NCBI GenBank assembly: GCA_945957605.1
Contig: CAMFLR010000011.1
Location: 62,001 to 126,000, forward strand
Length of the DNA: 64,000 bases
Reading direction: 5' to 3'
Origin: an uncultured Isosphaeraceae bacterium
GTDB lineage: Bacteria; Planctomycetota; Planctomycetia; Isosphaerales; Isosphaeraceae
The position numbers and the translations under genes were made by a program. The notes beneath the pieces were generated by a model. That model did not search any database. It saw only the letters and a list, made by a program, of their open reading frames with translations, and was not told where the DNA came from. Position 1 is the first letter of the stretch; each line of letters opens with the position of its first letter. Below are positions 1-64,000 of the stretch, piece after piece.

Positions 1-233
1 CGCTGGCGATCGGCTTCGGCCGTTAGATCGGCAGGTTCGATTGCGACCGAATTGGGATCGATACCGGCGGCGATCAGTTCGGCGCGAACCGACTCTAGAC
101 GGTCGATGGACCTTCCGGAGAGGACGACGTTCGCGCCGGCGTGGGCGAGTGCTGTTGCAAGGGCGCGGCCGATTCCTGACGAGGCGCCGGTGACGAGACA
201 ACGCGCACCTTCAAACGATCGACGCCACTTCAT
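1..233 (-). CDS. Short-chain dehydrogenase/reductase, N-terminal part (runs off the window)
   Basis: The first 77 residues of an NAD(P)-dependent oxidoreductase of the SDR superfamily are present; the rest lies beyond base 1. The dinucleotide-binding motif TGASSGIG is at residues 15-22, directly after the first beta strand, and is followed by the expected alanine-rich helix. The substrate cannot be told from this part. The start is the ATG read from 233. Confidence in the family is high because the motif is complete and correctly placed; the catalytic YxxxK is outside the window. Confidence 0.85.
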   Translation of the reverse strand, partial: MKWRRSFEGARCLVTGASSGIGRALATALAHAGANVVLSGRSIDRLESVRAELIAAGIDPNSVAIEPADLTAEADRQ

Positions 234-263
234 GAGGCTTGCGTCCTTCGCGGCGATCGCAGG

Positions 264-626
264 TCAACGGCTGCGGGTATTGTCGTCGATCGAACCTTCG
301 ACACGCGTGGTCGCCAGGCTTTCTGGGTCGGAACGACGCCAGCCGCTTGTGCTGCGACCATTCGGTTCGCTCACAACGACCTTGGGTCGAGGGGCGTCGT
401 TGATGCTGGTCGACGACGAACGCGGGGCCCCTTGGCTTACGACGACGCCTTCGGCGGGCGCTTCGCAGACCGCGCCATAGCGGACGACGGGCGCGCTTGC
501 GGCGGCGGGGGCGCAAGCGGGTTGGTGGTTGTAGCACCAGTGGCAGCAACCGCCCTGGGAAATCAGGCCGAATACGGCGAGCAAGATCGGACGGATTCGT
601 GAGTTGCGCTGGTAACCGGTCGACAT
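264..626 (-). CDS. Small secreted or lipoprotein-like hypothetical protein
   Basis: A 120-residue protein of unknown function. The N-terminus has basic residues, a hydrophobic stretch (roughly residues 13-24) and then a cysteine cluster GGCCHWCYNH, so it looks exported and possibly lipid-modified, although the lipobox is not canonical. The rest is Ala/Pro/Ser-rich and probably disordered. The start is well supported by GGGAGGATCGCC just before the ATG. It lies upstream of the SDR gene on the same strand with a 30-base gap and may be co-transcribed with it. Not recognised as a named family. Confidence 0.6.
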   Translation of the reverse strand: MSTGYQRNSRIRPILLAVFGLISQGGCCHWCYNHQPACAPAAASAPVVRYGAVCEAPAEGVVVSQGAPRSSSTSINDAPRPKVVVSEPNGRSTSGWRRSDPESLATTRVEGSIDDNTRSR

Positions 627-901
627 GGCGATCCTCCCTGGCCCGACCGCGAGCGGTGCAAGACCGAGGCTGGTCTTCCTTGCGGATCGTGGAGCGTAAA
701 TGGTTTGGGGAGTGCGTCGAGGTGTGGGCGCGTAACGAAACAGCGGTGTTTCTCGGGCAGCGCGGGCAATTTATCCCAAATCGCCGAATTCACCAAGCTC
801 AGTTTTTGGATCGGTACTTATCGCGATTCCGCGCATCACGGAGTGATCGTCAGTTTTTTCAGGTCGTGCTAAGACTTGTTGTATCGTTCCCAACCGCGAG
901 T

Positions 902-1414
902 TCACGAGCTGGAAGGAGAAGTGGGTTCGATGTATCGGTTTTCGACTCGTTTGATGTTCATCCAGGCCACGAACGTTGCGAAGAGTCCCCCGACTACTGC
1001 TGCCATGAGTTGGGGGATAAACCATACGAAGGCGGCCGTCATCATCACGGGCAGATTGCTGCCTCCGCTGATGTAAAGCCGCGGTGCGTAGGGGATCAGA
1101 GCAAGCACTCCGTCTGCAAACTGCGTGTAAGACAACAACCACCCGAACAATGCCGAATCTTGAACACTGAAGCCCCACGCAAACACCGCCATTGCTGCGA
1201 TGCTGGCGATGACGAAGCCTGACCAGAATGCCCGCGCGAGGCCCAAGCGCTTGATCGCACATATGAGCGCGAACTGGGAGACCAACGCCATCAACGCGAG
1301 CCCGAGAGCTAACTCAATATCTTCGCGATAGAGGGCACGGGCTGCCGCGATATTCACGGCCGTGATACCGACGACAACCATGATTCGGGCGAGCGTGAAG
1401 GTTGGCTTCTTCAT
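902..1414 (-). CDS. Multi-span membrane protein of unknown function
   Basis: A 170-residue hydrophobic protein with about four predicted membrane segments (near residues 8-25, 30-50, 60-85 and 120-150) and a short polar C-terminus. No motif assigns a function. I chose the ATG at 1414 (MKKPTF...) because AGGAGAG sits just upstream; an in-frame start 14 codons earlier would overlap the end of plsC. It follows plsC on the same strand with a 10-base gap and is probably in the same transcript. Confidence 0.65.
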   Translation of the reverse strand: MKKPTFTLARIMVVVGITAVNIAAARALYREDIELALGLALMALVSQFALICAIKRLGLARAFWSGFVIASIAAMAVFAWGFSVQDSALFGWLLSYTQFADGVLALIPYAPRLYISGGSNLPVMMTAAFVWFIPQLMAAVVGGLFATFVAWMNIKRVENRYIEPTSPSSS

Positions 1415-1424
1415 GGCTCTCCTA

Positions 1425-2123
1425 TCAGGAGACGGCGGTATCTCGGGCGAGCCCACGGCGCGCGATGCGCTGGCATTCGAGCATGCGTTCGCGGATGAGC
1501 GTTGTGAGAGTTTCGCCGTCGAGAGCTGTTACCTCGTCGACGGAAATCGGCGTGCCGAAATGGACGCGGACCGGGTACGGCGACGGGAAAAGGCGTGCGC
1601 GGGGCCAGGCTTCGTACGTCCCCGCCACGGCTGCGGGGATGACCATGACCTTGGCTCGCGAACCAAGGAGCGAGATGCCAGCTTTTACTTCGCCGAGCTC
1701 GCCGTCGCGGCTGCGGGTACCTTCGGGAAAGAGAGTGACGATGCCGCCGGCTCGAAGACGCCGGAGTGTTTCCTTCATGCCCGATGCGCCAAGACCGTCG
1801 CGCTGGATGGGGAAGCCGCCGACGGAGCGAATGAATGCTCCGACTCCGGGGACGAAGAGCGTCGAGCGCGCGACATAATTCAGCGGGCGCTGGAGCAGGA
1901 TGCCGATGACGAAGACGTCGAGATGGCTGAGGTGGTTTGAGACGAGTAGCGCCGAGCCGGATTTGGGGAGATTGCTCCGCCCCGTAGCGCGCAGGCCGTA
2001 GAAGGCCGAGAGCAGAACAGTCATCACGACCTGGACCACGCGGTACCACACGAACGCGCGGAAGGAGCGGTCGAGAGGATGTTCGGGTTGCGACTTGGAG
2101 GCGGTTTCCGAAGGGGCGGGCAT
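1425..2123 (-). CDS. plsC: 1-acyl-sn-glycerol-3-phosphate acyltransferase (PlsC family)
   Basis: This 232-residue protein transfers an acyl chain to lysophosphatidic acid to form phosphatidic acid, the second step of phospholipid synthesis, at the inner face of the membrane. The acyltransferase motif HX4D is NHLSHLD (His64, Asp69) and the glycerophosphate-binding motif is FPEGTRS at about 132-138. A hydrophobic segment near residues 30-45 should anchor it. The gene starts 2 bases after the cmk stop, an arrangement (cmk then plsC) seen in many bacteria, so translation is probably coupled. Confidence 0.92.
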   Translation of the reverse strand: MPAPSETASKSQPEHPLDRSFRAFVWYRVVQVVMTVLLSAFYGLRATGRSNLPKSGSALLVSNHLSHLDVFVIGILLQRPLNYVARSTLFVPGVGAFIRSVGGFPIQRDGLGASGMKETLRRLRAGGIVTLFPEGTRSRDGELGEVKAGISLLGSRAKVMVIPAAVAGTYEAWPRARLFPSPYPVRVHFGTPISVDEVTALDGETLTTLIRERMLECQRIARRGLARDTAVS

Positions 2124-2125
2124 CG

Positions 2126-2806
2126 TTATTCGCTTGGCTTTCCGCTGGGTGCGTCAACAATCGAACGGACCCGAGTTTCGATCTGGCAGACGACGTCGTC
2201 GAGCGTCAGTTCGGTGCAGTCTAACATGAAGGCGTCGGACGCGGGGCGCATCGGCGCAATTGCGCGAGCTTCGTCCTGCGCGTCGCGTGCTTTGACGTCG
2301 TCGAGCACTGCTTCGAGCGTCATTTCAATGCCACGCGCGGCGAGTTCAGCGTGGCGGCGACGTGCACGCTCTTCGTCCGATGCGGTCAGGAAGAATTTGA
2401 GGAACGCGTCGGGGAAAACAATCGTCCCCTGGTCGCGTCCTTCGGTGACGATGTTTTTTTCGGCTTGGGCGAACGAGCGTTGAAGTGAGACAAGGCGGGC
2501 GCGGACGCTTGGACTATCGGCGGAAAAACGGGTCGAACGCGTCACTTCGACGGTGCGGATTGTTTCCGTTACATCGGCATCGTTCAGGAGGACGCGGCCG
2601 GGCGGCATCTCGATTCGCACGGAGTGGACGAGATTTTCCCACGCCGATTCATTGCGTAGGTCGATTCCCGCGGTAAGTCCCGCGTGCGCCACCGCGCGAT
2701 ACATGGCTCCGGTATCAAGCAAACGCCAGCCAAGACGCTCGGCCACTCGGCGGGCGACTGTGCTCTTACCAGCGCCCGCCGGGCCGTCGATCGTCACCAC
2801 TCGCAT
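2126..2806 (-). CDS. cmk: Cytidylate kinase
   Basis: Phosphorylates CMP and dCMP to the diphosphates using ATP, in the cytoplasm. The P-loop GPAGAGKST lies at residues 8-16, followed by the conserved LLDTGAMYRA segment; the CMP-binding insert and the GRDQGTIVFPDA segment typical of bacterial CMP kinases are present. Length (226 aa) is normal. I take the ATG at 2806, preceded by GGAG, rather than the ORF start 15 codons upstream, because family members begin just before the P-loop strand. First gene of the cmk-plsC-membrane protein run. Confidence 0.95.
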   Translation of the reverse strand: MRVVTIDGPAGAGKSTVARRVAERLGWRLLDTGAMYRAVAHAGLTAGIDLRNESAWENLVHSVRIEMPPGRVLLNDADVTETIRTVEVTRSTRFSADSPSVRARLVSLQRSFAQAEKNIVTEGRDQGTIVFPDAFLKFFLTASDEERARRRHAELAARGIEMTLEAVLDDVKARDAQDEARAIAPMRPASDAFMLDCTELTLDDVVCQIETRVRSIVDAPSGKPSE

Positions 2807-2857
2807 CAACGTCTCCACCTGACTCGATTCGGCCCGGTTGGTTCGGATCAAGCCTGT

Positions 2858-3310
2858 TTATGAGGAGACCTTGCTGGACGACGAAATTGAAATGGGCTGC
2901 CGCCCCGCAGCACCCGCGTCAAGTTCGTGCCAGTGCTGAATTTCCGGCTCGCCGAGCCGCCAGCACAGGTAGACTGCCCGGCCCTCACGCATCGTGGGGA
3001 AGTCGCACAGGCCGTCCTGCGGACCTTTGAGTTCGACGCCAAGCTTGGTCAACTCGTCGACGAACTCGTTGAGCTTCGACTCTTCGACTTGCAACTCGCT
3101 CTGACTGTGTGCAAGTTCTTCGGTATAGATATCGCTCGCCGACCGGCGGCGGTCGAGGAGAAGCGAGCCGAGGCGTTGTTTTATTTCGATCACGAGCTGA
3201 TTCTGCCGCACGATATCGCCGACGATGACCCTGACCAGAGGAAGCATCTTATTTGCTTCTTCAAGTGTAAAAAACTTGCAAGGCGGCTCGACAGGAAGAT
3301 TGGGGGCCAT
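2858..3310 (-). CDS. DUF2203 family protein
   Basis: A 150-residue protein whose N-terminal FTLEEANKMLPLVRVIV segment is the hallmark of DUF2203. The middle is helical and charged, consistent with a coiled-coil hairpin, and the C-terminal half has the family segment LCDFPTMREGRAVYLCWRLG, ending with EIQHWHELDAG. Function is not established for the family. It ends about 50 bases before cmk on the same strand. The extreme C-terminus is Ser-rich and variable. Confidence 0.8.
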   Translation of the reverse strand: MAPNLPVEPPCKFFTLEEANKMLPLVRVIVGDIVRQNQLVIEIKQRLGSLLLDRRRSASDIYTEELAHSQSELQVEESKLNEFVDELTKLGVELKGPQDGLCDFPTMREGRAVYLCWRLGEPEIQHWHELDAGAAGRQPISISSSSKVSS

Positions 3311-3487
3311 TGCCGGAGTCCTAGAGAGCCTGAGTCGGATCGTTGCGGAAAGGCAGCCCAGCGAACGCTGAGGGCGTGAACAGATGTTCCATTCAACCCA
3401 TTTTCGGTTGCTACTCGAATTATAGAGTAACAGCGACGTCTCGCAAGGGTGGCTTCGTCTTGCTCTCGGTTGAATGAGTGAATGTGT

Positions 3488-5200
3488 CTATTTGACCAGC
3501 ATTTTCTCAACGTCCGCGAGCGAGCGCGTGTTGAGAATTTGCTGGGCCGTCAGTCCAGCTTTTCGAGCAACTCCGATACCGTAGTCGAGTTCCTGGAGAC
3601 CGGCGGTCGAGTGCGCGTCGGGGTTGATCGAGATCATCACGCCGAGCTTGGCGGCGCGTCTGGCGTGGATCCAGTCGAGGTCGAGCCGGTGTGGGCTGGC
3701 GTTGATCTCGATCATGGTCTTCGCCTCGGCTGCGGCTTCGATGATCGCGTCGAGGTCGACGTCGTAACCGTCGCGCGCCAGCAAGAGGCGGCCGGTGGGA
3801 TGTCCCAACATCGTTACATACGGGTTGCGGACGGCGCGAATGATGCGTTCGGTCATCACTTCGCGCGAGAGGCCGAACAACGAGTGAACGCTGGCGACGA
3901 CGTAGTCGAATCCGGCGAGAATCTCATCGGGATAGTCGAGCGAGCCGTCGCCAAGAATGTCGCACTCGGTCCCTTTGAACACGCGAAAGGACTTACCGTA
4001 TTTCGCGTTGAGCTTGTCGATTGCTTCCCACTGCTCCTTGACACGCTCGATGCTAAGACCGCCCGCATACGCCGCCGATCGCGAATGGTCGGCAATACCC
4101 AGATATTTGAGGCCCAAAGCGCGGGCGGCCTCGGCCATTTCTTCGAGCGTGGCTCCGCCGTCGCTCCAGTCGGTGTGATTGTGGAAGGTGCCTTGCAGGT
4201 CGCTCAACGTGACAAGTTCAGGAATCGCGTTGCGTTCGGCCAGGTCAATTTCGCCGGCGTCTTCGCGGAGTTCGGGCGGGATGTAGGCGAGTCCGAGGGC
4301 GCGGAAGAGATCGGCCTCATCGTGACAGGGAACCGATTCTTTTTCGCCTTCGAGTGCATATTCGTTGAGCTTGTAGCCGCGTTCGATGGCGCGGCGCCTC
4401 ATGGCGATGTTGTGCGCCTTCGAGCCGCTGAAATAGTGCAGCGCGAAGGCGAATTGGTGATCTTCAACGCCACGCAAATCGCACTGCACGCCATCGGCCA
4501 GGCGGACGCTCGCCTTGGTGGGTCCGTGCGCGAGGACCTTGGCGACTTCGGGGAGTTTTACAAAGGCATCGATGATGGGAACGGGATCTTTTGAGCTGAA
4601 GAGGATGTCGAGGTCGCCAATGGTTTCGCCGCGACGTCGATAGCTGCCGCAGGCGGCCGAGCGGATCACGCCGGGTTGGTCGGCCACGGCCTTGAGAATT
4701 GGCTCGATGAGCTGGCGCGCGGTGTTCTGACGAATGCGATCGCCGACCGATTCGATGAACGAAACACCTTCGAGAATCTTCGCCTCGGTCTTGGCACCAA
4801 ACCCTTTGAGAGGCGCGATTTTGCCGGTTTCGGCAGCGGCGCGAAGATCGGCAAGGCTCGCGATTTTGAGATCTTCGTAGAGCGTTTTGATCTTCTTGGG
4901 ACCGAGGCCAGGGACGCGCAATAGCGGAACAAGCCCCGGTGGCGTGGTTTTGCGGAGCTCATCGTAGGCGGGAAGATTGCCCGAAGTTGCGAGTTGGGCA
5001 ATCTTCGAGTGCATCGTCGCGCCGATGCCTGGCACCTTCGCGAGCGAGCCGTCGGAGATCATGCTGGTGAGATCTGACGGAAGGGCGCGAAGAGCATCGG
5101 CCGCATTGTGATAGGCGCGACAACGGAAGGCGTTTTCGCCGCGCACTTCGAGCAGCGTGCCCATTTCGTCGAGAACTCGGGCAATCTTGGCGGATTCCAT
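3488..5200 (-). CDS. polX: DNA polymerase/3'-5' exonuclease PolX with PHP domain
   Basis: A 570-residue family X DNA polymerase fused to a C-terminal PHP phosphoesterase domain, typical of bacterial PolX, which fills gaps in base excision repair and has Mn-dependent 3'-5' exonuclease activity. Order: helix-hairpin-helix N-terminus (1-150), palm with GSYRRRGETIGDLDIL near 184-199 supplying two metal-binding aspartates and a third at CDLRGV, then PHP motifs HNHTDWSDG near 340, LGIADHSRS, LGHPTGRLL and INPDAHS near 525. All PHP histidines appear intact. Its ATG follows the stop codon of the upstream heme-protein gene without a single intervening base, so translation may be coupled, an odd pairing for a repair enzyme. 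Confidence 0.95.
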   Translation of the reverse strand: MESAKIARVLDEMGTLLEVRGENAFRCRAYHNAADALRALPSDLTSMISDGSLAKVPGIGATMHSKIAQLATSGNLPAYDELRKTTPPGLVPLLRVPGLGPKKIKTLYEDLKIASLADLRAAAETGKIAPLKGFGAKTEAKILEGVSFIESVGDRIRQNTARQLIEPILKAVADQPGVIRSAACGSYRRRGETIGDLDILFSSKDPVPIIDAFVKLPEVAKVLAHGPTKASVRLADGVQCDLRGVEDHQFAFALHYFSGSKAHNIAMRRRAIERGYKLNEYALEGEKESVPCHDEADLFRALGLAYIPPELREDAGEIDLAERNAIPELVTLSDLQGTFHNHTDWSDGGATLEEMAEAARALGLKYLGIADHSRSAAYAGGLSIERVKEQWEAIDKLNAKYGKSFRVFKGTECDILGDGSLDYPDEILAGFDYVVASVHSLFGLSREVMTERIIRAVRNPYVTMLGHPTGRLLLARDGYDVDLDAIIEAAAEAKTMIEINASPHRLDLDWIHARRAAKLGVMISINPDAHSTAGLQELDYGIGVARKAGLTAQQILNTRSLADVEKMLVK

Positions 5201-6403
5201 CTAGCGAGCCCCTTCGGGAGCGGTGGACGAGTCGAGCGGCACCTGGCCGGGGCCGCCGAGATAGCCGATGAGGTCGCGAATCTCATCGGTTTTGAGCGTT
5301 TTCAGCAAGCCTTCGGGCATGATCGAGTCGGACGTCGGCTTGCGTGCCTCGATTTCATTTTTGGCGATTGTGACGAGCTCGTTGAGCGTTTGCAGCACGA
5401 GCACGCGCTCGTCTTCGCGCTTGACAATTCCTGAGAGCAAGCGGCCGTCGGTCGTGCTGACGAGATTCACCTGGTAGTCGCGGGCGACGACTGCGCTGGG
5501 GTCGACCACATTGGAAAGGACATAGTCGAGATTGTTGCGTTGCGAGCCGGTGAGCTCGGGGCCGATCTTGCCGCCGGAATCGAACAGGGTGTGGCAGGTT
5601 GCGCAGGTTTTGGCAAAGATCGCGCGGCCACGTTTGCGGTCGGCGGCGGCGATGGCTGCAGGCGTGAGATCCTTATGAAGCTGGGCGATCATTGCCTTCT
5701 TTTCGACAGGCGTTGGCCGAAGTGTGCCCCAGATTTTTTGAACCTGCGACTTGATGGCCGGCGAAGGATAGCTGTTGAGCGCGAGGAGCGCGGCGGGCGT
5801 GAAGTCGTGCTTGGAGACGGTCCCCTGCTCTACGCTTGCGAGTAGCGTCTTCGCAAAGGCTTCGCGGGTTGAAAGCGTAGCGATGGCGTCGGCACGTTCA
5901 GCGGGCGAGAGTGCGGAATAGACTGCGAGGATTTTCGCGGGGGTTTCGACGTTTTCGAGGACGCCGAGGCCACGAATCGCGGCGGCCCGCACGGACGGAT
6001 CATTCAGAAGATTTTGCAGGATCGGCGCGAATTCCTTGTCGTGCACGCCGACGAGTGAATCAATCGCGTTTATGCGTGTTTCAGTCGACGCGGAACGAGC
6101 GCCGGCGACGTTGCGCAAGGCGGCAAATGCGGCGGGGTCGCCGAATCGAAGTGCAAGCTTGGCGGCGGAGTCGCGTACGGCTGCATTCGGGCTGTTTGCG
6201 AGCTTCTTGTAGGCTTCGGCCCAGCCGGCTGGAATGGCCAGGCGGGGACGGCCCACAAGTCCTTCGAGCGTGCCGCGTAGGAGATCGTCCTGGACCGCGG
6301 GATCGTCACTGGCGATGATGACGCCAATTAGCCCGGAGAAATCGGCCGGCGAATCTGCGGGCGCGAGGCTCGTTGCGATCAAACAGAGAATCATGGGAAG
6401 CAT
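5201..6403 (-). CDS. HEAT-repeat cytochrome c (PVC-type heme-binding domain protein)
   Basis: A 400-residue exported protein: signal peptide (MLPMILCLIATSLA), alpha-helical HEAT-like repeats (about 20-240), then a single c-type heme motif CATCH near 268 in the planctomycete/verrucomicrobial heme-binding domain (context GKIGPELTGSQRNN, ending in EIRDLIGYL). It should act outside the cytoplasmic membrane in electron transfer. In many planctomycetes this module is the C-terminal part of one large dehydrogenase; here it is a separate gene 40 bases behind the dehydrogenase module and has its own signal sequence. The electron donor is presumably that neighbour (inference). Confidence 0.85.
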   Translation of the reverse strand: MLPMILCLIATSLAPADSPADFSGLIGVIIASDDPAVQDDLLRGTLEGLVGRPRLAIPAGWAEAYKKLANSPNAAVRDSAAKLALRFGDPAAFAALRNVAGARSASTETRINAIDSLVGVHDKEFAPILQNLLNDPSVRAAAIRGLGVLENVETPAKILAVYSALSPAERADAIATLSTREAFAKTLLASVEQGTVSKHDFTPAALLALNSYPSPAIKSQVQKIWGTLRPTPVEKKAMIAQLHKDLTPAAIAAADRKRGRAIFAKTCATCHTLFDSGGKIGPELTGSQRNNLDYVLSNVVDPSAVVARDYQVNLVSTTDGRLLSGIVKREDERVLVLQTLNELVTIAKNEIEARKPTSDSIMPEGLLKTLKTDEIRDLIGYLGGPGQVPLDSSTAPEGAR

Positions 6404-6443
6404 CGAAGCTAATCCTCAAAGCGCAAGTGCGCGGTGATTTATC

Positions 6444-8291
6444 TCAGGGGACGAGCGATGTGAAACGCCTGGCGACGTGGCGGCGGATGAGCGGAATTTT
6501 CGCGGCGGAAGCGAGTTCGAGCGCACGCGAAGGATTGGCGGCGACGAGTGGTTCGATGCCGTACCAGATCATGAGCGGCAAGTTCTTGTCGCTGGCATCT
6601 TCGGCGTGTCCGACTAACCCCTTCGCGATTTCCCAGCGATCTGCGATTGGCAGACGTTGGAGCGTCGAAGCGAGGGCCAACCGGACGACCGGCGATGGAT
6701 CGTTTCTTGCACGATCGATGAAAAAATCGAGCGATGATTTGTCGATGTTGCCATCGGCGATCAGACGAATCGCCCATGCGCGAACCTGGTCGGAATCATC
6801 GAGTGTAAGCTTGCCGAGGCTGGCTTGGCCGATGGCCGAGCACGCGTAAAGCGTCCAGAGCGATCGCAGGCGTTCGAGTGTCTTCGACTTCGATTCAGCG
6901 TTCGGGTTGAACACAATCGATTGCAGTGGCGCCAACGCTTGAGCATCGAGGCGCTCAGTGGCCGCACGTTCTGCGAGCAGTCGGCGGGTATGGTTCACCA
7001 CCCACTCGTTTTTGGCGGTGAACATGAGCGACACGAGGTCGGCGTCCCTCAGGCCAGCAAGATCCGTCGGCTTGCGCGTGGGCGTGCCGTAGGTGACCTT
7101 GTAGATACGACCGTTGCCTCGATCGACATCGACGTAGTTATGGCACTCGCCGGTGTCGGACCAGTCCGAGACGTACACACCGCCATCGGGGCCATACTGA
7201 ACGACCAGGCCGCGGAACCAGGGGTCGTTGGCGAAGAGGACGTCCTTTTCATGCTTGAGCACGTAGCCCGAGCCGACCGGTTCGATCTTGTCGCGATTGA
7301 TCCGGTTGCCGTGAATATTGCAGGTGAAGAGGTTGTTGCGATACATCTCGGGCCAGTTGTCGCCGAGGTAGACCATCGCGCCCGAGTGAGCGTGGCCGCC
7401 GCCGGCGCGGTCGGTTGTGGGGGTGACGCCGAGTGCGCGGATGTCCGACCAGATTTCGGATGCGTTCCAGTGGATGTGGTCGGCGGGGCTTTCGATCAGG
7501 CCGTAGAGATGCGGGTTGAATGGCTGACCGAACATGCGCTCGACGTTTGCGCCGGGAATGACGTGCCAGGCGTGACGGATGACGCAATTGGTGACGAACA
7601 TCTGGCCGAATTCGTTGAAATCGAGGCCCCAGGGATTGGTCGTGCCGTGGAAGATTGCCTCGAATTTTTTGCGAGTGGGATGATAGCGCCAGACTCCGCA
7701 ATTGAGCGCGACGCGGTCGCTGTCTTTCGTACCGGGCGCACCGACTCGCGAATTCGAGAGAATACCGTTGCAACCGTAGAGCCAGCCGTCCGGGCCCCAG
7801 GTCAGGGAGTTGAACACATTATGCTGTGCTTTAGCGTCCCAGCCGTCGAGCACGACTTGGGCGGGGCCGTCGGGGCGATCGTCGCTGTTGCGGTCGGGGA
7901 CGAAGACGAGGTTTGGCACCGAGCACAGCCAGATCCCGCCGTAGCCGTAGTTGATACCGCTCAGGTTCGAGCCGTTATCGAGGAAGACGGTTCGCTTGTC
8001 GAATTTGCCGTCGTTGTCGGCGTCTTCAAAGATCAAAACGCGGTCGTGCCCTTCGCTCTTCCAGCCGGGGTAGGAGCGATTTTCGATGACCCACATGCGA
8101 CCCTTGTCGTCGAAACAAAAGGCGATGGGTTGAACGACGTCGGGCTCACCGGCGAAGAGCGTGACCTTGAACCCTTCGGGCACGGTCATCTTGGCAGCGG
8201 CGTCCTTCGCCGGGACGGGTGCGTTCTGGGCGATCGCGGTGTGAGAGACCAACGAGAAAATCGCGAGCAGGGAGAGAATCACTCGAAGCAT
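6444..8291 (-). CDS. PVC-type membrane-bound dehydrogenase (beta-propeller) with HEAT repeats
   Basis: A 615-residue exported protein with a signal peptide (MLRVILSLLAIFSLVSHTAIAQ) followed by the N-terminal domain of Pirellula/Verrucomicrobium-type putative membrane-bound dehydrogenases: KMTVPEGFKVTLFAGEPDV, then MWVIENRSYPGW, VLIFEDADNDGKFD and further propeller blades to about residue 440, then a helical repeat region to the end. The substrate is unknown; soluble quinoprotein-like sugar dehydrogenases are the nearest analogue. I chose the ATG at 8291 with GAGGGG upstream; the longer reading frame adds 41 residues with no signal sequence. No heme motif is present, so it needs the next gene for one. 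Confidence 0.85.
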   Translation of the reverse strand: MLRVILSLLAIFSLVSHTAIAQNAPVPAKDAAAKMTVPEGFKVTLFAGEPDVVQPIAFCFDDKGRMWVIENRSYPGWKSEGHDRVLIFEDADNDGKFDKRTVFLDNGSNLSGINYGYGGIWLCSVPNLVFVPDRNSDDRPDGPAQVVLDGWDAKAQHNVFNSLTWGPDGWLYGCNGILSNSRVGAPGTKDSDRVALNCGVWRYHPTRKKFEAIFHGTTNPWGLDFNEFGQMFVTNCVIRHAWHVIPGANVERMFGQPFNPHLYGLIESPADHIHWNASEIWSDIRALGVTPTTDRAGGGHAHSGAMVYLGDNWPEMYRNNLFTCNIHGNRINRDKIEPVGSGYVLKHEKDVLFANDPWFRGLVVQYGPDGGVYVSDWSDTGECHNYVDVDRGNGRIYKVTYGTPTRKPTDLAGLRDADLVSLMFTAKNEWVVNHTRRLLAERAATERLDAQALAPLQSIVFNPNAESKSKTLERLRSLWTLYACSAIGQASLGKLTLDDSDQVRAWAIRLIADGNIDKSSLDFFIDRARNDPSPVVRLALASTLQRLPIADRWEIAKGLVGHAEDASDKNLPLMIWYGIEPLVAANPSRALELASAAKIPLIRRHVARRFTSLVP

Positions 8292-8368
8292 CGGCCCCTC
8301 CAAATGCGTAATCGAAGCGTCCCGGAATCGTAGTCGTTTTGCAACGCCGACGAAAGGGGGAAACGCCA

Positions 8369-8403
8369 AGCGGTGGCCTCTCGCATAAGGAGTGGCCGCC
8401 GCT
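8369..8403 (-). terminator. Putative hairpin after the VWA protein gene
   Basis: Arms AGCGGTGGCC (8369-8378) and GGCCGCCGCT (8394-8403) pair with one G-T wobble around a 15-base loop. On the minus strand the hairpin follows the stop of the VWA gene and is followed by a GTTTCCCCC run rather than a clean U tract. It would separate that gene from the dehydrogenase gene downstream. Confidence 0.4.
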
Positions 8404-8443
8404 CGATCTAGCATCGGTTGATGGGCTCAGAATGCGTTTCCGC

Positions 8444-11400
8444 TTATCGAGCAACGCCCGGGTCGCCGGAAACGATCTGCTCCGCCTGCTTCACCAGGCC
8501 GACGAACTGCTTGCGCTCGCCGTTCGCATCGTCGCCGATCGCGGAGGTAGCGATCTCCTGCACCGCGGGAAGAGTGATCGTCCCGCGGTAGGGGGATTCA
8601 CGCAGGAGCATGCCGAACCCGGCGACTGCGGCCGACCACTTGAGGTCGTTCGACCCTCGCGCGAATTCACGGCCGTCGTCGGTGAGCGCCTGGTTGAACT
8701 CGGTGGCCTTGTCGGCGTCTGGCTGCTTGTATCGCAGGAAGACGGTGAGCAATTCGCGGTTGCCATCGGCGGCCGCGTCGGCCTTGCTGTTGCCTCTTTC
8801 CGCCGTGTTGGCGACGGCGCGATTGTACTTGAGCGTGCGGCCGGCCTGGACGAGTTGAGTCGGCACGCCTGAGGGGACGATTTCGTACAGAGCCGTCACG
8901 TGGTGCCCTGCCCCGATTTCGCCGGCATCTTTCTTGTCGTTGCGGAAATCCTCGTTCGCCATCACGCGGTTCTCGTAGCCGATGAGCCGGAACGAGGCGA
9001 CGCGATCGGGATTGAACTCGACCTGGATCTTCACGTCCTTGGCGATCACGTCGAGCGTCGCGCTCATCTGGCGGACGAGCACCTTGCGGGCTTCGTCGAT
9101 GTTATCGATATACGAGTAGTTGCCGTTGCCTTTATCGGCGAGCTGTTCCATGAACTCTTCCTGAATGTTCCCCTCGCCGAAGCCGAGGACGCTCAGGAAG
9201 ATTCCGCCCTTGGCGCGTTCTTCGCTCGTGGCGAGCAATTGCTCTTTCGTCAGACCGACGTTGAAGTCGCCGTCAGTGGCGAGAATCACCCGGTTCGTGC
9301 CGCCCTTGATGAAGAACTTCTTCGCCTCGTCGTAGGCCATCTGGACTCCCGCACCACCGTTCGTGCCACCTTCGGCCTTGAGACCGTCGAGCACTGCGAG
9401 GATGTCGGTTTTGCGATGGCAAGGAGTCGACGACAGCGCGAGCTTGACCTCGTTCGAGTAGGTGACAATCGCCACGCGGTCGTTCTCGGTCAGTTGCTCG
9501 ACGAGTAGCTTCATGCCGGCCTTGAGGAACGGCAGCTTGTTCAGGTCGGCCATCGAGCCTGAGGTGTCGATCAAGAAGACAAGGTTCGACATCGGCCGTT
9601 TGTCTTTATCGATCGTCTTTCCCTTGAGGCCGATTCGCACGAGCCGGTGCGAAGCGTCCCACGGGCAGCCGGCCGCTTCGAGATTGACCGAGAACGGGAC
9701 GTCGCCCTTGGGGGCGGGGTCGCTGTACTCGAAGTAGTTGATCATTTCTTCGATGCGCACTGCGTCGACAGGCGGCAGCGTGCCTTGCGACAGGAACCGG
9801 CGGATGTTGGCGTAGGAGGCGGTGTCGACGTCGACGGCGAATGTCGAGAGTTGCACGCCAGGGACGACGTTCGTGAACGGGTTATCGTACTGCCGGGCGT
9901 AGGTTTCGCGATTGACGCGCGCCTGTTCGACCATTTGGCGACGTTCGAGGAATTCGACCTCTTTGCGAAGCTCGGCGAGTTGGCCTTCGCGACGCGTGAC
10001 TTCAGTGTCGAGCGCCAGCAGGCGTTCGTCGCGAGGAGCGGGCTTTTCACCGTCATTGAACTTCGAGTCGGCCGTCATCGGCTTGCCGTTGGTGATGTCG
10101 CCCATCGCCGCGTTGGGATCAACTTTCGCTGGTGCCTGAGAAGCTGGGGGAACCTTCGCCGGTAGCCCTGCTGGCTGATCCTGAATCGACTTATCCTCGG
10201 CGACGATCAGTCGCGGGGTGATCATGTCGTGTAGCCCGTCGACTTCCTTACCGGAACGTCGGCTTTCGGGCATCGCGCCCTTGCCATCGCTCGGCTGTAC
10301 GCCTCCGGCTGGCGGCGCGGTCGCGAGCTTGGGAGCGACAATGGCTGCGGCGTCAAATGCGACTTCCGCCGGTTTGTTCGCAGGCGCGGGTGTATTCGCA
10401 GGTGCGGATTCGCCCGCGATTGCAGGTCCGCCGGCCGTCAGCATGTTGTTTGCCAAATCCTTGCGAGGCATCGGTCGCTGGCCTGGTGCCTGGGATTGGT
10501 TTTGGCTGGCGCCGGCCTGATTCGTCCCCTGACCAGATTTGCCCTGGCTTTGCTGGCTTTGACCTTGTTGGTTCTGGCTTTGCTGCTGGCCGTTGCCCTG
10601 GCCCTGCTGGCCTTTGCCTTCCCCTTGCGGAGATTGCTTCGCGCCGTCGAAATCGAAATACATGCCAAGCTGCGACTGATTCTTCTGCGAACTATTCTGC
10701 TGACCAGAGTCCGGCTGCCCTGGTTTCGACCCGTTACCCTGGCTGGGTCCATTCGGAGCCGCCACCTTTTGTTCGAGTTGCTCGACAAGCTTTTCTTGTC
10801 CCTTGGCTCCGCCCAGCCCTGCCATCATGCGCGAGCGTTTCACCTCTGTTTCCTGAAGCGCGACAGCCTGGTTGCCTTGCATCGGCTGGCGGGCGAATCG
10901 GTTCACATCACCCCGGCCCAGGCCTTGCTGCTGGAGATCTGCAGTCTGCTTGGCCTGCTCGGGATCGATCCCTCGGTAGAACATTCGTGAGACGGGAGCC
11001 GGTGGTGTGGCCGGTTTGGCGGCGTCCGGCACCCCAGAATACCCGGCGTTCGAGGAATTCGGCTGCCCGTTCACAACCTGGTTCTGAGCTGGCATCGGAG
11101 TTTTCGACTTGTACGACAGCGTGCTGTCGTTACGAGCGAGCAAATTGTCTTTGCCGGTGTACTGCGCTCTGCCACCGCTCAGCGCCATATCTCTTGCCGA
11201 CTGCGCATTGGCACCGAAATTCTGCTTGGACCGCGCAGCTTCCGTTTTTGATGCGCTCGCAAGCCCAAGACCTTCAGCCGCCGGAGTGGCGCCTCTACCG
11301 GCTCCGCCGCGTGCGATTGTCACATATCCTTCGGCAGGTCCAGGCGCGATTGGCGCGGCCCCCGAACCAAACCCGTGGAGAGATCCACTTGCGGACGCGG

Positions 11401-12130
11401 CAGGCTTGGCTTCACCATTCACCATCGCCCCGCCTGCCGGAGTCGGTGCAGGTATCGCGGGCGCAACCGGCCTAGTTTGCGCGTACAGGTCGCTCATGTT
11501 CTTGGGAAGTCGCGTCGCCGGAATCTCTTGCTCCGACTGCAGGTCGATGCGGCTCGCGTCGACGTTGTGCATCGCGTTCAGGAAGCCTTCCTCCTTCTTC
11601 TTTTGCTCTTTCTCCGCGACAAGCTTGTCATGATCGGCAACCGCAGGCCCTGAAATAGGACTGGCAACAGTCGCCGCAAATTCTGCCTTCGGCAGCGGCG
11701 CACTCCTCGAGTCGTCGAGCTTCGCGAGATCGGTGTGCACGCGGCTTTCGTTGTTCCCTGCGCGATAGGCCGGCCACATCAAGGTCACGGCCAGACCGAT
11801 CAGGCCCGCGGCGGCGGCGAGGCGGATCAGGTTGCTCCAGAGCGGCGGCAATGATTCGCCGTTGGCCGCTCCTCCCGATAGCGAGAGCGTCGTTGCGCCG
11901 TTGGCGCAGTGCTCGATCGCCTGTTTGCGTTCGGCATCGAGCCCAACGTGGTCGGCAGACTCCTGGTGGAGCTTGTCGGAAAGCAGCCGGACCGTCTCTT
12001 CGATGCCCTGGACGTAGTCGCGTCCGTCGGGATCGTCGGCAATCATCGCCTCGATCGCCGCACGCTCGGCAGAGTCGAGCTCGCCGAGAACGAACGCGGT
12101 AAAACGGGGATCGTCTGGATCAAACGGCAT
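8444..12130 (-). CDS. Anti-sigma-like/transmembrane/YfbK-type von Willebrand factor A protein
   Basis: A 1228-residue protein. Residues 1-60 (FTAFVLGELDSAERAAIEAM) resemble the helical head of membrane anti-sigma factors. One hydrophobic span follows at about 100-120. Then comes a roughly 550-residue Ala/Pro/Gly and Gln/Ser-rich linker with a GQ/SQ-rich tract. The YfbK N-terminal segment starts near 760 (STFAVDVDTASYANIRRFL), the VWA domain has the MIDAS motif DTSGSM near 853, and the DUF3520-type C-terminus follows. The head should be cytoplasmic and the VWA part outside. It starts 47 bases after the ECF sigma gene on the same strand, which supports an anti-sigma role (inference). Nothing shows the VWA ligand. 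Confidence 0.82.
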   Translation of the reverse strand: MPFDPDDPRFTAFVLGELDSAERAAIEAMIADDPDGRDYVQGIEETVRLLSDKLHQESADHVGLDAERKQAIEHCANGATTLSLSGGAANGESLPPLWSNLIRLAAAAGLIGLAVTLMWPAYRAGNNESRVHTDLAKLDDSRSAPLPKAEFAATVASPISGPAVADHDKLVAEKEQKKKEEGFLNAMHNVDASRIDLQSEQEIPATRLPKNMSDLYAQTRPVAPAIPAPTPAGGAMVNGEAKPAASASGSLHGFGSGAAPIAPGPAEGYVTIARGGAGRGATPAAEGLGLASASKTEAARSKQNFGANAQSARDMALSGGRAQYTGKDNLLARNDSTLSYKSKTPMPAQNQVVNGQPNSSNAGYSGVPDAAKPATPPAPVSRMFYRGIDPEQAKQTADLQQQGLGRGDVNRFARQPMQGNQAVALQETEVKRSRMMAGLGGAKGQEKLVEQLEQKVAAPNGPSQGNGSKPGQPDSGQQNSSQKNQSQLGMYFDFDGAKQSPQGEGKGQQGQGNGQQQSQNQQGQSQQSQGKSGQGTNQAGASQNQSQAPGQRPMPRKDLANNMLTAGGPAIAGESAPANTPAPANKPAEVAFDAAAIVAPKLATAPPAGGVQPSDGKGAMPESRRSGKEVDGLHDMITPRLIVAEDKSIQDQPAGLPAKVPPASQAPAKVDPNAAMGDITNGKPMTADSKFNDGEKPAPRDERLLALDTEVTRREGQLAELRKEVEFLERRQMVEQARVNRETYARQYDNPFTNVVPGVQLSTFAVDVDTASYANIRRFLSQGTLPPVDAVRIEEMINYFEYSDPAPKGDVPFSVNLEAAGCPWDASHRLVRIGLKGKTIDKDKRPMSNLVFLIDTSGSMADLNKLPFLKAGMKLLVEQLTENDRVAIVTYSNEVKLALSSTPCHRKTDILAVLDGLKAEGGTNGGAGVQMAYDEAKKFFIKGGTNRVILATDGDFNVGLTKEQLLATSEERAKGGIFLSVLGFGEGNIQEEFMEQLADKGNGNYSYIDNIDEARKVLVRQMSATLDVIAKDVKIQVEFNPDRVASFRLIGYENRVMANEDFRNDKKDAGEIGAGHHVTALYEIVPSGVPTQLVQAGRTLKYNRAVANTAERGNSKADAAADGNRELLTVFLRYKQPDADKATEFNQALTDDGREFARGSNDLKWSAAVAGFGMLLRESPYRGTITLPAVQEIATSAIGDDANGERKQFVGLVKQAEQIVSGDPGVAR

Positions 12131-12177
12131 GATATGGAAACTCCTCCCCCGGACGAGGGATTATTTGTATGTATGTT

Positions 12178-12711
12178 TTAAGCGTTCGCCCGAGCCGTTT
12201 GGCTCTCGGCAAGCTGGTTTCGAAGCGTCTTCAGGCCGACGTGAATCAAGTAGCCGACATTGCTGACCGAATGGCCGCTGATTCGGCTAATTTCCTGATA
12301 TGAGAATCCGTTCTGAAATTTGAGCCGGATCACGTCGCGCTGGTTGGGGGGGAGCGCATCGAGCAGCCGGAGGGCGAGTGCTGCGGAGTCGCGAGTTTCG
12401 GCGATATCGGCGGGGCCGGGGTCGGCCGTTGGTCTTGTGTGTACTTGTTCTTCACTGAGTTGGGTCATACGGCTTTCCTTCCTCAGGACGTCGAGCGCCC
12501 GATTTCGGCAGACGGTGAACAGCCATTCGGCGAGGTGAGGCTGCACCGTCTCCGGCTCCTGGGCACATAGGCGCAGGTACGTCTCCTGAACGACGTCTCG
12601 CGCAAGGTCGGCATCGCCGAGCAAGCGCGAGGCGTACAGGGTTAACGGCCTCTCAAAACGGTCCACGGCCGCCCGGATCCAGGCGGAATCAAGAAAGTTG
12701 GGCTTGCCCAT
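12178..12711 (-). CDS. ECF-type RNA polymerase sigma factor
   Basis: A 177-residue sigma-70 family protein with only regions 2 and 4. Region 2 includes LLGDADLARDVVQETYLRL near residues 30-50, and region 4 includes LPPNQRDVIRLKFQNGFSYQ with a following helix-turn-helix (EISRISGHSVSNVGYLIHVG) near 125-165. It would direct RNA polymerase to alternative promoters. The gene directly downstream encodes a membrane protein with an anti-sigma-like head, so the pair is probably an envelope-sensing sigma/anti-sigma unit. Its regulon cannot be read from this window. Confidence 0.9.
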   Translation of the reverse strand: MGKPNFLDSAWIRAAVDRFERPLTLYASRLLGDADLARDVVQETYLRLCAQEPETVQPHLAEWLFTVCRNRALDVLRKESRMTQLSEEQVHTRPTADPGPADIAETRDSAALALRLLDALPPNQRDVIRLKFQNGFSYQEISRISGHSVSNVGYLIHVGLKTLRNQLAESQTARANA

Positions 12712-12809
12712 CAGCGCGCTCTCGGGGAAACCTGTCCCATCTCACAAGGAGTAACGCACGGGGGCGCCATCTCTTAGGCAGGCCGACCGCTTTTTTCCAA
12801 CCGACGTGT

Positions 12810-13328
12810 TTAACCGACGACCCAAAGCGGACAATCCCGCCGTACCGCTTCATTCGCGGCGAGTGCGAGCAACGCGAAAGTCACGATTTCGGGCGGATTC
12901 GCCAACGCAACGTCTCCCGAAGCGTTTTCATCCGCCAGCAACGCGCGAAGCGACTCGTCATCCAGGGCGACTTCCCACTGCGCAGCCAGCTCGGCAAGCT
13001 CTCGCCTCAATCCAGGCAAACTGGCACAGGCAAGCATTCCAGCGGAAATAGGCAAACTGACAACCTGGACATGGCTGGGAACATAGACGCCGCGGGTGCA
13101 GCCGCCGAGCGCGAGTAAATTCGGGATGAAGTCGATACCAAGGGCTTCGGTTGCGGCGGATTGGAGGCGTGTCCAGTTCGGGGCGTTTACTTCGCCGAAA
13201 CGGCAAGGGGGCGAGCCTTCCCAATCGCCTTCCGCGCCAAAGGCGTGGTCGAGAACCGACGCGAGTTCCTGCGCCAGGCTTGAATCAAACGTACCGTTCG
13301 TGCCGCCGACCGTGAACGCGAAAGCCAT
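12810..13328 (-). CDS. Hypothetical protein
   Basis: A 172-residue protein not recognised as a family. It begins MAFAFTVGGTNGTFDSSLAQ and has mixed hydrophobic and acidic segments with no signal peptide or clear membrane span. The C-terminal half is rich in Ala/Leu/Glu and likely helical (LRRELAELAAQWEVALDDES). I chose the ATG at 13328 with AGGGG upstream; a GTG two codons earlier is also possible. It stands alone, transcribed away from the peptidase gene on the other strand. Confidence 0.6.
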   Translation of the reverse strand: MAFAFTVGGTNGTFDSSLAQELASVLDHAFGAEGDWEGSPPCRFGEVNAPNWTRLQSAATEALGIDFIPNLLALGGCTRGVYVPSHVQVVSLPISAGMLACASLPGLRRELAELAAQWEVALDDESLRALLADENASGDVALANPPEIVTFALLALAANEAVRRDCPLWVVG

Positions 13329-13544
13329 GGGCACCCCTTCGCCGTATGCGACGGAGAAATCACTCTTGATGCGACAGACTGGCGAGCGGAAAAATCAGAG
13401 TGGAAGGGAGCCGGTGGCTAGGGTCTGGATTCATGCACGAATGAAGCGTATCCTTCGAAGACCCGCCGACGGTTCGCCTGTCTCGAAGTGTCCGCCCGGG
13501 GCGGCGTTGCTGTCAAGCATCAATCCGCCGGGAGACGCGTTTTC

Positions 13545-15983
13545 ATGCAACGACGTTTGTGGCTCGCTCTGATCTCAACCGGCCTCGCGACCTTCGCCAC
13601 GTTCCTCTCCGCCAGCGCTCAGGACCTCTCCCCTCCCTCACCGCTTGGATTCCTCCCCGCCAGCCGCGCGAGTCAGGCAAAGGCCGAACAACGCGCGCTC
13701 GCGATTCCCACGCCCGAACGCGCGCGATCGACACTTCGCACTTTGACGGAAGAGCCGCACGTCGCAGGTACGCCTGCCGATTACAAGACGGCGGTCGACG
13801 TGCGCGACAAGCTGCGATCGTGGGGTTGGACGGCCGAGCTTTCCGAATATGAGGTTCTGCTCAACTATCCTGTAAACAACTCGGTGAAGCTGGAAATCAT
13901 CCGGCCTACACCTTTGACGCTCAAGGTCACCGAAGACGCCTACGCCGCCGACAAGGATTCCGCAAGCCCCGATGCATTCCCCGCGTTTCACGGCTACGGC
14001 GTTTCGGGGGATGTCACAGGCCAGGTTGTTTATGCGAACTATGGCCGGCCAGAGGACTTCAATACGCTCGACACGCTGGGCGTTGACGTGCGCGGCAAGA
14101 TCGTCCTTGTTCGTTACGGCGAGATTTTCCGCGGCTTGAAGGTGCGCAACGCCCAGAAACGTGGCGCGAAGGGAATTCTGATCTATTCCGACCCGGCAGA
14201 CGACGGATACAGCCGGGGCGATGTGTACCCCAATGGTCCGTATCGTCCCGCCTCAGCCGTGCAGCGCGGGAGCGTGCAGTTCCTTTCGCTTGGGCCGGGA
14301 GATCCCTCGACGCCGGGCTTTGCTTCGGTCAAAGGTGCTAAGAGATTGCCCTTTGACGAGGTTGATGGCTTTACGCTAAGCAAGAATCCGCAGGGCGTTG
14401 ATCCTCAGGGACAGCCGACAACTTTGACCCGCGTGCAGCAGTGGGAGAAGTCGACCGGATTCGTACGCGAGGATTATTTCGCGACGATTCCCTCGCTGCC
14501 TATTAGTTACGAGGCCGCCCGGCCAATTCTCGAGGCGCTTGGCGGCCCGAATGTACCGCAAGGCTGGCAGGGTGGCCTGCCGGTGACGTACCACGTTGGT
14601 CCGGGACCAACCGAGGTCCATTTCGCGGTCGCGATGGATTACAAGATCCGCACGATCTGGAATGTCATTGCCACGATCAAGGGGAATGTTGAGCCCGATC
14701 GCTGGGTGATGATCGGCAACCATCGTGACGCGTGGGTTTATGGCGCAGTCGACCCAAGCAGCGGTACCACCGCGACACTCGAGATGTGTCGCGCTCTAGG
14801 CGACGCCGTGAAGAACGGTTGGAAGCCGCGTCGCTCGCTGGTCTATGCGAGTTGGGACGGCGAGGAATACGGCCTGGTTGGTTCGACCGAATGGGCCGAC
14901 GAGCACGCCAAGGAAATCGACCAGAAAGCTGTGATGCTTTTGAATGTCGATTCCGCAGTTTCGGGTGCGGAGCTGGACCTCGATGGTACACCTTCGCTCA
15001 GAGATTTGATGCTCGAAGCGGCGGCCGGAATTACCGATCCGCGCAAGGGGGGAAACCTCCGCGACGGCTGGCTCGCCAAGCAACGATCCGCTTGGGCGAA
15101 CGCCGCGCCGCTCGATCTCGACGACCGCGTCTGGCTTGATGTGCCACGGTCGCTTAGCGAAGGACGGTCGCATGGACGTCCTTTCTCGCCGCAGCTTAAT
15201 GCGCTTGGTTCTGGGTCAGACTACACGGCATTTCTCGACCACCTGGGCGTGCCGTCGCTCGACGTTGGCTTCACCGGGAAGTATGGCGTTTATCATTCGA
15301 TCTACGACAACTTCTTCTGGATGGAACATTTCGGCGATCCCGAGTTCGTGACGCACGCGACTGCGGCGAGGTTGTACACACTCGTGGTGATGCGCGCCGC
15401 TGGGGCCGAGATCGTCCCGTTCCGTTTCTCGCCCTATGGCGATGCACTTCGCGACTACACCGACGAACTCCGTCGCACGCTGGCTCGCAAGGCTCGTGCG
15501 GTTGATGTCAACGCGGTCCGGCCGCTCGCCTCATTCGACGACCTGCCGACACTCGTCGCCGCCGTTCGTTCGTTCCAGGTGCAGGCAGCGGCGACTGATC
15601 GCGCGCTTGCGGTGCTTTCGGCGCGCGACGGCGTCGCGAACGAAAAGCTGACTCGCGTGAATGACGCGCTGATGGGCGTCGAACGCGGCTTCTTGCTGAC
15701 TGCCGGATTGCCTGAACGCCCCTGGTTCAAGCATTCGATCTATGCCCCCGGCCTGACGACCGGCTACGCAAGCTGGCCCCTGCCCGGCGTGCGGCAGGCG
15801 ATCAATGAGAACAATCCGGTGATGCTCGAAACGCAGCTCACTGCGCTCATCGGGCGGATCAATGCCGTGACCGAGTTGCTCAAGGCAATTCCGAAGCTGA
15901 CCGAAGACGAGCCCAAGGTTCGCAAGCCGCCTGAGATCATCGAATCGAAACCGGCGGCGAAGACTGACACGTCGCAACCCTGA
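13545..15983 (+). CDS. M28 family metallopeptidase, glutamate carboxypeptidase II-like
   Basis: An 812-residue exported peptidase resembling glutamate carboxypeptidase II/NAALADase, which removes C-terminal glutamate from peptides or folyl-polyglutamate. A signal peptide (about 1-26) is followed by the peptidase core with an inserted PA domain (about 140-290). Di-zinc site residues are visible: His and Asp in NHRDAWVYGAVDPSSG near 393-403, the catalytic and ligand glutamates in SWDGEEYG near 437, Asp in NVDSA near 467, and His in YHSIYDN near 583. The transferrin-receptor-like dimerisation domain follows to the end. It heads a plus-strand run with a permease and an amidase. I use the ATG at 13545, which starts the signal peptide. 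Confidence 0.92.
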   Translation: MQRRLWLALISTGLATFATFLSASAQDLSPPSPLGFLPASRASQAKAEQRALAIPTPERARSTLRTLTEEPHVAGTPADYKTAVDVRDKLRSWGWTAELSEYEVLLNYPVNNSVKLEIIRPTPLTLKVTEDAYAADKDSASPDAFPAFHGYGVSGDVTGQVVYANYGRPEDFNTLDTLGVDVRGKIVLVRYGEIFRGLKVRNAQKRGAKGILIYSDPADDGYSRGDVYPNGPYRPASAVQRGSVQFLSLGPGDPSTPGFASVKGAKRLPFDEVDGFTLSKNPQGVDPQGQPTTLTRVQQWEKSTGFVREDYFATIPSLPISYEAARPILEALGGPNVPQGWQGGLPVTYHVGPGPTEVHFAVAMDYKIRTIWNVIATIKGNVEPDRWVMIGNHRDAWVYGAVDPSSGTTATLEMCRALGDAVKNGWKPRRSLVYASWDGEEYGLVGSTEWADEHAKEIDQKAVMLLNVDSAVSGAELDLDGTPSLRDLMLEAAAGITDPRKGGNLRDGWLAKQRSAWANAAPLDLDDRVWLDVPRSLSEGRSHGRPFSPQLNALGSGSDYTAFLDHLGVPSLDVGFTGKYGVYHSIYDNFFWMEHFGDPEFVTHATAARLYTLVVMRAAGAEIVPFRFSPYGDALRDYTDELRRTLARKARAVDVNAVRPLASFDDLPTLVAAVRSFQVQAAATDRALAVLSARDGVANEKLTRVNDALMGVERGFLLTAGLPERPWFKHSIYAPGLTTGYASWPLPGVRQAINENNPVMLETQLTALIGRINAVTELLKAIPKLTEDEPKVRKPPEIIESKPAAKTDTSQP

Positions 15984-16033
15984 CGCCACGCAGATCACTC
16001 CTCATCACGCTTCGAGCAAAGGCTGCCCGATCC

Positions 16034-17524
16034 ATGAGTTCTCAAGCCGAGAAAGCCCGCGTCGAACTGCCGAGGGTGCTCGGTCCGGCGGCCGCCCTGT
16101 CGTGCGTGGTTGGGTCTGTGATCGGTTCCGGCATTTTTATCGTGCCGGCGGCAATTGCCGAGAACGTACCGTTTCTCGGCGGGATCATCGCCGTTTGGAT
16201 CGTCGGCGGGTTGTTCAGTCTAGCGGGCGCGCTCACACTCGCTGAGTTGGGCGCGATGCTGCCGCATGCGGGCGGCCCGTATGTTTACCTGCGCGAAGCA
16301 TACGGATTGATCCCCGCGTTTCTGTTCGGATGGGCTGAGTTCTTGGTTGTGCGCGCGGGATCGGTCGCCACGCTCGCGACGGGTTTTGCGCTTTATTTCA
16401 CGCAGCTCGTGCCCGCGCCAGGTGGATTGAATCCGGAGATCTGGGGGACGCTTGTTGCATCGCTGGCGATGATTACCGTGGCGGTTATCAACATCACCGG
16501 AACGCGCAACGGCGGGAACGTTCAGGTGTTTGGCACGGCGGTGAAGTTGGGTGCGCTTGGGCTGATGATCGTGTTGCCGTTCGTGATGGGCAAGACCGAC
16601 GTTGCGAACCTGAGCCCGATGTGGCCCAAGGCGATGAGCCCCAGCCTTTTTAGCGGATTCATGCTCGCGCTGATCAGTGCGCTCTGGGCTTACGACGGCT
16701 GGGTGAACGCCGGCGCGATGGCAGAGGATATCACCGAGCCACACAAGAACGTTCCTCGCGCACTTTTGCTGGGAATGGCGATTTTGATCGCAGTCTATCT
16801 TTCGATGACATTGGTTTATCACCTCGTGATGCCAATCGACGACGTGATTCATGCCACGAACAAGCCGGGTAGCCGGCAAGTTGCCGCGGAGTTTTGTTAT
16901 CGACTTTGGGGGAAGGAAGGATCGACGATCATCGCGCTGATCGTGATGAGCTCGATTTATATCGCACTCAACGGCAATGCGATGTCGGGGCCTCGCGCTT
17001 ATTTCGCGATGGCACGCGACGGACTCTTTCCCCGCAAGCTCGAAGAAATCCACCCACGTTTTCAAACTCCCGCCAACTCGATCATCGTGCAAACCGCCTG
17101 GGCGATTGCGCTGACGGTGATAGGTACCGTTTTTATCGTGATGCCGCCGCCAAGCACGGGATTGCCCTCGTTCCTGCTTGCTGCGTGGAACAAGCTGCAT
17201 AAAACGCCGCTTTACGAGATCCTGCTCACGTTCGTGATTTTCGGCGGCACGATTGGTTATACGCTCGCGATTTCAAGTGTTTTCATTCTGAGAAAAACAC
17301 ATCCCAACTTACCTCGCCCCTACCGAACGTGGGGTTATCCAGTCACACCGATTCTGTATATCGGTGCGTCGTTCATTCTTCTAGGAAGCATGCTGAAGGC
17401 GACGCCGCTTGAATCGCTTTCTGGACTCGGCATCATCGCGCTGGGGTTGCCGGCCTATTACTACTTTTCGCGAAACCGTCGGGCGAAGGACGCAGCAAAG
17501 GGAATTGATCAGGAGCTGGCATGA
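16034..17524 (+). CDS. APC-family amino acid permease
   Basis: A 496-residue inner-membrane transporter with about 12 predicted membrane segments. The APC-superfamily substrate motif GSGIFIVP is in the first helix (residues 32-39), and the following segments match LAT-type or L-amino-acid transporters. It lies 50 bases after the carboxypeptidase gene, so import of the amino acids released outside the cell is a reasonable inference. The stop codon overlaps the start of the next gene (ATGA), indicating translational coupling. Exact substrate unknown. Confidence 0.9.
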   Translation: MSSQAEKARVELPRVLGPAAALSCVVGSVIGSGIFIVPAAIAENVPFLGGIIAVWIVGGLFSLAGALTLAELGAMLPHAGGPYVYLREAYGLIPAFLFGWAEFLVVRAGSVATLATGFALYFTQLVPAPGGLNPEIWGTLVASLAMITVAVINITGTRNGGNVQVFGTAVKLGALGLMIVLPFVMGKTDVANLSPMWPKAMSPSLFSGFMLALISALWAYDGWVNAGAMAEDITEPHKNVPRALLLGMAILIAVYLSMTLVYHLVMPIDDVIHATNKPGSRQVAAEFCYRLWGKEGSTIIALIVMSSIYIALNGNAMSGPRAYFAMARDGLFPRKLEEIHPRFQTPANSIIVQTAWAIALTVIGTVFIVMPPPSTGLPSFLLAAWNKLHKTPLYEILLTFVIFGGTIGYTLAISSVFILRKTHPNLPRPYRTWGYPVTPILYIGASFILLGSMLKATPLESLSGLGIIALGLPAYYYFSRNRRAKDAAKGIDQELA

Positions 17525-17847
17525 GCGAACCGAACACCACGCGCAGGGGATTCGTGCAAGGGTTCGCATTTGGTGCGATTGCCGCGGGATCGGCCGCACA
17601 GGCGGACGACGCGCCGAAGGATGCCAAGCCGCCCGAAAAGCCGCAGTTGAGCCAGGTCGATGCGCGTATGGCATTGATCGTCGATCGCTTCGGCAAGCAT
17701 AAAGAACTCGACGACAAGGCGCTCGACGCGATTCGCGCCGAGGTTGCGACGATTGTGAGGCGCGGAGAGCAGCTTCGGAAGATCTCGCTCGAAAACGGTG
17801 ATGGACCGTTTCCCGTTTTCCATCCCTACCGGTCATCGACCGACTGA
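17521..17847 (+). CDS. Small Tat-signal protein preceding the amidase
   Basis: A 108-residue protein that starts with a twin-arginine signal (TRRGFVQGFAFGAIAAGSAA), followed by a short charged helical domain (about 40-95). The ATG overlaps the permease stop. Similar short Tat proteins sit before amidase genes in some bacteria, so it may be an accessory subunit or chaperone; this is inference from position only. The predicted export is odd next to an amidase that has no signal peptide of its own. Confidence 0.65.
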   Translation: MSEPNTTRRGFVQGFAFGAIAAGSAAQADDAPKDAKPPEKPQLSQVDARMALIVDRFGKHKELDDKALDAIRAEVATIVRRGEQLRKISLENGDGPFPVFHPYRSSTD

Positions 17848-17911
17848 CCGATTCCGCGACTTGCCCAGCCGATTGAGGACGCGTTTCCCATCTTCTCTCG
17901 CGAGGTCGCCG

Positions 17912-19312
17912 ATGTCTGCCGCCGAGCTTGCTTATGCTTCGTTGCCAACGCTTGGGGCGAGGATTCGTACGGGCGAGGTCACGAGCGTCGAGCTGACGAA
18001 GTTTTTTCTTGGACGGCTTGAACAGCTCGGGTCGAAATACAATTGCGTTTGCACGATTACACGCGACCTCGCGCTCGACCAGGCCCGCGCCGCTGATGCC
18101 GATCTCAAAGCAGGACGCGATCGTGGTCCGCTGCACGGCATTCCCTATGGTGCAAAGGATTTGCTCGCCACGAAGGGAATTCCCACTTCGTGGGGTGCGG
18201 CGCCTTACAAGAACCGTATCATCGATCAGGATGCTACAGTCGTTCGCAAACTGCGAGAAGCTGGCGCTGTGCTTGTTGGTAAACTGAGCATGGTCGAAAT
18301 TGCCGGCGGCATGGGATACCACCAGGCGAATGCGAGTCTGACCGGGCCGGGGCTGAATCCCTGGGATAATGAGCGTTGGAGCGGAGGAAGTTCGTCGGGC
18401 TCGGGGTCGGCCGTGGCGGCGGGTCTAGTGCCGTTTGCGATTGGATCGGAGACAATCGGCAGTATCAATTCGCCGAGTAGCCAGTGTGGACTCACAGGCC
18501 TGCGAACGACTTATGGACGAGTGTCGCGAGCCGGTGCGATGGCGTTGAGTTGGACGCTCGACAAGATCGGGCCAATGGCACACTCAGCGCATGATTGTGG
18601 TTTGATTCTGCAGGCGATCGCTGGCGCCGATCCGGCAGATCCTTCGGCCTTTGATCGGCCGTTCGTCTGGAGCGGCAGTCGTCTGCCCGAGCGCAAGCTA
18701 AAACTCGCGATCCTGAGGGACGGCGTGAAGGACGCTCAGCCCGAGGTGCGCGATCAATTTGCGCGAGCACTGAAGGTGTTTGAGGGGTTTGCGACGATCG
18801 AAGAAACCACCGTGCCGAGTTGGCCGAGTGGAGTGGTCGCCAGCACGGTGCTGCACGCTGAAATGGCATCGGCGTTTGAAGAAATGATGGAAAGTGGCGC
18901 GGTATTTGGTCTCACTGCGCCTGAAGACAAGATCGGCGGATTTGCGTCGACAACCATTCTGGCCACCGAGTATCTTCGCGCACAGCGCATCCGCGCGCGC
19001 ATTTGCCGCGAGTATGATGCATGGCTTTCGCAGTTCGATGCCGTGCTCACGGCCGGTCGCTCGGGAACGGCCGAAAAAATCACCAAAGGCCTGGGCAAGC
19101 CGTTCGGCTCGAAATCGTTGCTGCTCGAAGGCAATGTCTGCGGCACGCCGGCTGTCACGCTGCCGATGGGGTTCGACAACGAACATCTGCCGACTTCGCT
19201 GCAAATCGACGGTCGCGCGTATGCTGAAGGATCGCTGCTGGCGATCGCCGCGGCGTATCAGAATGCGACTGGCTGGCATCTGGAACATCCCAAGGAGGAT
19301 AAATCGTCATGA
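17912..19312 (+). CDS. Amidase (amidase signature family)
   Basis: A 466-residue hydrolase of the amidase signature superfamily, which cleaves amides through a Ser-cisSer-Lys triad. The lysine is in PYGAKDLLATKG near residue 80, the Gly/Ser-rich signature GGSSSGSGSAVAAG near 157-170 holds the cis-serine, and GSETIGSINSP (178-188) supplies the nucleophile at Ser184; the usual GSDTGGSIR sequence is modified here. I chose the ATG at 17912, 64 bases after the Tat gene, because the longer frame adds 38 residues not resembling the family. The gene overlaps the following esterase start by 4 bases. Confidence 0.9.
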   Translation: MSAAELAYASLPTLGARIRTGEVTSVELTKFFLGRLEQLGSKYNCVCTITRDLALDQARAADADLKAGRDRGPLHGIPYGAKDLLATKGIPTSWGAAPYKNRIIDQDATVVRKLREAGAVLVGKLSMVEIAGGMGYHQANASLTGPGLNPWDNERWSGGSSSGSGSAVAAGLVPFAIGSETIGSINSPSSQCGLTGLRTTYGRVSRAGAMALSWTLDKIGPMAHSAHDCGLILQAIAGADPADPSAFDRPFVWSGSRLPERKLKLAILRDGVKDAQPEVRDQFARALKVFEGFATIEETTVPSWPSGVVASTVLHAEMASAFEEMMESGAVFGLTAPEDKIGGFASTTILATEYLRAQRIRARICREYDAWLSQFDAVLTAGRSGTAEKITKGLGKPFGSKSLLLEGNVCGTPAVTLPMGFDNEHLPTSLQIDGRAYAEGSLLAIAAAYQNATGWHLEHPKEDKSS

Positions 19313-20475
19313 TGACTCTCCCCACTCTGACGCTTGCGCTCGCCATCATGGGCTCTGCTGAACCGATCAAGGCCGGCGCACTTCTGGAATTGACACAGGT
19401 GCCACCGCGAGGCGCCGCGGCCGAAGTGATTGCCGCCCGGATTCGTGCGTCGTATCCGGAAGGAACGAATCTTGCGTTAGGCATGCATGCGCCGCTTGTG
19501 GATAACGACGCGGTCGCATTCATCTTCGAGGCGAAAGATGCCAAGGATGTGCGCGTTGGTGGGATGATCAACCACTCGCGCGGACTCGACCTCGTACCGC
19601 TCGACAAGACGGGGCTCTGGGTTCGTGTCGAACGCATTCCCACTGACACCAAGTTCGCGTTTCACTATGTGGTCGACGACAAGAAGATCGGCGGCAAGGT
19701 TTGCGAAATGCCCGACTGGCAGTATCCGCCGGAATCGAAACAGGTGGCTGAGCGCAAGTACGGCACGACCGTCCCCTTCAACTTCCGCAGCGATGTTTTC
19801 AACAACAATCGCACCGGCAAGATTTATGTCCCGGCCGCCTACAAGGCTGATGGTCCGCCCGCGGCGCTCATGGTGTTTCAGGACGGCGATGCGTACGTCA
19901 TGGAGCATGTTGGCACGGTTGTTGACAACTTGATCGCCGCCAAGCAAATGCCTGTGACGATTCTCATCTTGCTCAACCCGGGTGTGAACGATGACAAATC
20001 ATCGAATCGAAGCGTTGAATACGACACGCTGAGCGATAAGTACGCGACGTTTCTGGAACGCGAAGTTCTCCCGCGCGTGGAAAAGGAATACAACGTGCGG
20101 AAGGATGCCAAGGGACGAGCGATTGGAGGGGCATCGTCGGGCGGAATTTGCTCGTTCACGGTCGCGTGGAATCGCCCCGACCTGTTCGGTCGCGTTTGCT
20201 CGCACATCGGCAGTTTTACGAACATCCGCGGCGGCGATGCCTATCCCGAAATGATTCGTGCCACGCCCAGGAAACCAATCAAGGTTTTCATGCATGACGG
20301 CACAAATGACTTGATCAATCAGCACGGTGACTGGTGGCAGGCAAACGAAGCGATGTACGCTGCGCTCAAAGAAAAGGGCTACAACGTGTTCTTTCTCAAG
20401 GATCGGGGATTTCACGCGTATTGGTCGTGCGGACGTGTCCTGCCGGAGTCGCTGCGACGGACCTGGGCAGATTGA
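19309..20475 (+). CDS. Enterochelin esterase-like alpha/beta hydrolase, secreted
   Basis: A 388-residue protein with a short N-terminal hydrophobic signal, an N-terminal beta-sandwich region (about 60-150) and a C-terminal alpha/beta hydrolase domain of the esterase D/Fes type. The nucleophile motif is GGASSGG near 272-277; the acid is probably in MHDGTNDL and the histidine in DRGFHAYWS near the C-terminus. A strong AAGGAGGA lies 9-12 bases upstream of tandem ATG codons at 19309/19312, overlapping the amidase stop. Substrate unknown; it is last in the peptide/amide cluster. Confidence 0.85.
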   Translation: MMTLPTLTLALAIMGSAEPIKAGALLELTQVPPRGAAAEVIAARIRASYPEGTNLALGMHAPLVDNDAVAFIFEAKDAKDVRVGGMINHSRGLDLVPLDKTGLWVRVERIPTDTKFAFHYVVDDKKIGGKVCEMPDWQYPPESKQVAERKYGTTVPFNFRSDVFNNNRTGKIYVPAAYKADGPPAALMVFQDGDAYVMEHVGTVVDNLIAAKQMPVTILILLNPGVNDDKSSNRSVEYDTLSDKYATFLEREVLPRVEKEYNVRKDAKGRAIGGASSGGICSFTVAWNRPDLFGRVCSHIGSFTNIRGGDAYPEMIRATPRKPIKVFMHDGTNDLINQHGDWWQANEAMYAALKEKGYNVFFLKDRGFHAYWSCGRVLPESLRRTWAD

Positions 20476-20480
20476 ATGAA

Positions 20481-20516
20481 CAACGGCTGGAGTGAATCGT
20501 CTCACTCCAGCCGTTG
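20481..20516. terminator. Bidirectional terminator hairpin
   Basis: A perfect 15-bp stem (CAACGGCTGGAGTGA with its complement at 20502-20516) around a 6-base loop lies between two convergent genes, 5 bases after the esterase stop and 20 bases from the stop of the cytochrome/monooxygenase gene. There is no strong U tract on either side, so it may act as a transcript-end stabiliser as well as a terminator. Confidence 0.8.
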
Positions 20517-20536
20517 AGTTCAATCGGCTAGATCGC

Positions 20537-21898
20537 TTACGGCTTCGCGGGACGCGTGATCATCGCACGCAACCTTCCGCCGGCCTTGGGCGGTTGGTTG
20601 TTCAGGTGCTCGTCGTCGCGCGTAAGCTGCAGGAAGCCGATGCACATTTCGTTCGTCGTTTGCTCGCCCCAGGTCACGTCGACGGGCGGCTTGCTCGGGT
20701 TCGACGGATTCTTTTCCGAGTTATCGAAGTGCGCGAGCATTTTGATTGTCGTGCCTGAGGGGAGCGCGGGGGGCTTGTCGAATTCGTAGGTATCTTGCCA
20801 GTTGAAGTCCCAGCGGTCGACTTTGATGAGCGTTTGCTTCGTGCCGTCGGGCCGCTCGGCGACCATTTGAAAATCCTTGCCCAGCCAGTGCATATGTGGA
20901 ACAACCGCGAACAGGTGCGCGTCGTAGGGCACTCGCCATTCGCCCGTTATTTCGTAATTCTCAGTACCGGCGGGGATTCTGAGGTTGGGTCGACTTAGCA
21001 GGCCGGGACGCGGCGGGAAAACAGCGCCTGGTCGTACGAGTTTGTCGGTCGGCGTTTTGGCGAAGTAGAGCGCGATCGACGTCGCATCTTTTTCAACCTT
21101 ACCGCTCTTGTGGTAGTGGATCTGGATGAGAATATCGGCGCCGGCGGGAATGAAACGGCCAACTCCAGTGGGGAGCGGTCGCGGTGCTTTTCCGGGTGCC
21201 CAGCCTCCCAGGCCGCCCGACGGAATGAACGGCAGGCCTGAGGGGAGCGAACCGAAGCCGGCAAATGTCTTATAGCCGACTTCGGGGTCGGCCTTGTCGA
21301 GTTCCTTGGCGCGGCCGGTGGTGTCGAACCCGGAGAGGATATGGTGCACCACCTTCGCGTTGCCAGCTCGGAAATCAACGGCGGAGACCCATCGCCCTTC
21401 GGTGAGACCGGACGGAATCACGAAGACACGAAACTCGTCCTTGCCTTCGGCGCCGAGTGTGTAGGACTCTGACGGTGTGAGCACGAGGTCTGGCTTGCCG
21501 AGGGCCCATTCCGAGTCGAATGACCGCGGCGGCGGCGCGTCTTTGGGATCACCCTCGGGAGAGCCAGCCTTTACCCAGGCTTCGATTGCGCTGCGTTCGA
21601 CCGAACTCAGTACGCGGGCGTCGCGAAATGGGCCGCCTTCTTTGGTTGATGCGTGCCAGGGAGGCATGCGCTGGTCGTCGATGACGGCGGCGATGTCGGA
21701 CGAGCGTTTTCTCGCTTGCTCATAGGTCAGGAGTGAAAATGGCGCAACTTGACCGGGGCGATGGCACTCCTGGCAGTGCTTCTGCACGATCGGCTCAACG
21801 TCGCGATGATAAGTTGGAGTCGCCGCCTGAGCCGACGATGTTGCAACGGTTCCAAGACACAAGCCAAGTCCAACGATCGACTTCATTCGCGGTCCCAT
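20537..21898 (-). CDS. Cytochrome c/copper type II monooxygenase-like protein
   Basis: A 453-residue exported protein combining an N-terminal c-type heme module (CQECH soon after the signal peptide, context RPGQVAPFSLLTYEQARKR) with a C-terminal ascorbate-dependent copper monooxygenase-like region. Candidate copper ligands are the His pair in VVHHILSGFD near 185, IHYH near 260, PHMHWLGKD near 335 and Met in TNEMCIGF near 416, the same order of elements as in peptidylglycine monooxygenase. Substrate unknown; the heme could deliver electrons in place of ascorbate (inference). I chose the ATG at 21898 with GGAG upstream; a second ATG at 21886 begins closer to the signal peptide. Confidence 0.85.
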   Translation of the reverse strand: MGPRMKSIVGLGLCLGTVATSSAQAATPTYHRDVEPIVQKHCQECHRPGQVAPFSLLTYEQARKRSSDIAAVIDDQRMPPWHASTKEGGPFRDARVLSSVERSAIEAWVKAGSPEGDPKDAPPPRSFDSEWALGKPDLVLTPSESYTLGAEGKDEFRVFVIPSGLTEGRWVSAVDFRAGNAKVVHHILSGFDTTGRAKELDKADPEVGYKTFAGFGSLPSGLPFIPSGGLGGWAPGKAPRPLPTGVGRFIPAGADILIQIHYHKSGKVEKDATSIALYFAKTPTDKLVRPGAVFPPRPGLLSRPNLRIPAGTENYEITGEWRVPYDAHLFAVVPHMHWLGKDFQMVAERPDGTKQTLIKVDRWDFNWQDTYEFDKPPALPSGTTIKMLAHFDNSEKNPSNPSKPPVDVTWGEQTTNEMCIGFLQLTRDDEHLNNQPPKAGGRLRAMITRPAKP

Positions 21899-21953
21899 GC
21901 GTCCATCTCCGAAAAACCAAAAATCATGCTTCACTCTCAAGAGTAATACACCG

Positions 21954-22850
21954 TTAGGTGCCCTGGAGTTTCGAATCGCCGTTGATGACGCTTTGCATCA
22001 CCTCTTCGATGCTCGGCCGCGGCAGGTCGTGCAACACTTCATCCCAGCGCGTTGTGTCGAGCGAAACGTCGAGCGGGCGGGGTTCGGCGAGTTGTGCGTC
22101 GCGCTGGAGGTTGCTGCGGACGAGGTCTGGGTCTAGTCCCAGCGCAATCGCCGCCCGCTGGACCAGTTCAAACCGGCTCATGCGCTGGCGCCCCGCGACG
22201 TGAATCACGCCTGTCACTTTGCGTTCAGCCAGGCGAACGAGCGCCCGCGCTGCGGTTGCCAGATCGAGCGGCGTGCGAAATTCGTCGCTGAACATTGTCT
22301 GTGGCTCGCCAACACGGAGTGCAGCCATCGTGCGATCGAAATAAGTGTCTCGGCCGGCGCGACTGAATCCAAAAAGCAGGCTGACTCGTGCGACTAGTCC
22401 CGTCGGAATCGCCCGAACCGCTGATTCCGCTTCGGCCTTCGACTGACCGTAGAGCAGGACGGGGTTCGTTTCGTCCGCTTCGCACCACCAAGATTTCGAA
22501 CCGTCGAAGACGAGGTCCGTCGAGCTGAAGACCATCGCAGAACCGCTACGACCACACCAATCGGCGATCCGCCGGGTTGCTTCAACATTCACCAGCCAGG
22601 CGCGTTCGCGGTTGAGCCGAACGCCCTCAGCCGTACTTACCGCGGCGAGATGAACCACAGCTTCTGGGCGAATCTCGGCCAGAAGTCTTTCGATGTCGGT
22701 CACTTCGAGATCGACGGGTTGAATCTCGACTCCGCCCCGCGTCCCGGACCGGGTGTGTCCCCAGGCAATCGCGTCGTGCCCTCGTGCAACGAGTTCGTCC
22801 AGAGCGTAGGCGCCGAGTTGCCCACCCGCACCCGTAAGCAAAACCCTCAT
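21954..22850 (-). CDS. RmlD-like dTDP-4-dehydrorhamnose reductase / NAD-dependent epimerase family
   Basis: A 298-residue extended SDR. The nucleotide-binding motif TGAGGQLG is at residues 6-13, the second strand is preserved, and a catalytic YGQSK lies near 133. The overall length and the segment PEAVVHLAAVSTAEG match RmlD-type sugar nucleotide reductases. No other rhamnose genes are nearby, so the substrate is unsure. I use the ATG at 22850, where the motif-bearing strand begins; upstream in-frame codons are poorly conserved in composition. Confidence 0.85.
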   Translation of the reverse strand: MRVLLTGAGGQLGAYALDELVARGHDAIAWGHTRSGTRGGVEIQPVDLEVTDIERLLAEIRPEAVVHLAAVSTAEGVRLNRERAWLVNVEATRRIADWCGRSGSAMVFSSTDLVFDGSKSWWCEADETNPVLLYGQSKAEAESAVRAIPTGLVARVSLLFGFSRAGRDTYFDRTMAALRVGEPQTMFSDEFRTPLDLATAARALVRLAERKVTGVIHVAGRQRMSRFELVQRAAIALGLDPDLVRSNLQRDAQLAEPRPLDVSLDTTRWDEVLHDLPRPSIEEVMQSVINGDSKLQGT

Positions 22851-22995
22851 ATCCACCAATCTCCTCAGATTTTCTAATTTGTGTGTTTTATCTGAATTCA
22901 CAACAGTTCAAGTCGAGTGGAGCCGATGCTAATGAGCGTGGCTTGGTAGCGGAACAAAATTGCGTCCTCATGGGAGGCGTGGGAGGGGCGGGCTG

Positions 22996-23877
22996 ATGGA
23001 CATTCGCGAGTTGCCTATTGATGAGGTGGTCCTCGACCCGAGCTTGAACCTGCGCGACCGGCTCGACGATTTTACAGTCGAGCGCTATGCGGACGCATGG
23101 AATCGGCTCCCGCCGGTGACCGTTTACGAAGTCGATGGCCAGTGGCTGCTTGCCGACGGTTTCCACCGTCACGCGGCGGCGGTGATGATCGGCCGACAGT
23201 CGATCCCTGCCGAAGTCGTGCACGGCACGATGGCGGAAGCCCTCGACTTCGTGTCGAGCGTGAACCTGTTTCACGGCCTCCCGTTGACCCGCGCTGAACG
23301 GCGGCGTGCGGTCGAGGTGAAGCTGCGGATTCATCCGGATTGGTCGGATCGTCGTCTGGCGGAAGAACTTGCGATCGGTCGTGAGCTGATCAGCAAGATT
23401 CGCAAGATGCTCGAAGAGTCCGGACAGATCCCGTCGGCGGTGAGCCGTGTTGGCTCGGACGGCAAGACGTACACGTCGGCCGGTCTCCCCAAAGATCCCA
23501 ACGAGCGCTTGCCCCGGTCGAACATGGGCGGCGGCCAGGAAGACCCGCGCGATCGCGGTGGTCGCGAGGCAGATAAGGCTCCCTGGGACGACACTTCGAG
23601 CCCGATGCCGCCCGTCCAAAACAGCGCGGGTTCGGCTCCGCCGTGGGAAGCGACAGATCCGAAGTCGGCTGCACTTGAGCCTTTGGTGGCTTCGGACGCT
23701 CCGACGATCGACGAGATGCTTGCCCTGATGACCAAGCAGGTCATGGAAGTGGTCAAGTGGGCGAATCACGAAGGCTTTATGGATAACTACAAGACGGCGT
23801 CGGCCAACTCGCGCGGGTTGTTCCAGACGTCGGTGCTCAAGCTGGCCGCCCGAGCCGACCAGCTCCGCAAGATGTAA
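22996..23877 (+). CDS. ParB-type N-terminal domain protein
   Basis: A 293-residue cytoplasmic protein with a ParB/Srx-like domain (about 1-90; PPVTVYEVDGQWLLADGFHR resembles the ParB nucleotide-binding box), then a helix-turn-helix-like segment WSDRRLAEELAIGRELISK near 115-135, a low-complexity Pro/Gly/Ser/Asp-rich linker, and a C-terminal helical region. There is no parA partner in the window and no parS-like site was noted, so it is more likely a ParB-family regulator or CTP-dependent switch than the chromosome segregation protein. A purine-rich GGGAGGGGCGGG precedes the ATG. Confidence 0.8.
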   Translation: MDIRELPIDEVVLDPSLNLRDRLDDFTVERYADAWNRLPPVTVYEVDGQWLLADGFHRHAAAVMIGRQSIPAEVVHGTMAEALDFVSSVNLFHGLPLTRAERRRAVEVKLRIHPDWSDRRLAEELAIGRELISKIRKMLEESGQIPSAVSRVGSDGKTYTSAGLPKDPNERLPRSNMGGGQEDPRDRGGREADKAPWDDTSSPMPPVQNSAGSAPPWEATDPKSAALEPLVASDAPTIDEMLALMTKQVMEVVKWANHEGFMDNYKTASANSRGLFQTSVLKLAARADQLRKM

Positions 23878-23893
23878 CTTGCTCACAGCAAGT
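23877..23893. terminator. Short hairpin spanning two convergent stop codons
   Basis: ACTTGCT and AGCAAGT form a 7-bp stem with a 3-base loop exactly between the ParB-domain gene and hemW, which end 5 bases apart. It includes the last base of one stop codon and all of the other. It is a plausible shared transcript end, but the stem is short and there is no U tract. Confidence 0.4.
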
Positions 23894-25043
23894 CGCAGAG
23901 CACTGAGTCGGCGAGGAACAGCCCCTCGCGCGTAAACGCGATTTTTTGGCCGTCGTCCGCGAGCAAACCGTGGGCGACGGCTTTTTTGATTGGCTCGCCC
24001 AGGAGCGCATCGAGGTCGAAACCGGTGCGAAGCTGGAAGTCATTGCGGTCGAGGCCGACCTGCGTGCGTCTGAGCATGAGCACCGAGGTTTCTCGCGCCC
24101 GCGCTTCGGGCTCGAGCGACTCCGCGGGGCCGGTTGGATCCTCCCCTGCCTCAATGCGCCTGAGATAGGCGCCGAGTTCGCGCGTGTTGGTTGCTCGTTC
24201 GCCACGGACGTATCGAGCTGCACCTAAACCAACACCGAAATAAGCGTCGTTCGCCCAGTAGACGAGGTTGTGGCGCGACTCGTGTCCTGGATGCGCGAAG
24301 TTGGAGATCTCGTACATCTGCAGGCCGGCCGAGGCGAGGCGGTCGATCGTGTGTTCGTACATCGTACGCTCGGTTTCCTCATCGAGCGACCGCACCGCGC
24401 CGTCGTTCCACTGCTTCCAGAGCGCGGTCCCCTTTTCGTAGACGAGGCCGTAGCAGGAGAGATGGCTGGGTTCGAAGGCGAGTGCAGTTTCGAGGTCGAA
24501 CTTCCACTGGTCGATTGTCGAACCGGGGACGCCGAAAATCAGGTCGAGCGACCAGCGAGGAAACGCCGGCTTGACGAGTTCGAGCGCGCGGGCAACCTCA
24601 TCGGGACCGTGGTTGCGTTCGAGCGTGCGCAATAGATCGGTGTGAAACGACTGAGCGCCGAGACTGACGCGATTCACGCCGCCGGCGACGAGTGCTTCCA
24701 CTTTTGCAGCATCGAGGGTGCCGGGATTCGCCTCGACCGTCCATTCGCCCTCGGGCGCGAGCGAAAACGCCGACTTGATGATGCGCATCAAGCGCGCGAG
24801 TTGATCGGCATCGAGACGCGTGGGAGTGCCGCCGCCGACGAAGATGGTGTCGACGGACTGCGACTGTCCACATGTGGCGACTTCGATCTCACGTTCAAGC
24901 GCAGCTAGATAGCGATCGGCCTGGGCATCGGCACCGGCGAGTGAGGCGAAGTCGCAGTATCCGCATTTATGAGCACAGAAAGGGATGTGCACATAAGCGG
25001 CGCGAGGCCAGATCCACGAGGGTTCGGCCGATCGTTGTGTCAT
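23883..25043 (-). CDS. hemW: Radical SAM heme chaperone HemW
   Basis: A 386-residue radical SAM protein formerly annotated as oxygen-independent coproporphyrinogen oxidase; HemW binds heme and delivers it to respiratory targets. The iron-sulfur motif is PFCAHKCGYCDF (Cys23, Cys27, Cys30), followed by VGGGTPTRLD near 70 and the HemW C-terminal region. The four-cysteine N-terminal pattern of true HemN (CxxxCxxCxC) is absent, since the residue after the third cysteine pair is Asp-Phe, which favours HemW. The gene starts 5 bases after the stop of a NifU-like gene, which fits an iron-sulfur supply link. Confidence 0.92.
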   Translation of the reverse strand: MTQRSAEPSWIWPRAAYVHIPFCAHKCGYCDFASLAGADAQADRYLAALEREIEVATCGQSQSVDTIFVGGGTPTRLDADQLARLMRIIKSAFSLAPEGEWTVEANPGTLDAAKVEALVAGGVNRVSLGAQSFHTDLLRTLERNHGPDEVARALELVKPAFPRWSLDLIFGVPGSTIDQWKFDLETALAFEPSHLSCYGLVYEKGTALWKQWNDGAVRSLDEETERTMYEHTIDRLASAGLQMYEISNFAHPGHESRHNLVYWANDAYFGVGLGAARYVRGERATNTRELGAYLRRIEAGEDPTGPAESLEPEARARETSVLMLRRTQVGLDRNDFQLRTGFDLDALLGEPIKKAVAHGLLADDGQKIAFTREGLFLADSVLCDLL

Positions 25044-25048
25044 GTCGT

Positions 25049-25306
25049 TCAGGACACTGATTCGAGGAAGCGAATTTCAGGAATGTGGGCCTTGATTGTG
25101 GCTTCGATTCCCATCGTCATCGTGATCGACGACGATGGGCAGCCGACGCATGCGCCTTGCATTCGTACTTGAACGATTTTATCGGCGTCGATACCAACGA
25201 GCTCGACATCGCCCCCGTCGGCCCGAAGACCGGGCCGGACGTAGGTGTCGAGCACGGCTTCGATGCGTGCTTTGAGATCGTCGTTTTTTGCGGGCGAGTC
25301 GGACAT
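25049..25306 (-). CDS. NifU C-terminal domain iron-sulfur scaffold protein
   Basis: An 85-residue protein consisting only of the NifU C-terminal domain, which assembles and transfers iron-sulfur clusters. The segment RPGLRADGGDVELVGID is diagnostic and the CxxC cluster-binding motif is GACVGCPSS (Cys53, Cys56). It lies 51 bases behind an RNA-binding protein gene and 5 bases ahead of hemW on the same strand, so it probably helps mature HemW and other Fe-S proteins (inference). Confidence 0.93.
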   Translation of the reverse strand: MSDSPAKNDDLKARIEAVLDTYVRPGLRADGGDVELVGIDADKIVQVRMQGACVGCPSSSITMTMGIEATIKAHIPEIRFLESVS

Positions 25307-25357
25307 GGGAGCCTTACTATCTCAGTGGTTCAGGGAAGCGAGGACGAGGGGAGCGGA

Positions 25358-25711
25358 TCAATAATCGCGGCCGCCACCATAATCTCCTCGACCACCTCCG
25401 CCGCCGCGGTAACCACCGCCTCCGTAACCGCCGCGTCCACCGCCCGCGCCACCACCTTCAGACCGCGGGCGAGCTTCGTTGACGGTGAGCCGGCGCCCCT
25501 GGAAATCGTTACCGTCGAGGGCTTCGATTGCGGCCTGGGCTTCGTTGTCGTCGTCCATTTCCACGAACCCGAAGCCACGACTCCGGTTCATTTCGCGGTC
25601 GATCAGAACCTGGGCGGATCTTACGACACCGTATTGTTCGAACAATTCTTGAAGATCTTCCGACGTGGTCGAGTAGGCAAGATTGCCCACATAAAGCCGC
25701 TTCGCCATCAT
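25358..25711 (-). CDS. RRM-domain RNA-binding protein, glycine-rich
   Basis: A 117-residue RNA-binding protein: one RNA recognition motif (residues 1-80) with RNP2 RLYVGNLAY and RNP1 RGFGFVEM intact, then a Gly/Arg/Tyr-rich tail (GGGRGGYGGGG). Proteins of this build occur in cyanobacteria and planctomycetes and are often induced by cold. Tandem ATG codons at 25711 and 25708 are equally possible starts; the longer frame upstream has no family resemblance. It leads the nifU-like/hemW run. Confidence 0.93.
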   Translation of the reverse strand: MMAKRLYVGNLAYSTTSEDLQELFEQYGVVRSAQVLIDREMNRSRGFGFVEMDDDNEAQAAIEALDGNDFQGRRLTVNEARPRSEGGGAGGGRGGYGGGGYRGGGGGRGDYGGGRDY

Positions 25712-25789
25712 TCGCGCCTGGTCGCCAGGCTCTCCGCATACTAAACGGGGCGTAGAATCACAGCCGAAATGCTGCCCCACTGTGATGAT

Positions 25790-25875
25790 AAATCACAATG
25801 TATTTGCGTTCAACGAAATTTGCGAACCTTCAGCAACTGCGGATCGTAGTGGTAGCGGCTAACCAGGCTGCTTGC
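25790..25875 (+). promoter_or_regulatory. Duplicated upstream region, copy A (before first DUF1573 gene)
   Basis: About 86 bases starting AAATCAC match, with small gaps, the segment at 27241-27325 before the second DUF1573 gene. Shared words include TGCGTTCAAC, CGAACCTTC and a final TTGCTTG or GCTTGC. It probably carries the promoter or a regulatory site and was copied with the gene. Which bases are the -35 and -10 elements I cannot say. Confidence 0.5.
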
Positions 25876-26005
25876 ATATCCCCATCGCCTGGTTGGTCGT
25901 GTTTTGCGCTCTTCATTCATCATTGATTCGCGTTCTTCTTTTTGACTCGTGACGCGAGCTGCGCCCGCTTACCCACACGGTCGAGCCGCGTTCGGGAGCG
26001 CTGCC

Positions 26006-27136
26006 ATGTTGCGTTGGATTCTTTTTTCCGTGGTTGTAGTCGCGGCCGCAGGCATAGCGACCCTCGCATCGTCGTTCGTGTCGACGTCTTCAAGTAGTTC
26101 CGACAGTCCTGCCCCGGTTGAAAAGGTTGTGCCCAGCGGTCCCGCCGGTTTGGCGACGGTCGATGCGCCGACGACTTTTGAGGCCGGCACGATGGCGCAG
26201 CAGACCGACGGCCAGCACGAATGGTACATCAAGAACACAGGCGCAGGCGATTTGAGGCTAAGCCAGGGTGAGAGTACCTGTTCGTGCACGATCGCGAACC
26301 TGGCCGATGGCAAGGAGCAAACCCTCGCTCCCGGCGAGTCGACGAAAATCACCCTGAATTGGAACACGAAGGCGAACAACGGTAAGTGGGCGCAGACTGC
26401 CACGATCAAGCTTGAGAACGATCCTGAAAAGCGAGGGATTGATTTCAAGGTTGAAGGAACGGTGCGGCCGGCGATCATCATGTTCCCGAGCGATGGTACG
26501 GTCGACTTCGGTTCGGTTGAAAACGAGACGCCTCACGTTCGCGACGCCGTCATGTTCTCGCTCGATCGGCCCGAGACGAAATACAAAATCAAAGGGATCT
26601 CCAACCCAAGCCTGCTCGACGCCAGCGTAACACCAGTGTCGCCCGCAGAGTTGAAGCAGGTTCAAGCGCATGAAAATGCCGAGTTGAAGTCTGCCTCGAA
26701 GGTCTCAATCACGCTGAAAACGAACGTTCCCATTGGAAGTTTCGCCGAGGAAATCCGTCTCGAGACCGATCATCCCTCGCGGCCGGCGGTCACACTCAGC
26801 GTTCGAGGTATCGTTCAGGGGCCAATCACACTTACGCCCGGACGCCTTTCGCTATCCGGCGTTTCATCCAAAAAGGGTGACTCTCAGAAGGCCACGATCT
26901 GGGTACGCCGGCAGAAGACGACTCACTTCACTGTCGAACGAAAGCCCAAGAATGTCGAGGTGGCGCTGGTTCCCGTTGGCGATACGGCCGGCGCGGCCAG
27001 CCGATACCAGCTCACTCTGACAATACCGGCAGGCGCCGCCGCTGGAAGCATCATCGACGAAGTCGTTCTCAAGACCGATCACCCGGGTGCGGCGGAGATC
27101 CGAATTCCGATCATCGCAACAGTCAAAGCGGATTGA
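26006..27136 (+). CDS. DUF1573 domain protein, membrane-anchored, copy 1
   Basis: A 376-residue protein with an N-terminal hydrophobic anchor (MLRWILFSVVVVAAAGIATL) and a Ser-rich spacer, then DUF1573-type Ig-like domains. The segment TFEAGTMAQQTDGQHEWYIK followed by STCSCTIANL is the family core, with two conserved cysteines; a second and third beta-sandwich follow. It should sit outside the cytoplasmic membrane. The family function is unknown. I use the ATG at 26006, which begins the anchor; GGGAGCG precedes it. The next gene is a close paralogue. Confidence 0.88.
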   Translation: MLRWILFSVVVVAAAGIATLASSFVSTSSSSSDSPAPVEKVVPSGPAGLATVDAPTTFEAGTMAQQTDGQHEWYIKNTGAGDLRLSQGESTCSCTIANLADGKEQTLAPGESTKITLNWNTKANNGKWAQTATIKLENDPEKRGIDFKVEGTVRPAIIMFPSDGTVDFGSVENETPHVRDAVMFSLDRPETKYKIKGISNPSLLDASVTPVSPAELKQVQAHENAELKSASKVSITLKTNVPIGSFAEEIRLETDHPSRPAVTLSVRGIVQGPITLTPGRLSLSGVSSKKGDSQKATIWVRRQKTTHFTVERKPKNVEVALVPVGDTAGAASRYQLTLTIPAGAAAGSIIDEVVLKTDHPGAAEIRIPIIATVKAD

Positions 27137-27441
27137 ATAACCCAAGGCGTTACTGCCGCAAAGGTTAGGCCATGCACGCCACATCAGTGCGGCTTGAGTC
27201 TTGAATCACGGGCTTGGTCTTCGCGGCCTTTCATCGTGAAAAATCACGACGAATGCGTTCAACAAATTACGAACCTTCCAGGTTCCATCGTCGTAACAGG
27301 TAACGGCCAATTGTGCGGTTGCTTGACTGTAACCTCTGGCCGTTCTTAAAATCGCGCATCTCTCGCAATCTTCTTCGCTCACTCGTAACGCCGTCTCCGC
27401 CCGCGAAATCCGCCGGGGGAATCGCGTTCGGGAGTTCCTTC
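27137..27441 (+). promoter_or_regulatory. Intergenic region with duplicated upstream block, copy B
   Basis: This 305-base gap separates the two DUF1573 genes. Bases 27241-27325 repeat the block found at 25790-25875 (AAATCAC, TGCGTTCAAC, CGAACCTTC, TTGCTTG), and CGCGTTCGGGAG is shared just before both ATG codons. The second gene therefore probably has its own promoter and does not depend on read-through. No other feature is visible. Confidence 0.5.
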
Positions 27442-28665
27442 ATGCTTCGCTGGGTTATCTTCTCTGTGGTTGTGGTCGTCGGCGCGGGTATCGCGACGAT
27501 CGCGGCGTCGTATCTCTCGACCTCCTCGTCGAAGCCCGACGAGCCGGTTCCTACCGGACAAAGCTTGCCGGCTGGTCCCACAGGGACCGCCAACCTGACC
27601 GAGCCGACGACTTTCAAGTTCGGCACGATGTCGCAGCAATCGGAAGGCAAGCACGACTGGTACCTCACCAACACCGGTAAGGGCGAGCTCAAGCTCAGCA
27701 AGGGCGACAGCACCTGCTCGTGCACGATGGCGAACCTGGCGGAAGGCCAGGAACAAATTCTCGCCGCGGGCCAGTCGACGAAAATCACGCTTTCCTGGAA
27801 CACAAAGACCAACAATGGCCCGTGGTCGCAACGCGCCACCATTCTGGTGAAGAACGATCCGGACAAGCAGAAGATCGACTTCTTCGTCGAGGGAACCGTT
27901 CGGCCGGCGATCACCACTTTCCCCACCGATGGAGCCGTCGATTACGGTTCGGTGGAGAACGATGTCAAGCATGATCGTGATGTTGCGATCTTCTCGATCG
28001 ACCGCCCCAACACAAAGTTCAAGATCAAGGCTGTCTCCAACGCGAACCTGCTCGACGTCAGCGTGAAGCCGGTCACGCCCGATGAACTGAAGCAGATTCA
28101 AGCGCAGGTCAACATGATGCATGCTCACAAGGAGCCGGCTGGCACCCCGCCCAAGGAGCACGAAGACGCTGAAAAGGGGCACTCCCACGACGATGCCCAG
28201 GTTAAGACAGCCTCGAAGGTTTCAATCACGCTCAAGGCCAATGCACCGCTCGCGGGATTCGCCGAGGAAGTGCTCGTCGAAACCGACCACCCCGCGAAGC
28301 CGACCGTTCAGTTGCACGTTCATGGCAACGTGAAGGGGCCAATTACGATGACCCCCGAACGATTCCGGATGCTGGAAGTCTCCGCCAAAAAGGGAGATAC
28401 CCAGAAGGTGACGATCTGGGTTCGCGACCAGAAGAAGACAAACTTCACGGTCGAGAAAAAGCCCAAGAACGTCGAAGTGAAAATCGCTGCGGTTGAGAAC
28501 TCCGCGAACTCTGCCAATTCCGCAGCAACCCGCTATGAACTCACGCTGACCGTTCCACCAGGCGCTGCCCCCGGCAGCATCACCGACGATATCGTGCTCA
28601 AGACCGATCACCCGCGTGCGGCCGAGGTCAAAGTTCCGGTCGTCGTGCTAATTCGGGCGAACTGA
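27442..28665 (+). CDS. DUF1573 domain protein, membrane-anchored, copy 2 with His-rich insert
   Basis: A 407-residue paralogue of the preceding gene with the same layout: N-terminal anchor (MLRWVIFSVVVVVGAGIATI), spacer, then DUF1573 core with GDSTCSCTMANLAEG and the following Ig-like domains. It differs by a roughly 30-residue charged insert between domains containing MMHAHKEPAG, KEHEDAEKGHSHDD, with five histidines, which could bind a metal ion (inference). I use the ATG at 27442, beginning the anchor. Product is expected outside the cytoplasmic membrane; role unknown. Confidence 0.88.
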   Translation: MLRWVIFSVVVVVGAGIATIAASYLSTSSSKPDEPVPTGQSLPAGPTGTANLTEPTTFKFGTMSQQSEGKHDWYLTNTGKGELKLSKGDSTCSCTMANLAEGQEQILAAGQSTKITLSWNTKTNNGPWSQRATILVKNDPDKQKIDFFVEGTVRPAITTFPTDGAVDYGSVENDVKHDRDVAIFSIDRPNTKFKIKAVSNANLLDVSVKPVTPDELKQIQAQVNMMHAHKEPAGTPPKEHEDAEKGHSHDDAQVKTASKVSITLKANAPLAGFAEEVLVETDHPAKPTVQLHVHGNVKGPITMTPERFRMLEVSAKKGDTQKVTIWVRDQKKTNFTVEKKPKNVEVKIAAVENSANSANSAATRYELTLTVPPGAAPGSITDDIVLKTDHPRAAEVKVPVVVLIRAN

Positions 28666-28949
28666 GCAGAATCATAACTCACTGGCATCGCACTCGTTAC
28701 GACAGTTCACCCATGTCGGATTGGGCTTTTTGCCGAAATCGGGTAGAACTCGGACGGCGGTGCGATGCCGGACAGCCGGTCAATTTCGGCGAACAGGGAC
28801 GTGGAACGGCCTTTTCGTTGACGGGTCCGGCTGAGCGGCGTGCAAAGGAAGTTGTGTACTGACAAGGGGCTGCGTAGCGTCCGGCCAATCATGCAACGCG
28901 GACTGGACGCGCGCCCGGCTTGCCCCCTCTCGCTTCGGAAAGGATGACG

Positions 28950-30557
28950 ATGACCCGAACTGAGTCGCGGCTGATCCTGGCCGTGGGCCTGGCCATGGCC
29001 GTCCTGCCGAATAGCGGATGCGGTAATCCTGAAGGGAAAGCCGGATCGGAAGGGGCCCGAAAGGTCCCACAGGTCGCAATTAGTACCGATGCACCAACTT
29101 CCAAGCCCAAGCTCTTTGCGGATTGGAAGGGACTCGACGCCGTTCTGCTCGTCACCGGCGAAATGAACAGCTATCTCGACCCGTGCGGTTGCACCAAGGG
29201 ACAGCTTGGCGGCCTCGGGCGTCGCTACGACCTCATGGAGAAAATGAAGGACGCCAAGATTCCATTCGCCCGCGTCGACCTGGGCGGCTTGATGAAGGAT
29301 CCCGCTTCGGATCGCGGCGGTATGGAACAAGCGAAGGTCAAGTTCGACACCGCGCTCAAAGCGCTGTCGATGATGAAATACGACGCGATTGGCCTGAGTC
29401 CTGAGGATCTCAAACTCGGCGTCATGAACACGCTGAGCGTCTATTTGAACCTGAAAGACACGCTCAACTTCGTTTGCGCCAATGCGAAATTTGCCAAGGA
29501 CGTCAGTGATGCTTTCGTCGGCACGCTTCGCCCGACCGTCGTCACGCAGGCCGGGCCATACAAAGTGGGTATCACGGCAGTCGTTGATCCGGCCGTCTAC
29601 GCTCTGCTCAAAGATCCCGACCGCGCGACGCTCGAAATCACCCCTCCCGAAAAAGTCCTTCCCGCAATCGCCAAGGACCTTGATTCGAAGTCCGACATTC
29701 AGGTTTTGCTGGTGCAAGGTAACGAGCCGTTCGCCAGGAAGCTCGCGGAAGCGAACCCGACTTTCGACATCGTCGTTTGCACTTCTCAAGTTGCCGACCC
29801 TGATCCGAAGCCAACTTCCCTGAACAACGGGGCGACGCAACTCATCCAGGTCGGCCACAAAGGGAAATATGTGGGCGCTGTCGGACTATTTGCCTCTTCG
29901 GCAGGGAAGCCGCCTGAGGTCAAGTACGAAAAGCTTTCGCTCAACGATCGCAACTATCACAACGCCGAACCAATGCGTGCGCTGATCGACGAGGAGATGC
30001 AAAACCAGTTCAAGGTGCTCGGCACCGTCGAAAACTTCGTCCGGCACGCGAATGTCGAGGCGCCGGCGGGTTCGACCTACGTCGGAGCGATCGGCTGTAA
30101 GTCGTGCCATCCCAACACGTATGCCTTCTGGGCGCAGAGCAAGCACGCTAACGCGTACGAGCCGCTGATCAACAATCCTCACGACCCCAAACGCAAGCGG
30201 CAGTTTGACGCCGAGTGCATCAGTTGCCACACCACTGGTTTCACTTATACGAGCGGGTGGGTTTCGGAAGAGAAGACTCCGTACCTCAAAGGCAACCAGT
30301 GCGAAAACTGCCACGGCCCGGCGTCGAAGCACGTAGGTGATCCCGACAATGTCGAATTCCGCAAGGCCATTGCCCGCTCCTCAGAAATGGCGGATAAGGG
30401 AGGCCTGTGCCTCAAATGCCACGACGACGACAATTCGCACGACTACAACTTCCCGAATTACTACGGCCGAATCGTCCATAAAGGCATGGACGATTACAAG
30501 GATCCGAAGTCGCATAAAAAAGGTCTGACGCCCGAGCAGGCTCGCGCGGCACAGTAA
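28950..30557 (+). CDS. Multiheme c-type cytochrome lipoprotein with phosphoesterase-like N-terminal domain
   Basis: A 535-residue exported protein. The signal ends in AVLPNSGCGN, a plausible lipobox. Residues about 65-360 resemble the calcineurin-like fold of UshA/SoxB-type proteins and hold SYLDPCGCTKGQLGGLGRR, the form in which this family usually appears with cytochromes. The C-terminal part has four CxxCH heme motifs: CKSCH near 383, CISCH near 424, CENCH near 451 and CLKCH near 487, resembling cytochrome c554-type domains. It probably passes electrons outside the membrane; the donor is unknown. The ATG at 28950 has AGGA 5 bases upstream; one at 28944 is also possible. Confidence 0.88.
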   Translation: MTRTESRLILAVGLAMAVLPNSGCGNPEGKAGSEGARKVPQVAISTDAPTSKPKLFADWKGLDAVLLVTGEMNSYLDPCGCTKGQLGGLGRRYDLMEKMKDAKIPFARVDLGGLMKDPASDRGGMEQAKVKFDTALKALSMMKYDAIGLSPEDLKLGVMNTLSVYLNLKDTLNFVCANAKFAKDVSDAFVGTLRPTVVTQAGPYKVGITAVVDPAVYALLKDPDRATLEITPPEKVLPAIAKDLDSKSDIQVLLVQGNEPFARKLAEANPTFDIVVCTSQVADPDPKPTSLNNGATQLIQVGHKGKYVGAVGLFASSAGKPPEVKYEKLSLNDRNYHNAEPMRALIDEEMQNQFKVLGTVENFVRHANVEAPAGSTYVGAIGCKSCHPNTYAFWAQSKHANAYEPLINNPHDPKRKRQFDAECISCHTTGFTYTSGWVSEEKTPYLKGNQCENCHGPASKHVGDPDNVEFRKAIARSSEMADKGGLCLKCHDDDNSHDYNFPNYYGRIVHKGMDDYKDPKSHKKGLTPEQARAAQ

Positions 30558-30627
30558 TGCCGCCGCAAGGTCGTCGGCGAACGAGTTGCAATCGCCCCTG
30601 AGAAACCGCAAGAAAAGGAGTTCGCCG

Positions 30628-30945
30628 ATGTCGGCTTCACGGTTTGACCGGATGGTGAGCAAGTACCGCGAGGATCACAAAAACCCGGTCAACCACGTGC
30701 TCCACGTGTTCGTGGGCTGGCCGATGGTCGCCGCGGCGCTCTTGCTCGCCATCTTCAAGCCCTGGCTGGCGCTCGGCCTCTTCCTCGGCGGCTATGCGAT
30801 CATGTTCACGGGGCACTTCGTGTTCGAGAAAAACACACCGACGATTATTCGCCACCCATCAACGCCATTTGTGATGGCGTGGTCGGTGATTCGCAGCCTC
30901 GGCGGCGGCATTGCTCGGCTTGCGACGGCCGGCAAGGCCCGCTGA
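30628..30945 (+). CDS. Mpo1-like (DUF962) membrane protein
   Basis: A 105-residue protein of the DUF962/Mpo1 family. In yeast Mpo1 is an iron-dependent dioxygenase acting on 2-hydroxy fatty acids. Two hydrophobic segments (about 30-55 and 60-75) and the conserved histidines in REDHKNPVNHVLHVFVGWP and FTGHFVFEKN-TPTIIRHP are present. The bacterial substrate is not known. AAAAGGAG sits 7 bases before the ATG. It follows the cytochrome gene by 70 bases. Confidence 0.85.
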   Translation: MSASRFDRMVSKYREDHKNPVNHVLHVFVGWPMVAAALLLAIFKPWLALGLFLGGYAIMFTGHFVFEKNTPTIIRHPSTPFVMAWSVIRSLGGGIARLATAGKAR

Positions 30946-30976
30946 TCGCATCCTGAACAAATATCCAGCGATTTGC

Positions 30977-31006
30977 TTGACACGACCTGAGTGGGGTGGC
31001 TAGGAT
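30977..31006 (+). promoter_or_regulatory. Sigma-70-like promoter for the tRNA-binding protein gene
   Basis: TTGACA (30977-30982) and TAGGAT (31001-31006) are separated by 18 bases, close to the housekeeping consensus, and lie 45 bases ahead of the ATG at 31051. It suggests the tRNA-binding gene is expressed constitutively. Confidence 0.6.
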
Positions 31007-31050
31007 GTCACCCGATTCAGGTCTTTTGTATTTGAAGGTGAGGAGCAGCG

Positions 31051-31386
31051 ATGGCCGACCCGATTGCGTACGACGATTTCGCCAAGGTGGAACTGCGGGT
31101 GGCCAAGGTTCTGGAAGCGCGTCCTCACCCGAACGCCGACAAGTTGCTGCTCCTGCAAGTCGATCTCGGCGAGGAAACGCCCCGGCAGGTCGTCGCCGGA
31201 ATCAAGGCGCACTACCCGCCCGAAACGCTTGTAGGCAAGAACATTATCGTCGTGGCGAACCTTGCGCCGGCGATGCTCCGCGGCGAAGCGTCCAACGGTA
31301 TGTTGCTGGCCGCGACGTCGGGCGAGAAGGTGATTCTCCTCACCGTCGACGATCAGGACTGCGTTCCGGGCGCGAAGATCAAGTAA
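31051..31386 (+). CDS. tRNA-binding domain protein, MetRS C-terminal (beta subunit) type
   Basis: A 111-residue stand-alone OB-fold tRNA-binding domain like the C-terminal part of methionyl-tRNA synthetase (also CsaA/Trbp111). Core segments are FAKVELRVAKVLEARPHPNADKL (residues 10-32, split here as FAKVELRVAKV and HPNADKLLLLQVD), VAGIKAHYPPE and NLAPAMLRGEASNGMLLAA. It should bind tRNA elbows as a dimer. No methionyl-tRNA synthetase gene is adjacent, so whether it serves as a detached subunit is open. AGGAG precedes the ATG and a good promoter lies upstream. Confidence 0.9.
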   Translation: MADPIAYDDFAKVELRVAKVLEARPHPNADKLLLLQVDLGEETPRQVVAGIKAHYPPETLVGKNIIVVANLAPAMLRGEASNGMLLAATSGEKVILLTVDDQDCVPGAKIK

Positions 31387-31437
31387 GCGAGATTCGTTCA
31401 ATCCGATTCGATCAACCTATCATCATCAGGCCGGCGC

Positions 31438-32889
31438 ATGCCCCCCACTTCGCGCGATCTGGGAGACTTCCAAACTCCGCCCGGCCTGGTTGATCAGGTG
31501 GTCGATTTGCTCGACCGGCTCGAGATTCCGCGTACGCGCGTTCTCGAGCCGACGTGCGGTCGTGGACATTTTCTCTCTGCACTGCTCGCGACAAAGATTC
31601 GTCCCAGCGAGATCGTCGGCTTCGAGTTGCAGGCCGAGCATCTAGCCGTTGCGCGGGCAAGTGTTGATTCTGGGATCGCGTCGCTCGGCCAGGGCGACTT
31701 TTTCGAGGTCGAGCTCCGCACGATCGAATGGCGCGAGAGCGGCCCGCTTCTGGTCATCGGCAATCCACCGTGGGTCACGTCGGCCGAGTTGGGCCGGTTA
31801 GGGAGCACGCGCGGACCGGTTCGCCGCTCGCTTGCGGGAATGTCCGGCCTCGATAGCTTGACTGGCGCCTCGAACTTCGACCTCGCTGAAGCGGTCTGGC
31901 TCAAGCTGCTCAACGAGATCGACGAGCCAGGCGCGACGATTGCCCTGCTTTGCAAGACTCTCACCGCGCGCAAGATCGTCAGAGCGATCAACGCGCGGGG
32001 ATATCGCGTCGCCTCGGCTTTGATCTGCCGCATCGACGCCCGCAAATGGTTCGGTGCTGCTGTTGATGCCTGCCTGCTGATGGTCACTCTCGGAGAGCCA
32101 CCGAAAGCGCTACGGGTTCCGGTGTTTTCGAGTTTGAACGCCCGAGAGCCCGAACGTGAGATTGGCGTCATCGACGGGATGGTCGTTTCGGACCTTGGAC
32201 TCTTCGACGAGACCTCCTTTGCGTTCGGGAACTTTGCACGCACCTGGCGACAGGGCGTGAAGCACGATGCCAAGGCCGTGATGGAACTGCGGTTTTACGA
32301 CGGCGAATTGCGAAATGGATTCGGCGAACTGGTCGAGATCGAACCGGACTACCACTTCCCGCTCATGAAAGGGGCTGATCTCGCGCGAAACACGATTCGC
32401 ACCGAAAATCGCGTGATCGTCACGCAACTTCGCGTTGGTGACGACACTAAACCGCTTGAAACGCTTGCTCCCAAGCTCTGGAAATATCTCGGCCAACACG
32501 CAGGAGTGTTCGAGTCGCGCAAGTCGCGCATCTACAACGGTCAACCGCCGTTTTCGATGTTTGGCATCGGTAGTTATACGTTCGAGCCGCACAAGGTGGC
32601 GGTGCCCGGGCTGCACAAGGGTGTGCCGTTTCAGGCGATTCGGCCAGTCGACAACCGACCTGTTGTGCTCGACGACACATGCTATTTTCTCCCCTGTTCA
32701 AACGCGGCCGACGCGCGGACAACGGCTCGTTTGCTCAATGGGGACATGGCGCAAAAGCTCATCGCAGCGCTGAGTTTTGCGGATGCCAAGCGGCAAATCA
32801 CCAAATCTGTTTTGCAACGCATCGACCTGACGCGGTTGGTTGAGGCGGAGACCAGTGCGCCGCTGGCGGCCGCCTCGCCCGTCGAGTAA
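31438..32889 (+). CDS. N6-adenine-type DNA methyltransferase, orphan
   Basis: A 483-residue SAM-dependent methyltransferase. Motif I is LEPTCGRGHFLSALL (residues 36-50) and the catalytic motif IV is GNPPW near 108-112, the form used by amino-methylating enzymes such as TaqI-type adenine methyltransferases. The region after about 290 has no catalytic motif and may be a target recognition domain. No restriction endonuclease, specificity subunit or defence gene is nearby, so it is either an orphan epigenetic enzyme or methylates another substrate. It starts 51 bases after the tRNA-binding protein gene. No sign of transfer such as a mobile element next to it. Confidence 0.85.
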   Translation: MPPTSRDLGDFQTPPGLVDQVVDLLDRLEIPRTRVLEPTCGRGHFLSALLATKIRPSEIVGFELQAEHLAVARASVDSGIASLGQGDFFEVELRTIEWRESGPLLVIGNPPWVTSAELGRLGSTRGPVRRSLAGMSGLDSLTGASNFDLAEAVWLKLLNEIDEPGATIALLCKTLTARKIVRAINARGYRVASALICRIDARKWFGAAVDACLLMVTLGEPPKALRVPVFSSLNAREPEREIGVIDGMVVSDLGLFDETSFAFGNFARTWRQGVKHDAKAVMELRFYDGELRNGFGELVEIEPDYHFPLMKGADLARNTIRTENRVIVTQLRVGDDTKPLETLAPKLWKYLGQHAGVFESRKSRIYNGQPPFSMFGIGSYTFEPHKVAVPGLHKGVPFQAIRPVDNRPVVLDDTCYFLPCSNAADARTTARLLNGDMAQKLIAALSFADAKRQITKSVLQRIDLTRLVEAETSAPLAAASPVE

Positions 32890-32943
32890 AACCGAAAGCT
32901 CAACCGACTCGATTTTGTCCCAATCTCTGCCCGAGGCGAAGCC

Positions 32944-33702
32944 ATGGCGTTCGCAACGATCAATTATTTCAGCAAGTCGCTCGTCAAGGCATCGTCATTC
33001 AATATCGTGTTTCCCGACGACGCAGCGATCCCCAAGCCGTGGTCGGTGTTTTACCTGCTACACGGACTCTCGGACGATCACACAATCTGGATGCGGCGAA
33101 CGAGCATCGAGCGATACGTCGCTGGACTGCCGCTGGTCGTTGTGATGCCGGATGGCGGACGTGGCTGGTACACGAACGGCATTGAAGGTTACGCACACGA
33201 AGATGATTTGATCAAAGACGTCGTCGGGCTGGTTGATCGCACGTTTCCAGTCAAGGCCGAGCGCAGCGGACGGGCGATCGGTGGTCTGTCGATGGGCGGC
33301 TACGGCGCGGTCAAGGTTGGCCTAAAACATCATGAGATGTTCGCCAGCATCAACTCGCACTCGGGCGCGCTCGGCTTTGCGCGGATCTCCGGCGAAGACG
33401 CACGCAAGCTCAGCCCCGAGTTCACGCGGATTTTTGGCAAGTCGCCCAAGGACGGCCCGGAAGATCCATTCGCGATCGTGCAAAAGATCGACCATGGACG
33501 AGTGCCAGCGATGCGGATCGACTGCGGCGTCGAGGATTTTCTCCTCGACCAGAACCGTCAGTTTCACGCGCATCTCGACTCACTGCATATCGCGCACGAG
33601 TATCAGGAGTATCCCGGCTCGCACGACTGGGCCTACTGGGACAAGCACGTCCAAGAAGCAGTCGCGTTCCACGCCAGGAATCTTAATTTGAAGAAGGTGT
33701 AA
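32944..33702 (+). CDS. Esterase, FrmB/acetyl-esterase type
   Basis: A 252-residue alpha/beta hydrolase of the esterase D family (S-formylglutathione hydrolase-like and antigen 85-like). The nucleophile elbow is GLSMGGYG with Ser near 116, the acid is probably in DCGVEDFLLDQN near 198, and the histidine in GSHDWAYWDKH near 227. YLLHGLSDDHTIW near 39 is the typical oxyanion region. No signal peptide, so it should be cytoplasmic. Substrate not determinable. GAGG lies 7 bases before the ATG. Confidence 0.88.
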   Translation: MAFATINYFSKSLVKASSFNIVFPDDAAIPKPWSVFYLLHGLSDDHTIWMRRTSIERYVAGLPLVVVMPDGGRGWYTNGIEGYAHEDDLIKDVVGLVDRTFPVKAERSGRAIGGLSMGGYGAVKVGLKHHEMFASINSHSGALGFARISGEDARKLSPEFTRIFGKSPKDGPEDPFAIVQKIDHGRVPAMRIDCGVEDFLLDQNRQFHAHLDSLHIAHEYQEYPGSHDWAYWDKHVQEAVAFHARNLNLKKV

Positions 33703-33727
33703 CGGGCCAGCCAAGGGAGCGACGGAC

Positions 33728-35428
33728 GTGTTACGCGAACTCTCGGTGCATAACCTCGCGTTGATCGAAGACGCCCACGTCGCGCTCATGCCGGGCTACT
33801 GTGCCTGGACCGGCGAAACCGGCGCGGGGAAGAGCTTGCTCCTCACCGCGCTAGCTTTGGTGCTCGGAGGTAAAGCGTCGAGCTCGCTCATTCGCCAGGG
33901 TTGTGCCGATGCCCAGGCGTCCGCAGTATTCGCGCTTCGCCCCGGCGCTGTTCGTTTGCGAGTCGAAGCATGCCTCGGGTTTGCGCTTGATAACGAGACA
34001 TTAACGCTCGCCCGAAAATTGCTCACCTCGGGCAAGAGCCAGGCGACTGCGAACGGCCGGCCCGTTGCCGCCGCGACGTTGAAGCAATTGAAGTCGATCC
34101 TTGTTGACATTCACGGCCAGTACGAAGGTCGCGACCTGCTCGATCCTGACCATCAGCGAACCGCGCTCGACGACTACGCCGGTATCGCTCAGGAACTCGC
34201 GGCTTATCGGACCGCTCGTGAAGGATTCGAAGTGCTCCGCAAGCGAAAGAGATCGCTCATTGAAGCGGCTGAACGGAGAGAACGCGAGAAGGCGACGATT
34301 GTCTTCGAACTTGAAGAACTGACCGGCGCAAATCCTCGCGCGGGTGAATATGACGCGCTGACTCAGGAAGCACACCGGCTCGCGAACGCGGGAGCGGTGC
34401 GCGATGCCGCATCCGAAGCTTACAAAGCCCTTTATGAGGCCGAGAAATCCGTTCAAGGAATGCTTGAAAAGGTCGCCCGTCGGCTCGATGGTGTCGCTAA
34501 CGCGGCGCCCGAACTGAAAACGGCCGCAGGAGACTTGAGCCGTATTGCTTCAGAAACGCGCGATGTCGCCTACAGCCTTCGAAGTCTGAGCCAGAGCTGG
34601 CAAAGCGATCCCGCTCGACTCGACGAAGTTGAACATCGGCTCGCGCTTTACCGCCGTCTCGCGAGCCGGTTTCGATCGACGCCCGACCAACTCGAAGCCC
34701 ATCAATCAACGCTCGAAAAACGGCTCAACTCGATCGATAAGGACGATCGCGAGTTGAAATCGCTCGATCGCCCATTGTTGCAAGCCTGGCAGACGCTTCG
34801 AGACGCTGCAAAACGGTTGTCGCTGGCTCGCGAAAAGGCGGCTACAGCGTTTGCGGAGGCAATTCAGTGCCGGTTGGAATCGCTTAGCCTCGCCGAAGCC
34901 GCGTTTTCAGTCGTTGTTGAGTCGGCCGAGATGCCCAATCAACCCGCGCTGAGCGATTGCCCCGGTGAAGCGGGCGTCGATCACGTCGAGTTTCAGTTCA
35001 CCGCGAATCCTGGCGAACCGCCGCGGGCACTGCATAAGGTTGCATCAGGCGGCGAACTCTCAAGGGTCACACTCGCGGTTAAGGCCGCGCTTGCGGCCGG
35101 GGATGAAGTGCCGACGCTCGTTTTCGACGAAATCGATACTGGCGTCGGCGGTCGATTGGGTGCGGCACTCGGAAAAACGCTTGCCGAGCTTGCAAAGCAT
35201 CACCAGATTATTTGCGTCACCCATTTGCCCCAAATGGCCAGTTTCGCGGATCATCAGTGGGTGATTCGCAAGCAGACGGTTCGAGGGCGAACGCGCACGT
35301 CAATCGAAGCATTGAGCGAAGCGGATCGCGTCAAGGAACTCGCACTGATGTTGCGGGGCGATTCCGCTGCCGCATCGACGCGTCGTGAGGCGTTGGCCAT
35401 GCTGCGTGAGGCACGCGTGGCGCGGTAG
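33728..35428 (+). CDS. recN: DNA repair protein RecN
   Basis: A 566-residue SMC-like ATPase acting early in double-strand break repair. Walker A GETGAGKS is at residues 29-36, the coiled-coil arms occupy roughly 150-390, the ABC signature SGGELSRV is near 440 and Walker B LVFDEIDTGVGG near 463-474, followed by the D-loop and CVTHLPQMA. All functional motifs are intact. The start is GTG at 33728 with GGGAG 8 bases upstream; there is no ATG candidate before the first strand. No LexA-like box was noted. Confidence 0.96.
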   Translation: MLRELSVHNLALIEDAHVALMPGYCAWTGETGAGKSLLLTALALVLGGKASSSLIRQGCADAQASAVFALRPGAVRLRVEACLGFALDNETLTLARKLLTSGKSQATANGRPVAAATLKQLKSILVDIHGQYEGRDLLDPDHQRTALDDYAGIAQELAAYRTAREGFEVLRKRKRSLIEAAERREREKATIVFELEELTGANPRAGEYDALTQEAHRLANAGAVRDAASEAYKALYEAEKSVQGMLEKVARRLDGVANAAPELKTAAGDLSRIASETRDVAYSLRSLSQSWQSDPARLDEVEHRLALYRRLASRFRSTPDQLEAHQSTLEKRLNSIDKDDRELKSLDRPLLQAWQTLRDAAKRLSLAREKAATAFAEAIQCRLESLSLAEAAFSVVVESAEMPNQPALSDCPGEAGVDHVEFQFTANPGEPPRALHKVASGGELSRVTLAVKAALAAGDEVPTLVFDEIDTGVGGRLGAALGKTLAELAKHHQIICVTHLPQMASFADHQWVIRKQTVRGRTRTSIEALSEADRVKELALMLRGDSAAASTRREALAMLREARVAR

Positions 35429-35536
35429 GCGAGCAAGAATCGGGATAGTCCGGATTGGTCTATCGGCCTACAATTCGCACGAGGGGTGCAAGAACGGAAT
35501 GCATCCCGCTCTGTTGTGGATGTTCAGGAGAGAATG

Positions 35537-35833
35537 ATGCGCCGAATCAAACGCGCTCTCGTGGTTCTGGGCGGCCTGGGGCTAATCGCGTCGACTGGTC
35601 TCGATGCGACGCCAGTTCAGGCCCAGACGCCGTCGAATTCGACATACACCTACAAACTGCCTCGGCAGAGCGTCCTCAGCCGCTTCGCCCCGCGCGGTGG
35701 AATTGGCACCACGCCGTTCCTGGGTAACACGCGCGGTTTGGGTGCCTATTCGTACAACTACGACAAGGTTGCGCCCGACGTCAAATCGAGCTTCCGCAGC
35801 TACAACCGGCGTTTCTTCCGCCGCACGCGCTAA
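35537..35833 (+). CDS. Small secreted hypothetical protein
   Basis: A 98-residue protein with a signal peptide ending near TPVQAQ (residues 1-30) and a mature part rich in Arg, Tyr, Gly and Ser, ending in RSYNRRFFRRTR. Not a recognised family; short, basic exported proteins of this kind are common in planctomycetes. AGGAG lies 6 bases before the ATG at 35537 (the ATG at 35534 is less well spaced). Its stop overlaps the stop of the DUF418 gene on the opposite strand by 4 bases. Confidence 0.7.
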   Translation: MRRIKRALVVLGGLGLIASTGLDATPVQAQTPSNSTYTYKLPRQSVLSRFAPRGGIGTTPFLGNTRGLGAYSYNYDKVAPDVKSSFRSYNRRFFRRTR

Positions 35834-37239
35834 CCCTCAACTTGTTGCTCGACACTGGGAACATCAACCACCGGCGCGGCCGATTCGTGCAACATCGGCT
35901 GCGGGCGGCCGTATGTCATCGTGCGCCAAAACCACTCGGCGGGGCCGAACCGGAAGTATTTCAGCCAGACTGGGCTGAGCAAAAGCTGCACCGCCCACAT
36001 CGACACCACCATCAGCATGAGGGTGGGCCGGTGAAATCGTCCGTAGTAATTCAGGCCATAACCATAAAAGATCGTCGTGAAAACGAGCGACTGCACGAGA
36101 TAGTTCGTCAGCGCCATGCGGCCCACGGCGGCGAGGTGCCGCGTCAGCCAGGGTAGAAACCCTTCGCGATAGATCAGCATCACCAGGCCGACGTGGCCAA
36201 TCGCGATGAGCGGCCCGCTCACCTCCTGGGGAATCCACCAGCCGCCCATCATCGAGGCTAGCGGGTCGGCCCGGAAGAAGTCGAAATACCAATTCATTGC
36301 GCAATCACAGATAACGAGTGGCCATCCAATCCCGTATCCCACAGCCATCAAACCCGCATAAAACTGTCGCGAGCGAGCCGCCGCGAAAACGCCCAACTTC
36401 ATAAGTCCCATTCCAAGCAGCATCCGCCCGCCAACGTACCACCAAAGAAACAAAATGAATCCAAATGTGTGAGTTTCAAAAAACAGGTCTTCTGCGCGAT
36501 CTTCGGCGATCTGGGCGTAAGTCGAGCGGTGAATCTTGATGTTTTTCTCGAACTCCTTTTTCTGCGTCGCCTCGTCGGGCCGCAGTTTTTCGCGCGTACT
36601 TAGCAGGTTCTCACGCCAGGGCGGCATTGGCTCGCCTGCGGCCTTTTTTGCGGCAGTCTTGTCGAGGTACTGCACCGCGCGGCGAGCAACGAGCCACGCG
36701 GGAAAAATCAGACACATGAGCAGCACGCCGCAGACGATCAGAGCACGCGCTGAGAGATTGCGAAACGGATAGAGGAAGAGACCGCAAAGAGCGTAAATGA
36801 CGAGAATGTCGCCGTCCCAGATGAAATAGGCGTGGACGATTCCGATACCGAGCAGCACGGCAATTCGCCGATAATACACCGCGCGAATGGGCCGACCGCG
36901 TTTTGATGCGCGATCGGACATGAGCACCAGGCCCGCGCCGAAGAGCATCGAAAAGATCGTCATCATCTTCGTATTGAAGAGGAATTGATTGACGATCCAA
37001 AGCGCCAGGTCGGCCCAGGTGTAGCCGGGGGCGGCGGTAGGGTTGTCGTAGACGGTTTCGGGCCAGGCAAAGTGGACGCTGTTCATCGCCAAAATGCCGA
37101 GGAGCGCGACGCCGCGAAGCACGTCGATCGACGCAACGCGGTCGCCGCTTTGCACCGGATGCGGTGCAGCGTCGATGGTGGTGGGTTCGGGGGATAGCGG
37201 CTCGACGATCGGCTCGGGTTCGACGTCAAATTCGCTCAT
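35830..37239 (-). CDS. DUF418 family membrane protein (YeiB-like)
   Basis: A 469-residue inner-membrane protein with an N-terminal acidic tail, then about nine or ten membrane segments. The segment RVASIDVLRGVALLGILAMN is the DUF418/YeiB signature; the C-terminal DUF418 domain holds GRMALTNYLVQSLVFTT. Members resemble acyltransferase 3 proteins and may modify envelope molecules, but the function is unproven. GTG-ATG-ATG codons cluster at the start; I chose the ATG at 37239, which is 5 bases from GAGG. Confidence 0.88.
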   Translation of the reverse strand: MSEFDVEPEPIVEPLSPEPTTIDAAPHPVQSGDRVASIDVLRGVALLGILAMNSVHFAWPETVYDNPTAAPGYTWADLALWIVNQFLFNTKMMTIFSMLFGAGLVLMSDRASKRGRPIRAVYYRRIAVLLGIGIVHAYFIWDGDILVIYALCGLFLYPFRNLSARALIVCGVLLMCLIFPAWLVARRAVQYLDKTAAKKAAGEPMPPWRENLLSTREKLRPDEATQKKEFEKNIKIHRSTYAQIAEDRAEDLFFETHTFGFILFLWWYVGGRMLLGMGLMKLGVFAAARSRQFYAGLMAVGYGIGWPLVICDCAMNWYFDFFRADPLASMMGGWWIPQEVSGPLIAIGHVGLVMLIYREGFLPWLTRHLAAVGRMALTNYLVQSLVFTTIFYGYGLNYYGRFHRPTLMLMVVSMWAVQLLLSPVWLKYFRFGPAEWFWRTMTYGRPQPMLHESAAPVVDVPSVEQQVEG

Positions 37240-37246
37240 CATCACC

Positions 37247-37813
37247 TCAAACAGGTTTGATCATGCCGTCGCGAACCGCCATCCAGGCGAACAACCCTTG
37301 AATCACCAACGCGTGACCGATTTTGCCCGAGGCGATCATGCTGGGAATTTCCGCCTCGGCGCACTTGCTGATTTCGATTTCCTCGTGATCGTCGAACGCG
37401 GTCTCAGCCACTTTTCTGGCATTTTCGATCACGATGGTTGTGATCTTTGAATCCATGATCGACGGATTCGACCAGACGGTGTTGATGACCCGCGCGGGAT
37501 CGCCGGCGTATCCTGTTTCTTCAAGCAACTCGCGAGCACCGGCAACGCGAGGATCTTCCCCCTCATTGAGCAAGCCGCCGGGTGTTTCGAGGCTATCGCT
37601 GAGCGAGCCGGCGCGAAACTGTTTCACGAGCAAAAGCTCGCGCGACTCGGTTAGTGCGACAACGCTCACGGCATCGGCCAGGTGGACGACGTAAAAGTCG
37701 TGAGCTTTTCCTGAGTTTCGCGAGCGGAATCGCTCTCTTCTCAGCGTGAAGAGCCAGTTCGATTCGAGAACGGCGTCATGTTCGGGCTCGGCTTGCCACG
37801 ATACGTCATTCAC
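37247..37813 (-). CDS. Nudix hydrolase, ADP-ribose pyrophosphatase type
   Basis: A 188-residue Nudix hydrolase. The Nudix box is complete at about 80-102 (GLLNEGE, then RELLEETGY with the metal-binding glutamates), and the position of the box after a strand containing FRAGSLSDSLETPGG fits ADP-sugar pyrophosphatases. It would hydrolyse ADP-ribose or a similar nucleoside diphosphate compound. The start is a GTG; no ATG lies near. Between a HAD phosphatase and DUF418 on the same strand, spacing of 7 bases or less on the downstream side. Confidence 0.88.
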   Translation of the reverse strand: MNDVSWQAEPEHDAVLESNWLFTLRRERFRSRNSGKAHDFYVVHLADAVSVVALTESRELLLVKQFRAGSLSDSLETPGGLLNEGEDPRVAGARELLEETGYAGDPARVINTVWSNPSIMDSKITTIVIENARKVAETAFDDHEEIEISKCAEAEIPSMIASGKIGHALVIQGLFAWMAVRDGMIKPV

Positions 37814-37828
37814 GTCGCTTATGATACC

Positions 37829-38677
37829 TCACGCCAACAGATGATTCTCGATAAAAGACGCGAGTCCGTCGCTTTGTTCGTCGAGCGTGACGTGGTCGGC
37901 AGCCGCTATTACCTCAGCGGGTGCGTGTCCCATCGCCACGCCCAGCCCTGCGCCTTTGAGCATTGCAACGTCGTTCATGTCGTCGCCCACGGCGATGATT
38001 TCCGATGAATCGACGCCCCACAACTCGGCGAGATGCACCAGCGCGTTCCACTTGTCGGCATCGTTGCGAAGCACTTCGCAAAAGGTGCCTTCGTAGCGTG
38101 GGCTGCGCTGGACGAACGTGGTGAACTGACCAGGAAAACGGGCGACGACGAGATCGCGCAATTTCAGCATCTGCTCGCGCGAGCCAATTGCGCAGACATG
38201 AAAATGTGAGGCATCGCGGCCGAGGCGATCGATCCAGGTTGGGTCGATCAGGCCGAAGGGGCGATTCTGCGCGAGGTAGTCGTTCACGAGGGGACAGTGA
38301 CTCGGGTCGACCGCGGCGAAGAAGTCGTGCTTGGCGCCGGGACGATCGATGAAGGAAATCACATATTCGTTGCGATCGCGATACAGCGTGAGCAGATCGG
38401 CAACGACTTGGGGATCGAGATCGGCGCGCCAGAGTGTGCGGTCGTCATCGGGATCTTTGACGAGCGCGCCCGAGTTGCAAACCAGAGGGGCGGCGACTCC
38501 CAGCTCCTCGGCAATTGGCCGGGCACGGCGATAGCGCCGGCCGGTGCAGAGGACGGGGCGGATGCCGGCTTCGGCGGCCTTGATTACGGCTTCACGCGTG
38601 CGAGGACGCAAATGGCCGACGCGGTCGAGCAACGTGCCGTCGATGTCGAGAGCGAGCAAGCGATAACTCACGGCCAA
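37829..38677 (-). CDS. HAD-superfamily phosphatase, Cof type
   Basis: A 282-residue sugar-phosphate or cofactor phosphatase of the Cof/YidA subfamily. Motif I is LALDIDGTLLD (Asp11, Asp13), the type IIB cap follows motif II, and motif IV is VGDDMND near 231-236 with GLGVAMGHAPAEV after it. Substrate is not predictable. The start is TTG at 38677 with GGAG 9 bases upstream; a GTG two codons later is a possible alternative. It leads a three-gene run with the Nudix and DUF418 genes. Confidence 0.9.
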   Translation of the reverse strand: MAVSYRLLALDIDGTLLDRVGHLRPRTREAVIKAAEAGIRPVLCTGRRYRRARPIAEELGVAAPLVCNSGALVKDPDDDRTLWRADLDPQVVADLLTLYRDRNEYVISFIDRPGAKHDFFAAVDPSHCPLVNDYLAQNRPFGLIDPTWIDRLGRDASHFHVCAIGSREQMLKLRDLVVARFPGQFTTFVQRSPRYEGTFCEVLRNDADKWNALVHLAELWGVDSSEIIAVGDDMNDVAMLKGAGLGVAMGHAPAEVIAAADHVTLDEQSDGLASFIENHLLA

Positions 38678-38893
38678 CGGCGCCCACTCCTCGGGACGGC
38701 AATCTCGCCTGGTGCGACACGCATCGTAATCGTTGCACGCGGCCGCGGCAATTCCTCGCGTGCTGTCAGGGTAGCCGTTTGCGCGCAGTACCGGTAGGAT
38801 CTTGTATGTCTCGAATCATTTCGCGACGTAGATCGCGTCGATTGCCTGCGGATCATTCCCTTTCGCCAGACGAGTCGCGGAGGTTCTTCATCC

Positions 38894-39949
38894 ATGCGTC
38901 GGTGGTTATCTGCGGTCGCACTCATTCCGTTCATCGCGCAATTCGTAGGTTGCAGCAACGATTCATTCGTTCCCGCGGCGAAGACCAAGCGAACGAGTTC
39001 GTCGTCTCCCAGCGTGATCAACTCCACTCAACGCGCGCCTGAGGTAACGTTCATCCTGCCCGAGGATATGAACGAGGATCTCAAGTCGATCGAGCCGGTC
39101 GCCAGGCTCGAACTGGGCGCGAGCCGTGCAGTCTTCAACTTGGTTCAGCCGCCGGCCGGGTCGCCACCGACCAAACAGGCCGAGTTGATTCGCGATGCCG
39201 TGCAGCGCGGGGCGTCGGGGATCGTGGTCGTGCCCAATAAGTCGAAGGACACCGCCGACGCGATCGCCGCCATCGATCAAAAGAAGTGCCCGGTTGTGCT
39301 GATGGGTCGGCCGCTGACCGGCGTTTCTACGAGTGCGGCAACGCTCGTGACGTGGCCGAACTTTACGGTCACGGCCAACGAGATCGTGGCGGCGATTTCT
39401 GAGGATTGCAAACGCGCCGGAATGCCGGACGATGCGCCTGTTCTCTTGCTCAAATCGGAACCGGCGGACGAAACTAGCGCCGCGCGCGAAGCCGCCCTGA
39501 CCGCGGCGATCAAGGCCACGAAGCATCCGATCGCGGCTGTCGTGCCGATCATCGAAGAAACGCTCTCACGCAACTCGCTCGTCAACGCGCTGAAGGCGAA
39601 TCCCAAGGTGTGCGCGGTCATTTCCGACGACACGCTCGGCTTGCAGCTCGCCGGCGTGATTCGGAGCGAGTCGAAAACCCACGTGCCGTTCATGGTTGGC
39701 GGTTACTGCAACTCGCCGAAATCGGTTGCAATGTCGGCGATGAATCAGCACTCGATCCTGGTCGATCGCGCGCGTGACAACATCGTGCGCAGGGCGATTG
39801 GGGTCGTGCTGGAAAGAATTGAAGGCAAAACAGTGCCCGAGAAGGTCGAGGTCGAACTTGGCTCGCGGCGCAGCAGCATCGCGACGGTCGCTCCCGCCCC
39901 TCCCGCGCCGCCGATTCTGCCCGACCTCTTCCCCGGTCAGCAAAAGTAA
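38894..39949 (+). CDS. Sugar-binding-type periplasmic lipoprotein (LacI/RbsB fold)
   Basis: A 351-residue lipoprotein with the lipobox AQFVGC (Cys20), then a Ser/Thr-rich spacer and a type 1 periplasmic binding-protein domain: DAVQRGASGIVVVPNKSKD near 105-125 and VCAVISDDTLGLQLAGVI near 235-255 are typical of RbsB-like sugar binders. The C-terminus is Pro-rich and appears disordered. No permease or ATPase gene is near, so it may serve a distant ABC transporter or act as a sensor. CGGAGG precedes the ATG. Confidence 0.82.
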   Translation: MRRWLSAVALIPFIAQFVGCSNDSFVPAAKTKRTSSSSPSVINSTQRAPEVTFILPEDMNEDLKSIEPVARLELGASRAVFNLVQPPAGSPPTKQAELIRDAVQRGASGIVVVPNKSKDTADAIAAIDQKKCPVVLMGRPLTGVSTSAATLVTWPNFTVTANEIVAAISEDCKRAGMPDDAPVLLLKSEPADETSAAREAALTAAIKATKHPIAAVVPIIEETLSRNSLVNALKANPKVCAVISDDTLGLQLAGVIRSESKTHVPFMVGGYCNSPKSVAMSAMNQHSILVDRARDNIVRRAIGVVLERIEGKTVPEKVEVELGSRRSSIATVAPAPPAPPILPDLFPGQQK

Positions 39950-39970
39950 GCTGTCTTGGTAGAAACAGAT

Positions 39971-40007
39971 CGCCTACGACGCGGCGTGTCCCGCCGTTTC
40001 GTAGGCG
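39971..40007 (+). terminator. Terminator hairpin overlapping the LarA-like gene stop codon
   Basis: CGCCTACGA (39971-39979) pairs perfectly with TCGTAGGCG (39999-40007), and an inner CGGCG/CGCCG pair extends the structure. It begins 21 bases after the sugar-binding lipoprotein stop and is followed by TTT on the plus strand. The left arm includes the stop codon of the convergent LarA-like gene, so one hairpin would serve both transcripts. Confidence 0.6.
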
Positions 40008-41299
40008 TTTCCGCGCGCCCGACGTCCGCGAACGCTGTCGGGGAACATCGATTCCTGATCGAGCGTGCCCTCGTTCGAGAATGGCACGGGCAGGTAATCG
40101 GTTTCGCGCGTGAGGTGGGGATTCTCGCGAATCTCGTTCTCGAACGGCTGTGAAACCCAGATGTCCTTGAGCTCGAGCGTGTTGGGGATCACGACGATAC
40201 GCGCGGTCGCCGGGTCGATCCGCCAGCAGGTTTCGATTGCCGTTTTGAAGACGTCGAGGTCGGTTGGCAGCGTGATCGGAATTCGCGCACGCTCGAGAAA
40301 ACACGCCGTCAAAACATTGATCCGGTAGGGAACCGGATCGAGTCGTGAGACCAGTTTTTCGGTCGTCAGATCGGCGAAGCCGAGCCCGACCGCGTTGCCG
40401 TGGCTTTCATCGGAAACATCGAGCACGGCCAGACGCGTGACCTTGGGACGCTCGAAGTCGGGCATCGTTTCGATCATGAGCCGGCCGAAGACGTTGGGAT
40501 CCATCCCCGCGCCGGAGTAGTTCTTTCCGAGTTCGCCGACGATCAAAACGTCAATCTGGTCGAACGGCAATCGCCCCATCAGGTTTCGGGCGCGATCGAG
40601 GAGAACCGGCTCGATGTCGAGGATCGTTTCGCGTTCGAGCGCGACGATTTCGGCCGGTTCGTCTTCGGCGTTTTCCAGAATCGCGATCCCGAGCGCGAAT
40701 TTCGTGTTCTCGACGAGGAATTTGCCAACGGCGGGAAGCATTTCCCTCATCCCGCGCAGGCCGAGTTTGTGAATCTGGTTCGCCCCTTCACGCTTGCCGA
40801 AGCCGATCACCATCATCTTGAGCACGCCCGACTCGTATTTGCCCACGAAGTCGGTGTGCGGCTTGACGCGATTGATCACGACGATACCGTCGGCGCCGTG
40901 AGCGTTTTTGTCAAAATAAATCGGCAAGCCGGCTGGGCTGGTGCCGACGACGACCGTTTCCATGTCGGTGAGAACTTCGACGCCCATCGTTTCGGGCGTG
41001 ATTCCGTAGCCTGCAAGCAACGTGCGTTGCCCTTCGGCAACAGCGCCGCCGTGGCTCCCCATCGCCGCGACGACAAATGGTCGATAGCCCATTTCCTTGA
41101 GCGCATCGACCGTGGCGCGTGCGACGACGCGGATGCTATTGATCCCCCGCGATCCAACTCCCACCGCGACACGCCCGCCGGACGGGACGTGTTCGCGGAT
41201 ATTGCTGCCGAGCACCGCGCTTCGGGTGGCGGCGGCGACGTCTGCGACGTGAGGTTGGGGAATTGATTGACGAACACGTGCGAGGGCGGGAATCTGCAT
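39974..41299 (-). CDS. Lactate racemase-like (DUF2088) protein
   Basis: A 441-residue protein related to the LarA/DUF2088 family. Landmarks are AVGVGSRGINSIRVVARA near 50-65, VVAAMGSHGGAVAEGQR near 80-97, and VVINRVKPHTDFVGKYESG near 150-168 followed by MMVIGFGKREGANQIHK, which contains the family lysine region. True lactate racemase carries a nickel-pincer cofactor; the larB, larC and larE genes needed to make it are not in this window, so this may be a different racemase or epimerase of the family. I chose the ATG at 41299; the longer frame is weakly supported. Confidence 0.82.
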   Translation of the reverse strand: MQIPALARVRQSIPQPHVADVAAATRSAVLGSNIREHVPSGGRVAVGVGSRGINSIRVVARATVDALKEMGYRPFVVAAMGSHGGAVAEGQRTLLAGYGITPETMGVEVLTDMETVVVGTSPAGLPIYFDKNAHGADGIVVINRVKPHTDFVGKYESGVLKMMVIGFGKREGANQIHKLGLRGMREMLPAVGKFLVENTKFALGIAILENAEDEPAEIVALERETILDIEPVLLDRARNLMGRLPFDQIDVLIVGELGKNYSGAGMDPNVFGRLMIETMPDFERPKVTRLAVLDVSDESHGNAVGLGFADLTTEKLVSRLDPVPYRINVLTACFLERARIPITLPTDLDVFKTAIETCWRIDPATARIVVIPNTLELKDIWVSQPFENEIRENPHLTRETDYLPVPFSNEGTLDQESMFPDSVRGRRARGNAYETAGHAAS

Positions 41300-41401
41300 C
41301 GAACATCTCGCGGAGAGAAGCAATCCGGTCGGGTTTCCGAACAATCTAGGGTTCGGCCCGACCGGCGTCAACTCTTCGCGGCTTGCGGCGCGTTCATCAG
41401 G

Positions 41402-41842
41402 CTACTTGCCGTAGACCTGCGGGGGAATTCCCGGGCCAAATGCCGGTGCGTAGACTCCGAACGGCGGCAGCGGAACTCCCGAAGGAGCGGCTGGAGTGGC
41501 ATAGGTGCCGTAATACGGGCTGCGCCAGACCATTCGGGCGCCAGGATTCCACATGCCAACACCATATTGCCCGGGCAAAAGGGTCGCCGGGGCGTAGCCG
41601 TAGCCATAACCGCCGCCGTAGGGCGACGAGAAGGTTGAAAAGGTTTGCCGCGTGCCGTAGCCGGGGACACCCCAGCTTGTGCCGTAGAAGCCAGGGGCGG
41701 CGGTGTAGATATCGGTGAGGTTCTTTGTTTTCGGAGCGGTGGCAGCCGTATTGGTCGGACCGCTCACTGCGACCTGAGCATCGGACTGTGCGGCCGATAG
41801 GCAAAGAACGGCGGAGAAAAGCAGTAGTTTCGCGAGACGCAT
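41402..41842 (-). CDS. Small secreted Gly/Tyr/Pro-rich protein
   Basis: A 146-residue protein with a clear signal peptide (MRLAKLLLFSAVLCLSAAQSDAQ) and a mature part composed largely of Gly, Tyr, Pro and Ala (for example YGGGYGYGYAPATLLPGQ). It is probably exported and unstructured or surface-associated; no family is recognised. GGAGG lies 9 bases upstream of the ATG at 41842. It follows the terminator of the regulator gene and so has its own promoter region. Confidence 0.75.
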   Translation of the reverse strand: MRLAKLLLFSAVLCLSAAQSDAQVAVSGPTNTAATAPKTKNLTDIYTAAPGFYGTSWGVPGYGTRQTFSTFSSPYGGGYGYGYAPATLLPGQYGVGMWNPGARMVWRSPYYGTYATPAAPSGVPLPPFGVYAPAFGPGIPPQVYGK

Positions 41843-41960
41843 CGGCGTGGTCCTCCGTCCTGCGATCGGACCGGATCCCGGCACGCCTTCGAGGAAGCCG
41901 GCCCTTTGCCGACCTCGCCGAAAAGCGGGTCATCATCCTCAATTCTATCACCGGCGAATG

Positions 41961-42001
41961 AAAAAGGGCTCGATGCGAAGGGAAAACTTCGCGCCGAGCC
42001 C
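41961..42001 (-). terminator. Intrinsic terminator of the NtrC-type regulator gene
   Basis: On the minus strand a two-part stem (GGGCTCG/CGAGCCC and GCGAAG/CTTCGC separated by 2-base internal bulges, TTTTCC loop) is followed directly by TTTTT. It starts 38 bases after the regulator stop codon and has all features of a rho-independent terminator. Confidence 0.85.
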
Positions 42002-42038
42002 GCATGACCGGTCAGAATTACCGCGATTCGCTCGCTGG

Positions 42039-43586
42039 TCAGTTCATCATCGCCGGTTCGTCGATGAGCAAACCGTACTTTTTCATCTTCTTGTAGAGCG
42101 TGGTGCGGTTGATGTCGAGCACCCGGGCAGTTTCCTGGCGATTCCAGTTCAACGCCTGCAGAGCATGAATGATGATCTGCTTTTCGGGCTCTTCGAGTGC
42201 TTCCTTGAGCGGACGGAGGCCCATCGGCATGTTCGGCCGGGGGGCGTAGTTCGCGCCACGACCGGGGCGAGGCGGACCGAAGCCGAGCGACAGATTCGCC
42301 GAGGTGACCTGCGCTCCGTGGCTAAGTGCCACGCCTCGCTGGATTACGCTTTCGAGCTCGCGGACGTTGCCTGGCCAGTCGTGCCGGCAGAGCATGTCGA
42401 TCGCGTCGGGCGTGAAGCCGACGACCGACTTGGCGAATTCGGCGGCGAATCGGGATCGGAAGTTCTCGGCGAGTAGTTCGACATCGCCACCTCGGTCGCG
42501 AAGCGCCGGGAGACGGAGGCAAACCACGCCAACGCGATCGTAAAGGTCGCGACGGAACCGCCCCTGCTCGACCAGGTTCGACAGGCTTTCGCCCGACGCC
42601 ATGATGATTCGCACGTCAACTCGCGTCGGTTCAACCGAGCCGGGGGCGTCGTACTCGCCGTCTTGCAGGAGACGGAGAAGCTGGCGCTGGAGGCCGGGGG
42701 AAAGCGAAGCGACGTCGTCGAGGAAAAGCGTGCCGCCGTGGGCGCGGGCGACCTTGCCGGGACGGTCGAGCATGCCGTTCGCGTCGGCCCGGCCGAAGCT
42801 CTGGCCGAACAGTTCGCGTTCGAGCTGAGATTCATCGAGACCGCCGCAGACGACTTCGGCGAACGGCTTGTCGGCTCGCGGGCTATTGGCGTGAATCGTA
42901 CGAGCCAGAAGCGACTTGCCGGTTCCCTCTTCGCCGACAATAACGACCGGGGTACGAGTTCCGGCGGCGGCCATCGCGAGTTCGACAACCTGACGTACTG
43001 CTTGCGAATCGCCAACGATGGGCGACTTCACGTTCCGCTGCTCCGACGACCGTGTCACAACGGTCTGGTGCGAGTGCGGCATAGTGTGGTGCACGGCCTC
43101 TTGGGCCGGGTGGACGTCGTGTGGCTGGGCGTGGCCATTCGACGCAGTGTGTTGATGAGTCTGATGCGTATGGCCAGTGGAGGGGTGGCTGACCGCAGCG
43201 GACAGATTGTGCCCAGCTTCGATGCTCTGTTCAAGAGCCTGCATCACCGCGGCACGCAACTCGTTGGCCGGGGTGGGGTAACGCAGGACCGTCGCACCCA
43301 TGCGGGCCGATTCGCGGGCCCGGTCACAGGCGACATTGTTGAACAGAAGCAGAACCGGAATTTTGGAATGCTTGCGACGCACGTACGACAGTAGTTCGAG
43401 GGCGTCGGGATCGGCGGGATCGACCGACGCAATCACCAGGTGGACGCCTCCCTTTTCAAGGCGGCGCACCGCAGCTCGATCATTCGGCACGTCCTCGATT
43501 ACCACACCCAATGACTGAAGCATTGAGCTGAGTAACGACTGAGTCGAGCCGTCCGCGTTGACGATGAGGATCTGTGCTTGAGTCAT
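42039..43586 (-). CDS. NtrC-type regulator with degenerate receiver and altered AAA+ loop
   Basis: A 515-residue regulator: receiver-like domain (1-120), a His-rich linker (about 124-180), an AAA+ ATPase domain (about 190-420) and a Fis-type DNA-binding helix-turn-helix (about 470-510, ETARVLDINRTTLYKKM). In the receiver the phosphate-accepting Asp is replaced by Ser54, and the acidic pocket is reduced, so phosphorylation is unlikely. In the ATPase, Walker A GEEGTGKS and Walker B LFLDDV are present but the GAFTGA loop that contacts sigma-54 reads GRADANG after ELFGQSF. It probably binds DNA and oligomerises, but activation of sigma-54 is doubtful. Confidence 0.88.
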   Translation of the reverse strand: MTQAQILIVNADGSTQSLLSSMLQSLGVVIEDVPNDRAAVRRLEKGGVHLVIASVDPADPDALELLSYVRRKHSKIPVLLLFNNVACDRARESARMGATVLRYPTPANELRAAVMQALEQSIEAGHNLSAAVSHPSTGHTHQTHQHTASNGHAQPHDVHPAQEAVHHTMPHSHQTVVTRSSEQRNVKSPIVGDSQAVRQVVELAMAAAGTRTPVVIVGEEGTGKSLLARTIHANSPRADKPFAEVVCGGLDESQLERELFGQSFGRADANGMLDRPGKVARAHGGTLFLDDVASLSPGLQRQLLRLLQDGEYDAPGSVEPTRVDVRIIMASGESLSNLVEQGRFRRDLYDRVGVVCLRLPALRDRGGDVELLAENFRSRFAAEFAKSVVGFTPDAIDMLCRHDWPGNVRELESVIQRGVALSHGAQVTSANLSLGFGPPRPGRGANYAPRPNMPMGLRPLKEALEEPEKQIIIHALQALNWNRQETARVLDINRTTLYKKMKKYGLLIDEPAMMN

Positions 43587-43880
43587 TGGATCACACTCTC
43601 AGGAAAGCAACCCGCGTGATTGTTCAGTCGCCGGTTCATCGTCCCTGAGCCAAACAACACAATCGTGTGCTGTTCTGTGCGAGCCTTGAAAGCGAGCATC
43701 GCTTTCGCAGACCCGTCGGCCGCCCCGCGTTCTTTGCGTTGGTCTGGCCGATTTGCAGAAAAATCATCAAGGCCGTCGAATGGGATATACATCGCGGTTG
43801 CATTCTCGTCAAAAGCGTTCTCATTAAACCAAAAACCTTGACGAGTCGCAATTTGTGACCCCCACGAATTCGTCAGGCCG

Positions 43881-44765
43881 TCAGGCCCGTGGGTGTGCGC
43901 TTCGATACGCATCGACCAGACGCTCCTTCGTGACATGTGTATAAATTTGTGTGGTGGTTAAACTACGATGCCCAAGTAATTCTTGAACGGATCGTAAGTC
44001 GGCTCCGCCATCTAACATGTGCGTCGCGAAGCTGTGCCGGAGGGTATGCGGGCTCGAACTTGGGTCGAGCCCCTGTCGAACCAGATGCTCTTCAAGCAAC
44101 CGGCCCACACTCCGCGTCGTGATGCGGGTTCCCCTGTGATTGAGGAACATCGCTTTTTCTCCCATTTTGGATGGACGTCGCTCGACGCGCCAGTGTTCGA
44201 TCCAATGCATTGCCGCCGGACCAACGGGACACAAACGTTCCCGTCGTCCTTTCCCACGAATCAGAATCAGCCCCTCGTCGATTTGAATGTCGCCGAGATC
44301 GATGCCGACCAGTTCGCTCACGCGAAGGCCGCCGCCGTACATCGTCTCGAACATCGCGCGGTCGCGAATACCGAGTGAGGTGTCGGTGGGGATCGAGTCG
44401 AGGAGGGCAATCATGTCGTCGATGGAGAGCAATTTGGGCAAGCGTTTCGGCTGCTTCGGATTTCGTAGGCCCCCGGCAACGTCTCCCGAGACGATCCCTT
44501 GCCGGCGCTGGTAGCGGAAGTAGGAACGAAGGCTGGCGAGCCGTCGGGCAATCGTGCTCGCAGAGTAGCCTTGCGAGCCGAGCCAAACTGTATACGTACG
44601 CAATCGCTTGGCGTCTACTTGCGTGGGGTCAGTTCCTTCACCGAACCGTTCATTAAGATAGGTTTCGAACTGCGTCATGTCGTCTTCGTACGAGCGCAAC
44701 GTGTGCGGCGAGGCCTGCCGCTCGTCACGAAGATGACCCAAAAACGCAGAAATCGAAGCGTGCAT
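43881..44765 (-). CDS. Tyrosine recombinase, XerC/XerD family
   Basis: A 294-residue site-specific recombinase with an N-terminal SAM-like core-binding domain (1-90) and a catalytic domain. Active-site residues are complete: Arg in GGGLRVSEL near 148, HTLRHSF (His and Arg) near 237-243, His in LGHRSLTTTQ near 263 and the nucleophilic Tyr in IYTHV near 273. Length and layout match XerC/XerD, which resolve chromosome dimers at dif; the two cannot be separated here. I chose the ATG at 44765, preceded by AAGGATAG; an upstream in-frame ATG at 44840 would add 25 atypical residues. Confidence 0.9.
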   Translation of the reverse strand: MHASISAFLGHLRDERQASPHTLRSYEDDMTQFETYLNERFGEGTDPTQVDAKRLRTYTVWLGSQGYSASTIARRLASLRSYFRYQRRQGIVSGDVAGGLRNPKQPKRLPKLLSIDDMIALLDSIPTDTSLGIRDRAMFETMYGGGLRVSELVGIDLGDIQIDEGLILIRGKGRRERLCPVGPAAMHWIEHWRVERRPSKMGEKAMFLNHRGTRITTRSVGRLLEEHLVRQGLDPSSSPHTLRHSFATHMLDGGADLRSVQELLGHRSLTTTQIYTHVTKERLVDAYRSAHPRA

Positions 44766-45323
44766 AGTTAATCTATCCTTGATGGGCTGCGTCGCAACCG
44801 CTTGATCGGCCTTCAAACACTTTCGCGTATCAACTTTCATCGGCCGATCGTCGCTCGCCTGTCGAGCGCAGCCCGATCATCGGCTCTCCGCTTCGCAGCG
44901 GTTGGAACCAGGTCTGCTCAAGAATCAGAGGCGTCAACGCCCTCTCTCGTGCGCCAGCGTCGGACCGGAAGCGTCAAACTCGGGTGGGTGCATCTCAACA
45001 AGCCCAGCCCGTTCAGGACGAGGTCCAGGATTAACGTGTTGCCCATCTCGGCACGGCTCGCGAAGAAGAATTCCGGACCTCGTAAAACGCCTTTTAGGGC
45101 GTGGTCAAGAACTTTTTTCGCGATCGGTGGTCGCGTTCACTTTTATCTACGTGCGGCCGGTTGGCTTGGGACACACATGCTATGAAAAAACCCCGATTGC
45201 ATCATCGCAATCATCACTCCAGTCCTTTGAGCGATCTCGGAGTTACTACTTAGTACCCGGATTCATCAAGTCAAGTTTCGAAAAATCGCGTTTTTCTTAT
45301 TAGAATTTATTGAACCGTGTTCA
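44766..45323. other. 558-base intergenic region
   Basis: It separates the recombinase start from the end of the DUF1501 gene and therefore holds the recombinase promoter. A short inverted repeat GATTGC/GCAATC is at 45195-45212, and the segment 45255-45320 is unusually AT-rich for this region and includes GAAAAA/TTTTTC arms (a possible terminator for the DUF1501 gene). No gene with acceptable start signals or protein-like composition is seen. Confidence 0.5.
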
Positions 45324-46730
45324 CTAACCAAATAGTGCTCGAATCGGCTTGCCACGGCTAATCGGCAGCGGCCGCGAGAGGGGATCGAAGAGCTCGGTCG
45401 CCGGGTCGAGGCCTAGAGCATCGAAGATCGTCGCGTTGAGATCGGCCGGCGTGTAGGGGTCGGCGGCGGGGTAAGCGGTATAGCGATCGGCCTTGCCAAC
45501 GAGATTCCCCCCGCGCACTCCCCCACCTGCGAGCACCACCGAGTAGCAAAACGGCCAGTGATCGCGTCCCTGCGCATCGGTGCCTGCGTTTGCGGTGACC
45601 TGCCCCACCTTGGGAGCGCGGCCGAATTCTCCCATCACCACGACCATCGTCGTCTCGAGCAACCCTCGGCGGTCGAGGTCGCTCAAAAACGCACTGAGGC
45701 ACTGATCGAATGTCGGTAAAAGCTTGGTGCGCTGCTTGGTAAAGCCACCGTCGTGCGTGTCCCAGTAATCGTCAGGCGCGTTCAACAATCCGCCCCAGTA
45801 GACGGAAACAAACCGGACGCCCGCTTCGACCAACCGCCTCGCCAGCAGCAGCCGCTGACCATGCACATTGCGGCCGTAACGATCGCGAAGTTCGTCCGAT
45901 TCCGACCGAAGATCAAACGCCTTTCGCACTTGACCCGATGTCACTAATCCGAGCGCACGCTGCTGAAATTGATCGAGTTTTCCAATTTTCCCCGAATCGC
46001 CCAAACCTCCAAGATGCCGGTCGATCGACCCGAGCAAATTGCGGCGGCCGGCGAGTCGTTCCTGACTCACGTCATCGGGGAGTGCGAGTTCCTCGACTGA
46101 AAAGTCGGCGGCGTTCGGGTCTGCAGTGATTCTCAGCGGTTCGAACGGAGCTTTCAGAAATCCCGCGCCAGCGCCAGGCATTTGCAGATAGTTGTCGCCG
46201 AACATTGAGGGCGAAAGTTGCACGAACGGCGGAATCTGATCGCGCTGGGGCAGGAACTTGGCGACGATCGAGCCAGCGGTGGGGAAATCAGACTCGCTCG
46301 CAGCCAGTCCCGGTTCGAATCGCGGCTTTTCTCCCAGCAATGAGTAGAACGACGCCGCGTTGTGGCTCGTCGCCGTGTGGTTCATCGACCGGACGATCGC
46401 GAACTTGTCCGCGAGGGTTGCGAGCTGGGGCATATGCTCGCAAATCGTCATGCCCGGGACGTTTGTGTCGATCGGCCGGAACTCGCCGCGGATACCTTCG
46501 GGCGCATCGGGGCGCATGTCCCACGTGTCGAGCTGTCCTTGTCCTCCTTGAAGGAAGAAAAGGACGACCGATTTTGCTTTCGCCTTTTTCGTCGCCTCGG
46601 GATTGGCGGCTTCGGCGCGAAGGACCTTGGGCAGCGACAACCCGAGCGGAGCGACGGCCCCAAGTTGAAGGGCCACCCGGCGGGTAAAACGATCACACAG
46701 CCGCGCGGGCTGACCGAGAAAATCCAACAT
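45324..46730 (-). CDS. DUF1501 domain protein
   Basis: A 468-residue protein of the planctomycete DUF1501 family, related to the alkaline phosphatase/sulfatase fold. A Tat-like signal, CDRFTRRVALQLGAVAP, is near the N-terminus, followed by VVLFFLQGGQGQLDTWDMRP near 50-70, MNHTATSHNAAS near 115-126 and DTHDGGFTKQRT near 330 with VVVMGEFGRAPKV later. Usually this gene sits next to a DUF1549/DUF1553 cytochrome gene; none is nearby. The family may degrade sulfated or phosphorylated polymers, unproven. The ATG at 46730 gives the usual MLDFLGQPARLC start. Confidence 0.9.
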   Translation of the reverse strand: MLDFLGQPARLCDRFTRRVALQLGAVAPLGLSLPKVLRAEAANPEATKKAKAKSVVLFFLQGGQGQLDTWDMRPDAPEGIRGEFRPIDTNVPGMTICEHMPQLATLADKFAIVRSMNHTATSHNAASFYSLLGEKPRFEPGLAASESDFPTAGSIVAKFLPQRDQIPPFVQLSPSMFGDNYLQMPGAGAGFLKAPFEPLRITADPNAADFSVEELALPDDVSQERLAGRRNLLGSIDRHLGGLGDSGKIGKLDQFQQRALGLVTSGQVRKAFDLRSESDELRDRYGRNVHGQRLLLARRLVEAGVRFVSVYWGGLLNAPDDYWDTHDGGFTKQRTKLLPTFDQCLSAFLSDLDRRGLLETTMVVVMGEFGRAPKVGQVTANAGTDAQGRDHWPFCYSVVLAGGGVRGGNLVGKADRYTAYPAADPYTPADLNATIFDALGLDPATELFDPLSRPLPISRGKPIRALFG

Positions 46731-47053
46731 CTCGCGGAAAACTCCGGCGCCCATGGGCCGCGACTGCAGTCGAACGACGGCACAACGGCCTTGTCGAAGG
46801 GATGGCGGGGAGACCCGTCAACCACGGGAACTTTATGCCCGTTTCTACGTTTTGGATAGTGCAACCGTTGGGCCGAGTTTGACCAATTCCGAATATTCAA
46901 CCTTGCGCAAACTCGGTTTTTTCCGCAAATCCTTTCATCGAAACAGATTCAAGTGCCGAGTGCTGCATAGATCCGGGGATTTGACCCGCGAACCGAAGGT
47001 GGTACCCTTGTTGACCGACGTCGAGATCATGCACGGGAGACGGGCGACCGACG
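46731..47053. other. 323-base divergent intergenic region
   Basis: It lies between the diverging starts of the DUF1501 and thioesterase genes and should contain both promoters. No hairpin, repeat or small gene with a credible ribosome binding site is evident. Part of the left edge is the possible longer N-terminus of the DUF1501 protein (in-frame ATG at 46754). Confidence 0.5.
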
Positions 47054-47524
47054 ATGCCGACCCCAACAGACAGCGCCGAGACTCTGACCCATCGCTTGAT
47101 CCTGCCGCGCGACGCCAATCACTACGGCACCCTATTCGCCGGCGGACTACTTTCACTCGCGCTCGAAGCCGCCTACGCGTCGGCCTATCGAATCATCGGC
47201 CCGTCCGCGAATCTCGTCCTCAAGCGCGTGCTTGACGTCCGATGCTATGAGCCGGTGAAGGTGGGGCGCGTCATCGAAATCCGCGGACGCGAAATTCACC
47301 GCGCGCGGGCGATGGTTGTAATCGGCCTATATGGCAGTCCCCTGCCCGGCCGGTCTAAACCCTGGATGGACGGTCTGATGCAGTTTGTGCAGGTCGACGA
47401 TCGCGGCCACCCGATTCCAATCGAAGGCATGGAGCCCGAAACTCCATCGCCCCTGCCCACCCCCTGGACGCCCTACTTCGATCGCACGTTGCGGCTCCTT
47501 GCCGTACGAAGCGGTCGAGTTTGA
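47054..47524 (+). CDS. Acyl-CoA thioesterase, hot-dog fold
   Basis: A 156-residue hot-dog thioesterase of the type that hydrolyses acyl-CoA. The signature ILPRDANHYGTLFAGGLLSL is at residues 16-35, with the usual asparagine and GTLF. The aspartate normally found in the following helix (MDEAA) is replaced (ALEAA keeps only the next glutamate), so activity may be reduced or use that glutamate. The remaining family strand VLDVRCYEPVKVGRVIEI is preserved. GGGAG lies upstream of the ATG. Function in a pathway is not indicated by neighbours. Confidence 0.83.
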   Translation: MPTPTDSAETLTHRLILPRDANHYGTLFAGGLLSLALEAAYASAYRIIGPSANLVLKRVLDVRCYEPVKVGRVIEIRGREIHRARAMVVIGLYGSPLPGRSKPWMDGLMQFVQVDDRGHPIPIEGMEPETPSPLPTPWTPYFDRTLRLLAVRSGRV

Positions 47525-47664
47525 GCATTTGAATTCTTGTTCCTTCTCATGCTGCGCTGCCGGTGCGCGCCCTCGCTCCGCACTTGCACTTCACTTAAAC
47601 TCAATCTTTGGACGCCGCTTCATTTCTGCCAGGTTCTGCGCAAAAACTTCTGTTCGGAAAAAAG

Positions 47665-47732
47665 TTGTATCCAGGCCGGCCGGTGCCCGCATTACCTGGT
47701 ATCAAACGCCTGAAATCTGAGGGTCTCGCGTC
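47665..47732 (+). promoter_or_regulatory. Conserved upstream block of membrane sigma factor gene 1
   Basis: GTATCC (47667-47672) and GGTATCAAACGCCT (47698-47711) are repeated at the same 33-base distance before the paralogous gene at 50023, and AATCTGAGGG.CTCGCGTC just before the ATG is also shared. GAGGG (47719-47723) is the likely Shine-Dalgarno. The block is a good candidate for an autoregulated promoter; element identity is inference. Confidence 0.55.
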
Positions 47733-49685
47733 ATGGCGAGCGAGCAATTCGCGGTGGCGAATCGACAACTCGGCCGGTTACTTCAGTCAGGAAGTGTCGC
47801 CGGGTTGAACGAGGGGCAACTGCTCGACCGGTTCCTCACGAAACGCGATGACGCGGCGTTTGAAGCCATCGTTGCGCGGCACGGACCGATGGTTCAGGGC
47901 GTGTGCCGGGGAATTCTCCGCGACCCAAACGACGTAGATGACGCCTTTCAAGCGACGTTTCTCGTCCTGGTGCGCAAGGCGGCCGACCTCAGGCATCAAG
48001 AGGTCATCGCCAACTGGCTTTACGGCGTGGCGTTTCGAGTCGCGCGCCGGGCTCGCGAACAGGCGATGAAGCGATCTCACGCCGATGCGACGGAGATCGA
48101 TCCCGCCGATTCGCGCACAGTCCCGCTCGACGATTTCGACCTTCGCCCCCTCATCCACGAAGAGTTGAACCGCCTTCCTGAAACCTATCGCGCAGCCCTC
48201 GTGCTGTGCTATCTCGAAGGCCAAACACACGAAGCCGCTGCGACGCAACTTGGCTGGCCGATCGGCACGGTTAAAGGTCGATTGGCGCGAGCGAAAGGCC
48301 TGCTCCGCGCGAGACTAACACGCAGAGGGATTGCGGTTTCGACCGCAGGACTTGCAGTCGCGCTCGCGAAGGAAACGCGAGCCGCCGTTCCCGATGCGCT
48401 AGTGCAAACGACAACCACCTCGGCCCTGAGTGCCGCGACGGCAGGCCTGGCTGCGTCAACAATATCACCTCACATCGCCTCGCTTGCTGGAGGAGTTTTA
48501 CAGACCATGGCACCGATGAAGTTAAAATATATTGCAATGCTTGCGGTTGCTGGCTTGCTCTCCGCCAGCGGGGTTTCGGCCTATCAGGCCAAACCGCAGC
48601 CGGTAGCCCCGACGAGTTCCAAGTCCGCCTCAAACACAGCACCCGTTGAGCAAAAGCCGCGGGAGCTACTTAGGGCAGAAGAAAAGCTGAGACTTATCGA
48701 TCAGGCCTTCGAGACTTTTGAGGAAGAAAAAGCAACAGGACAATTATTTGGCTCCTGGCAACAGCACTATGATTCCTGGACGGAACGACGGAAGAAGGCT
48801 CTCCTTGACCTGGAAAAGATCCATCAACAACTCGAAGGATTGGATTTCCAGTTGAACGAGGCGCGGCGTCAGCTCGAATCCGCGCGTCGGACCGAGGAAA
48901 GACTTAAACGTTCCAGTCTAAAGGTCAACATCAGCGAGAGTGATCACTTCAACACTAAATTTGCCATACTCGAGGCCGAGGAGACGCTGGAACGAGCGAT
49001 TGAAGCGCGCAAAACGCAACGATTGAGCGAAGCTTCGGGTACACAGAAAACTTCAGCAGCTAAAGAGGATCGGGCGACGAGCGAGAAGACGGCTGTCGCG
49101 CTCGTTGCTGCTGAAGATGCACTCAAACGCTCGATCGAGTTCAGGAAGGAGCAGTCTTCCGCGGAGTCGCAAGCACGCACTGAAGCGATCCTCAAAGGTG
49201 CGAGTGGCGAGAACCCACCGCCAGCGAGCAAGGCTGCCGGCGCGTCGGCCGCGCGATATCCCCAAGATATCGAGCGCAACAAACGGATCGAGGAAGTGCT
49301 CGAACAATCGCTGACCATGGCTTTCCCCAATCCGACGCCGCTTGAAGATATACTCAAGTATACCAAGCAAAATACAATGAGCGAAGAACTCAATTTCCCC
49401 TCCGGTATTCCCATTTATGTCAATCCATCGGGGTTGTCCAAAAGCGAGAAGACGACCAAGTCGGAAGTGAGCCTAGAGATTGAAGGCTTACCGCTCCGAA
49501 CAACTTTGAGGCTGATTCTCGAACAACTTGACCTGGACTACGAGGTTCACGACGGAGTACTCGAAATCAACGCTGCCTCGGAGTTTGCGAACCGCAAGAA
49601 AAAGAAAGAGTATGAGGAAGCGCAAAAGCCCGGCAAGATAGAAGGCAGCGCCGGCGCAAAAGGCGGCATGGGCGGATTTCAATGA
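47733..49685 (+). CDS. Membrane-spanning ECF sigma factor with extracytoplasmic STN-like domain, copy 1
   Basis: A 650-residue fusion. Residues 20-200 are an ECF sigma factor: region 2 has [20 protein letters not shown], and region 4 has [20 protein letters not shown] followed by the recognition helix [21 protein letters not shown] connector (200-260), one hydrophobic segment ([19 protein letters not shown], about 262-283) and a Glu/Lys/Arg-rich helical region (305-500) lead to an STN-like domain (about 515-615: [38 protein letters not shown]) and a Gly/Met tail. With the sigma part inside, the last domain would lie outside. GGAGGAG at 48489 precedes an in-frame ATG at 48507, so a shorter secreted product is possible. 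Ligand unknown. Confidence 0.85.
48489..48518 (+). promoter_or_regulatory. Possible internal ribosome binding site and start, sigma gene 1
   Basis: GGAGGAG (48489-48495) lies 11 bases before an in-frame ATG (48507) and 20 before another (48516) that opens [19 protein letters not shown], which reads like a signal peptide. The same arrangement recurs at 50779-50808 in the paralogue. Initiation here would give a separately exported sensor domain of about 390 residues. Confidence 0.45.
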
Positions 49686-50022
49686 ATCGTTGCGAATTGA
49701 CGACTCCGAAGTTCGAGGCCCTCTCGCAGTTCATTTGCGACGAGGGTCTCGGCTGTTTTCAGACATAGCGAAGTCTTCGAGTCTTTCGGATCGTAAGAAC
49801 CCATTTCTGGTCCAAGCATTTCCACTTCCGGCAGTCTCGTCGCGACGCCATATCAGTAACTTGTTCCCCTGCTTGGCATTTCATCCCTTATACTCAGAAC
49901 TCGACATCGTTCTCATACGGCGCGATGCTGCTCGAAAAAATCTTTTCGAGAAATCTGTATCCGGACCAGACTCAGGATGCAGTACCCGGTATCAAACGCC
50001 TCCAATCTGAGGGCCTCGCGTC
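49686..50022 (+). promoter_or_regulatory. Intergenic region and conserved upstream block of membrane sigma factor gene 2
   Basis: This 337-base gap between the paralogues holds GTATCC (49957-49962) and GGTATCAAACGCCT (49988-50001) at the same spacing as before copy 1, with AATCTGAGGG just before the ATG (SD GAGGG). A perfect inverted repeat, CTCGAAAA-AATC-TTTTCGAG (49931-49950), lies just upstream and is absent from copy 1. Remaining sequence shows nothing recognisable; the ORF in it lacks protein-like features. Confidence 0.55.
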
Positions 50023-51915
50023 ATGGCGAGCGAGCAATTCGCGGTGGTGGGTCGCCAACTCGGCCGGTTACTCCAATCTGGAACCGTGGCTGGGTTGAGC
50101 GAAGGCCAACTGCTCGACCGATTCGTCACTCGACGGGATGACGCGGCGTTTGAAGCCATCGTTGCGCGGCACGGACCGATGGTTCAGGGCGTGTGCCGGG
50201 GAATTCTCCGCGACCCAAACGACGTTGATGACGCCTTTCAGGCCACGTTTCTGATCCTCGTCCGTAAGGCGGCCGAGCTCAAGCAGCAGGAGTTGCTCGC
50301 CAACTGGCTCTACGGTGTGGCCTATCGCGTGGCACGTAGGGCACGCGGTCAGGCGATGAAGCGATCTCACGCCGATGCCGTGGCGATCGATCCCGCCGAT
50401 CCCGACGCCGCCTCGCTCGATGATCTCGATATTCGTCCCTTGATTCACGAAGAGCTGAGCCGATTGCCCGAGAGCTACCGCGCAGCGGTTGTGCTCTGCT
50501 ATCTCGAAGGTCAGACACACGAAGCCGCCGCCACGCAACTCGGCTGGCCGATCGGCACAGTCAAGGGACGTCTTGCACGAGCGAAGGATATGCTTCGCGC
50601 CCGCCTCACACGCAAGGGACTCGCGGTATCAACAGCGGGCCTGGCCCTTGCACTCGCAAAAGAAACGCGGGCCGCTGTTCCCGATGCACTCGTGCAAACG
50701 ACAACAAACACCGCTTTGACCGCCGCTTCGGCCGGTCTGGCAGCGTCGACCATATCACCCCACATCGCCTCGCTTGCGGGAGGAGTTTTACAAACCATGG
50801 CACCGATGAAGTTGAAATATGTCGCGATGCTCGCAGTCGCGGGCTTGTTGTCGGCTAGCGGGGTTTCGGCTTATCAATTCGCGCCTAACCAGGGCAAAGT
50901 TGCCAAGCCTAAAGCAAACACACCAACGACCACAACGGCTGTGGACGGCAAGAAGTCACCCGAGCGACTACGAGTCGAGGAGAAGCTCAAGCTCATCGAC
51001 AGCATTCTTGATGCAGGCAAACGAGAAATGCTGGTCATGCCTACCGGCCCCGCCGAAGGGGTCACCCCCTTCCAGCACACCTGGGATACGCGCCGGATGG
51101 CTGTTCTCGGTGAACTAAATCGTATTCGCCAGCAAGAAGAGGGAGACGACTTCGAGGTCAACGAGGCACGCCGAAAATTAGAAAAGGCGCGTCAAGACGA
51201 AGCGAATGGCAAGATCGGTCCAAACCAGGTTGAGTCTAATGCGATTGGAAAAATGGCTTTGCACTTCGCCGTGATGGAAGCGGAAGACGAACTTGCACGG
51301 GCAGAGAAACAACGAGCACAGAGGCGACAATCTGCGGAAGCAACGACAAACCGAGCGCAAGCTCGCAGCAACTCAGGAGAAAATCAAAAAACTCCCTCGG
51401 CACCTGTTCATCCTGCTGATATCGATCGAAACAAAGAAATCGAGCAATCCCTCGAAAAAATCGTCAAAATGCAGTTCCCGAACGAAACGCCACTTGAAGA
51501 CGTGCTCAAATACATCAAAGAAGAAGCCAAAGACGCGAAGGGTCGCCCCATTCCCATCTACCTCAATCCCATGGGTTTGGCCACTGTCGAAAAAACGATC
51601 ACCGCACCTGTCACTCTCGACATCGACGGCCTGCCGCTTCGAACGACGCTCCGACTTATTCTCGACCAACTCGACATGGCGTACGAAATTCACGACGGCC
51701 TGCTCGAGATTAACTCTGTCACTGATTTCGCCGACCGGAAACAAGAAGAACAGCTCCGGGCCATGAAGCAACGAGGAGAAGTCAGCGGTGGCGGAATGGG
51801 TGGTGGCATGGGCGGCTTCGGTGGCATGGGCGGCGGCATGGGTGGAGTGGGTAGAGGCAGCGGCATGATGGGCGGTGCTGGTAAGGTCCCCGGCGGCGGG
51901 GGCGGAATTCAGTAA
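50023..51915 (+). CDS. Membrane-spanning ECF sigma factor with extracytoplasmic STN-like domain, copy 2
   Basis: A 630-residue paralogue of the preceding gene with the same order: ECF sigma regions 2 and 4 ([40 protein letters not shown]), connector, single membrane segment ([19 protein letters not shown]), a diverged charged helical region, and the STN-like domain ([48 protein letters not shown]). It ends in a long Gly/Met-rich tail (GGGMGGGMGGFGG). The sigma half is nearly identical to copy 1, including an 89-base stretch of perfect DNA identity (50137-50225 with 47847-47935), while the region after the membrane segment differs. The same GGAGGAG/ATG site is at 50779-50799. Predicted to be an envelope-sensing sigma factor (inference). 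Confidence 0.85.
   Translation: MASEQFAVVGRQLGRLLQSGTVAGLSEGQLLDRFVTRRDDAAFEAIVARHGPMVQGVCRGILRDPNDVDDAFQATFLILVRKAAELKQQELLANWLYGVAYRVARRARGQAMKRSHADAVAIDPADPDAASLDDLDIRPLIHEELSRLPESYRAAVVLCYLEGQTHEAAATQLGWPIGTVKGRLARAKDMLRARLTRKGLAVSTAGLALALAKETRAAVPDALVQTTTNTALTAASAGLAASTISPHIASLAGGVLQTMAPMKLKYVAMLAVAGLLSASGVSAYQFAPNQGKVAKPKANTPTTTTAVDGKKSPERLRVEEKLKLIDSILDAGKREMLVMPTGPAEGVTPFQHTWDTRRMAVLGELNRIRQQEEGDDFEVNEARRKLEKARQDEANGKIGPNQVESNAIGKMALHFAVMEAEDELARAEKQRAQRRQSAEATTNRAQARSNSGENQKTPSAPVHPADIDRNKEIEQSLEKIVKMQFPNETPLEDVLKYIKEEAKDAKGRPIPIYLNPMGLATVEKTITAPVTLDIDGLPLRTTLRLILDQLDMAYEIHDGLLEINSVTDFADRKQEEQLRAMKQRGEVSGGGMGGGMGGFGGMGGGMGGVGRGSGMMGGAGKVPGGGGGIQ
50779..50808 (+). promoter_or_regulatory. 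Possible internal ribosome binding site and start, sigma gene 2
   Basis: GGAGGAG (50779-50785) sits 11 bases before an in-frame ATG (50797), codon 259 of the gene, the same codon as in copy 1. A second ATG at 50806 opens the signal-like [19 protein letters not shown]. Because the paralogues are recent duplicates, conservation alone does not prove use. Confidence 0.42.
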
Positions 51916-52009
51916 GCAGCCCATCGTCGTGGATCGCACAGGCAATAGAAATTCGACGCGTCAATTCGACTTACGATCGACAATTCCCAAATCATCCAGG
52001 ACGGCACAC

Positions 52010-52912
52010 ATGAACTCGATTTTGCGGAAGTTCGTTGGCACAGGGCTGGGCGTCGTACTCTTCGGCACCGCGTGCGCGGCATTTCAAATGGGCGGAATGG
52101 GCGGCGTGTCCCCCGCAACTCCCGCCATTAATCCGGCGATTGCAAAAAGTGCTGCGGAACGCGAGACAATCGCTCGCTCGGTGATCGCAATCATCGAGAA
52201 GGCAGAAAAAGAGGGGAGCAAATCCAAGCTCTCGGACGAAAGCCTGACCTGGCACAAACGGCTGCTCGAAGCTCAGTTCGACGGCGGCGTCTCGAAAGGT
52301 GATGTTGGCAAGAGCTACATCAAGATGCTGAAAGATGCCGAGGCGAAGGTTAAAGAGCGATTTGATCGCGGCCAGGTTTCGCAGGTCGATTTACTTGAGG
52401 CACAGTTCCGCACACTTGAAGGCGAGCGCTGGGTCGCATCCAGGACGACGGTTCAGCCCGGTCCCCAGGGGCCCGGAGGTGGATTCGGTGGTGGCGGATT
52501 TGACGGTGGCGCCGATGAAGTCCCCCCGCGACGCGCCCCTAAAGAACATGCGAACGATCTCGAACGCAACGAGGCGATCAAGAAGCGTCTCGAAGAACCG
52601 ATCACGATGCAGTTCGCCAATGAGACTCCGCTCGACGATGTGATCAAGTATCTCAAGGCGAACTTCACGGATAAAGGCAAGAAGGATGTACCGATTTTCA
52701 TCAACCCGCGCGGACTCGAGGAAGCTGAGAAGTCGATGTCTTCAGTCATCATTATCGACATCCAGGATGTTCCCGTGCGGACGACGCTACGGCTCATCCT
52801 CAACCAGCTCGACCTCGACTACCGCGTGCGCGAGGGGATGATTTACATCAGCTCGAAGCAGCAGTTTGAAGAGGAAGAAGAGCCCGCCCAGGTTGGCGCA
52901 CGCTTTCAGTAA
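52010..52912 (+). CDS. Secreted STN-like domain protein related to the sigma sensor domain
   Basis: A 300-residue exported protein with a signal peptide (MNSILRKFVGTGLGVVLFGTACA), a Gly/Met patch (FQMGGMGGV), a helical region with TETI- and EAQ-rich segments (about 40-130), a Gly-rich linker and an STN-like domain (about 180-280: [57 protein letters not shown]) matching the C-terminal domains of both upstream sigma fusions. It has no sigma part. It may partner with or compete against those domains (inference). The ATG at 52010 begins the signal; the longer frame adds 45 unrelated residues. Confidence 0.82.
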   Translation: MNSILRKFVGTGLGVVLFGTACAAFQMGGMGGVSPATPAINPAIAKSAAERETIARSVIAIIEKAEKEGSKSKLSDESLTWHKRLLEAQFDGGVSKGDVGKSYIKMLKDAEAKVKERFDRGQVSQVDLLEAQFRTLEGERWVASRTTVQPGPQGPGGGFGGGGFDGGADEVPPRRAPKEHANDLERNEAIKKRLEEPITMQFANETPLDDVIKYLKANFTDKGKKDVPIFINPRGLEEAEKSMSSVIIIDIQDVPVRTTLRLILNQLDLDYRVREGMIYISSKQQFEEEEEPAQVGARFQ

Positions 52913-52933
52913 CTCCGTTTTACTGACGAAGCG

Positions 52934-54625
52934 TTACGCCATCGTCTGAAACGCGTCGAATCCACCACCGGCTTCGATGCGTTTCAGCGGCAGTTCGACC
53001 GTGAAAGTCGAACCTTTTCCCGGCTCGGAACTAACGACGATCTTGCCGCCATGCTCGCGAATGATTTTTCGCGAAACGGGAAGACCAAGCCCAGTGCCTC
53101 GCGAGCCCTTGGTCGAGGCGAACACCTCGAAAATCGAGTCGACCTTGTCGGGTGGAATACCGCCGCCGTTGTCGGCAACTTCGACATTCAAAGTTGACGA
53201 TTCGACATCGTGCGAAGTCGACACCACGACGCGGCCGCCGTCCACCGGCTCGGCCGCGTCGATTGCGTTGGTGATGATGTTCATCACCGCGCGGTTGATT
53301 CCTTCGGAGTCGATGAGAATGTCGGGCAAATCGCTCGCGGGCCGCCAATCGAGCACAACATTCAGCTCGCCCGCGCGGGCTTGCATCAGCTCGATGACGT
53401 CGTTCACCGTCTCGTTGAGGTCGGTCGGCATCAAGGCCGGCTCGCGATCTTTCGAGAACGAGAGCATGTCCATCACGAGGTTATAGATTCGCGTTTGATT
53501 CTTCTCGACGATCGTCCATCCACGGCGAATGACCTGATCATCCTTATCATTCAACCCCATGTCGATCAAATAGCCGCCGCCGCGCATTCCTTGCAAGATA
53601 TTCTTGATGTGGTGCGACAACGTCGCAATCGTTTGCCCGACCGCGGCGAGCCGCTCGGCCTGAAGCTTCGCCGCATAAAGCTCGCTGTTTTCGATCGCCA
53701 GACCAGCCTGGTGCCCGAGCGCAACCATCAGCTTGAGATGGTCCGACGAAAACCTGGGCTTCATCTTGCCGGTCGGTTCATAGTCGAGCGTGGCTCGCAC
53801 GTCGACATACAGCACGCCAAGCGTTCCATGCCGCCCCTGCACCGGAACGCACATCGCCTCGCGAATGCCGTAATCGACAATCGACTCGGCCTTGCCAAAG
53901 CGGCCGTCGGCTGGAGCGTCGGAACTGATCACGCCTTGACCGTCGCGCAAGACATGGTCGGCGATCGATCGCGAGATCGACATACGCTCGTCAGGATCGG
54001 CCTCACCGCGCCACCGCACGGCCTTTGGCACAAGCTCGCCCGATTCATCTTTCAAGAGGATGGCGCCACGATCGGCACCAATCGACTCGAACACCATTTC
54101 GAGGATTTGCGGCAAAAGTGCGTCGATCTCGACGACGTGACTGATCGCCTGCGTCGCGCGATACATCACCGCGAGATTTGCCAGTCGTTCCTTGAGCCAC
54201 TCCCCCGCCGAACCGGGAGCGAGCAGCACGTTCGCGCCGTCGCTCGCGGGCACGCTTTTGAGAATCGCGGAACGATCGTCCGGGCTGGCAAGCGCGAGCA
54301 GGTCGACGCGCGATGTTAGCTCGCGTGCTGCATCGCTGACGTTGTCGTCGAACAAAATGACCGTCTGGCCGAGGCGGATCTGATCGCCCGAGCGCAGGGG
54401 CGTATCTTCAACGGCCTTGCCATTCAGGTAGGTGCCGTTGGCCGACTTGAGGTCGTTGATCCGATAGAGGCCGGCATCCTTGCGTAATTCTGCGTGTTTG
54501 CGGGAGATTTCGCTATCGTGGAGGCGTATAGGATTTGAGGCGTCACGTCCGATCCCGACGATTCGAGATGTCAACTCGAACCGCTTGCCCTGATCGGCCC
54601 CTTGAATCACGAACAACGAGGCCAC
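52934..54625 (-). CDS. FHA-GAF sensor histidine kinase
   Basis: A 563-residue histidine kinase without membrane spans. Order: FHA phosphothreonine-binding domain (about 1-85; VGIGRDASNPIRLHDSEISR, RKHAEL), GAF domain (about 145-310), dimerisation domain with phospho-accepting His in LSHHIKN near 337, and HATPase (N box NIITNAIDA, G1 VADNGGGIP, G2 GTGLGLPVS). It should be cytoplasmic and respond to Ser/Thr phosphorylation or a GAF ligand. No response regulator is adjacent. I chose GTG at 54625, 6 bases after GGGAG, since this starts the FHA domain; the longer frame begins upstream of it. It ends 21 bases from the convergent STN gene. Confidence 0.9.
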   Translation of the reverse strand: MASLFVIQGADQGKRFELTSRIVGIGRDASNPIRLHDSEISRKHAELRKDAGLYRINDLKSANGTYLNGKAVEDTPLRSGDQIRLGQTVILFDDNVSDAARELTSRVDLLALASPDDRSAILKSVPASDGANVLLAPGSAGEWLKERLANLAVMYRATQAISHVVEIDALLPQILEMVFESIGADRGAILLKDESGELVPKAVRWRGEADPDERMSISRSIADHVLRDGQGVISSDAPADGRFGKAESIVDYGIREAMCVPVQGRHGTLGVLYVDVRATLDYEPTGKMKPRFSSDHLKLMVALGHQAGLAIENSELYAAKLQAERLAAVGQTIATLSHHIKNILQGMRGGGYLIDMGLNDKDDQVIRRGWTIVEKNQTRIYNLVMDMLSFSKDREPALMPTDLNETVNDVIELMQARAGELNVVLDWRPASDLPDILIDSEGINRAVMNIITNAIDAAEPVDGGRVVVSTSHDVESSTLNVEVADNGGGIPPDKVDSIFEVFASTKGSRGTGLGLPVSRKIIREHGGKIVVSSEPGKGSTFTVELPLKRIEAGGGFDAFQTMA

Positions 54626-54781
54626 GGCACGCTCCCGAAATCGCCCGCTCGCGCGGAACCAAGCCCCAACGCGGGCGGAGTTGACCACACGCGTTCAGGC
54701 TAATCCAACGCACCACGCCGGTCAACCCGGCGAGACGCGTTGGAGCGTCGCCATGTTCACATTTATGGTGTTCGATTTCGC

Positions 54782-55990
54782 TCAGAAGGGAGTCGCGCGT
54801 TTCGTCTCGGTGGTCGAGCCTTCAGCCGCATTTTTCGCCCCCTTGGGCTGCGTTGTGCGGCCGCCGGAACCAATCGGCGCGATCAGCGGCTTTTCGACTT
54901 CCGCCGGCTCACCGACGTGATCGGCCGAGGGGGGAACTCCCTCGATATCGCGAGCGGCGCCTTCGTTGAAACGAATGAATGTGCCAGGTCGAAGTGGAAC
55001 GCTAGAAGAGGTGATCAGCACGTCACTCGAGCGAAATGGCCCAGAAACCTGCGTCCGCTCGGGACCAATCGTGCCGAGCACCCGAATGGGAATATCATTC
55101 ACGCGTTCGGCGCGAATCACCTGGACGATCGGCTTGCCGTCGTCCGCCTTCTTCATCGCCGAATTCGGCACGCCAGCGATGGGCGAGGTGGGCAAGAACG
55201 GACTTTGTGCCCGCTGGCCGGGTTCGAGAGCACCATCGGCATTGGGGACCACAAGCCACACTGCTGCAAATGGCGCCGCAAGCTCGCGAAGCGCGGCCTG
55301 ACTTTCGTTCAGCGGCAAGACCGCTTGCGCCTTGCCAGTGGCCGGTTTCCCTTCGATTGTGAAGCTAACATTGTTGCCCGACGTGGCAGAGCTGCGATCC
55401 ACCGGGAGGAAAACGCGGACGCTCGACACGTCGTCGATCGTCAGAATCGTCGATCCCTTTGCGAGGTATTGGCCGCCGTTCACGCGTATTTCGGTCACTC
55501 GTCCGTCGAAAGGAGCGCGGAGAATGTGTGAGTCGACTTCGATTTGCGCGAGTTCGGCCTGAGCCCGCGCCGCGTCGAGCCGTGCTTCTGTGACGGCGAG
55601 AATCGGAGTGCCGTTTCCGCTGCCCAGAGTCTTGGCCTGATCGTACTCCGCCTGACGTTCCTTCACAGCGGATGTGGCGATTCGAAGGCGGGCCATCGCC
55701 GCGCGAGGATCAAGCCGGGCGATTTCTTGCCCTTCGCGCACAGTCGCGCCAATGTTGACGGAAACGATCTGAAGCGCACCATCTTCAGGCGCCATGACGG
55801 CGACGCGACGGAGCGGCTCGACGATGATAGGAACGCGATAGCGATCGGGCGATGTCAGGACGAGCCGAGCACGTTCGACCTTCGCCGCGACCTGGTTTGG
55901 GTCGCGAACCGGCGCCGTTTGCGCAAGAACCGATGTGCCAAGGCTCGCGGTACCCGCCAGAATCACGACAAACGCATGCCGCACGTTCAT
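54782..55990 (-). CDS. HlyD/RND-type efflux periplasmic adaptor protein
   Basis: A 402-residue membrane-fusion-type protein with a signal peptide, lipoyl-like half motifs (MAPEDGALQIVSVNIGATVREG near 70-90 and the second half after the coiled coil, ILRAPFDGRVTEIRVNGG near 158-175), an alpha-helical hairpin between them and beta-barrel domains after. Such proteins link inner-membrane transporters to outer-membrane channels. No transporter gene is adjacent, so partners must be elsewhere. GGGAG precedes the ATG. The C-terminus is Pro/Thr-rich. Confidence 0.88.
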   Translation of the reverse strand: MNVRHAFVVILAGTASLGTSVLAQTAPVRDPNQVAAKVERARLVLTSPDRYRVPIIVEPLRRVAVMAPEDGALQIVSVNIGATVREGQEIARLDPRAAMARLRIATSAVKERQAEYDQAKTLGSGNGTPILAVTEARLDAARAQAELAQIEVDSHILRAPFDGRVTEIRVNGGQYLAKGSTILTIDDVSSVRVFLPVDRSSATSGNNVSFTIEGKPATGKAQAVLPLNESQAALRELAAPFAAVWLVVPNADGALEPGQRAQSPFLPTSPIAGVPNSAMKKADDGKPIVQVIRAERVNDIPIRVLGTIGPERTQVSGPFRSSDVLITSSSVPLRPGTFIRFNEGAARDIEGVPPSADHVGEPAEVEKPLIAPIGSGGRTTQPKGAKNAAEGSTTETKRATPF

Positions 55991-56271
55991 AGGCCATGCT
56001 CCCGCGAATTCTTGAGAGGGAATTCGTCGATTAGAGTTGCATCTTCAAGGCTACTCATTGGCTCGAACGAGGTCAACCAATCGCGCAGTCACGCCAAGAG
56101 GCGTTGCACTCTCATTAAACCATTGCATGACACATTGGGATGCCCTGCGGAAACATCCGGCGCTCTGGCGTTACGGATAAACCCGCGTTACGATCTACGC
56201 GGAATCGAGGCGATGGCCCAAACACGTCCAAACGGCCTGTCGACATTTCTTGATCGCAAGGGGATCGTAAC

Positions 56272-57615
56272 ATGAGCACCGAAGGGTTCTCGCGTCGGGA
56301 GTTCGTGGGTGCGACGGCCGGCGCCGCCGCGATTCTAGCCTCGGGACGCTCAGCGCTCGGCGCCAATGAAAAGGTCCGCTGTGCCCTGGTCGGCGCTGGT
56401 AGCCGCGGCAATCAGCTCCTCGACGCCTTTTTGCCCCGCACCGAAGTCGATCTCATCGCCGTGGCGGATGTCGACGATCGTCACGCTGGCGAAACGGCCG
56501 AGCGCATCAAGAAGGCCAAGGGAAATAGCCCCGCCACCACCCGCGATTACCGCGAGTTGCTCGAGCGCAAAGATCTCGACGCCGTCATCATCGCCACGCC
56601 CGACCACTGGCACGCGATTCCCGCGATTCACTCGGTGATGGCGGGCAAGGATGTGTACGTCGAAAAGCCGGTCGGCCATAACGTCGCCGAAGGCCGCGCG
56701 ATGATCAACGCCGCGCGCAAGTTCGACAAGATCATGGCCGTCGGTACGCAGCAGCGGTCGTCGGAAAACTTCCAGAAGGCCGTTGAGACGGTCAAGTCGG
56801 GCAAGCTCGGGAAGGTGTTCTGGATCCAGACCTGGAACTTCGAGAACATCAGCCCCGTCGGCATGATTCGCGCTGCCGATGCGCCGACGCCGCCGTATGT
56901 CGATTACGATCGCTGGCTCGGCCCAGCGCCGAAGCGTGAGTTCAATCTCAATCGCTTCCACCTGCTCTTCCGCTGGTTCTCAGACTATGCCGGCGGCATG
57001 ATGAGCGACTGGGGCGTGCACCTGAACGACATCGCGCTGTGGGCACTCGACGCCAAGGGGCCGCAGGCAGTCACCTCAACGGGCGGTATTTTCACGACGG
57101 ACGACGACCGTGATACGCCCGACTGCTTGCAGGTGGTTTACGACTTCCCTGGCTGCACGCTCACTTATTCGATGCGCAAGGGAAACGGACTGAAGTTCAA
57201 CGGCCACGACTACGGCATTCTCTTCTGCGGCACGGAAGGAAGCCTGATGCTTGACCGGAGCGGACACGAAATCACGCCCGACAAGGTGATTCTGCCGTAC
57301 GGCATCAAGATGGTTAAGGGCGACCAGAAGATCCGCGAGATCAAGCTGCCCGCTTCGCAATTCAAGGCGAAGGACGATGGCGTGCCCGCACACGTCACCG
57401 ATTTCCTCTCGTGCCTCAAGACGCGCAAGCGTCCGGTAGCCGACATCGAAATTGCGCACCGCTCGACCAACACCTGCCACCTGGGCAACATCGCCTACAA
57501 GGTGGGCCGAAAGTTGCAGTGGGATGCCGAGAATGAAACGTTCAAGAACGATCCCGAGGCGAACGCGCTGCTGACGCGCGAATATCGCCCTGGCTTCGAA
57601 CTGCCGAAGATCTAA
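56272..57615 (+). CDS. Gfo/Idh/MocA family oxidoreductase with Tat signal
   Basis: A 447-residue NAD(P)-dependent oxidoreductase. A twin-arginine signal (SRREFVGATAGAAAILASG) leads into the Rossmann motif VGAGSRGNQL near residue 43, the EKPVGHN motif near 130 and the Gfo/Idh/MocA C-terminal domain with GGMMSDWGVHLNDIALW, typical of the exported, sugar-acting subgroup in planctomycetes. The cofactor is bound before export through Tat. Substrate unknown. AAGGGGATC lies before the ATG. Divergent from the HlyD gene. Confidence 0.9.
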   Translation: MSTEGFSRREFVGATAGAAAILASGRSALGANEKVRCALVGAGSRGNQLLDAFLPRTEVDLIAVADVDDRHAGETAERIKKAKGNSPATTRDYRELLERKDLDAVIIATPDHWHAIPAIHSVMAGKDVYVEKPVGHNVAEGRAMINAARKFDKIMAVGTQQRSSENFQKAVETVKSGKLGKVFWIQTWNFENISPVGMIRAADAPTPPYVDYDRWLGPAPKREFNLNRFHLLFRWFSDYAGGMMSDWGVHLNDIALWALDAKGPQAVTSTGGIFTTDDDRDTPDCLQVVYDFPGCTLTYSMRKGNGLKFNGHDYGILFCGTEGSLMLDRSGHEITPDKVILPYGIKMVKGDQKIREIKLPASQFKAKDDGVPAHVTDFLSCLKTRKRPVADIEIAHRSTNTCHLGNIAYKVGRKLQWDAENETFKNDPEANALLTREYRPGFELPKI

Positions 57616-57657
57616 TCAGAACAACCCCCGGCACCGACCCGAGTCGAGAGCGGTTTC

Positions 57658-57879
57658 ATGCAACCGATCGGTTTGATCCTGCGGCTAGTGGGGCCGCTCC
57701 TCGAACTCGGGCTGTTCTGGGCTTTGGTCCAGGTACGCGGACAGAATTACCGCGTACTCGGCATCGCCGCCGAAACCTGGATATGGACGGGGATTCTTAT
57801 CTGCATTTGCTTAATCGTCGTTGGAATCTTTCTGAGCAGAACACCGCGCGAACCTCGCGATGTAAGACGTGGCTTCTAA
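57658..57879 (+). CDS. Small two-span membrane protein
   Basis: A 73-residue protein with two hydrophobic segments (about 5-26 and 42-60) and a basic C-terminus (RTPREPRDVRRGF). No family recognised. GAGAG lies 5-8 bases upstream of the ATG and it follows the oxidoreductase gene by 42 bases on the same strand, so it is probably in the same transcript. Confidence 0.55.
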   Translation: MQPIGLILRLVGPLLELGLFWALVQVRGQNYRVLGIAAETWIWTGILICICLIVVGIFLSRTPREPRDVRRGF

Positions 57880-57972
57880 CTTGATTCCTTTGCTGGACGT
57901 ATCCGGCAATCCCGCGCAACCGTTTCTCAACGAATTCGCGATTGCGGAAACACTTGGACAAAACCGGTCCAA

Positions 57973-58626
57973 TCAGCGGTCAGACGCGGCCGGCGCTTCG
58001 GTCGATGGGCCGATGTAGACGTCGGTTTGGGGATGCAGCGACTTCCATTCGCGCCAGGTGGTCCGTGTGGCCGAGAGGGAAGCGTACGGGAACTTCGGCG
58101 CATCCTTGTCGGTGGCGGGATTAGCGATTTCGGCTGTGCTCTGATAGTAGATGTGATCGTCGACACCGAGGAGCATGCCGTTATCGACGATGCCTGCCAG
58201 GGTGATGTTGAGCGGCGTCTTCGAATCGGCTCCGCCGAAAGCCCGAACGCAGTCCAGAAGGTCGCAATAGGTAACGGTGACGGCCTTACCCCCGACCACA
58301 TCGTTAACCACATGGCGCGAAGTCGCGGTCATGGAACGCTGACGGTAGGCTCGATACGCGCCGGCAGCCTCGACACCAATGATTGGCTCGTCGTCGGCGA
58401 GTTTCGCCTCAGCGGCCGGAATGGTCGCGGGTGTTGTCACGCCTTCGGAGTGGAAGTTTTTCTGAACGGCTCGCGGTTTAGGAAGGAATTTCTCGGTTTT
58501 CCGCGACCAATCGTCAAGGCTCGACCGCTCGGTCCAGTAGATCGCGAGTACGGCCAGAAGGACGACCGTCAAACCGACGCCGACCAGCGAGACGACGAGG
58601 CGTCGCGTGAGTTTGATATTCCCCAT
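57973..58626 (-). CDS. DUF3179 domain membrane-anchored protein
   Basis: A 217-residue protein with one N-terminal membrane segment (about 8-30), then a DUF3179-type domain: EPIIGVEAAGAYRAYRQRSM near 80-100 and VVNDVVGGKAVTVTYCDLLD near 105-125, the latter holding a conserved cysteine. The function of DUF3179 is not established. I chose the ATG at 58626 with GAG-containing SD upstream; a GTG at 58638 is the alternative. It follows the DUF1559 gene and its terminator. Confidence 0.82.
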   Translation of the reverse strand: MGNIKLTRRLVVSLVGVGLTVVLLAVLAIYWTERSSLDDWSRKTEKFLPKPRAVQKNFHSEGVTTPATIPAAEAKLADDEPIIGVEAAGAYRAYRQRSMTATSRHVVNDVVGGKAVTVTYCDLLDCVRAFGGADSKTPLNITLAGIVDNGMLLGVDDHIYYQSTAEIANPATDKDAPKFPYASLSATRTTWREWKSLHPQTDVYIGPSTEAPAASDR

Positions 58627-58668
58627 CGGGCCACTCACCTCTGCTGAGAATCGTGTGCGGTGTAAACA

Positions 58669-58697
58669 TACGGCCGGGCGGCGAGCGCCCGGCCGTA
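58669..58697 (-). terminator. Terminator hairpin after the DUF1559 gene
   Basis: TACGGCCGGGCG and its perfect complement form a 12-bp, GC-rich stem with a 5-base loop, 29 bases beyond the stop of the DUF1559 gene. The following minus-strand bases are TGTTTACACC, not a strong U tract, but the stem is the most stable in the vicinity. Confidence 0.7.
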
Positions 58698-58726
58698 CAG
58701 GTTTTCAACAAACCAGTTGGGACGGC

Positions 58727-59809
58727 TCAGTAAGAGTCGGCCGAAATGACTTCACCATTCGACCGGGTACCGAGGGCCCACCAGGTCGGGTAAGCGATCG
58801 ACTCCTTGATGAATCGAACGCTGCCGTCAGCCATGGCCACGTTCACGCCGCCGCTATGGTTGCTGGTGGCATTGGTGTAGTGGTCGTGCTGTCCGTTGAC
58901 GCAGCAGTCCATACGGCAGGCGTCCCAGGCGGACTGGCCGCCGCCGTTGGGCGGGATGACGGTGTTGAGCATCGTGGTCCCGAGGATGCCGGTCGCCCAG
59001 TGGCCGCCGCGATTGTTGGTCTGGCCGCCGGGCGCCTTGAACCAAGCGTCGCACTGAGCCATGTCTGTTTTGATCTGGGTGAGGAAGCCCGAAGCGTCGA
59101 GCTTATTGCCGGCCTGGCCACCGCCGCCGCTGGCGTTTCCGGTCGAGTTGCCGCGCTTGAGCGCGGTGGGAATTTGGTCGCCCACGAGCTGCTCGGCGAA
59201 AGCGATCGTGTTTGACGTGCCGTCCGTGATGTCGGAAACCGAGTAGCTCTTGTGGTAGGTAAAGAGCCCCGTGCTGATTTCGCCGTAGATGATCGTTGTC
59301 GTACCCATGCTGCCAGCGTAGCTGCAGATGTTGTCCTTGCCGGCGTTACCGTCGGAGGGGCAGAGGAAGCTGTTAATCTTGGTGTAGTAGGCCGTCGAGT
59401 TGATGGCCCAGCCGAGCGAACCGTACTGCTCGCACGACCAACTGAAGTTGGCCGAATTGTAAATCGCCGTCTGCTCCATGTAGGGCAGCATCAGGGCGTG
59501 GGCGCTCCAGGACGACCAGCCACCGCCAGCGGTATCGCCAGCCATGCCAGCGGTGCCGCCGGCGTCGCCGGCGGTCTTCACCGGGGCAATGGTCGCGCCC
59601 ATCGGGAAAGAGCCAATGCCCTGCTGGTAGTTGTGGAGCGCCAGCCCCATCTGCTTGAGGTTGTTCACGCACTGGGCGCGACGGGCGGCCTCGCGTGCGG
59701 CCTGGACGGCGGGGAGCAGGAGTGCGATCAATACCGCGATGATGGCGATGACCACCAGCAGTTCGATCAGGGTGAAACCCCGGCGAAGTGCAGATGCGGA
59801 TTTCTGCAT
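58727..59809 (-). CDS. DUF1559 family protein with type IV prepilin N-terminus
   Basis: A 360-residue pseudopilin-like protein. The prepilin peptidase site [18 protein letters not shown] is near residues 9-26, followed by the characteristic [20 protein letters not shown] helix. The C-terminus has the DUF1559 HxG and DG motif ([17 protein letters not shown]). Dozens of such paralogues occur in planctomycete genomes; they are thought to form surface pili or secretion pseudopili, unproven. The central region is Gly-rich with repeated motifs. The ATG at 59809 gives a short leader. Confidence 0.93.
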
Positions 59810-59944
59810 GATGAATCGACCTCGGAGAAGAAAAAGCGTGAGAGAATGACGAGCCCGAACGATCGGAACCGACAAATGATTGCGACGGAGAGAGAACGCC
59901 GCTCCGGCTGTGAATCTCTGGAATCAGGTTTGGACCTTTCGCCC

Positions 59945-60175
59945 TTACCGGGGCTTGGTCTTCGACAGAGGATTCTTGGCGTAATGTTCCCTCATTTTCG
60001 CCTGCTGATCCTCTTGTTGCTTGAGCACCGCGGGGTCGGGCATCGCCGACTTGCCCGTGGTCTGATCCGCCCCGCCATCGCAGCCGAACATCGCGGCCGA
60101 GACGGTGAACGTCATGAACATGGCGGCCCAAGACTGTCCGCCGCCAAAAGGCTTGCCACCCAATGATCTGATCAT
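59945..60175 (-). CDS. Small lipoprotein upstream of the DUF1559 gene
   Basis: A 76-residue protein with a hydrophobic region and AAMFGCDGG, a lipobox-like cysteine near residue 32, then a Gln/Lys/Glu-rich tail (VLKQQEDQQAKMREHYAKNP). Small lipoproteins like this often precede DUF1559 genes in planctomycetes, and this one lies 135 bases upstream on the same strand. AGGAAA is 7 bases before the ATG. No function is known. Confidence 0.7.
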   Translation of the reverse strand: MIRSLGGKPFGGGQSWAAMFMTFTVSAAMFGCDGGADQTTGKSAMPDPAVLKQQEDQQAKMREHYAKNPLSKTKPR

Positions 60176-60922
60176 CTGATTTTCCTCTGTCGACGGTGAG
60201 AATCCACGCCTGGACGTCGCCCGCCCGGGTGAAGGACTCTCTACGACACCAATTTACGATCCGAACAAAACGGAGCGTGAAAACGTAAAAATGCGAAGAT
60301 CGACGCAGAGGTTGCGACGAAACTCAGCCCCGCACGCCCGCACGAGGGCATGCCCCCAAACATTCGTCAATGGTGACGAATTCGGGAGCGAACATACTCG
60401 ATCGACGCAAAGAATTAAAGAACTAATTGCTGAAGGATTGTTTTTTTCTTCGAGTTTTCCTGTCTTCAATATTTCACTTGTCAACGATTCGAACTGTCGT
60501 CGTCGCCACTTGATTAAAGTTACTTCGGAGAAAGGATAGGCTGAACGGCACGCGGGGCATTCTTTTGAATCGAAGGATTATCGTGGTTGGCATTCAGACT
60601 TAATACCGGTCGCTGAGAGTTAGGACAGTGACCTTCGTCTTGAGGAACCGCTCGTCGCGTCGCGCGACAGCCTTTCGCCGTCCAAGCTGCCTTACTTGAA
60701 AGCCTGGAGTCGGGCAACAGAGTAAATCTGGGAAATCAACGTGAGATCATCCGCGAGAACGGTCGCGCGAACTGGATCCTGCACCCCGCCCGCGCGACCA
60801 GGAGGAGATGGCTCGCGAACGCCCCTGAATTTGTGTATCCTGGCGAACCTCGGATCGTTGTGAACTCTCCAAAAGAACTGGCTATTTCCTTACCGAATCG
60901 CTTTTAAAGCCCGCACCCGAGG
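60176..60922. other. 747-base intergenic region
   Basis: It separates the small lipoprotein start (minus) from the transporter start (plus), so promoters of both are expected within it. The stretch 60420-60480 is distinctly AT-rich. No ORF has both a ribosome binding site and protein-like composition, and I see no RNA gene, riboswitch or repeat. A preQ1/queuosine riboswitch before the transporter was looked for and not seen. Confidence 0.5.
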
Positions 60923-61666
60923 ATGACCTCGCAACTTATGACGCCACCAGAATCCTCCAATGCGGCCGTGGCCGGCAAGGCCGAACGGACTTACAAGTAC
61001 TACGACTTGATCACCGCCGCATTCGTCACCGTGCTGCTTTGTACGAACTTCATCTCCGCCCCAAAGCGCGTGACGATTCAGGGCTTTACATTCGGCGCGG
61101 GCGTCCTGTTTTTTCCGATTAGCTATTTATTTGGTGATATTCTCACGGAAGTTTACGGTTACGCGAAGTCTCGCCGCGTGGTTTGGGCGGGGTTTGGTGC
61201 GCTCGTTTTCGCGACGTTTCTCAGCTCGGTGGTTTTGGCGTTGCCGCCCGAATCAGGCTGGAAGGCGAAGGGAAATCAGGCAGCTTGGGAAACCGTATTT
61301 GGCAATTCGGGCAGAATTGTCCTAGGCTCCATCTTGGGCTTCTTTTGCGGCGAGTTCGTCAACTCGTTTGTAATGGCGAAGCTAAAAGTGCGCACCCAGG
61401 GGCGATATCTCTGGCTACGCACCATTAGCTCGACGATCGCCGGTGAAGCGGCCGACTCGCTCATCTATTATCCAATTGCCTGGCTGGGCAAGTGGGAGAT
61501 GCACCAGATCTTGACAGTTATGGCGGCCAATTATTGCTTGAAGGTCGGTTGGGAAGTGCTGGCAACGCCGCTTACGTACAAGATCGTCGGTTTCTTAAAG
61601 CGAGTCGAACACGAAGATTACTACGACTACAACACCGATTTTACACCGTTTTCTCTCGATACCTGA
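60923..61666 (+). CDS. yhhQ: VUT-family transporter (probable queuosine precursor transporter)
   Basis: A 247-residue inner-membrane protein with about six membrane segments. The segments YKYYDLITAAFVTVLLCTN, FFPISYLFGDILTEVYGYA and the helix containing TISSTIAGEAADSLIYYPIA match the YhhQ/VUT family, whose studied members import queuosine precursors such as preQ0/preQ1. The N-terminus has a short polar extension. The start at 60923 has GAGG immediately before it; ATG at 60938 is a possible alternative. Confidence 0.88.
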   Translation: MTSQLMTPPESSNAAVAGKAERTYKYYDLITAAFVTVLLCTNFISAPKRVTIQGFTFGAGVLFFPISYLFGDILTEVYGYAKSRRVVWAGFGALVFATFLSSVVLALPPESGWKAKGNQAAWETVFGNSGRIVLGSILGFFCGEFVNSFVMAKLKVRTQGRYLWLRTISSTIAGEAADSLIYYPIAWLGKWEMHQILTVMAANYCLKVGWEVLATPLTYKIVGFLKRVEHEDYYDYNTDFTPFSLDT

Positions 61667-61798
61667 GTGTCGCAATCGGCTGTTCATGGCGTATGGTAGA
61701 AAAAGCGGCGCGTCACGGCCGACGTGCGCTCGCTTTTGCGCGTTGAGTTTATTCTTTCAGGTTTCGACGCGGTCTTCCCGAGCCGGAGCAACGGGTCT

Positions 61799-63637
61799 AT
61801 GTGCGGAATTGTCGGATACACCGGGCGTCACGAGGCGAGCCCGATCTTGCTGGCCGGCCTCCGAAGGCTGGAATACCGCGGTTACGATAGCGCAGGTCTC
61901 GCCACGCTCGATGGTCGCCGGATGGTCGTACGCAAGAAGGCGGGACGCGTCCGGGCGCTCGAAGAGAACGTCGCGGCCGAGCCGGCAAAGGGGGGCTGCG
62001 GCATCAGCCACACCCGCTGGGCGACGCACGGCCCCGCCACCGACTCTAATGCGCACCCGCACATCGGCGGCGAAGGCCCCGACCAGGTTGCGGTCGTTCA
62101 CAACGGCGTCATCGAAAATTACGCAGCGCTCCGTCGCGGGCTCGAGGCCGAGGGGATCGTCTTTCGCAGCCAGACCGACACCGAGGTCATTGCCCACCTG
62201 ATCGCCCGCGAACTCGGCGACAGCAGCGATCTCTTCGGCGCGGTACAGCGAGTTCTGCCGAAGCTCGAAGGGACTTACGGGCTCGCGGTAATTAGCCCGC
62301 GCTGCCCGGGTGAGATCGTCGGTGCACGACTGGGCAGCCCGCTCGTCGTCGGGCTCGGTGAAGGTGAACATCTCCTCGCTAGCGACCCGTCGGCCATAGC
62401 CCCTCACACCCAGCGTGTGGCGTTCTTGCAGGATGGCGAGGTGGTACGGCTGACGCCGGAAGATTTCCAGATCTTCCATCGCGAGGCCGGCTCGATCACA
62501 CCGCGCATCGACCGGATCGACTGGCACCCCGACGCCGCCGAGCTCGGAAACAACGCACACTACATGATCAAGGAGATCAAAGAGCAGGCGAACACCGTGC
62601 GTGACGCCTGCCGCGGACGTCTTCGCAAAAGCGAAGGGACCGCGCATTTCGGCGGACTCAATCTTTCGCCTCGCAAGTTGCGGCAGGTGAAGCGGGTGAT
62701 TTTCGCTGCGTGCGGCACAAGCTGGCATGCGGCCCTTACGGGCGAGTATCTCATCGAGCGGCTGGCGCATTTGCCGGTTGAAGTCGAATACGCGGGCGAA
62801 TTCCGCTATCGCAATGCGCCGCTCGACAATTCAACGCTCGTCTTTGTAATCAGCCAGTCGGGCGAAACGGCCGACACCCTCGGTGCCCTCCGTGAAGCAA
62901 AGCGTCAGGGTCATCCCACGCTGGCGATTTGTAACGTCGTTGGCTCGACGATCGCTCGCGAGGCGGATGGCGGTATTTACCTTCACGCCGGTCCCGAAAT
63001 TGGTGTCGCCAGCACGAAGGCCTTCACCGCGCAGGTGACGGTACTCACAATGCTCGCAGTGCACTTGGGCCGGATTCGCCACCTCTCGTTCCCTGACGGC
63101 CTGAAAGTTGTGGAAGCACTTGAAGCGATTCCCGAGAAGATCGAGGAAGTCTTCAAGATTGAACCGCTGATCATCAAGGCGGCGGAAAAGCTCGCCGAGG
63201 CGAAGAGCGCACTCTTCATGGGTCGCGACTTGCACTTCCCGGTCGCGCTCGAAGGTGCCTTGAAGCTCAAGGAAATCAGCTATCTCCACGCCGAAGGGTA
63301 CCCGACGGCCGAGATGAAGCACGGCCCGCTCGCACTCATCGATCCCGAAACGCCGAGCATTTTCGTTGCGCCGCGTGGGTCGTTGCATGCGAAAACGCTG
63401 GGGAATATCGAGGAAGTTCGCGCCAGGCGCGGGCCGGTCATCTCGATCGGCACCGAAGGCGACCAGGATTTGATGCGGCTTTCGGACTACTTCCTGCCGA
63501 TTCCCGACATGCCCGAAGTCGTTCAGCCGCTGCTTGCGGTGATTCCGCTGCAGCTTCTGGCCTATCACGTCGCGCGGCTTCGAGGGTGTGATATTGATAA
63601 GCCGCGCAATCTGGCGAAGAGTGTGACGGTCGAATAA
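61799..63637 (+). CDS. glmS: Glutamine-fructose-6-phosphate aminotransferase (isomerising)
   Basis: A 612-residue enzyme making glucosamine-6-phosphate from fructose-6-phosphate and glutamine, the entry to peptidoglycan and lipopolysaccharide aminosugars. The catalytic Cys2 follows the initiator Met (MCGIVGY), with the type 2 glutamine amidotransferase domain to about 240 (HTRWATHGP near 75), then two SIS sugar-isomerase domains (about 290-430 and 460-600; FAACGTSWHAALTGEYL, ISQSGETADTLGAL). The C-terminus NLAKSVTVE is the expected one. No ribozyme-type leader is evident in the 132 bases upstream. Confidence 0.97.
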   Translation: MCGIVGYTGRHEASPILLAGLRRLEYRGYDSAGLATLDGRRMVVRKKAGRVRALEENVAAEPAKGGCGISHTRWATHGPATDSNAHPHIGGEGPDQVAVVHNGVIENYAALRRGLEAEGIVFRSQTDTEVIAHLIARELGDSSDLFGAVQRVLPKLEGTYGLAVISPRCPGEIVGARLGSPLVVGLGEGEHLLASDPSAIAPHTQRVAFLQDGEVVRLTPEDFQIFHREAGSITPRIDRIDWHPDAAELGNNAHYMIKEIKEQANTVRDACRGRLRKSEGTAHFGGLNLSPRKLRQVKRVIFAACGTSWHAALTGEYLIERLAHLPVEVEYAGEFRYRNAPLDNSTLVFVISQSGETADTLGALREAKRQGHPTLAICNVVGSTIAREADGGIYLHAGPEIGVASTKAFTAQVTVLTMLAVHLGRIRHLSFPDGLKVVEALEAIPEKIEEVFKIEPLIIKAAEKLAEAKSALFMGRDLHFPVALEGALKLKEISYLHAEGYPTAEMKHGPLALIDPETPSIFVAPRGSLHAKTLGNIEEVRARRGPVISIGTEGDQDLMRLSDYFLPIPDMPEVVQPLLAVIPLQLLAYHVARLRGCDIDKPRNLAKSVTVE

Positions 63638-63666
63638 TCGCAATCGGGCTGTTGCAACCAAGACTT

Positions 63667-63732
63667 GGGTGCCACTGGCTAAAGCCAGTGCTTTACAATG
63701 CAAAAACAGCACTGGCAAAGCCAGTGGCACCC
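63667..63732. repeat. Nested palindromic repeat (cruciform-like) between glmS and trpF
   Basis: Outer arms GGGTGCCACTGGCT (63667-63680) and AGCCAGTGGCACCC (63719-63732) are perfect inverted copies. Each arm is itself part of a small hairpin: CACTGGCT-AA-AGCCAGTG (63673-63690) and CACTGGC-AAA-GCCAGTG (63710-63726). It lies between two convergent genes, so it probably acts as a two-way transcript end. GTGCCACTGGC-type palindromes are dispersed repeats in several planctomycete genomes (from memory; not checked). Confidence 0.75.
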
Positions 63733-63741
63733 GACAGAAGT

Positions 63742-64000
63742 TCAACGCGACCGAGCCGCCGCAACGAATGCTTCGATCATCGAGGCTGACTTGCGGCCAG
63801 GCTCGGACTCGACGCCGCTTGCCACGTCGACCATCCAGGGGCTCGATTTTTGGAGCCGATCGGCGACGTTCGTCGGGGTTAATCCGCCTGCCAAAATGAG
63901 TCGCTCGTGCCCAGGCAAGGCACGAAGCAGGTCGTCACCAATTGCGACGCCTGTTCCCCCCTCGACGCCCGGGACATAAGCGTCAACAAGAACGGCGTAG
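63742..64000 (-). CDS. trpF: Phosphoribosylanthranilate isomerase, C-terminal part (runs off the window)
   Basis: The last 85 residues of the tryptophan biosynthesis enzyme that isomerises N-(5-phosphoribosyl)anthranilate. Landmarks visible are the strand with LVDAYVPG, EGGTGVAIG, then LILAGGLTPTNVADRL and VDVASGVESEPGRKSASMI, the family phosphate-binding and C-terminal elements of the TIM barrel. The catalytic Cys lies beyond the window. Stop at 63742-63744. Confidence 0.9.
   Translation of the reverse strand, partial: YAVLVDAYVPGVEGGTGVAIGDDLLRALPGHERLILAGGLTPTNVADRLQKSSPWMVDVASGVESEPGRKSASMIEAFVAAARSR

Follow-up and report, generated by a model that had tools for sequence, protein, structure and literature searches.

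An internal Shine-Dalgarno sequence and start codon, very probably under selection, in planctomycete ECF sigma factor genes with an STN-like outer domain

Several described systems resemble the genes analyzed here, and each resembles them only in part. IutY of Pseudomonas putida (ECF243) is a sigma/anti-sigma hybrid of cell-surface signalling, a family whose periplasmic domain has at its end an STN-like fold, which makes contact with a second STN domain (PMC8999054, PMC11637429). STN domains bind one another, and an overproduced transducer signalling domain inhibits the proteolysis of FoxR and IutY (PMC11637429). Like the fusions described below, IutY combines in a single polypeptide a sigma factor, one transmembrane (TM) segment and an outside domain. 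Its free STN domain, however, is encoded by the gene of a TonB-dependent transducer; for the fusions the source would be either the sigma gene or a small secreted gene. Moreover, in contrast to cell-surface signalling of the Fec/Iut type, no FecR domain was detected (no FecR/DUF4974 match among family members at E 0.1), and no TonB-dependent receptor or transducer gene is adjacent; the flanking genes scanned with Pfam belong to other families.

The ECF48/ECF52/ECF53 factors (SCO4117) of Actinobacteria share with the fusions a C-terminal extension containing one or more TM segments, and SCO4117 has an outside domain. These groups are described with a zinc-finger anti-sigma domain, but the region between the sigma part and the TM segment of the fusions has no Pfam match, so that the zinc-binding anti-sigma (ZAS) domain of ECF52/ECF48/ECF53 was not detected there. 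An internal start is not described in the reviews consulted. Planctomycete ECFs with long C-terminal extensions share both the phylum and the general layout, and those of Tuwongella were recovered in detergent fractions (PMC8567305). No account of an internal start or of an exported second product was found for them in a search that did not include the classification papers of 2012, 2020 and 2021. The internal start itself has its closest likeness in two-polypeptide phage endolysins, in which such a start provides a binding domain, and this domain associates with the full-length protein (PMC9430671, PMC4777826). In CTP1L and others, as proposed here, one gene with an in-frame internal start yields its C-terminal binding domain separately; these proteins are phage lytic enzymes, however, with no sigma factor and no export signal at the internal start.

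The window, the whole stretch of 64,000 nucleotides that was analyzed, contains two tandem genes, 337 nt apart, and a third gene downstream. The initial annotation had read the first two as fusions of a sigma factor, a membrane segment, a helical region and an STN-like domain, and ORFs of 650 and 630 aa with this order of parts are indeed present. Gene 1 (47733..49685, + strand) encodes an ECF sigma part (47772..48332, +; residues 14-200), a linker, a hydrophobic segment (48531..48581, +; residues 267-283), a helical region (AF2 helices 310-489) and an STN/N0-like domain (49278..49574, +; residues 516-614). Gene 2 (50023..51915, +) has the same architecture, with its STN/N0-like domain at 51430..51717 (+; residues 470-565), and in both genes 58 residues of linker separate the sigma part from the hydrophobic segment. 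Gene 3 (52010..52912, +; 300 aa) encodes a predicted free exported sensor without a sigma factor, as had been noted: a signal-peptide-like N-terminus, helices (48-146), a Gly-rich linker and an STN-like domain (187-282). Its ORF as listed opens at GTG 51875, inside gene 2; ATG 52010 is the better start, because AGGA (51998-52001) lies 8 nt upstream of it and the signal-peptide-like N-terminus follows it.

Genes 1 and 2 are 85% identical in the sigma part and 58% in the STN part. Ka/Ks between them is 0.13 for the sigma part, 0.04 for the linker, 0.02 for the signal/TM segment and 0.17 for the STN part, with Ks near saturation; they are paralogues under purifying selection, which is strongest in the linker and the signal/TM segment. 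The sequence GGTATCAAACGCC precedes gene 1 (47698..47710, +) and gene 2 (49988..50000, +). These are its only 2 exact sites in the 8.8-Mb genome, and it was not seen upstream of the same-genus fusion; it is a candidate control element or a duplication remnant. An ECF-type promoter was rejected, since there is no convincing -35/-10 pair and the genome has just the two sites.

By sequence and by fold, genes 1 and 2 encode ECF sigma factors (group IV sigma-70) of predicted activity. Pfam Sigma70_r2 and r4_2 exceed their cut-offs in both genes, with regions sigma2 and sigma4 present; NCBIfam TIGR02937 (sigma70-ECF) also exceeds its cut-off, and the fold of the sigma part matches E. coli sigma-E (1or7). 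The C-terminal domain had been called STN-like, which stands for its predicted fold and fails in the profile search, where all three genes remain below the curated Pfam cut-off for STN (PF07660): gene 3 at E = 0.001 (19.3 vs 28.4 bits), gene 2 at E = 0.19, and gene 1 with no match. A sequence search of the PDB with the sensor alignment gave chance-level matches only. The predicted fold, two helices against two small sheets, matches secretin N0 domains (EscC, Z 8.6; PilQ, Z 8.1; values of Z around 8 are middling), the PupA signalling domain (2a02, among the Foldseek matches) and the C-terminal part of the Bacteroidetes anti-sigma factor BDI_1681 (4m0h; Z 8.5, rmsd 1.7 over 73 residues). This likeness is moderate (Foldseek E 0.013, Z about 8) and supports an STN/N0-like domain by modelled fold, weak by sequence. 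Unlike secretins, these genes encode no secretin pore. A Pfam RXLR match in gene 1 (E 0.005, under cut-off) was treated as spurious.

The neighbours of the three genes are a DUF1501 gene, a small unassigned ORF and an FHA-GAF-histidine kinase gene. No anti-sigma gene is adjacent, in agreement with the self-contained tethering proposed earlier. The kinase gene (52934-54688, -) is convergent with gene 3 and is followed by a HlyD-type adaptor gene (54782-55990). Elsewhere, the window holds, at 42039-44840 (-), an NtrC-type sigma-54 activator gene with a weak response-regulator receiver match and a tyrosine recombinase gene, and further away a short conventional ECF sigma gene (12181-12711, -), downstream of which one frame has a hydrophobic stretch that could belong to an anti-sigma gene. 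The whole genome (G000) has 116 Pkinase (PF00069) matches, a very rich set of Ser/Thr kinases.

The initial annotation overlooked an internal Shine-Dalgarno (SD) sequence and ATG in each fusion, a feature far more general than gene 3. In both genes GGAGGAG, 11 nt and ATG stand immediately before the hydrophobic segment. The SD of gene 1 lies at 48489..48495 (+), and the ATG, which is Met259, would open a second ORF of 392 aa (48507..49685, +) with a predicted exported product. In gene 2 the SD at 50779..50785 (+) precedes ATG 50797, and the proposed second ORF (50797..51915, +) has 372 aa. The junction between the sigma part and the hydrophobic segment bears the motif L-x-[EQGD]-G-V-L-x-A-M-x-x-x-K-L-K, which corresponds in DNA to AAGGAG, 11 nt, ATG. 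Among 23 fusions, M259 and L251 are the sole invariant residues between sigma and STN.

The junction was analyzed in 161 distinct planctomycete ECF genes; several of the relatives are represented by fragmented draft assemblies. A Met is found no more than 25 residues before the hydrophobic segment in 133, and 108 of these place it in a single alignment column. AGGAG or GGAGG occurs at -19 to -5 of the junction Met in 65/133, against 20.6 +- 3.5 expected from synonymous codons, and none of 1000 synonymous resamplings came up to the observed count; at other internal Mets the frequency is 51/1350 (3.8%). The Gly codon inside the SD element is GGA in 72/86 genes (84%), and only in 6-22% at 17 further positions of conserved Gly in these genes, a control which answers the kinship of these ECF genes only in part. 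Third codon positions are nearly unconstrained in these genes, except for -16 and -13, both inside AAGGAG. A duplex-energy SD score with a synonymous null discriminated poorly at the level of the single gene (few p < 0.05), since the Glu/Gln-Gly-Val residues already favour purine-rich codons; exact motifs and codon columns were used instead.

The SD nucleotides persist even where the amino-acid motif is lost. In 20 of 88 elements GGAG lies in one of the other two codon registers, several times at a spacing of 6-8 nt, as in AAAGGAG-CCTGCTC-ATG (locus L113) and AAGGAG-TTTTTCG-ATG (L116). The RNA around the junction ATG is predicted to be less structured than its synonymous versions, and remains so when the SD codons are kept constant (p = 2e-7); control Mets show a difference of the opposite sign. 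The 5-mer is present at 32% of the true signal-peptide starts in these loci and at 49% of the internal sites; for the 4-base core the figures are 77% and 72%. Against an internal start counts the modal spacing between SD and ATG, which is 11 nt at internal sites and 8 at true signal-peptide starts. About a quarter of the Met-bearing ECF genes are without the 4-base core. All considered, it is very probable that the internal SD and start codon are under selection.

The element is confined neither to this genome, where 13 of 20 long ECF genes have the 4-base core, nor to genes with an STN-like domain: the internal start occurs also among ECF genes with other C-terminal domains (91 genes without STN). 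Beyond the family, the core was found in 7/8 genes of one family and in 5/7 of another, and a third was mixed. These sequences support an internal start common to most of the ECF genes of this class examined. One ECF gene (L188) has an in-frame stop shortly past the signal segment and a degenerate SD (AAGGCG). It may be a broken gene, an assembly error or a natural split, and is uninformative on the splitting of sigma and sensor at the junction. A programmed frameshift was rejected; by eye there is no slippery heptamer, and the main frame is open throughout.

The hydrophobic segment which follows the internal ATG bears on how an outer domain could be set free. A single strong peak of moderate hydrophobicity (KD17 = 1.88/1.86) at residues 267-283 agrees with the membrane segment of the initial annotation, as an anchor, a signal peptide or both. 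The segment has the look of n-, h- and c-regions, with an end in ...GVSA/YQ in gene 1, and resembles a signal peptide as much as an anchor. The full-length protein could thus be a polyprotein, cut by signal peptidase at VSA/YQ, so that the sensor leaves while the sigma factor stays on a membrane stub, from which a site-2-type protease then frees it. Site-2 and signal peptidase families are common in bacteria, and both (M50 and S26) are encoded in this genome. The segment may, however, equally be an uncleaved anchor, and cleavage leaves the SD and the ATG unexplained. We regard the polyprotein as unlikely, though among the alternatives it fares best. It is compatible with two products per gene, and could replace regulated sensing.

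The element stands where a folded domain gives way to a hydrophobic segment, a position that would also suit a sequence that slows ribosomes for sigma folding or membrane targeting and gives no second product; a distance of about 11 nt from SD to codon could likewise agree with a pause. Ser/Thr kinases with a cytoplasmic domain and then a TM segment provide a comparison. In four of these genomes, 13 of 47 such kinases have a Met at the corresponding place, and none of the 13 has the 5-mer. The absence of the element from kinases of like topology speaks against a general signal for pausing or membrane insertion. A pause is also opposed by the conservation of the ATG along with the SD (several Met-less junctions are also without GGAG), by the low RNA structure at the ATG, which marks starts, and by free genes which start at the junction Met. 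It is accordingly an improbable explanation.

Such free genes were found in related genomes. In locus L062, a free STN gene beside a fusion keeps the linker end ...TTTCTTCAAGGAGTTGCACGCGCC-ATG (...CAAGGAGTTGCACGCGCC-ATG), with an in-frame stop upstream and no sigma factor. In L081, the homologous Met is precisely where the free gene starts; its first residues are nearly identical to those of the fusion, and the sequence upstream differs. The free gene of L041, a locus of the same genus, is led by CAGGAGTCTTCACGCC-ATG. Comparison of these sequences supports the use of the start corresponding to the junction Met by free genes.

The STN-like domain is present in 45/45 family genomes searched, with 1-10 copies each, some joined to sigma and others not. 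Most of the named relatives belong to the Isosphaeraceae (Singulisphaera, Aquisphaera, Paludisphaera), which makes this family the probable source of the window. The initial annotation had treated the three genes as one set, and the survey of gene order does not bear this out as a conserved unit. Tandem fusions occur at 5/21 ECF-STN fusion loci and a free STN gene within 3 kb also at 5/21 when the window is included; without the window, both counts are 4/20. These counts make the three-gene set one of several arrangements, and with a free STN gene at only 4/20 other fusion loci, gene 3 is not an obligate partner, by the initial annotation's own standard. In L041, free STN genes adjoin a fusion with two STN domains; fusions with two consecutive STN-like domains lie at L041:1550-3676 and L069:5458-7122. 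In this genome, the STN-like domain is also found in TPR proteins, in multi-pass membrane proteins and, as an insertion, in one large protein (L004, L005, L006, L007, L010). Loci L082 and L083 contain arrays of 3-4 tandem multi-pass membrane proteins, each with a terminal STN-like domain and no sigma factor.

The survey also bears on the reading first proposed, in which each fusion gene makes only the full-length tethered sigma factor, released or silenced from outside, and gene 3 is the sole free sensor. The intact sigma domain, the one hydrophobic segment and the adjoining free gene of this locus agree with it. The free gene is nevertheless absent nearby at most fusion loci, and selection on the SD codons and the ATG would have no explanation, so that a single product is very unlikely; as a whole, the initial interpretation is partly supported. 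That the element is merely a relic, left as the unused former start of a secreted gene which merged with the upstream sigma gene by loss of a stop codon, can hardly be sustained when many diverged paralogues, in several families, have kept the SD codons in spite of nearly unconstrained synonymous sites elsewhere.

The selected SD codons, the conserved ATG, the kinases without the element and the free genes starting at the same Met together make it probable that each fusion gene yields two proteins, a tethered sigma factor and a free exported outer sensor. The first start would give the full-length sigma factor, which the central hydrophobic segment would tether to the membrane, with the helical region and the STN-like domain outside. 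The second SD and ATG, where the linker ends, would give the signal segment, helices and STN-like domain as an exported free sensor, and gene 3 would be the same free sensor as a stand-alone gene. With 11 nt in place of the usual 8, the spacing may hold the second product at a set ratio.

The function of a second product is more tentative. The free sensor might pair with the tethered one through STN-STN contacts and shield the sigma factor from proteolysis. Loss of this contact, by a ligand, an envelope change or dilution of the free sensor, would then let intramembrane proteolysis free the sigma half. Such shielding is drawn by analogy from IutY and FoxR in cell-surface signalling and is a possibility on which we would not insist. 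It need not hold for all of these factors, because the internal start is also found in ECF genes with other C-terminal domains.

In planctomycetes, the ECF sigma factors that carry long extensions number in the dozens. Reviews count among the open questions both C-terminal extensions and ECFs that have no anti-sigma factor encoded close by (PMC8103513). Internal starts of this kind were not described in the full texts searched, a set that lacked key papers on planctomycete ECFs, which leaves the novelty uncertain. We lean, with some reserve, towards the view that most ECF sigma genes of this class, in several planctomycete families, are nested double genes. Each sigma factor that has an outside domain would then be accompanied by this domain as a separate exported protein, made from an internal start, and the ratio of tethered to free sensor, together with their pairing, would amount to a built-in control for which no separate anti-sigma gene is needed. 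The hypothesis of control offered here is that the sigma gene supplies its own free sensor. If the conserved internal start is true, annotation has overlooked a whole set of exported proteins.
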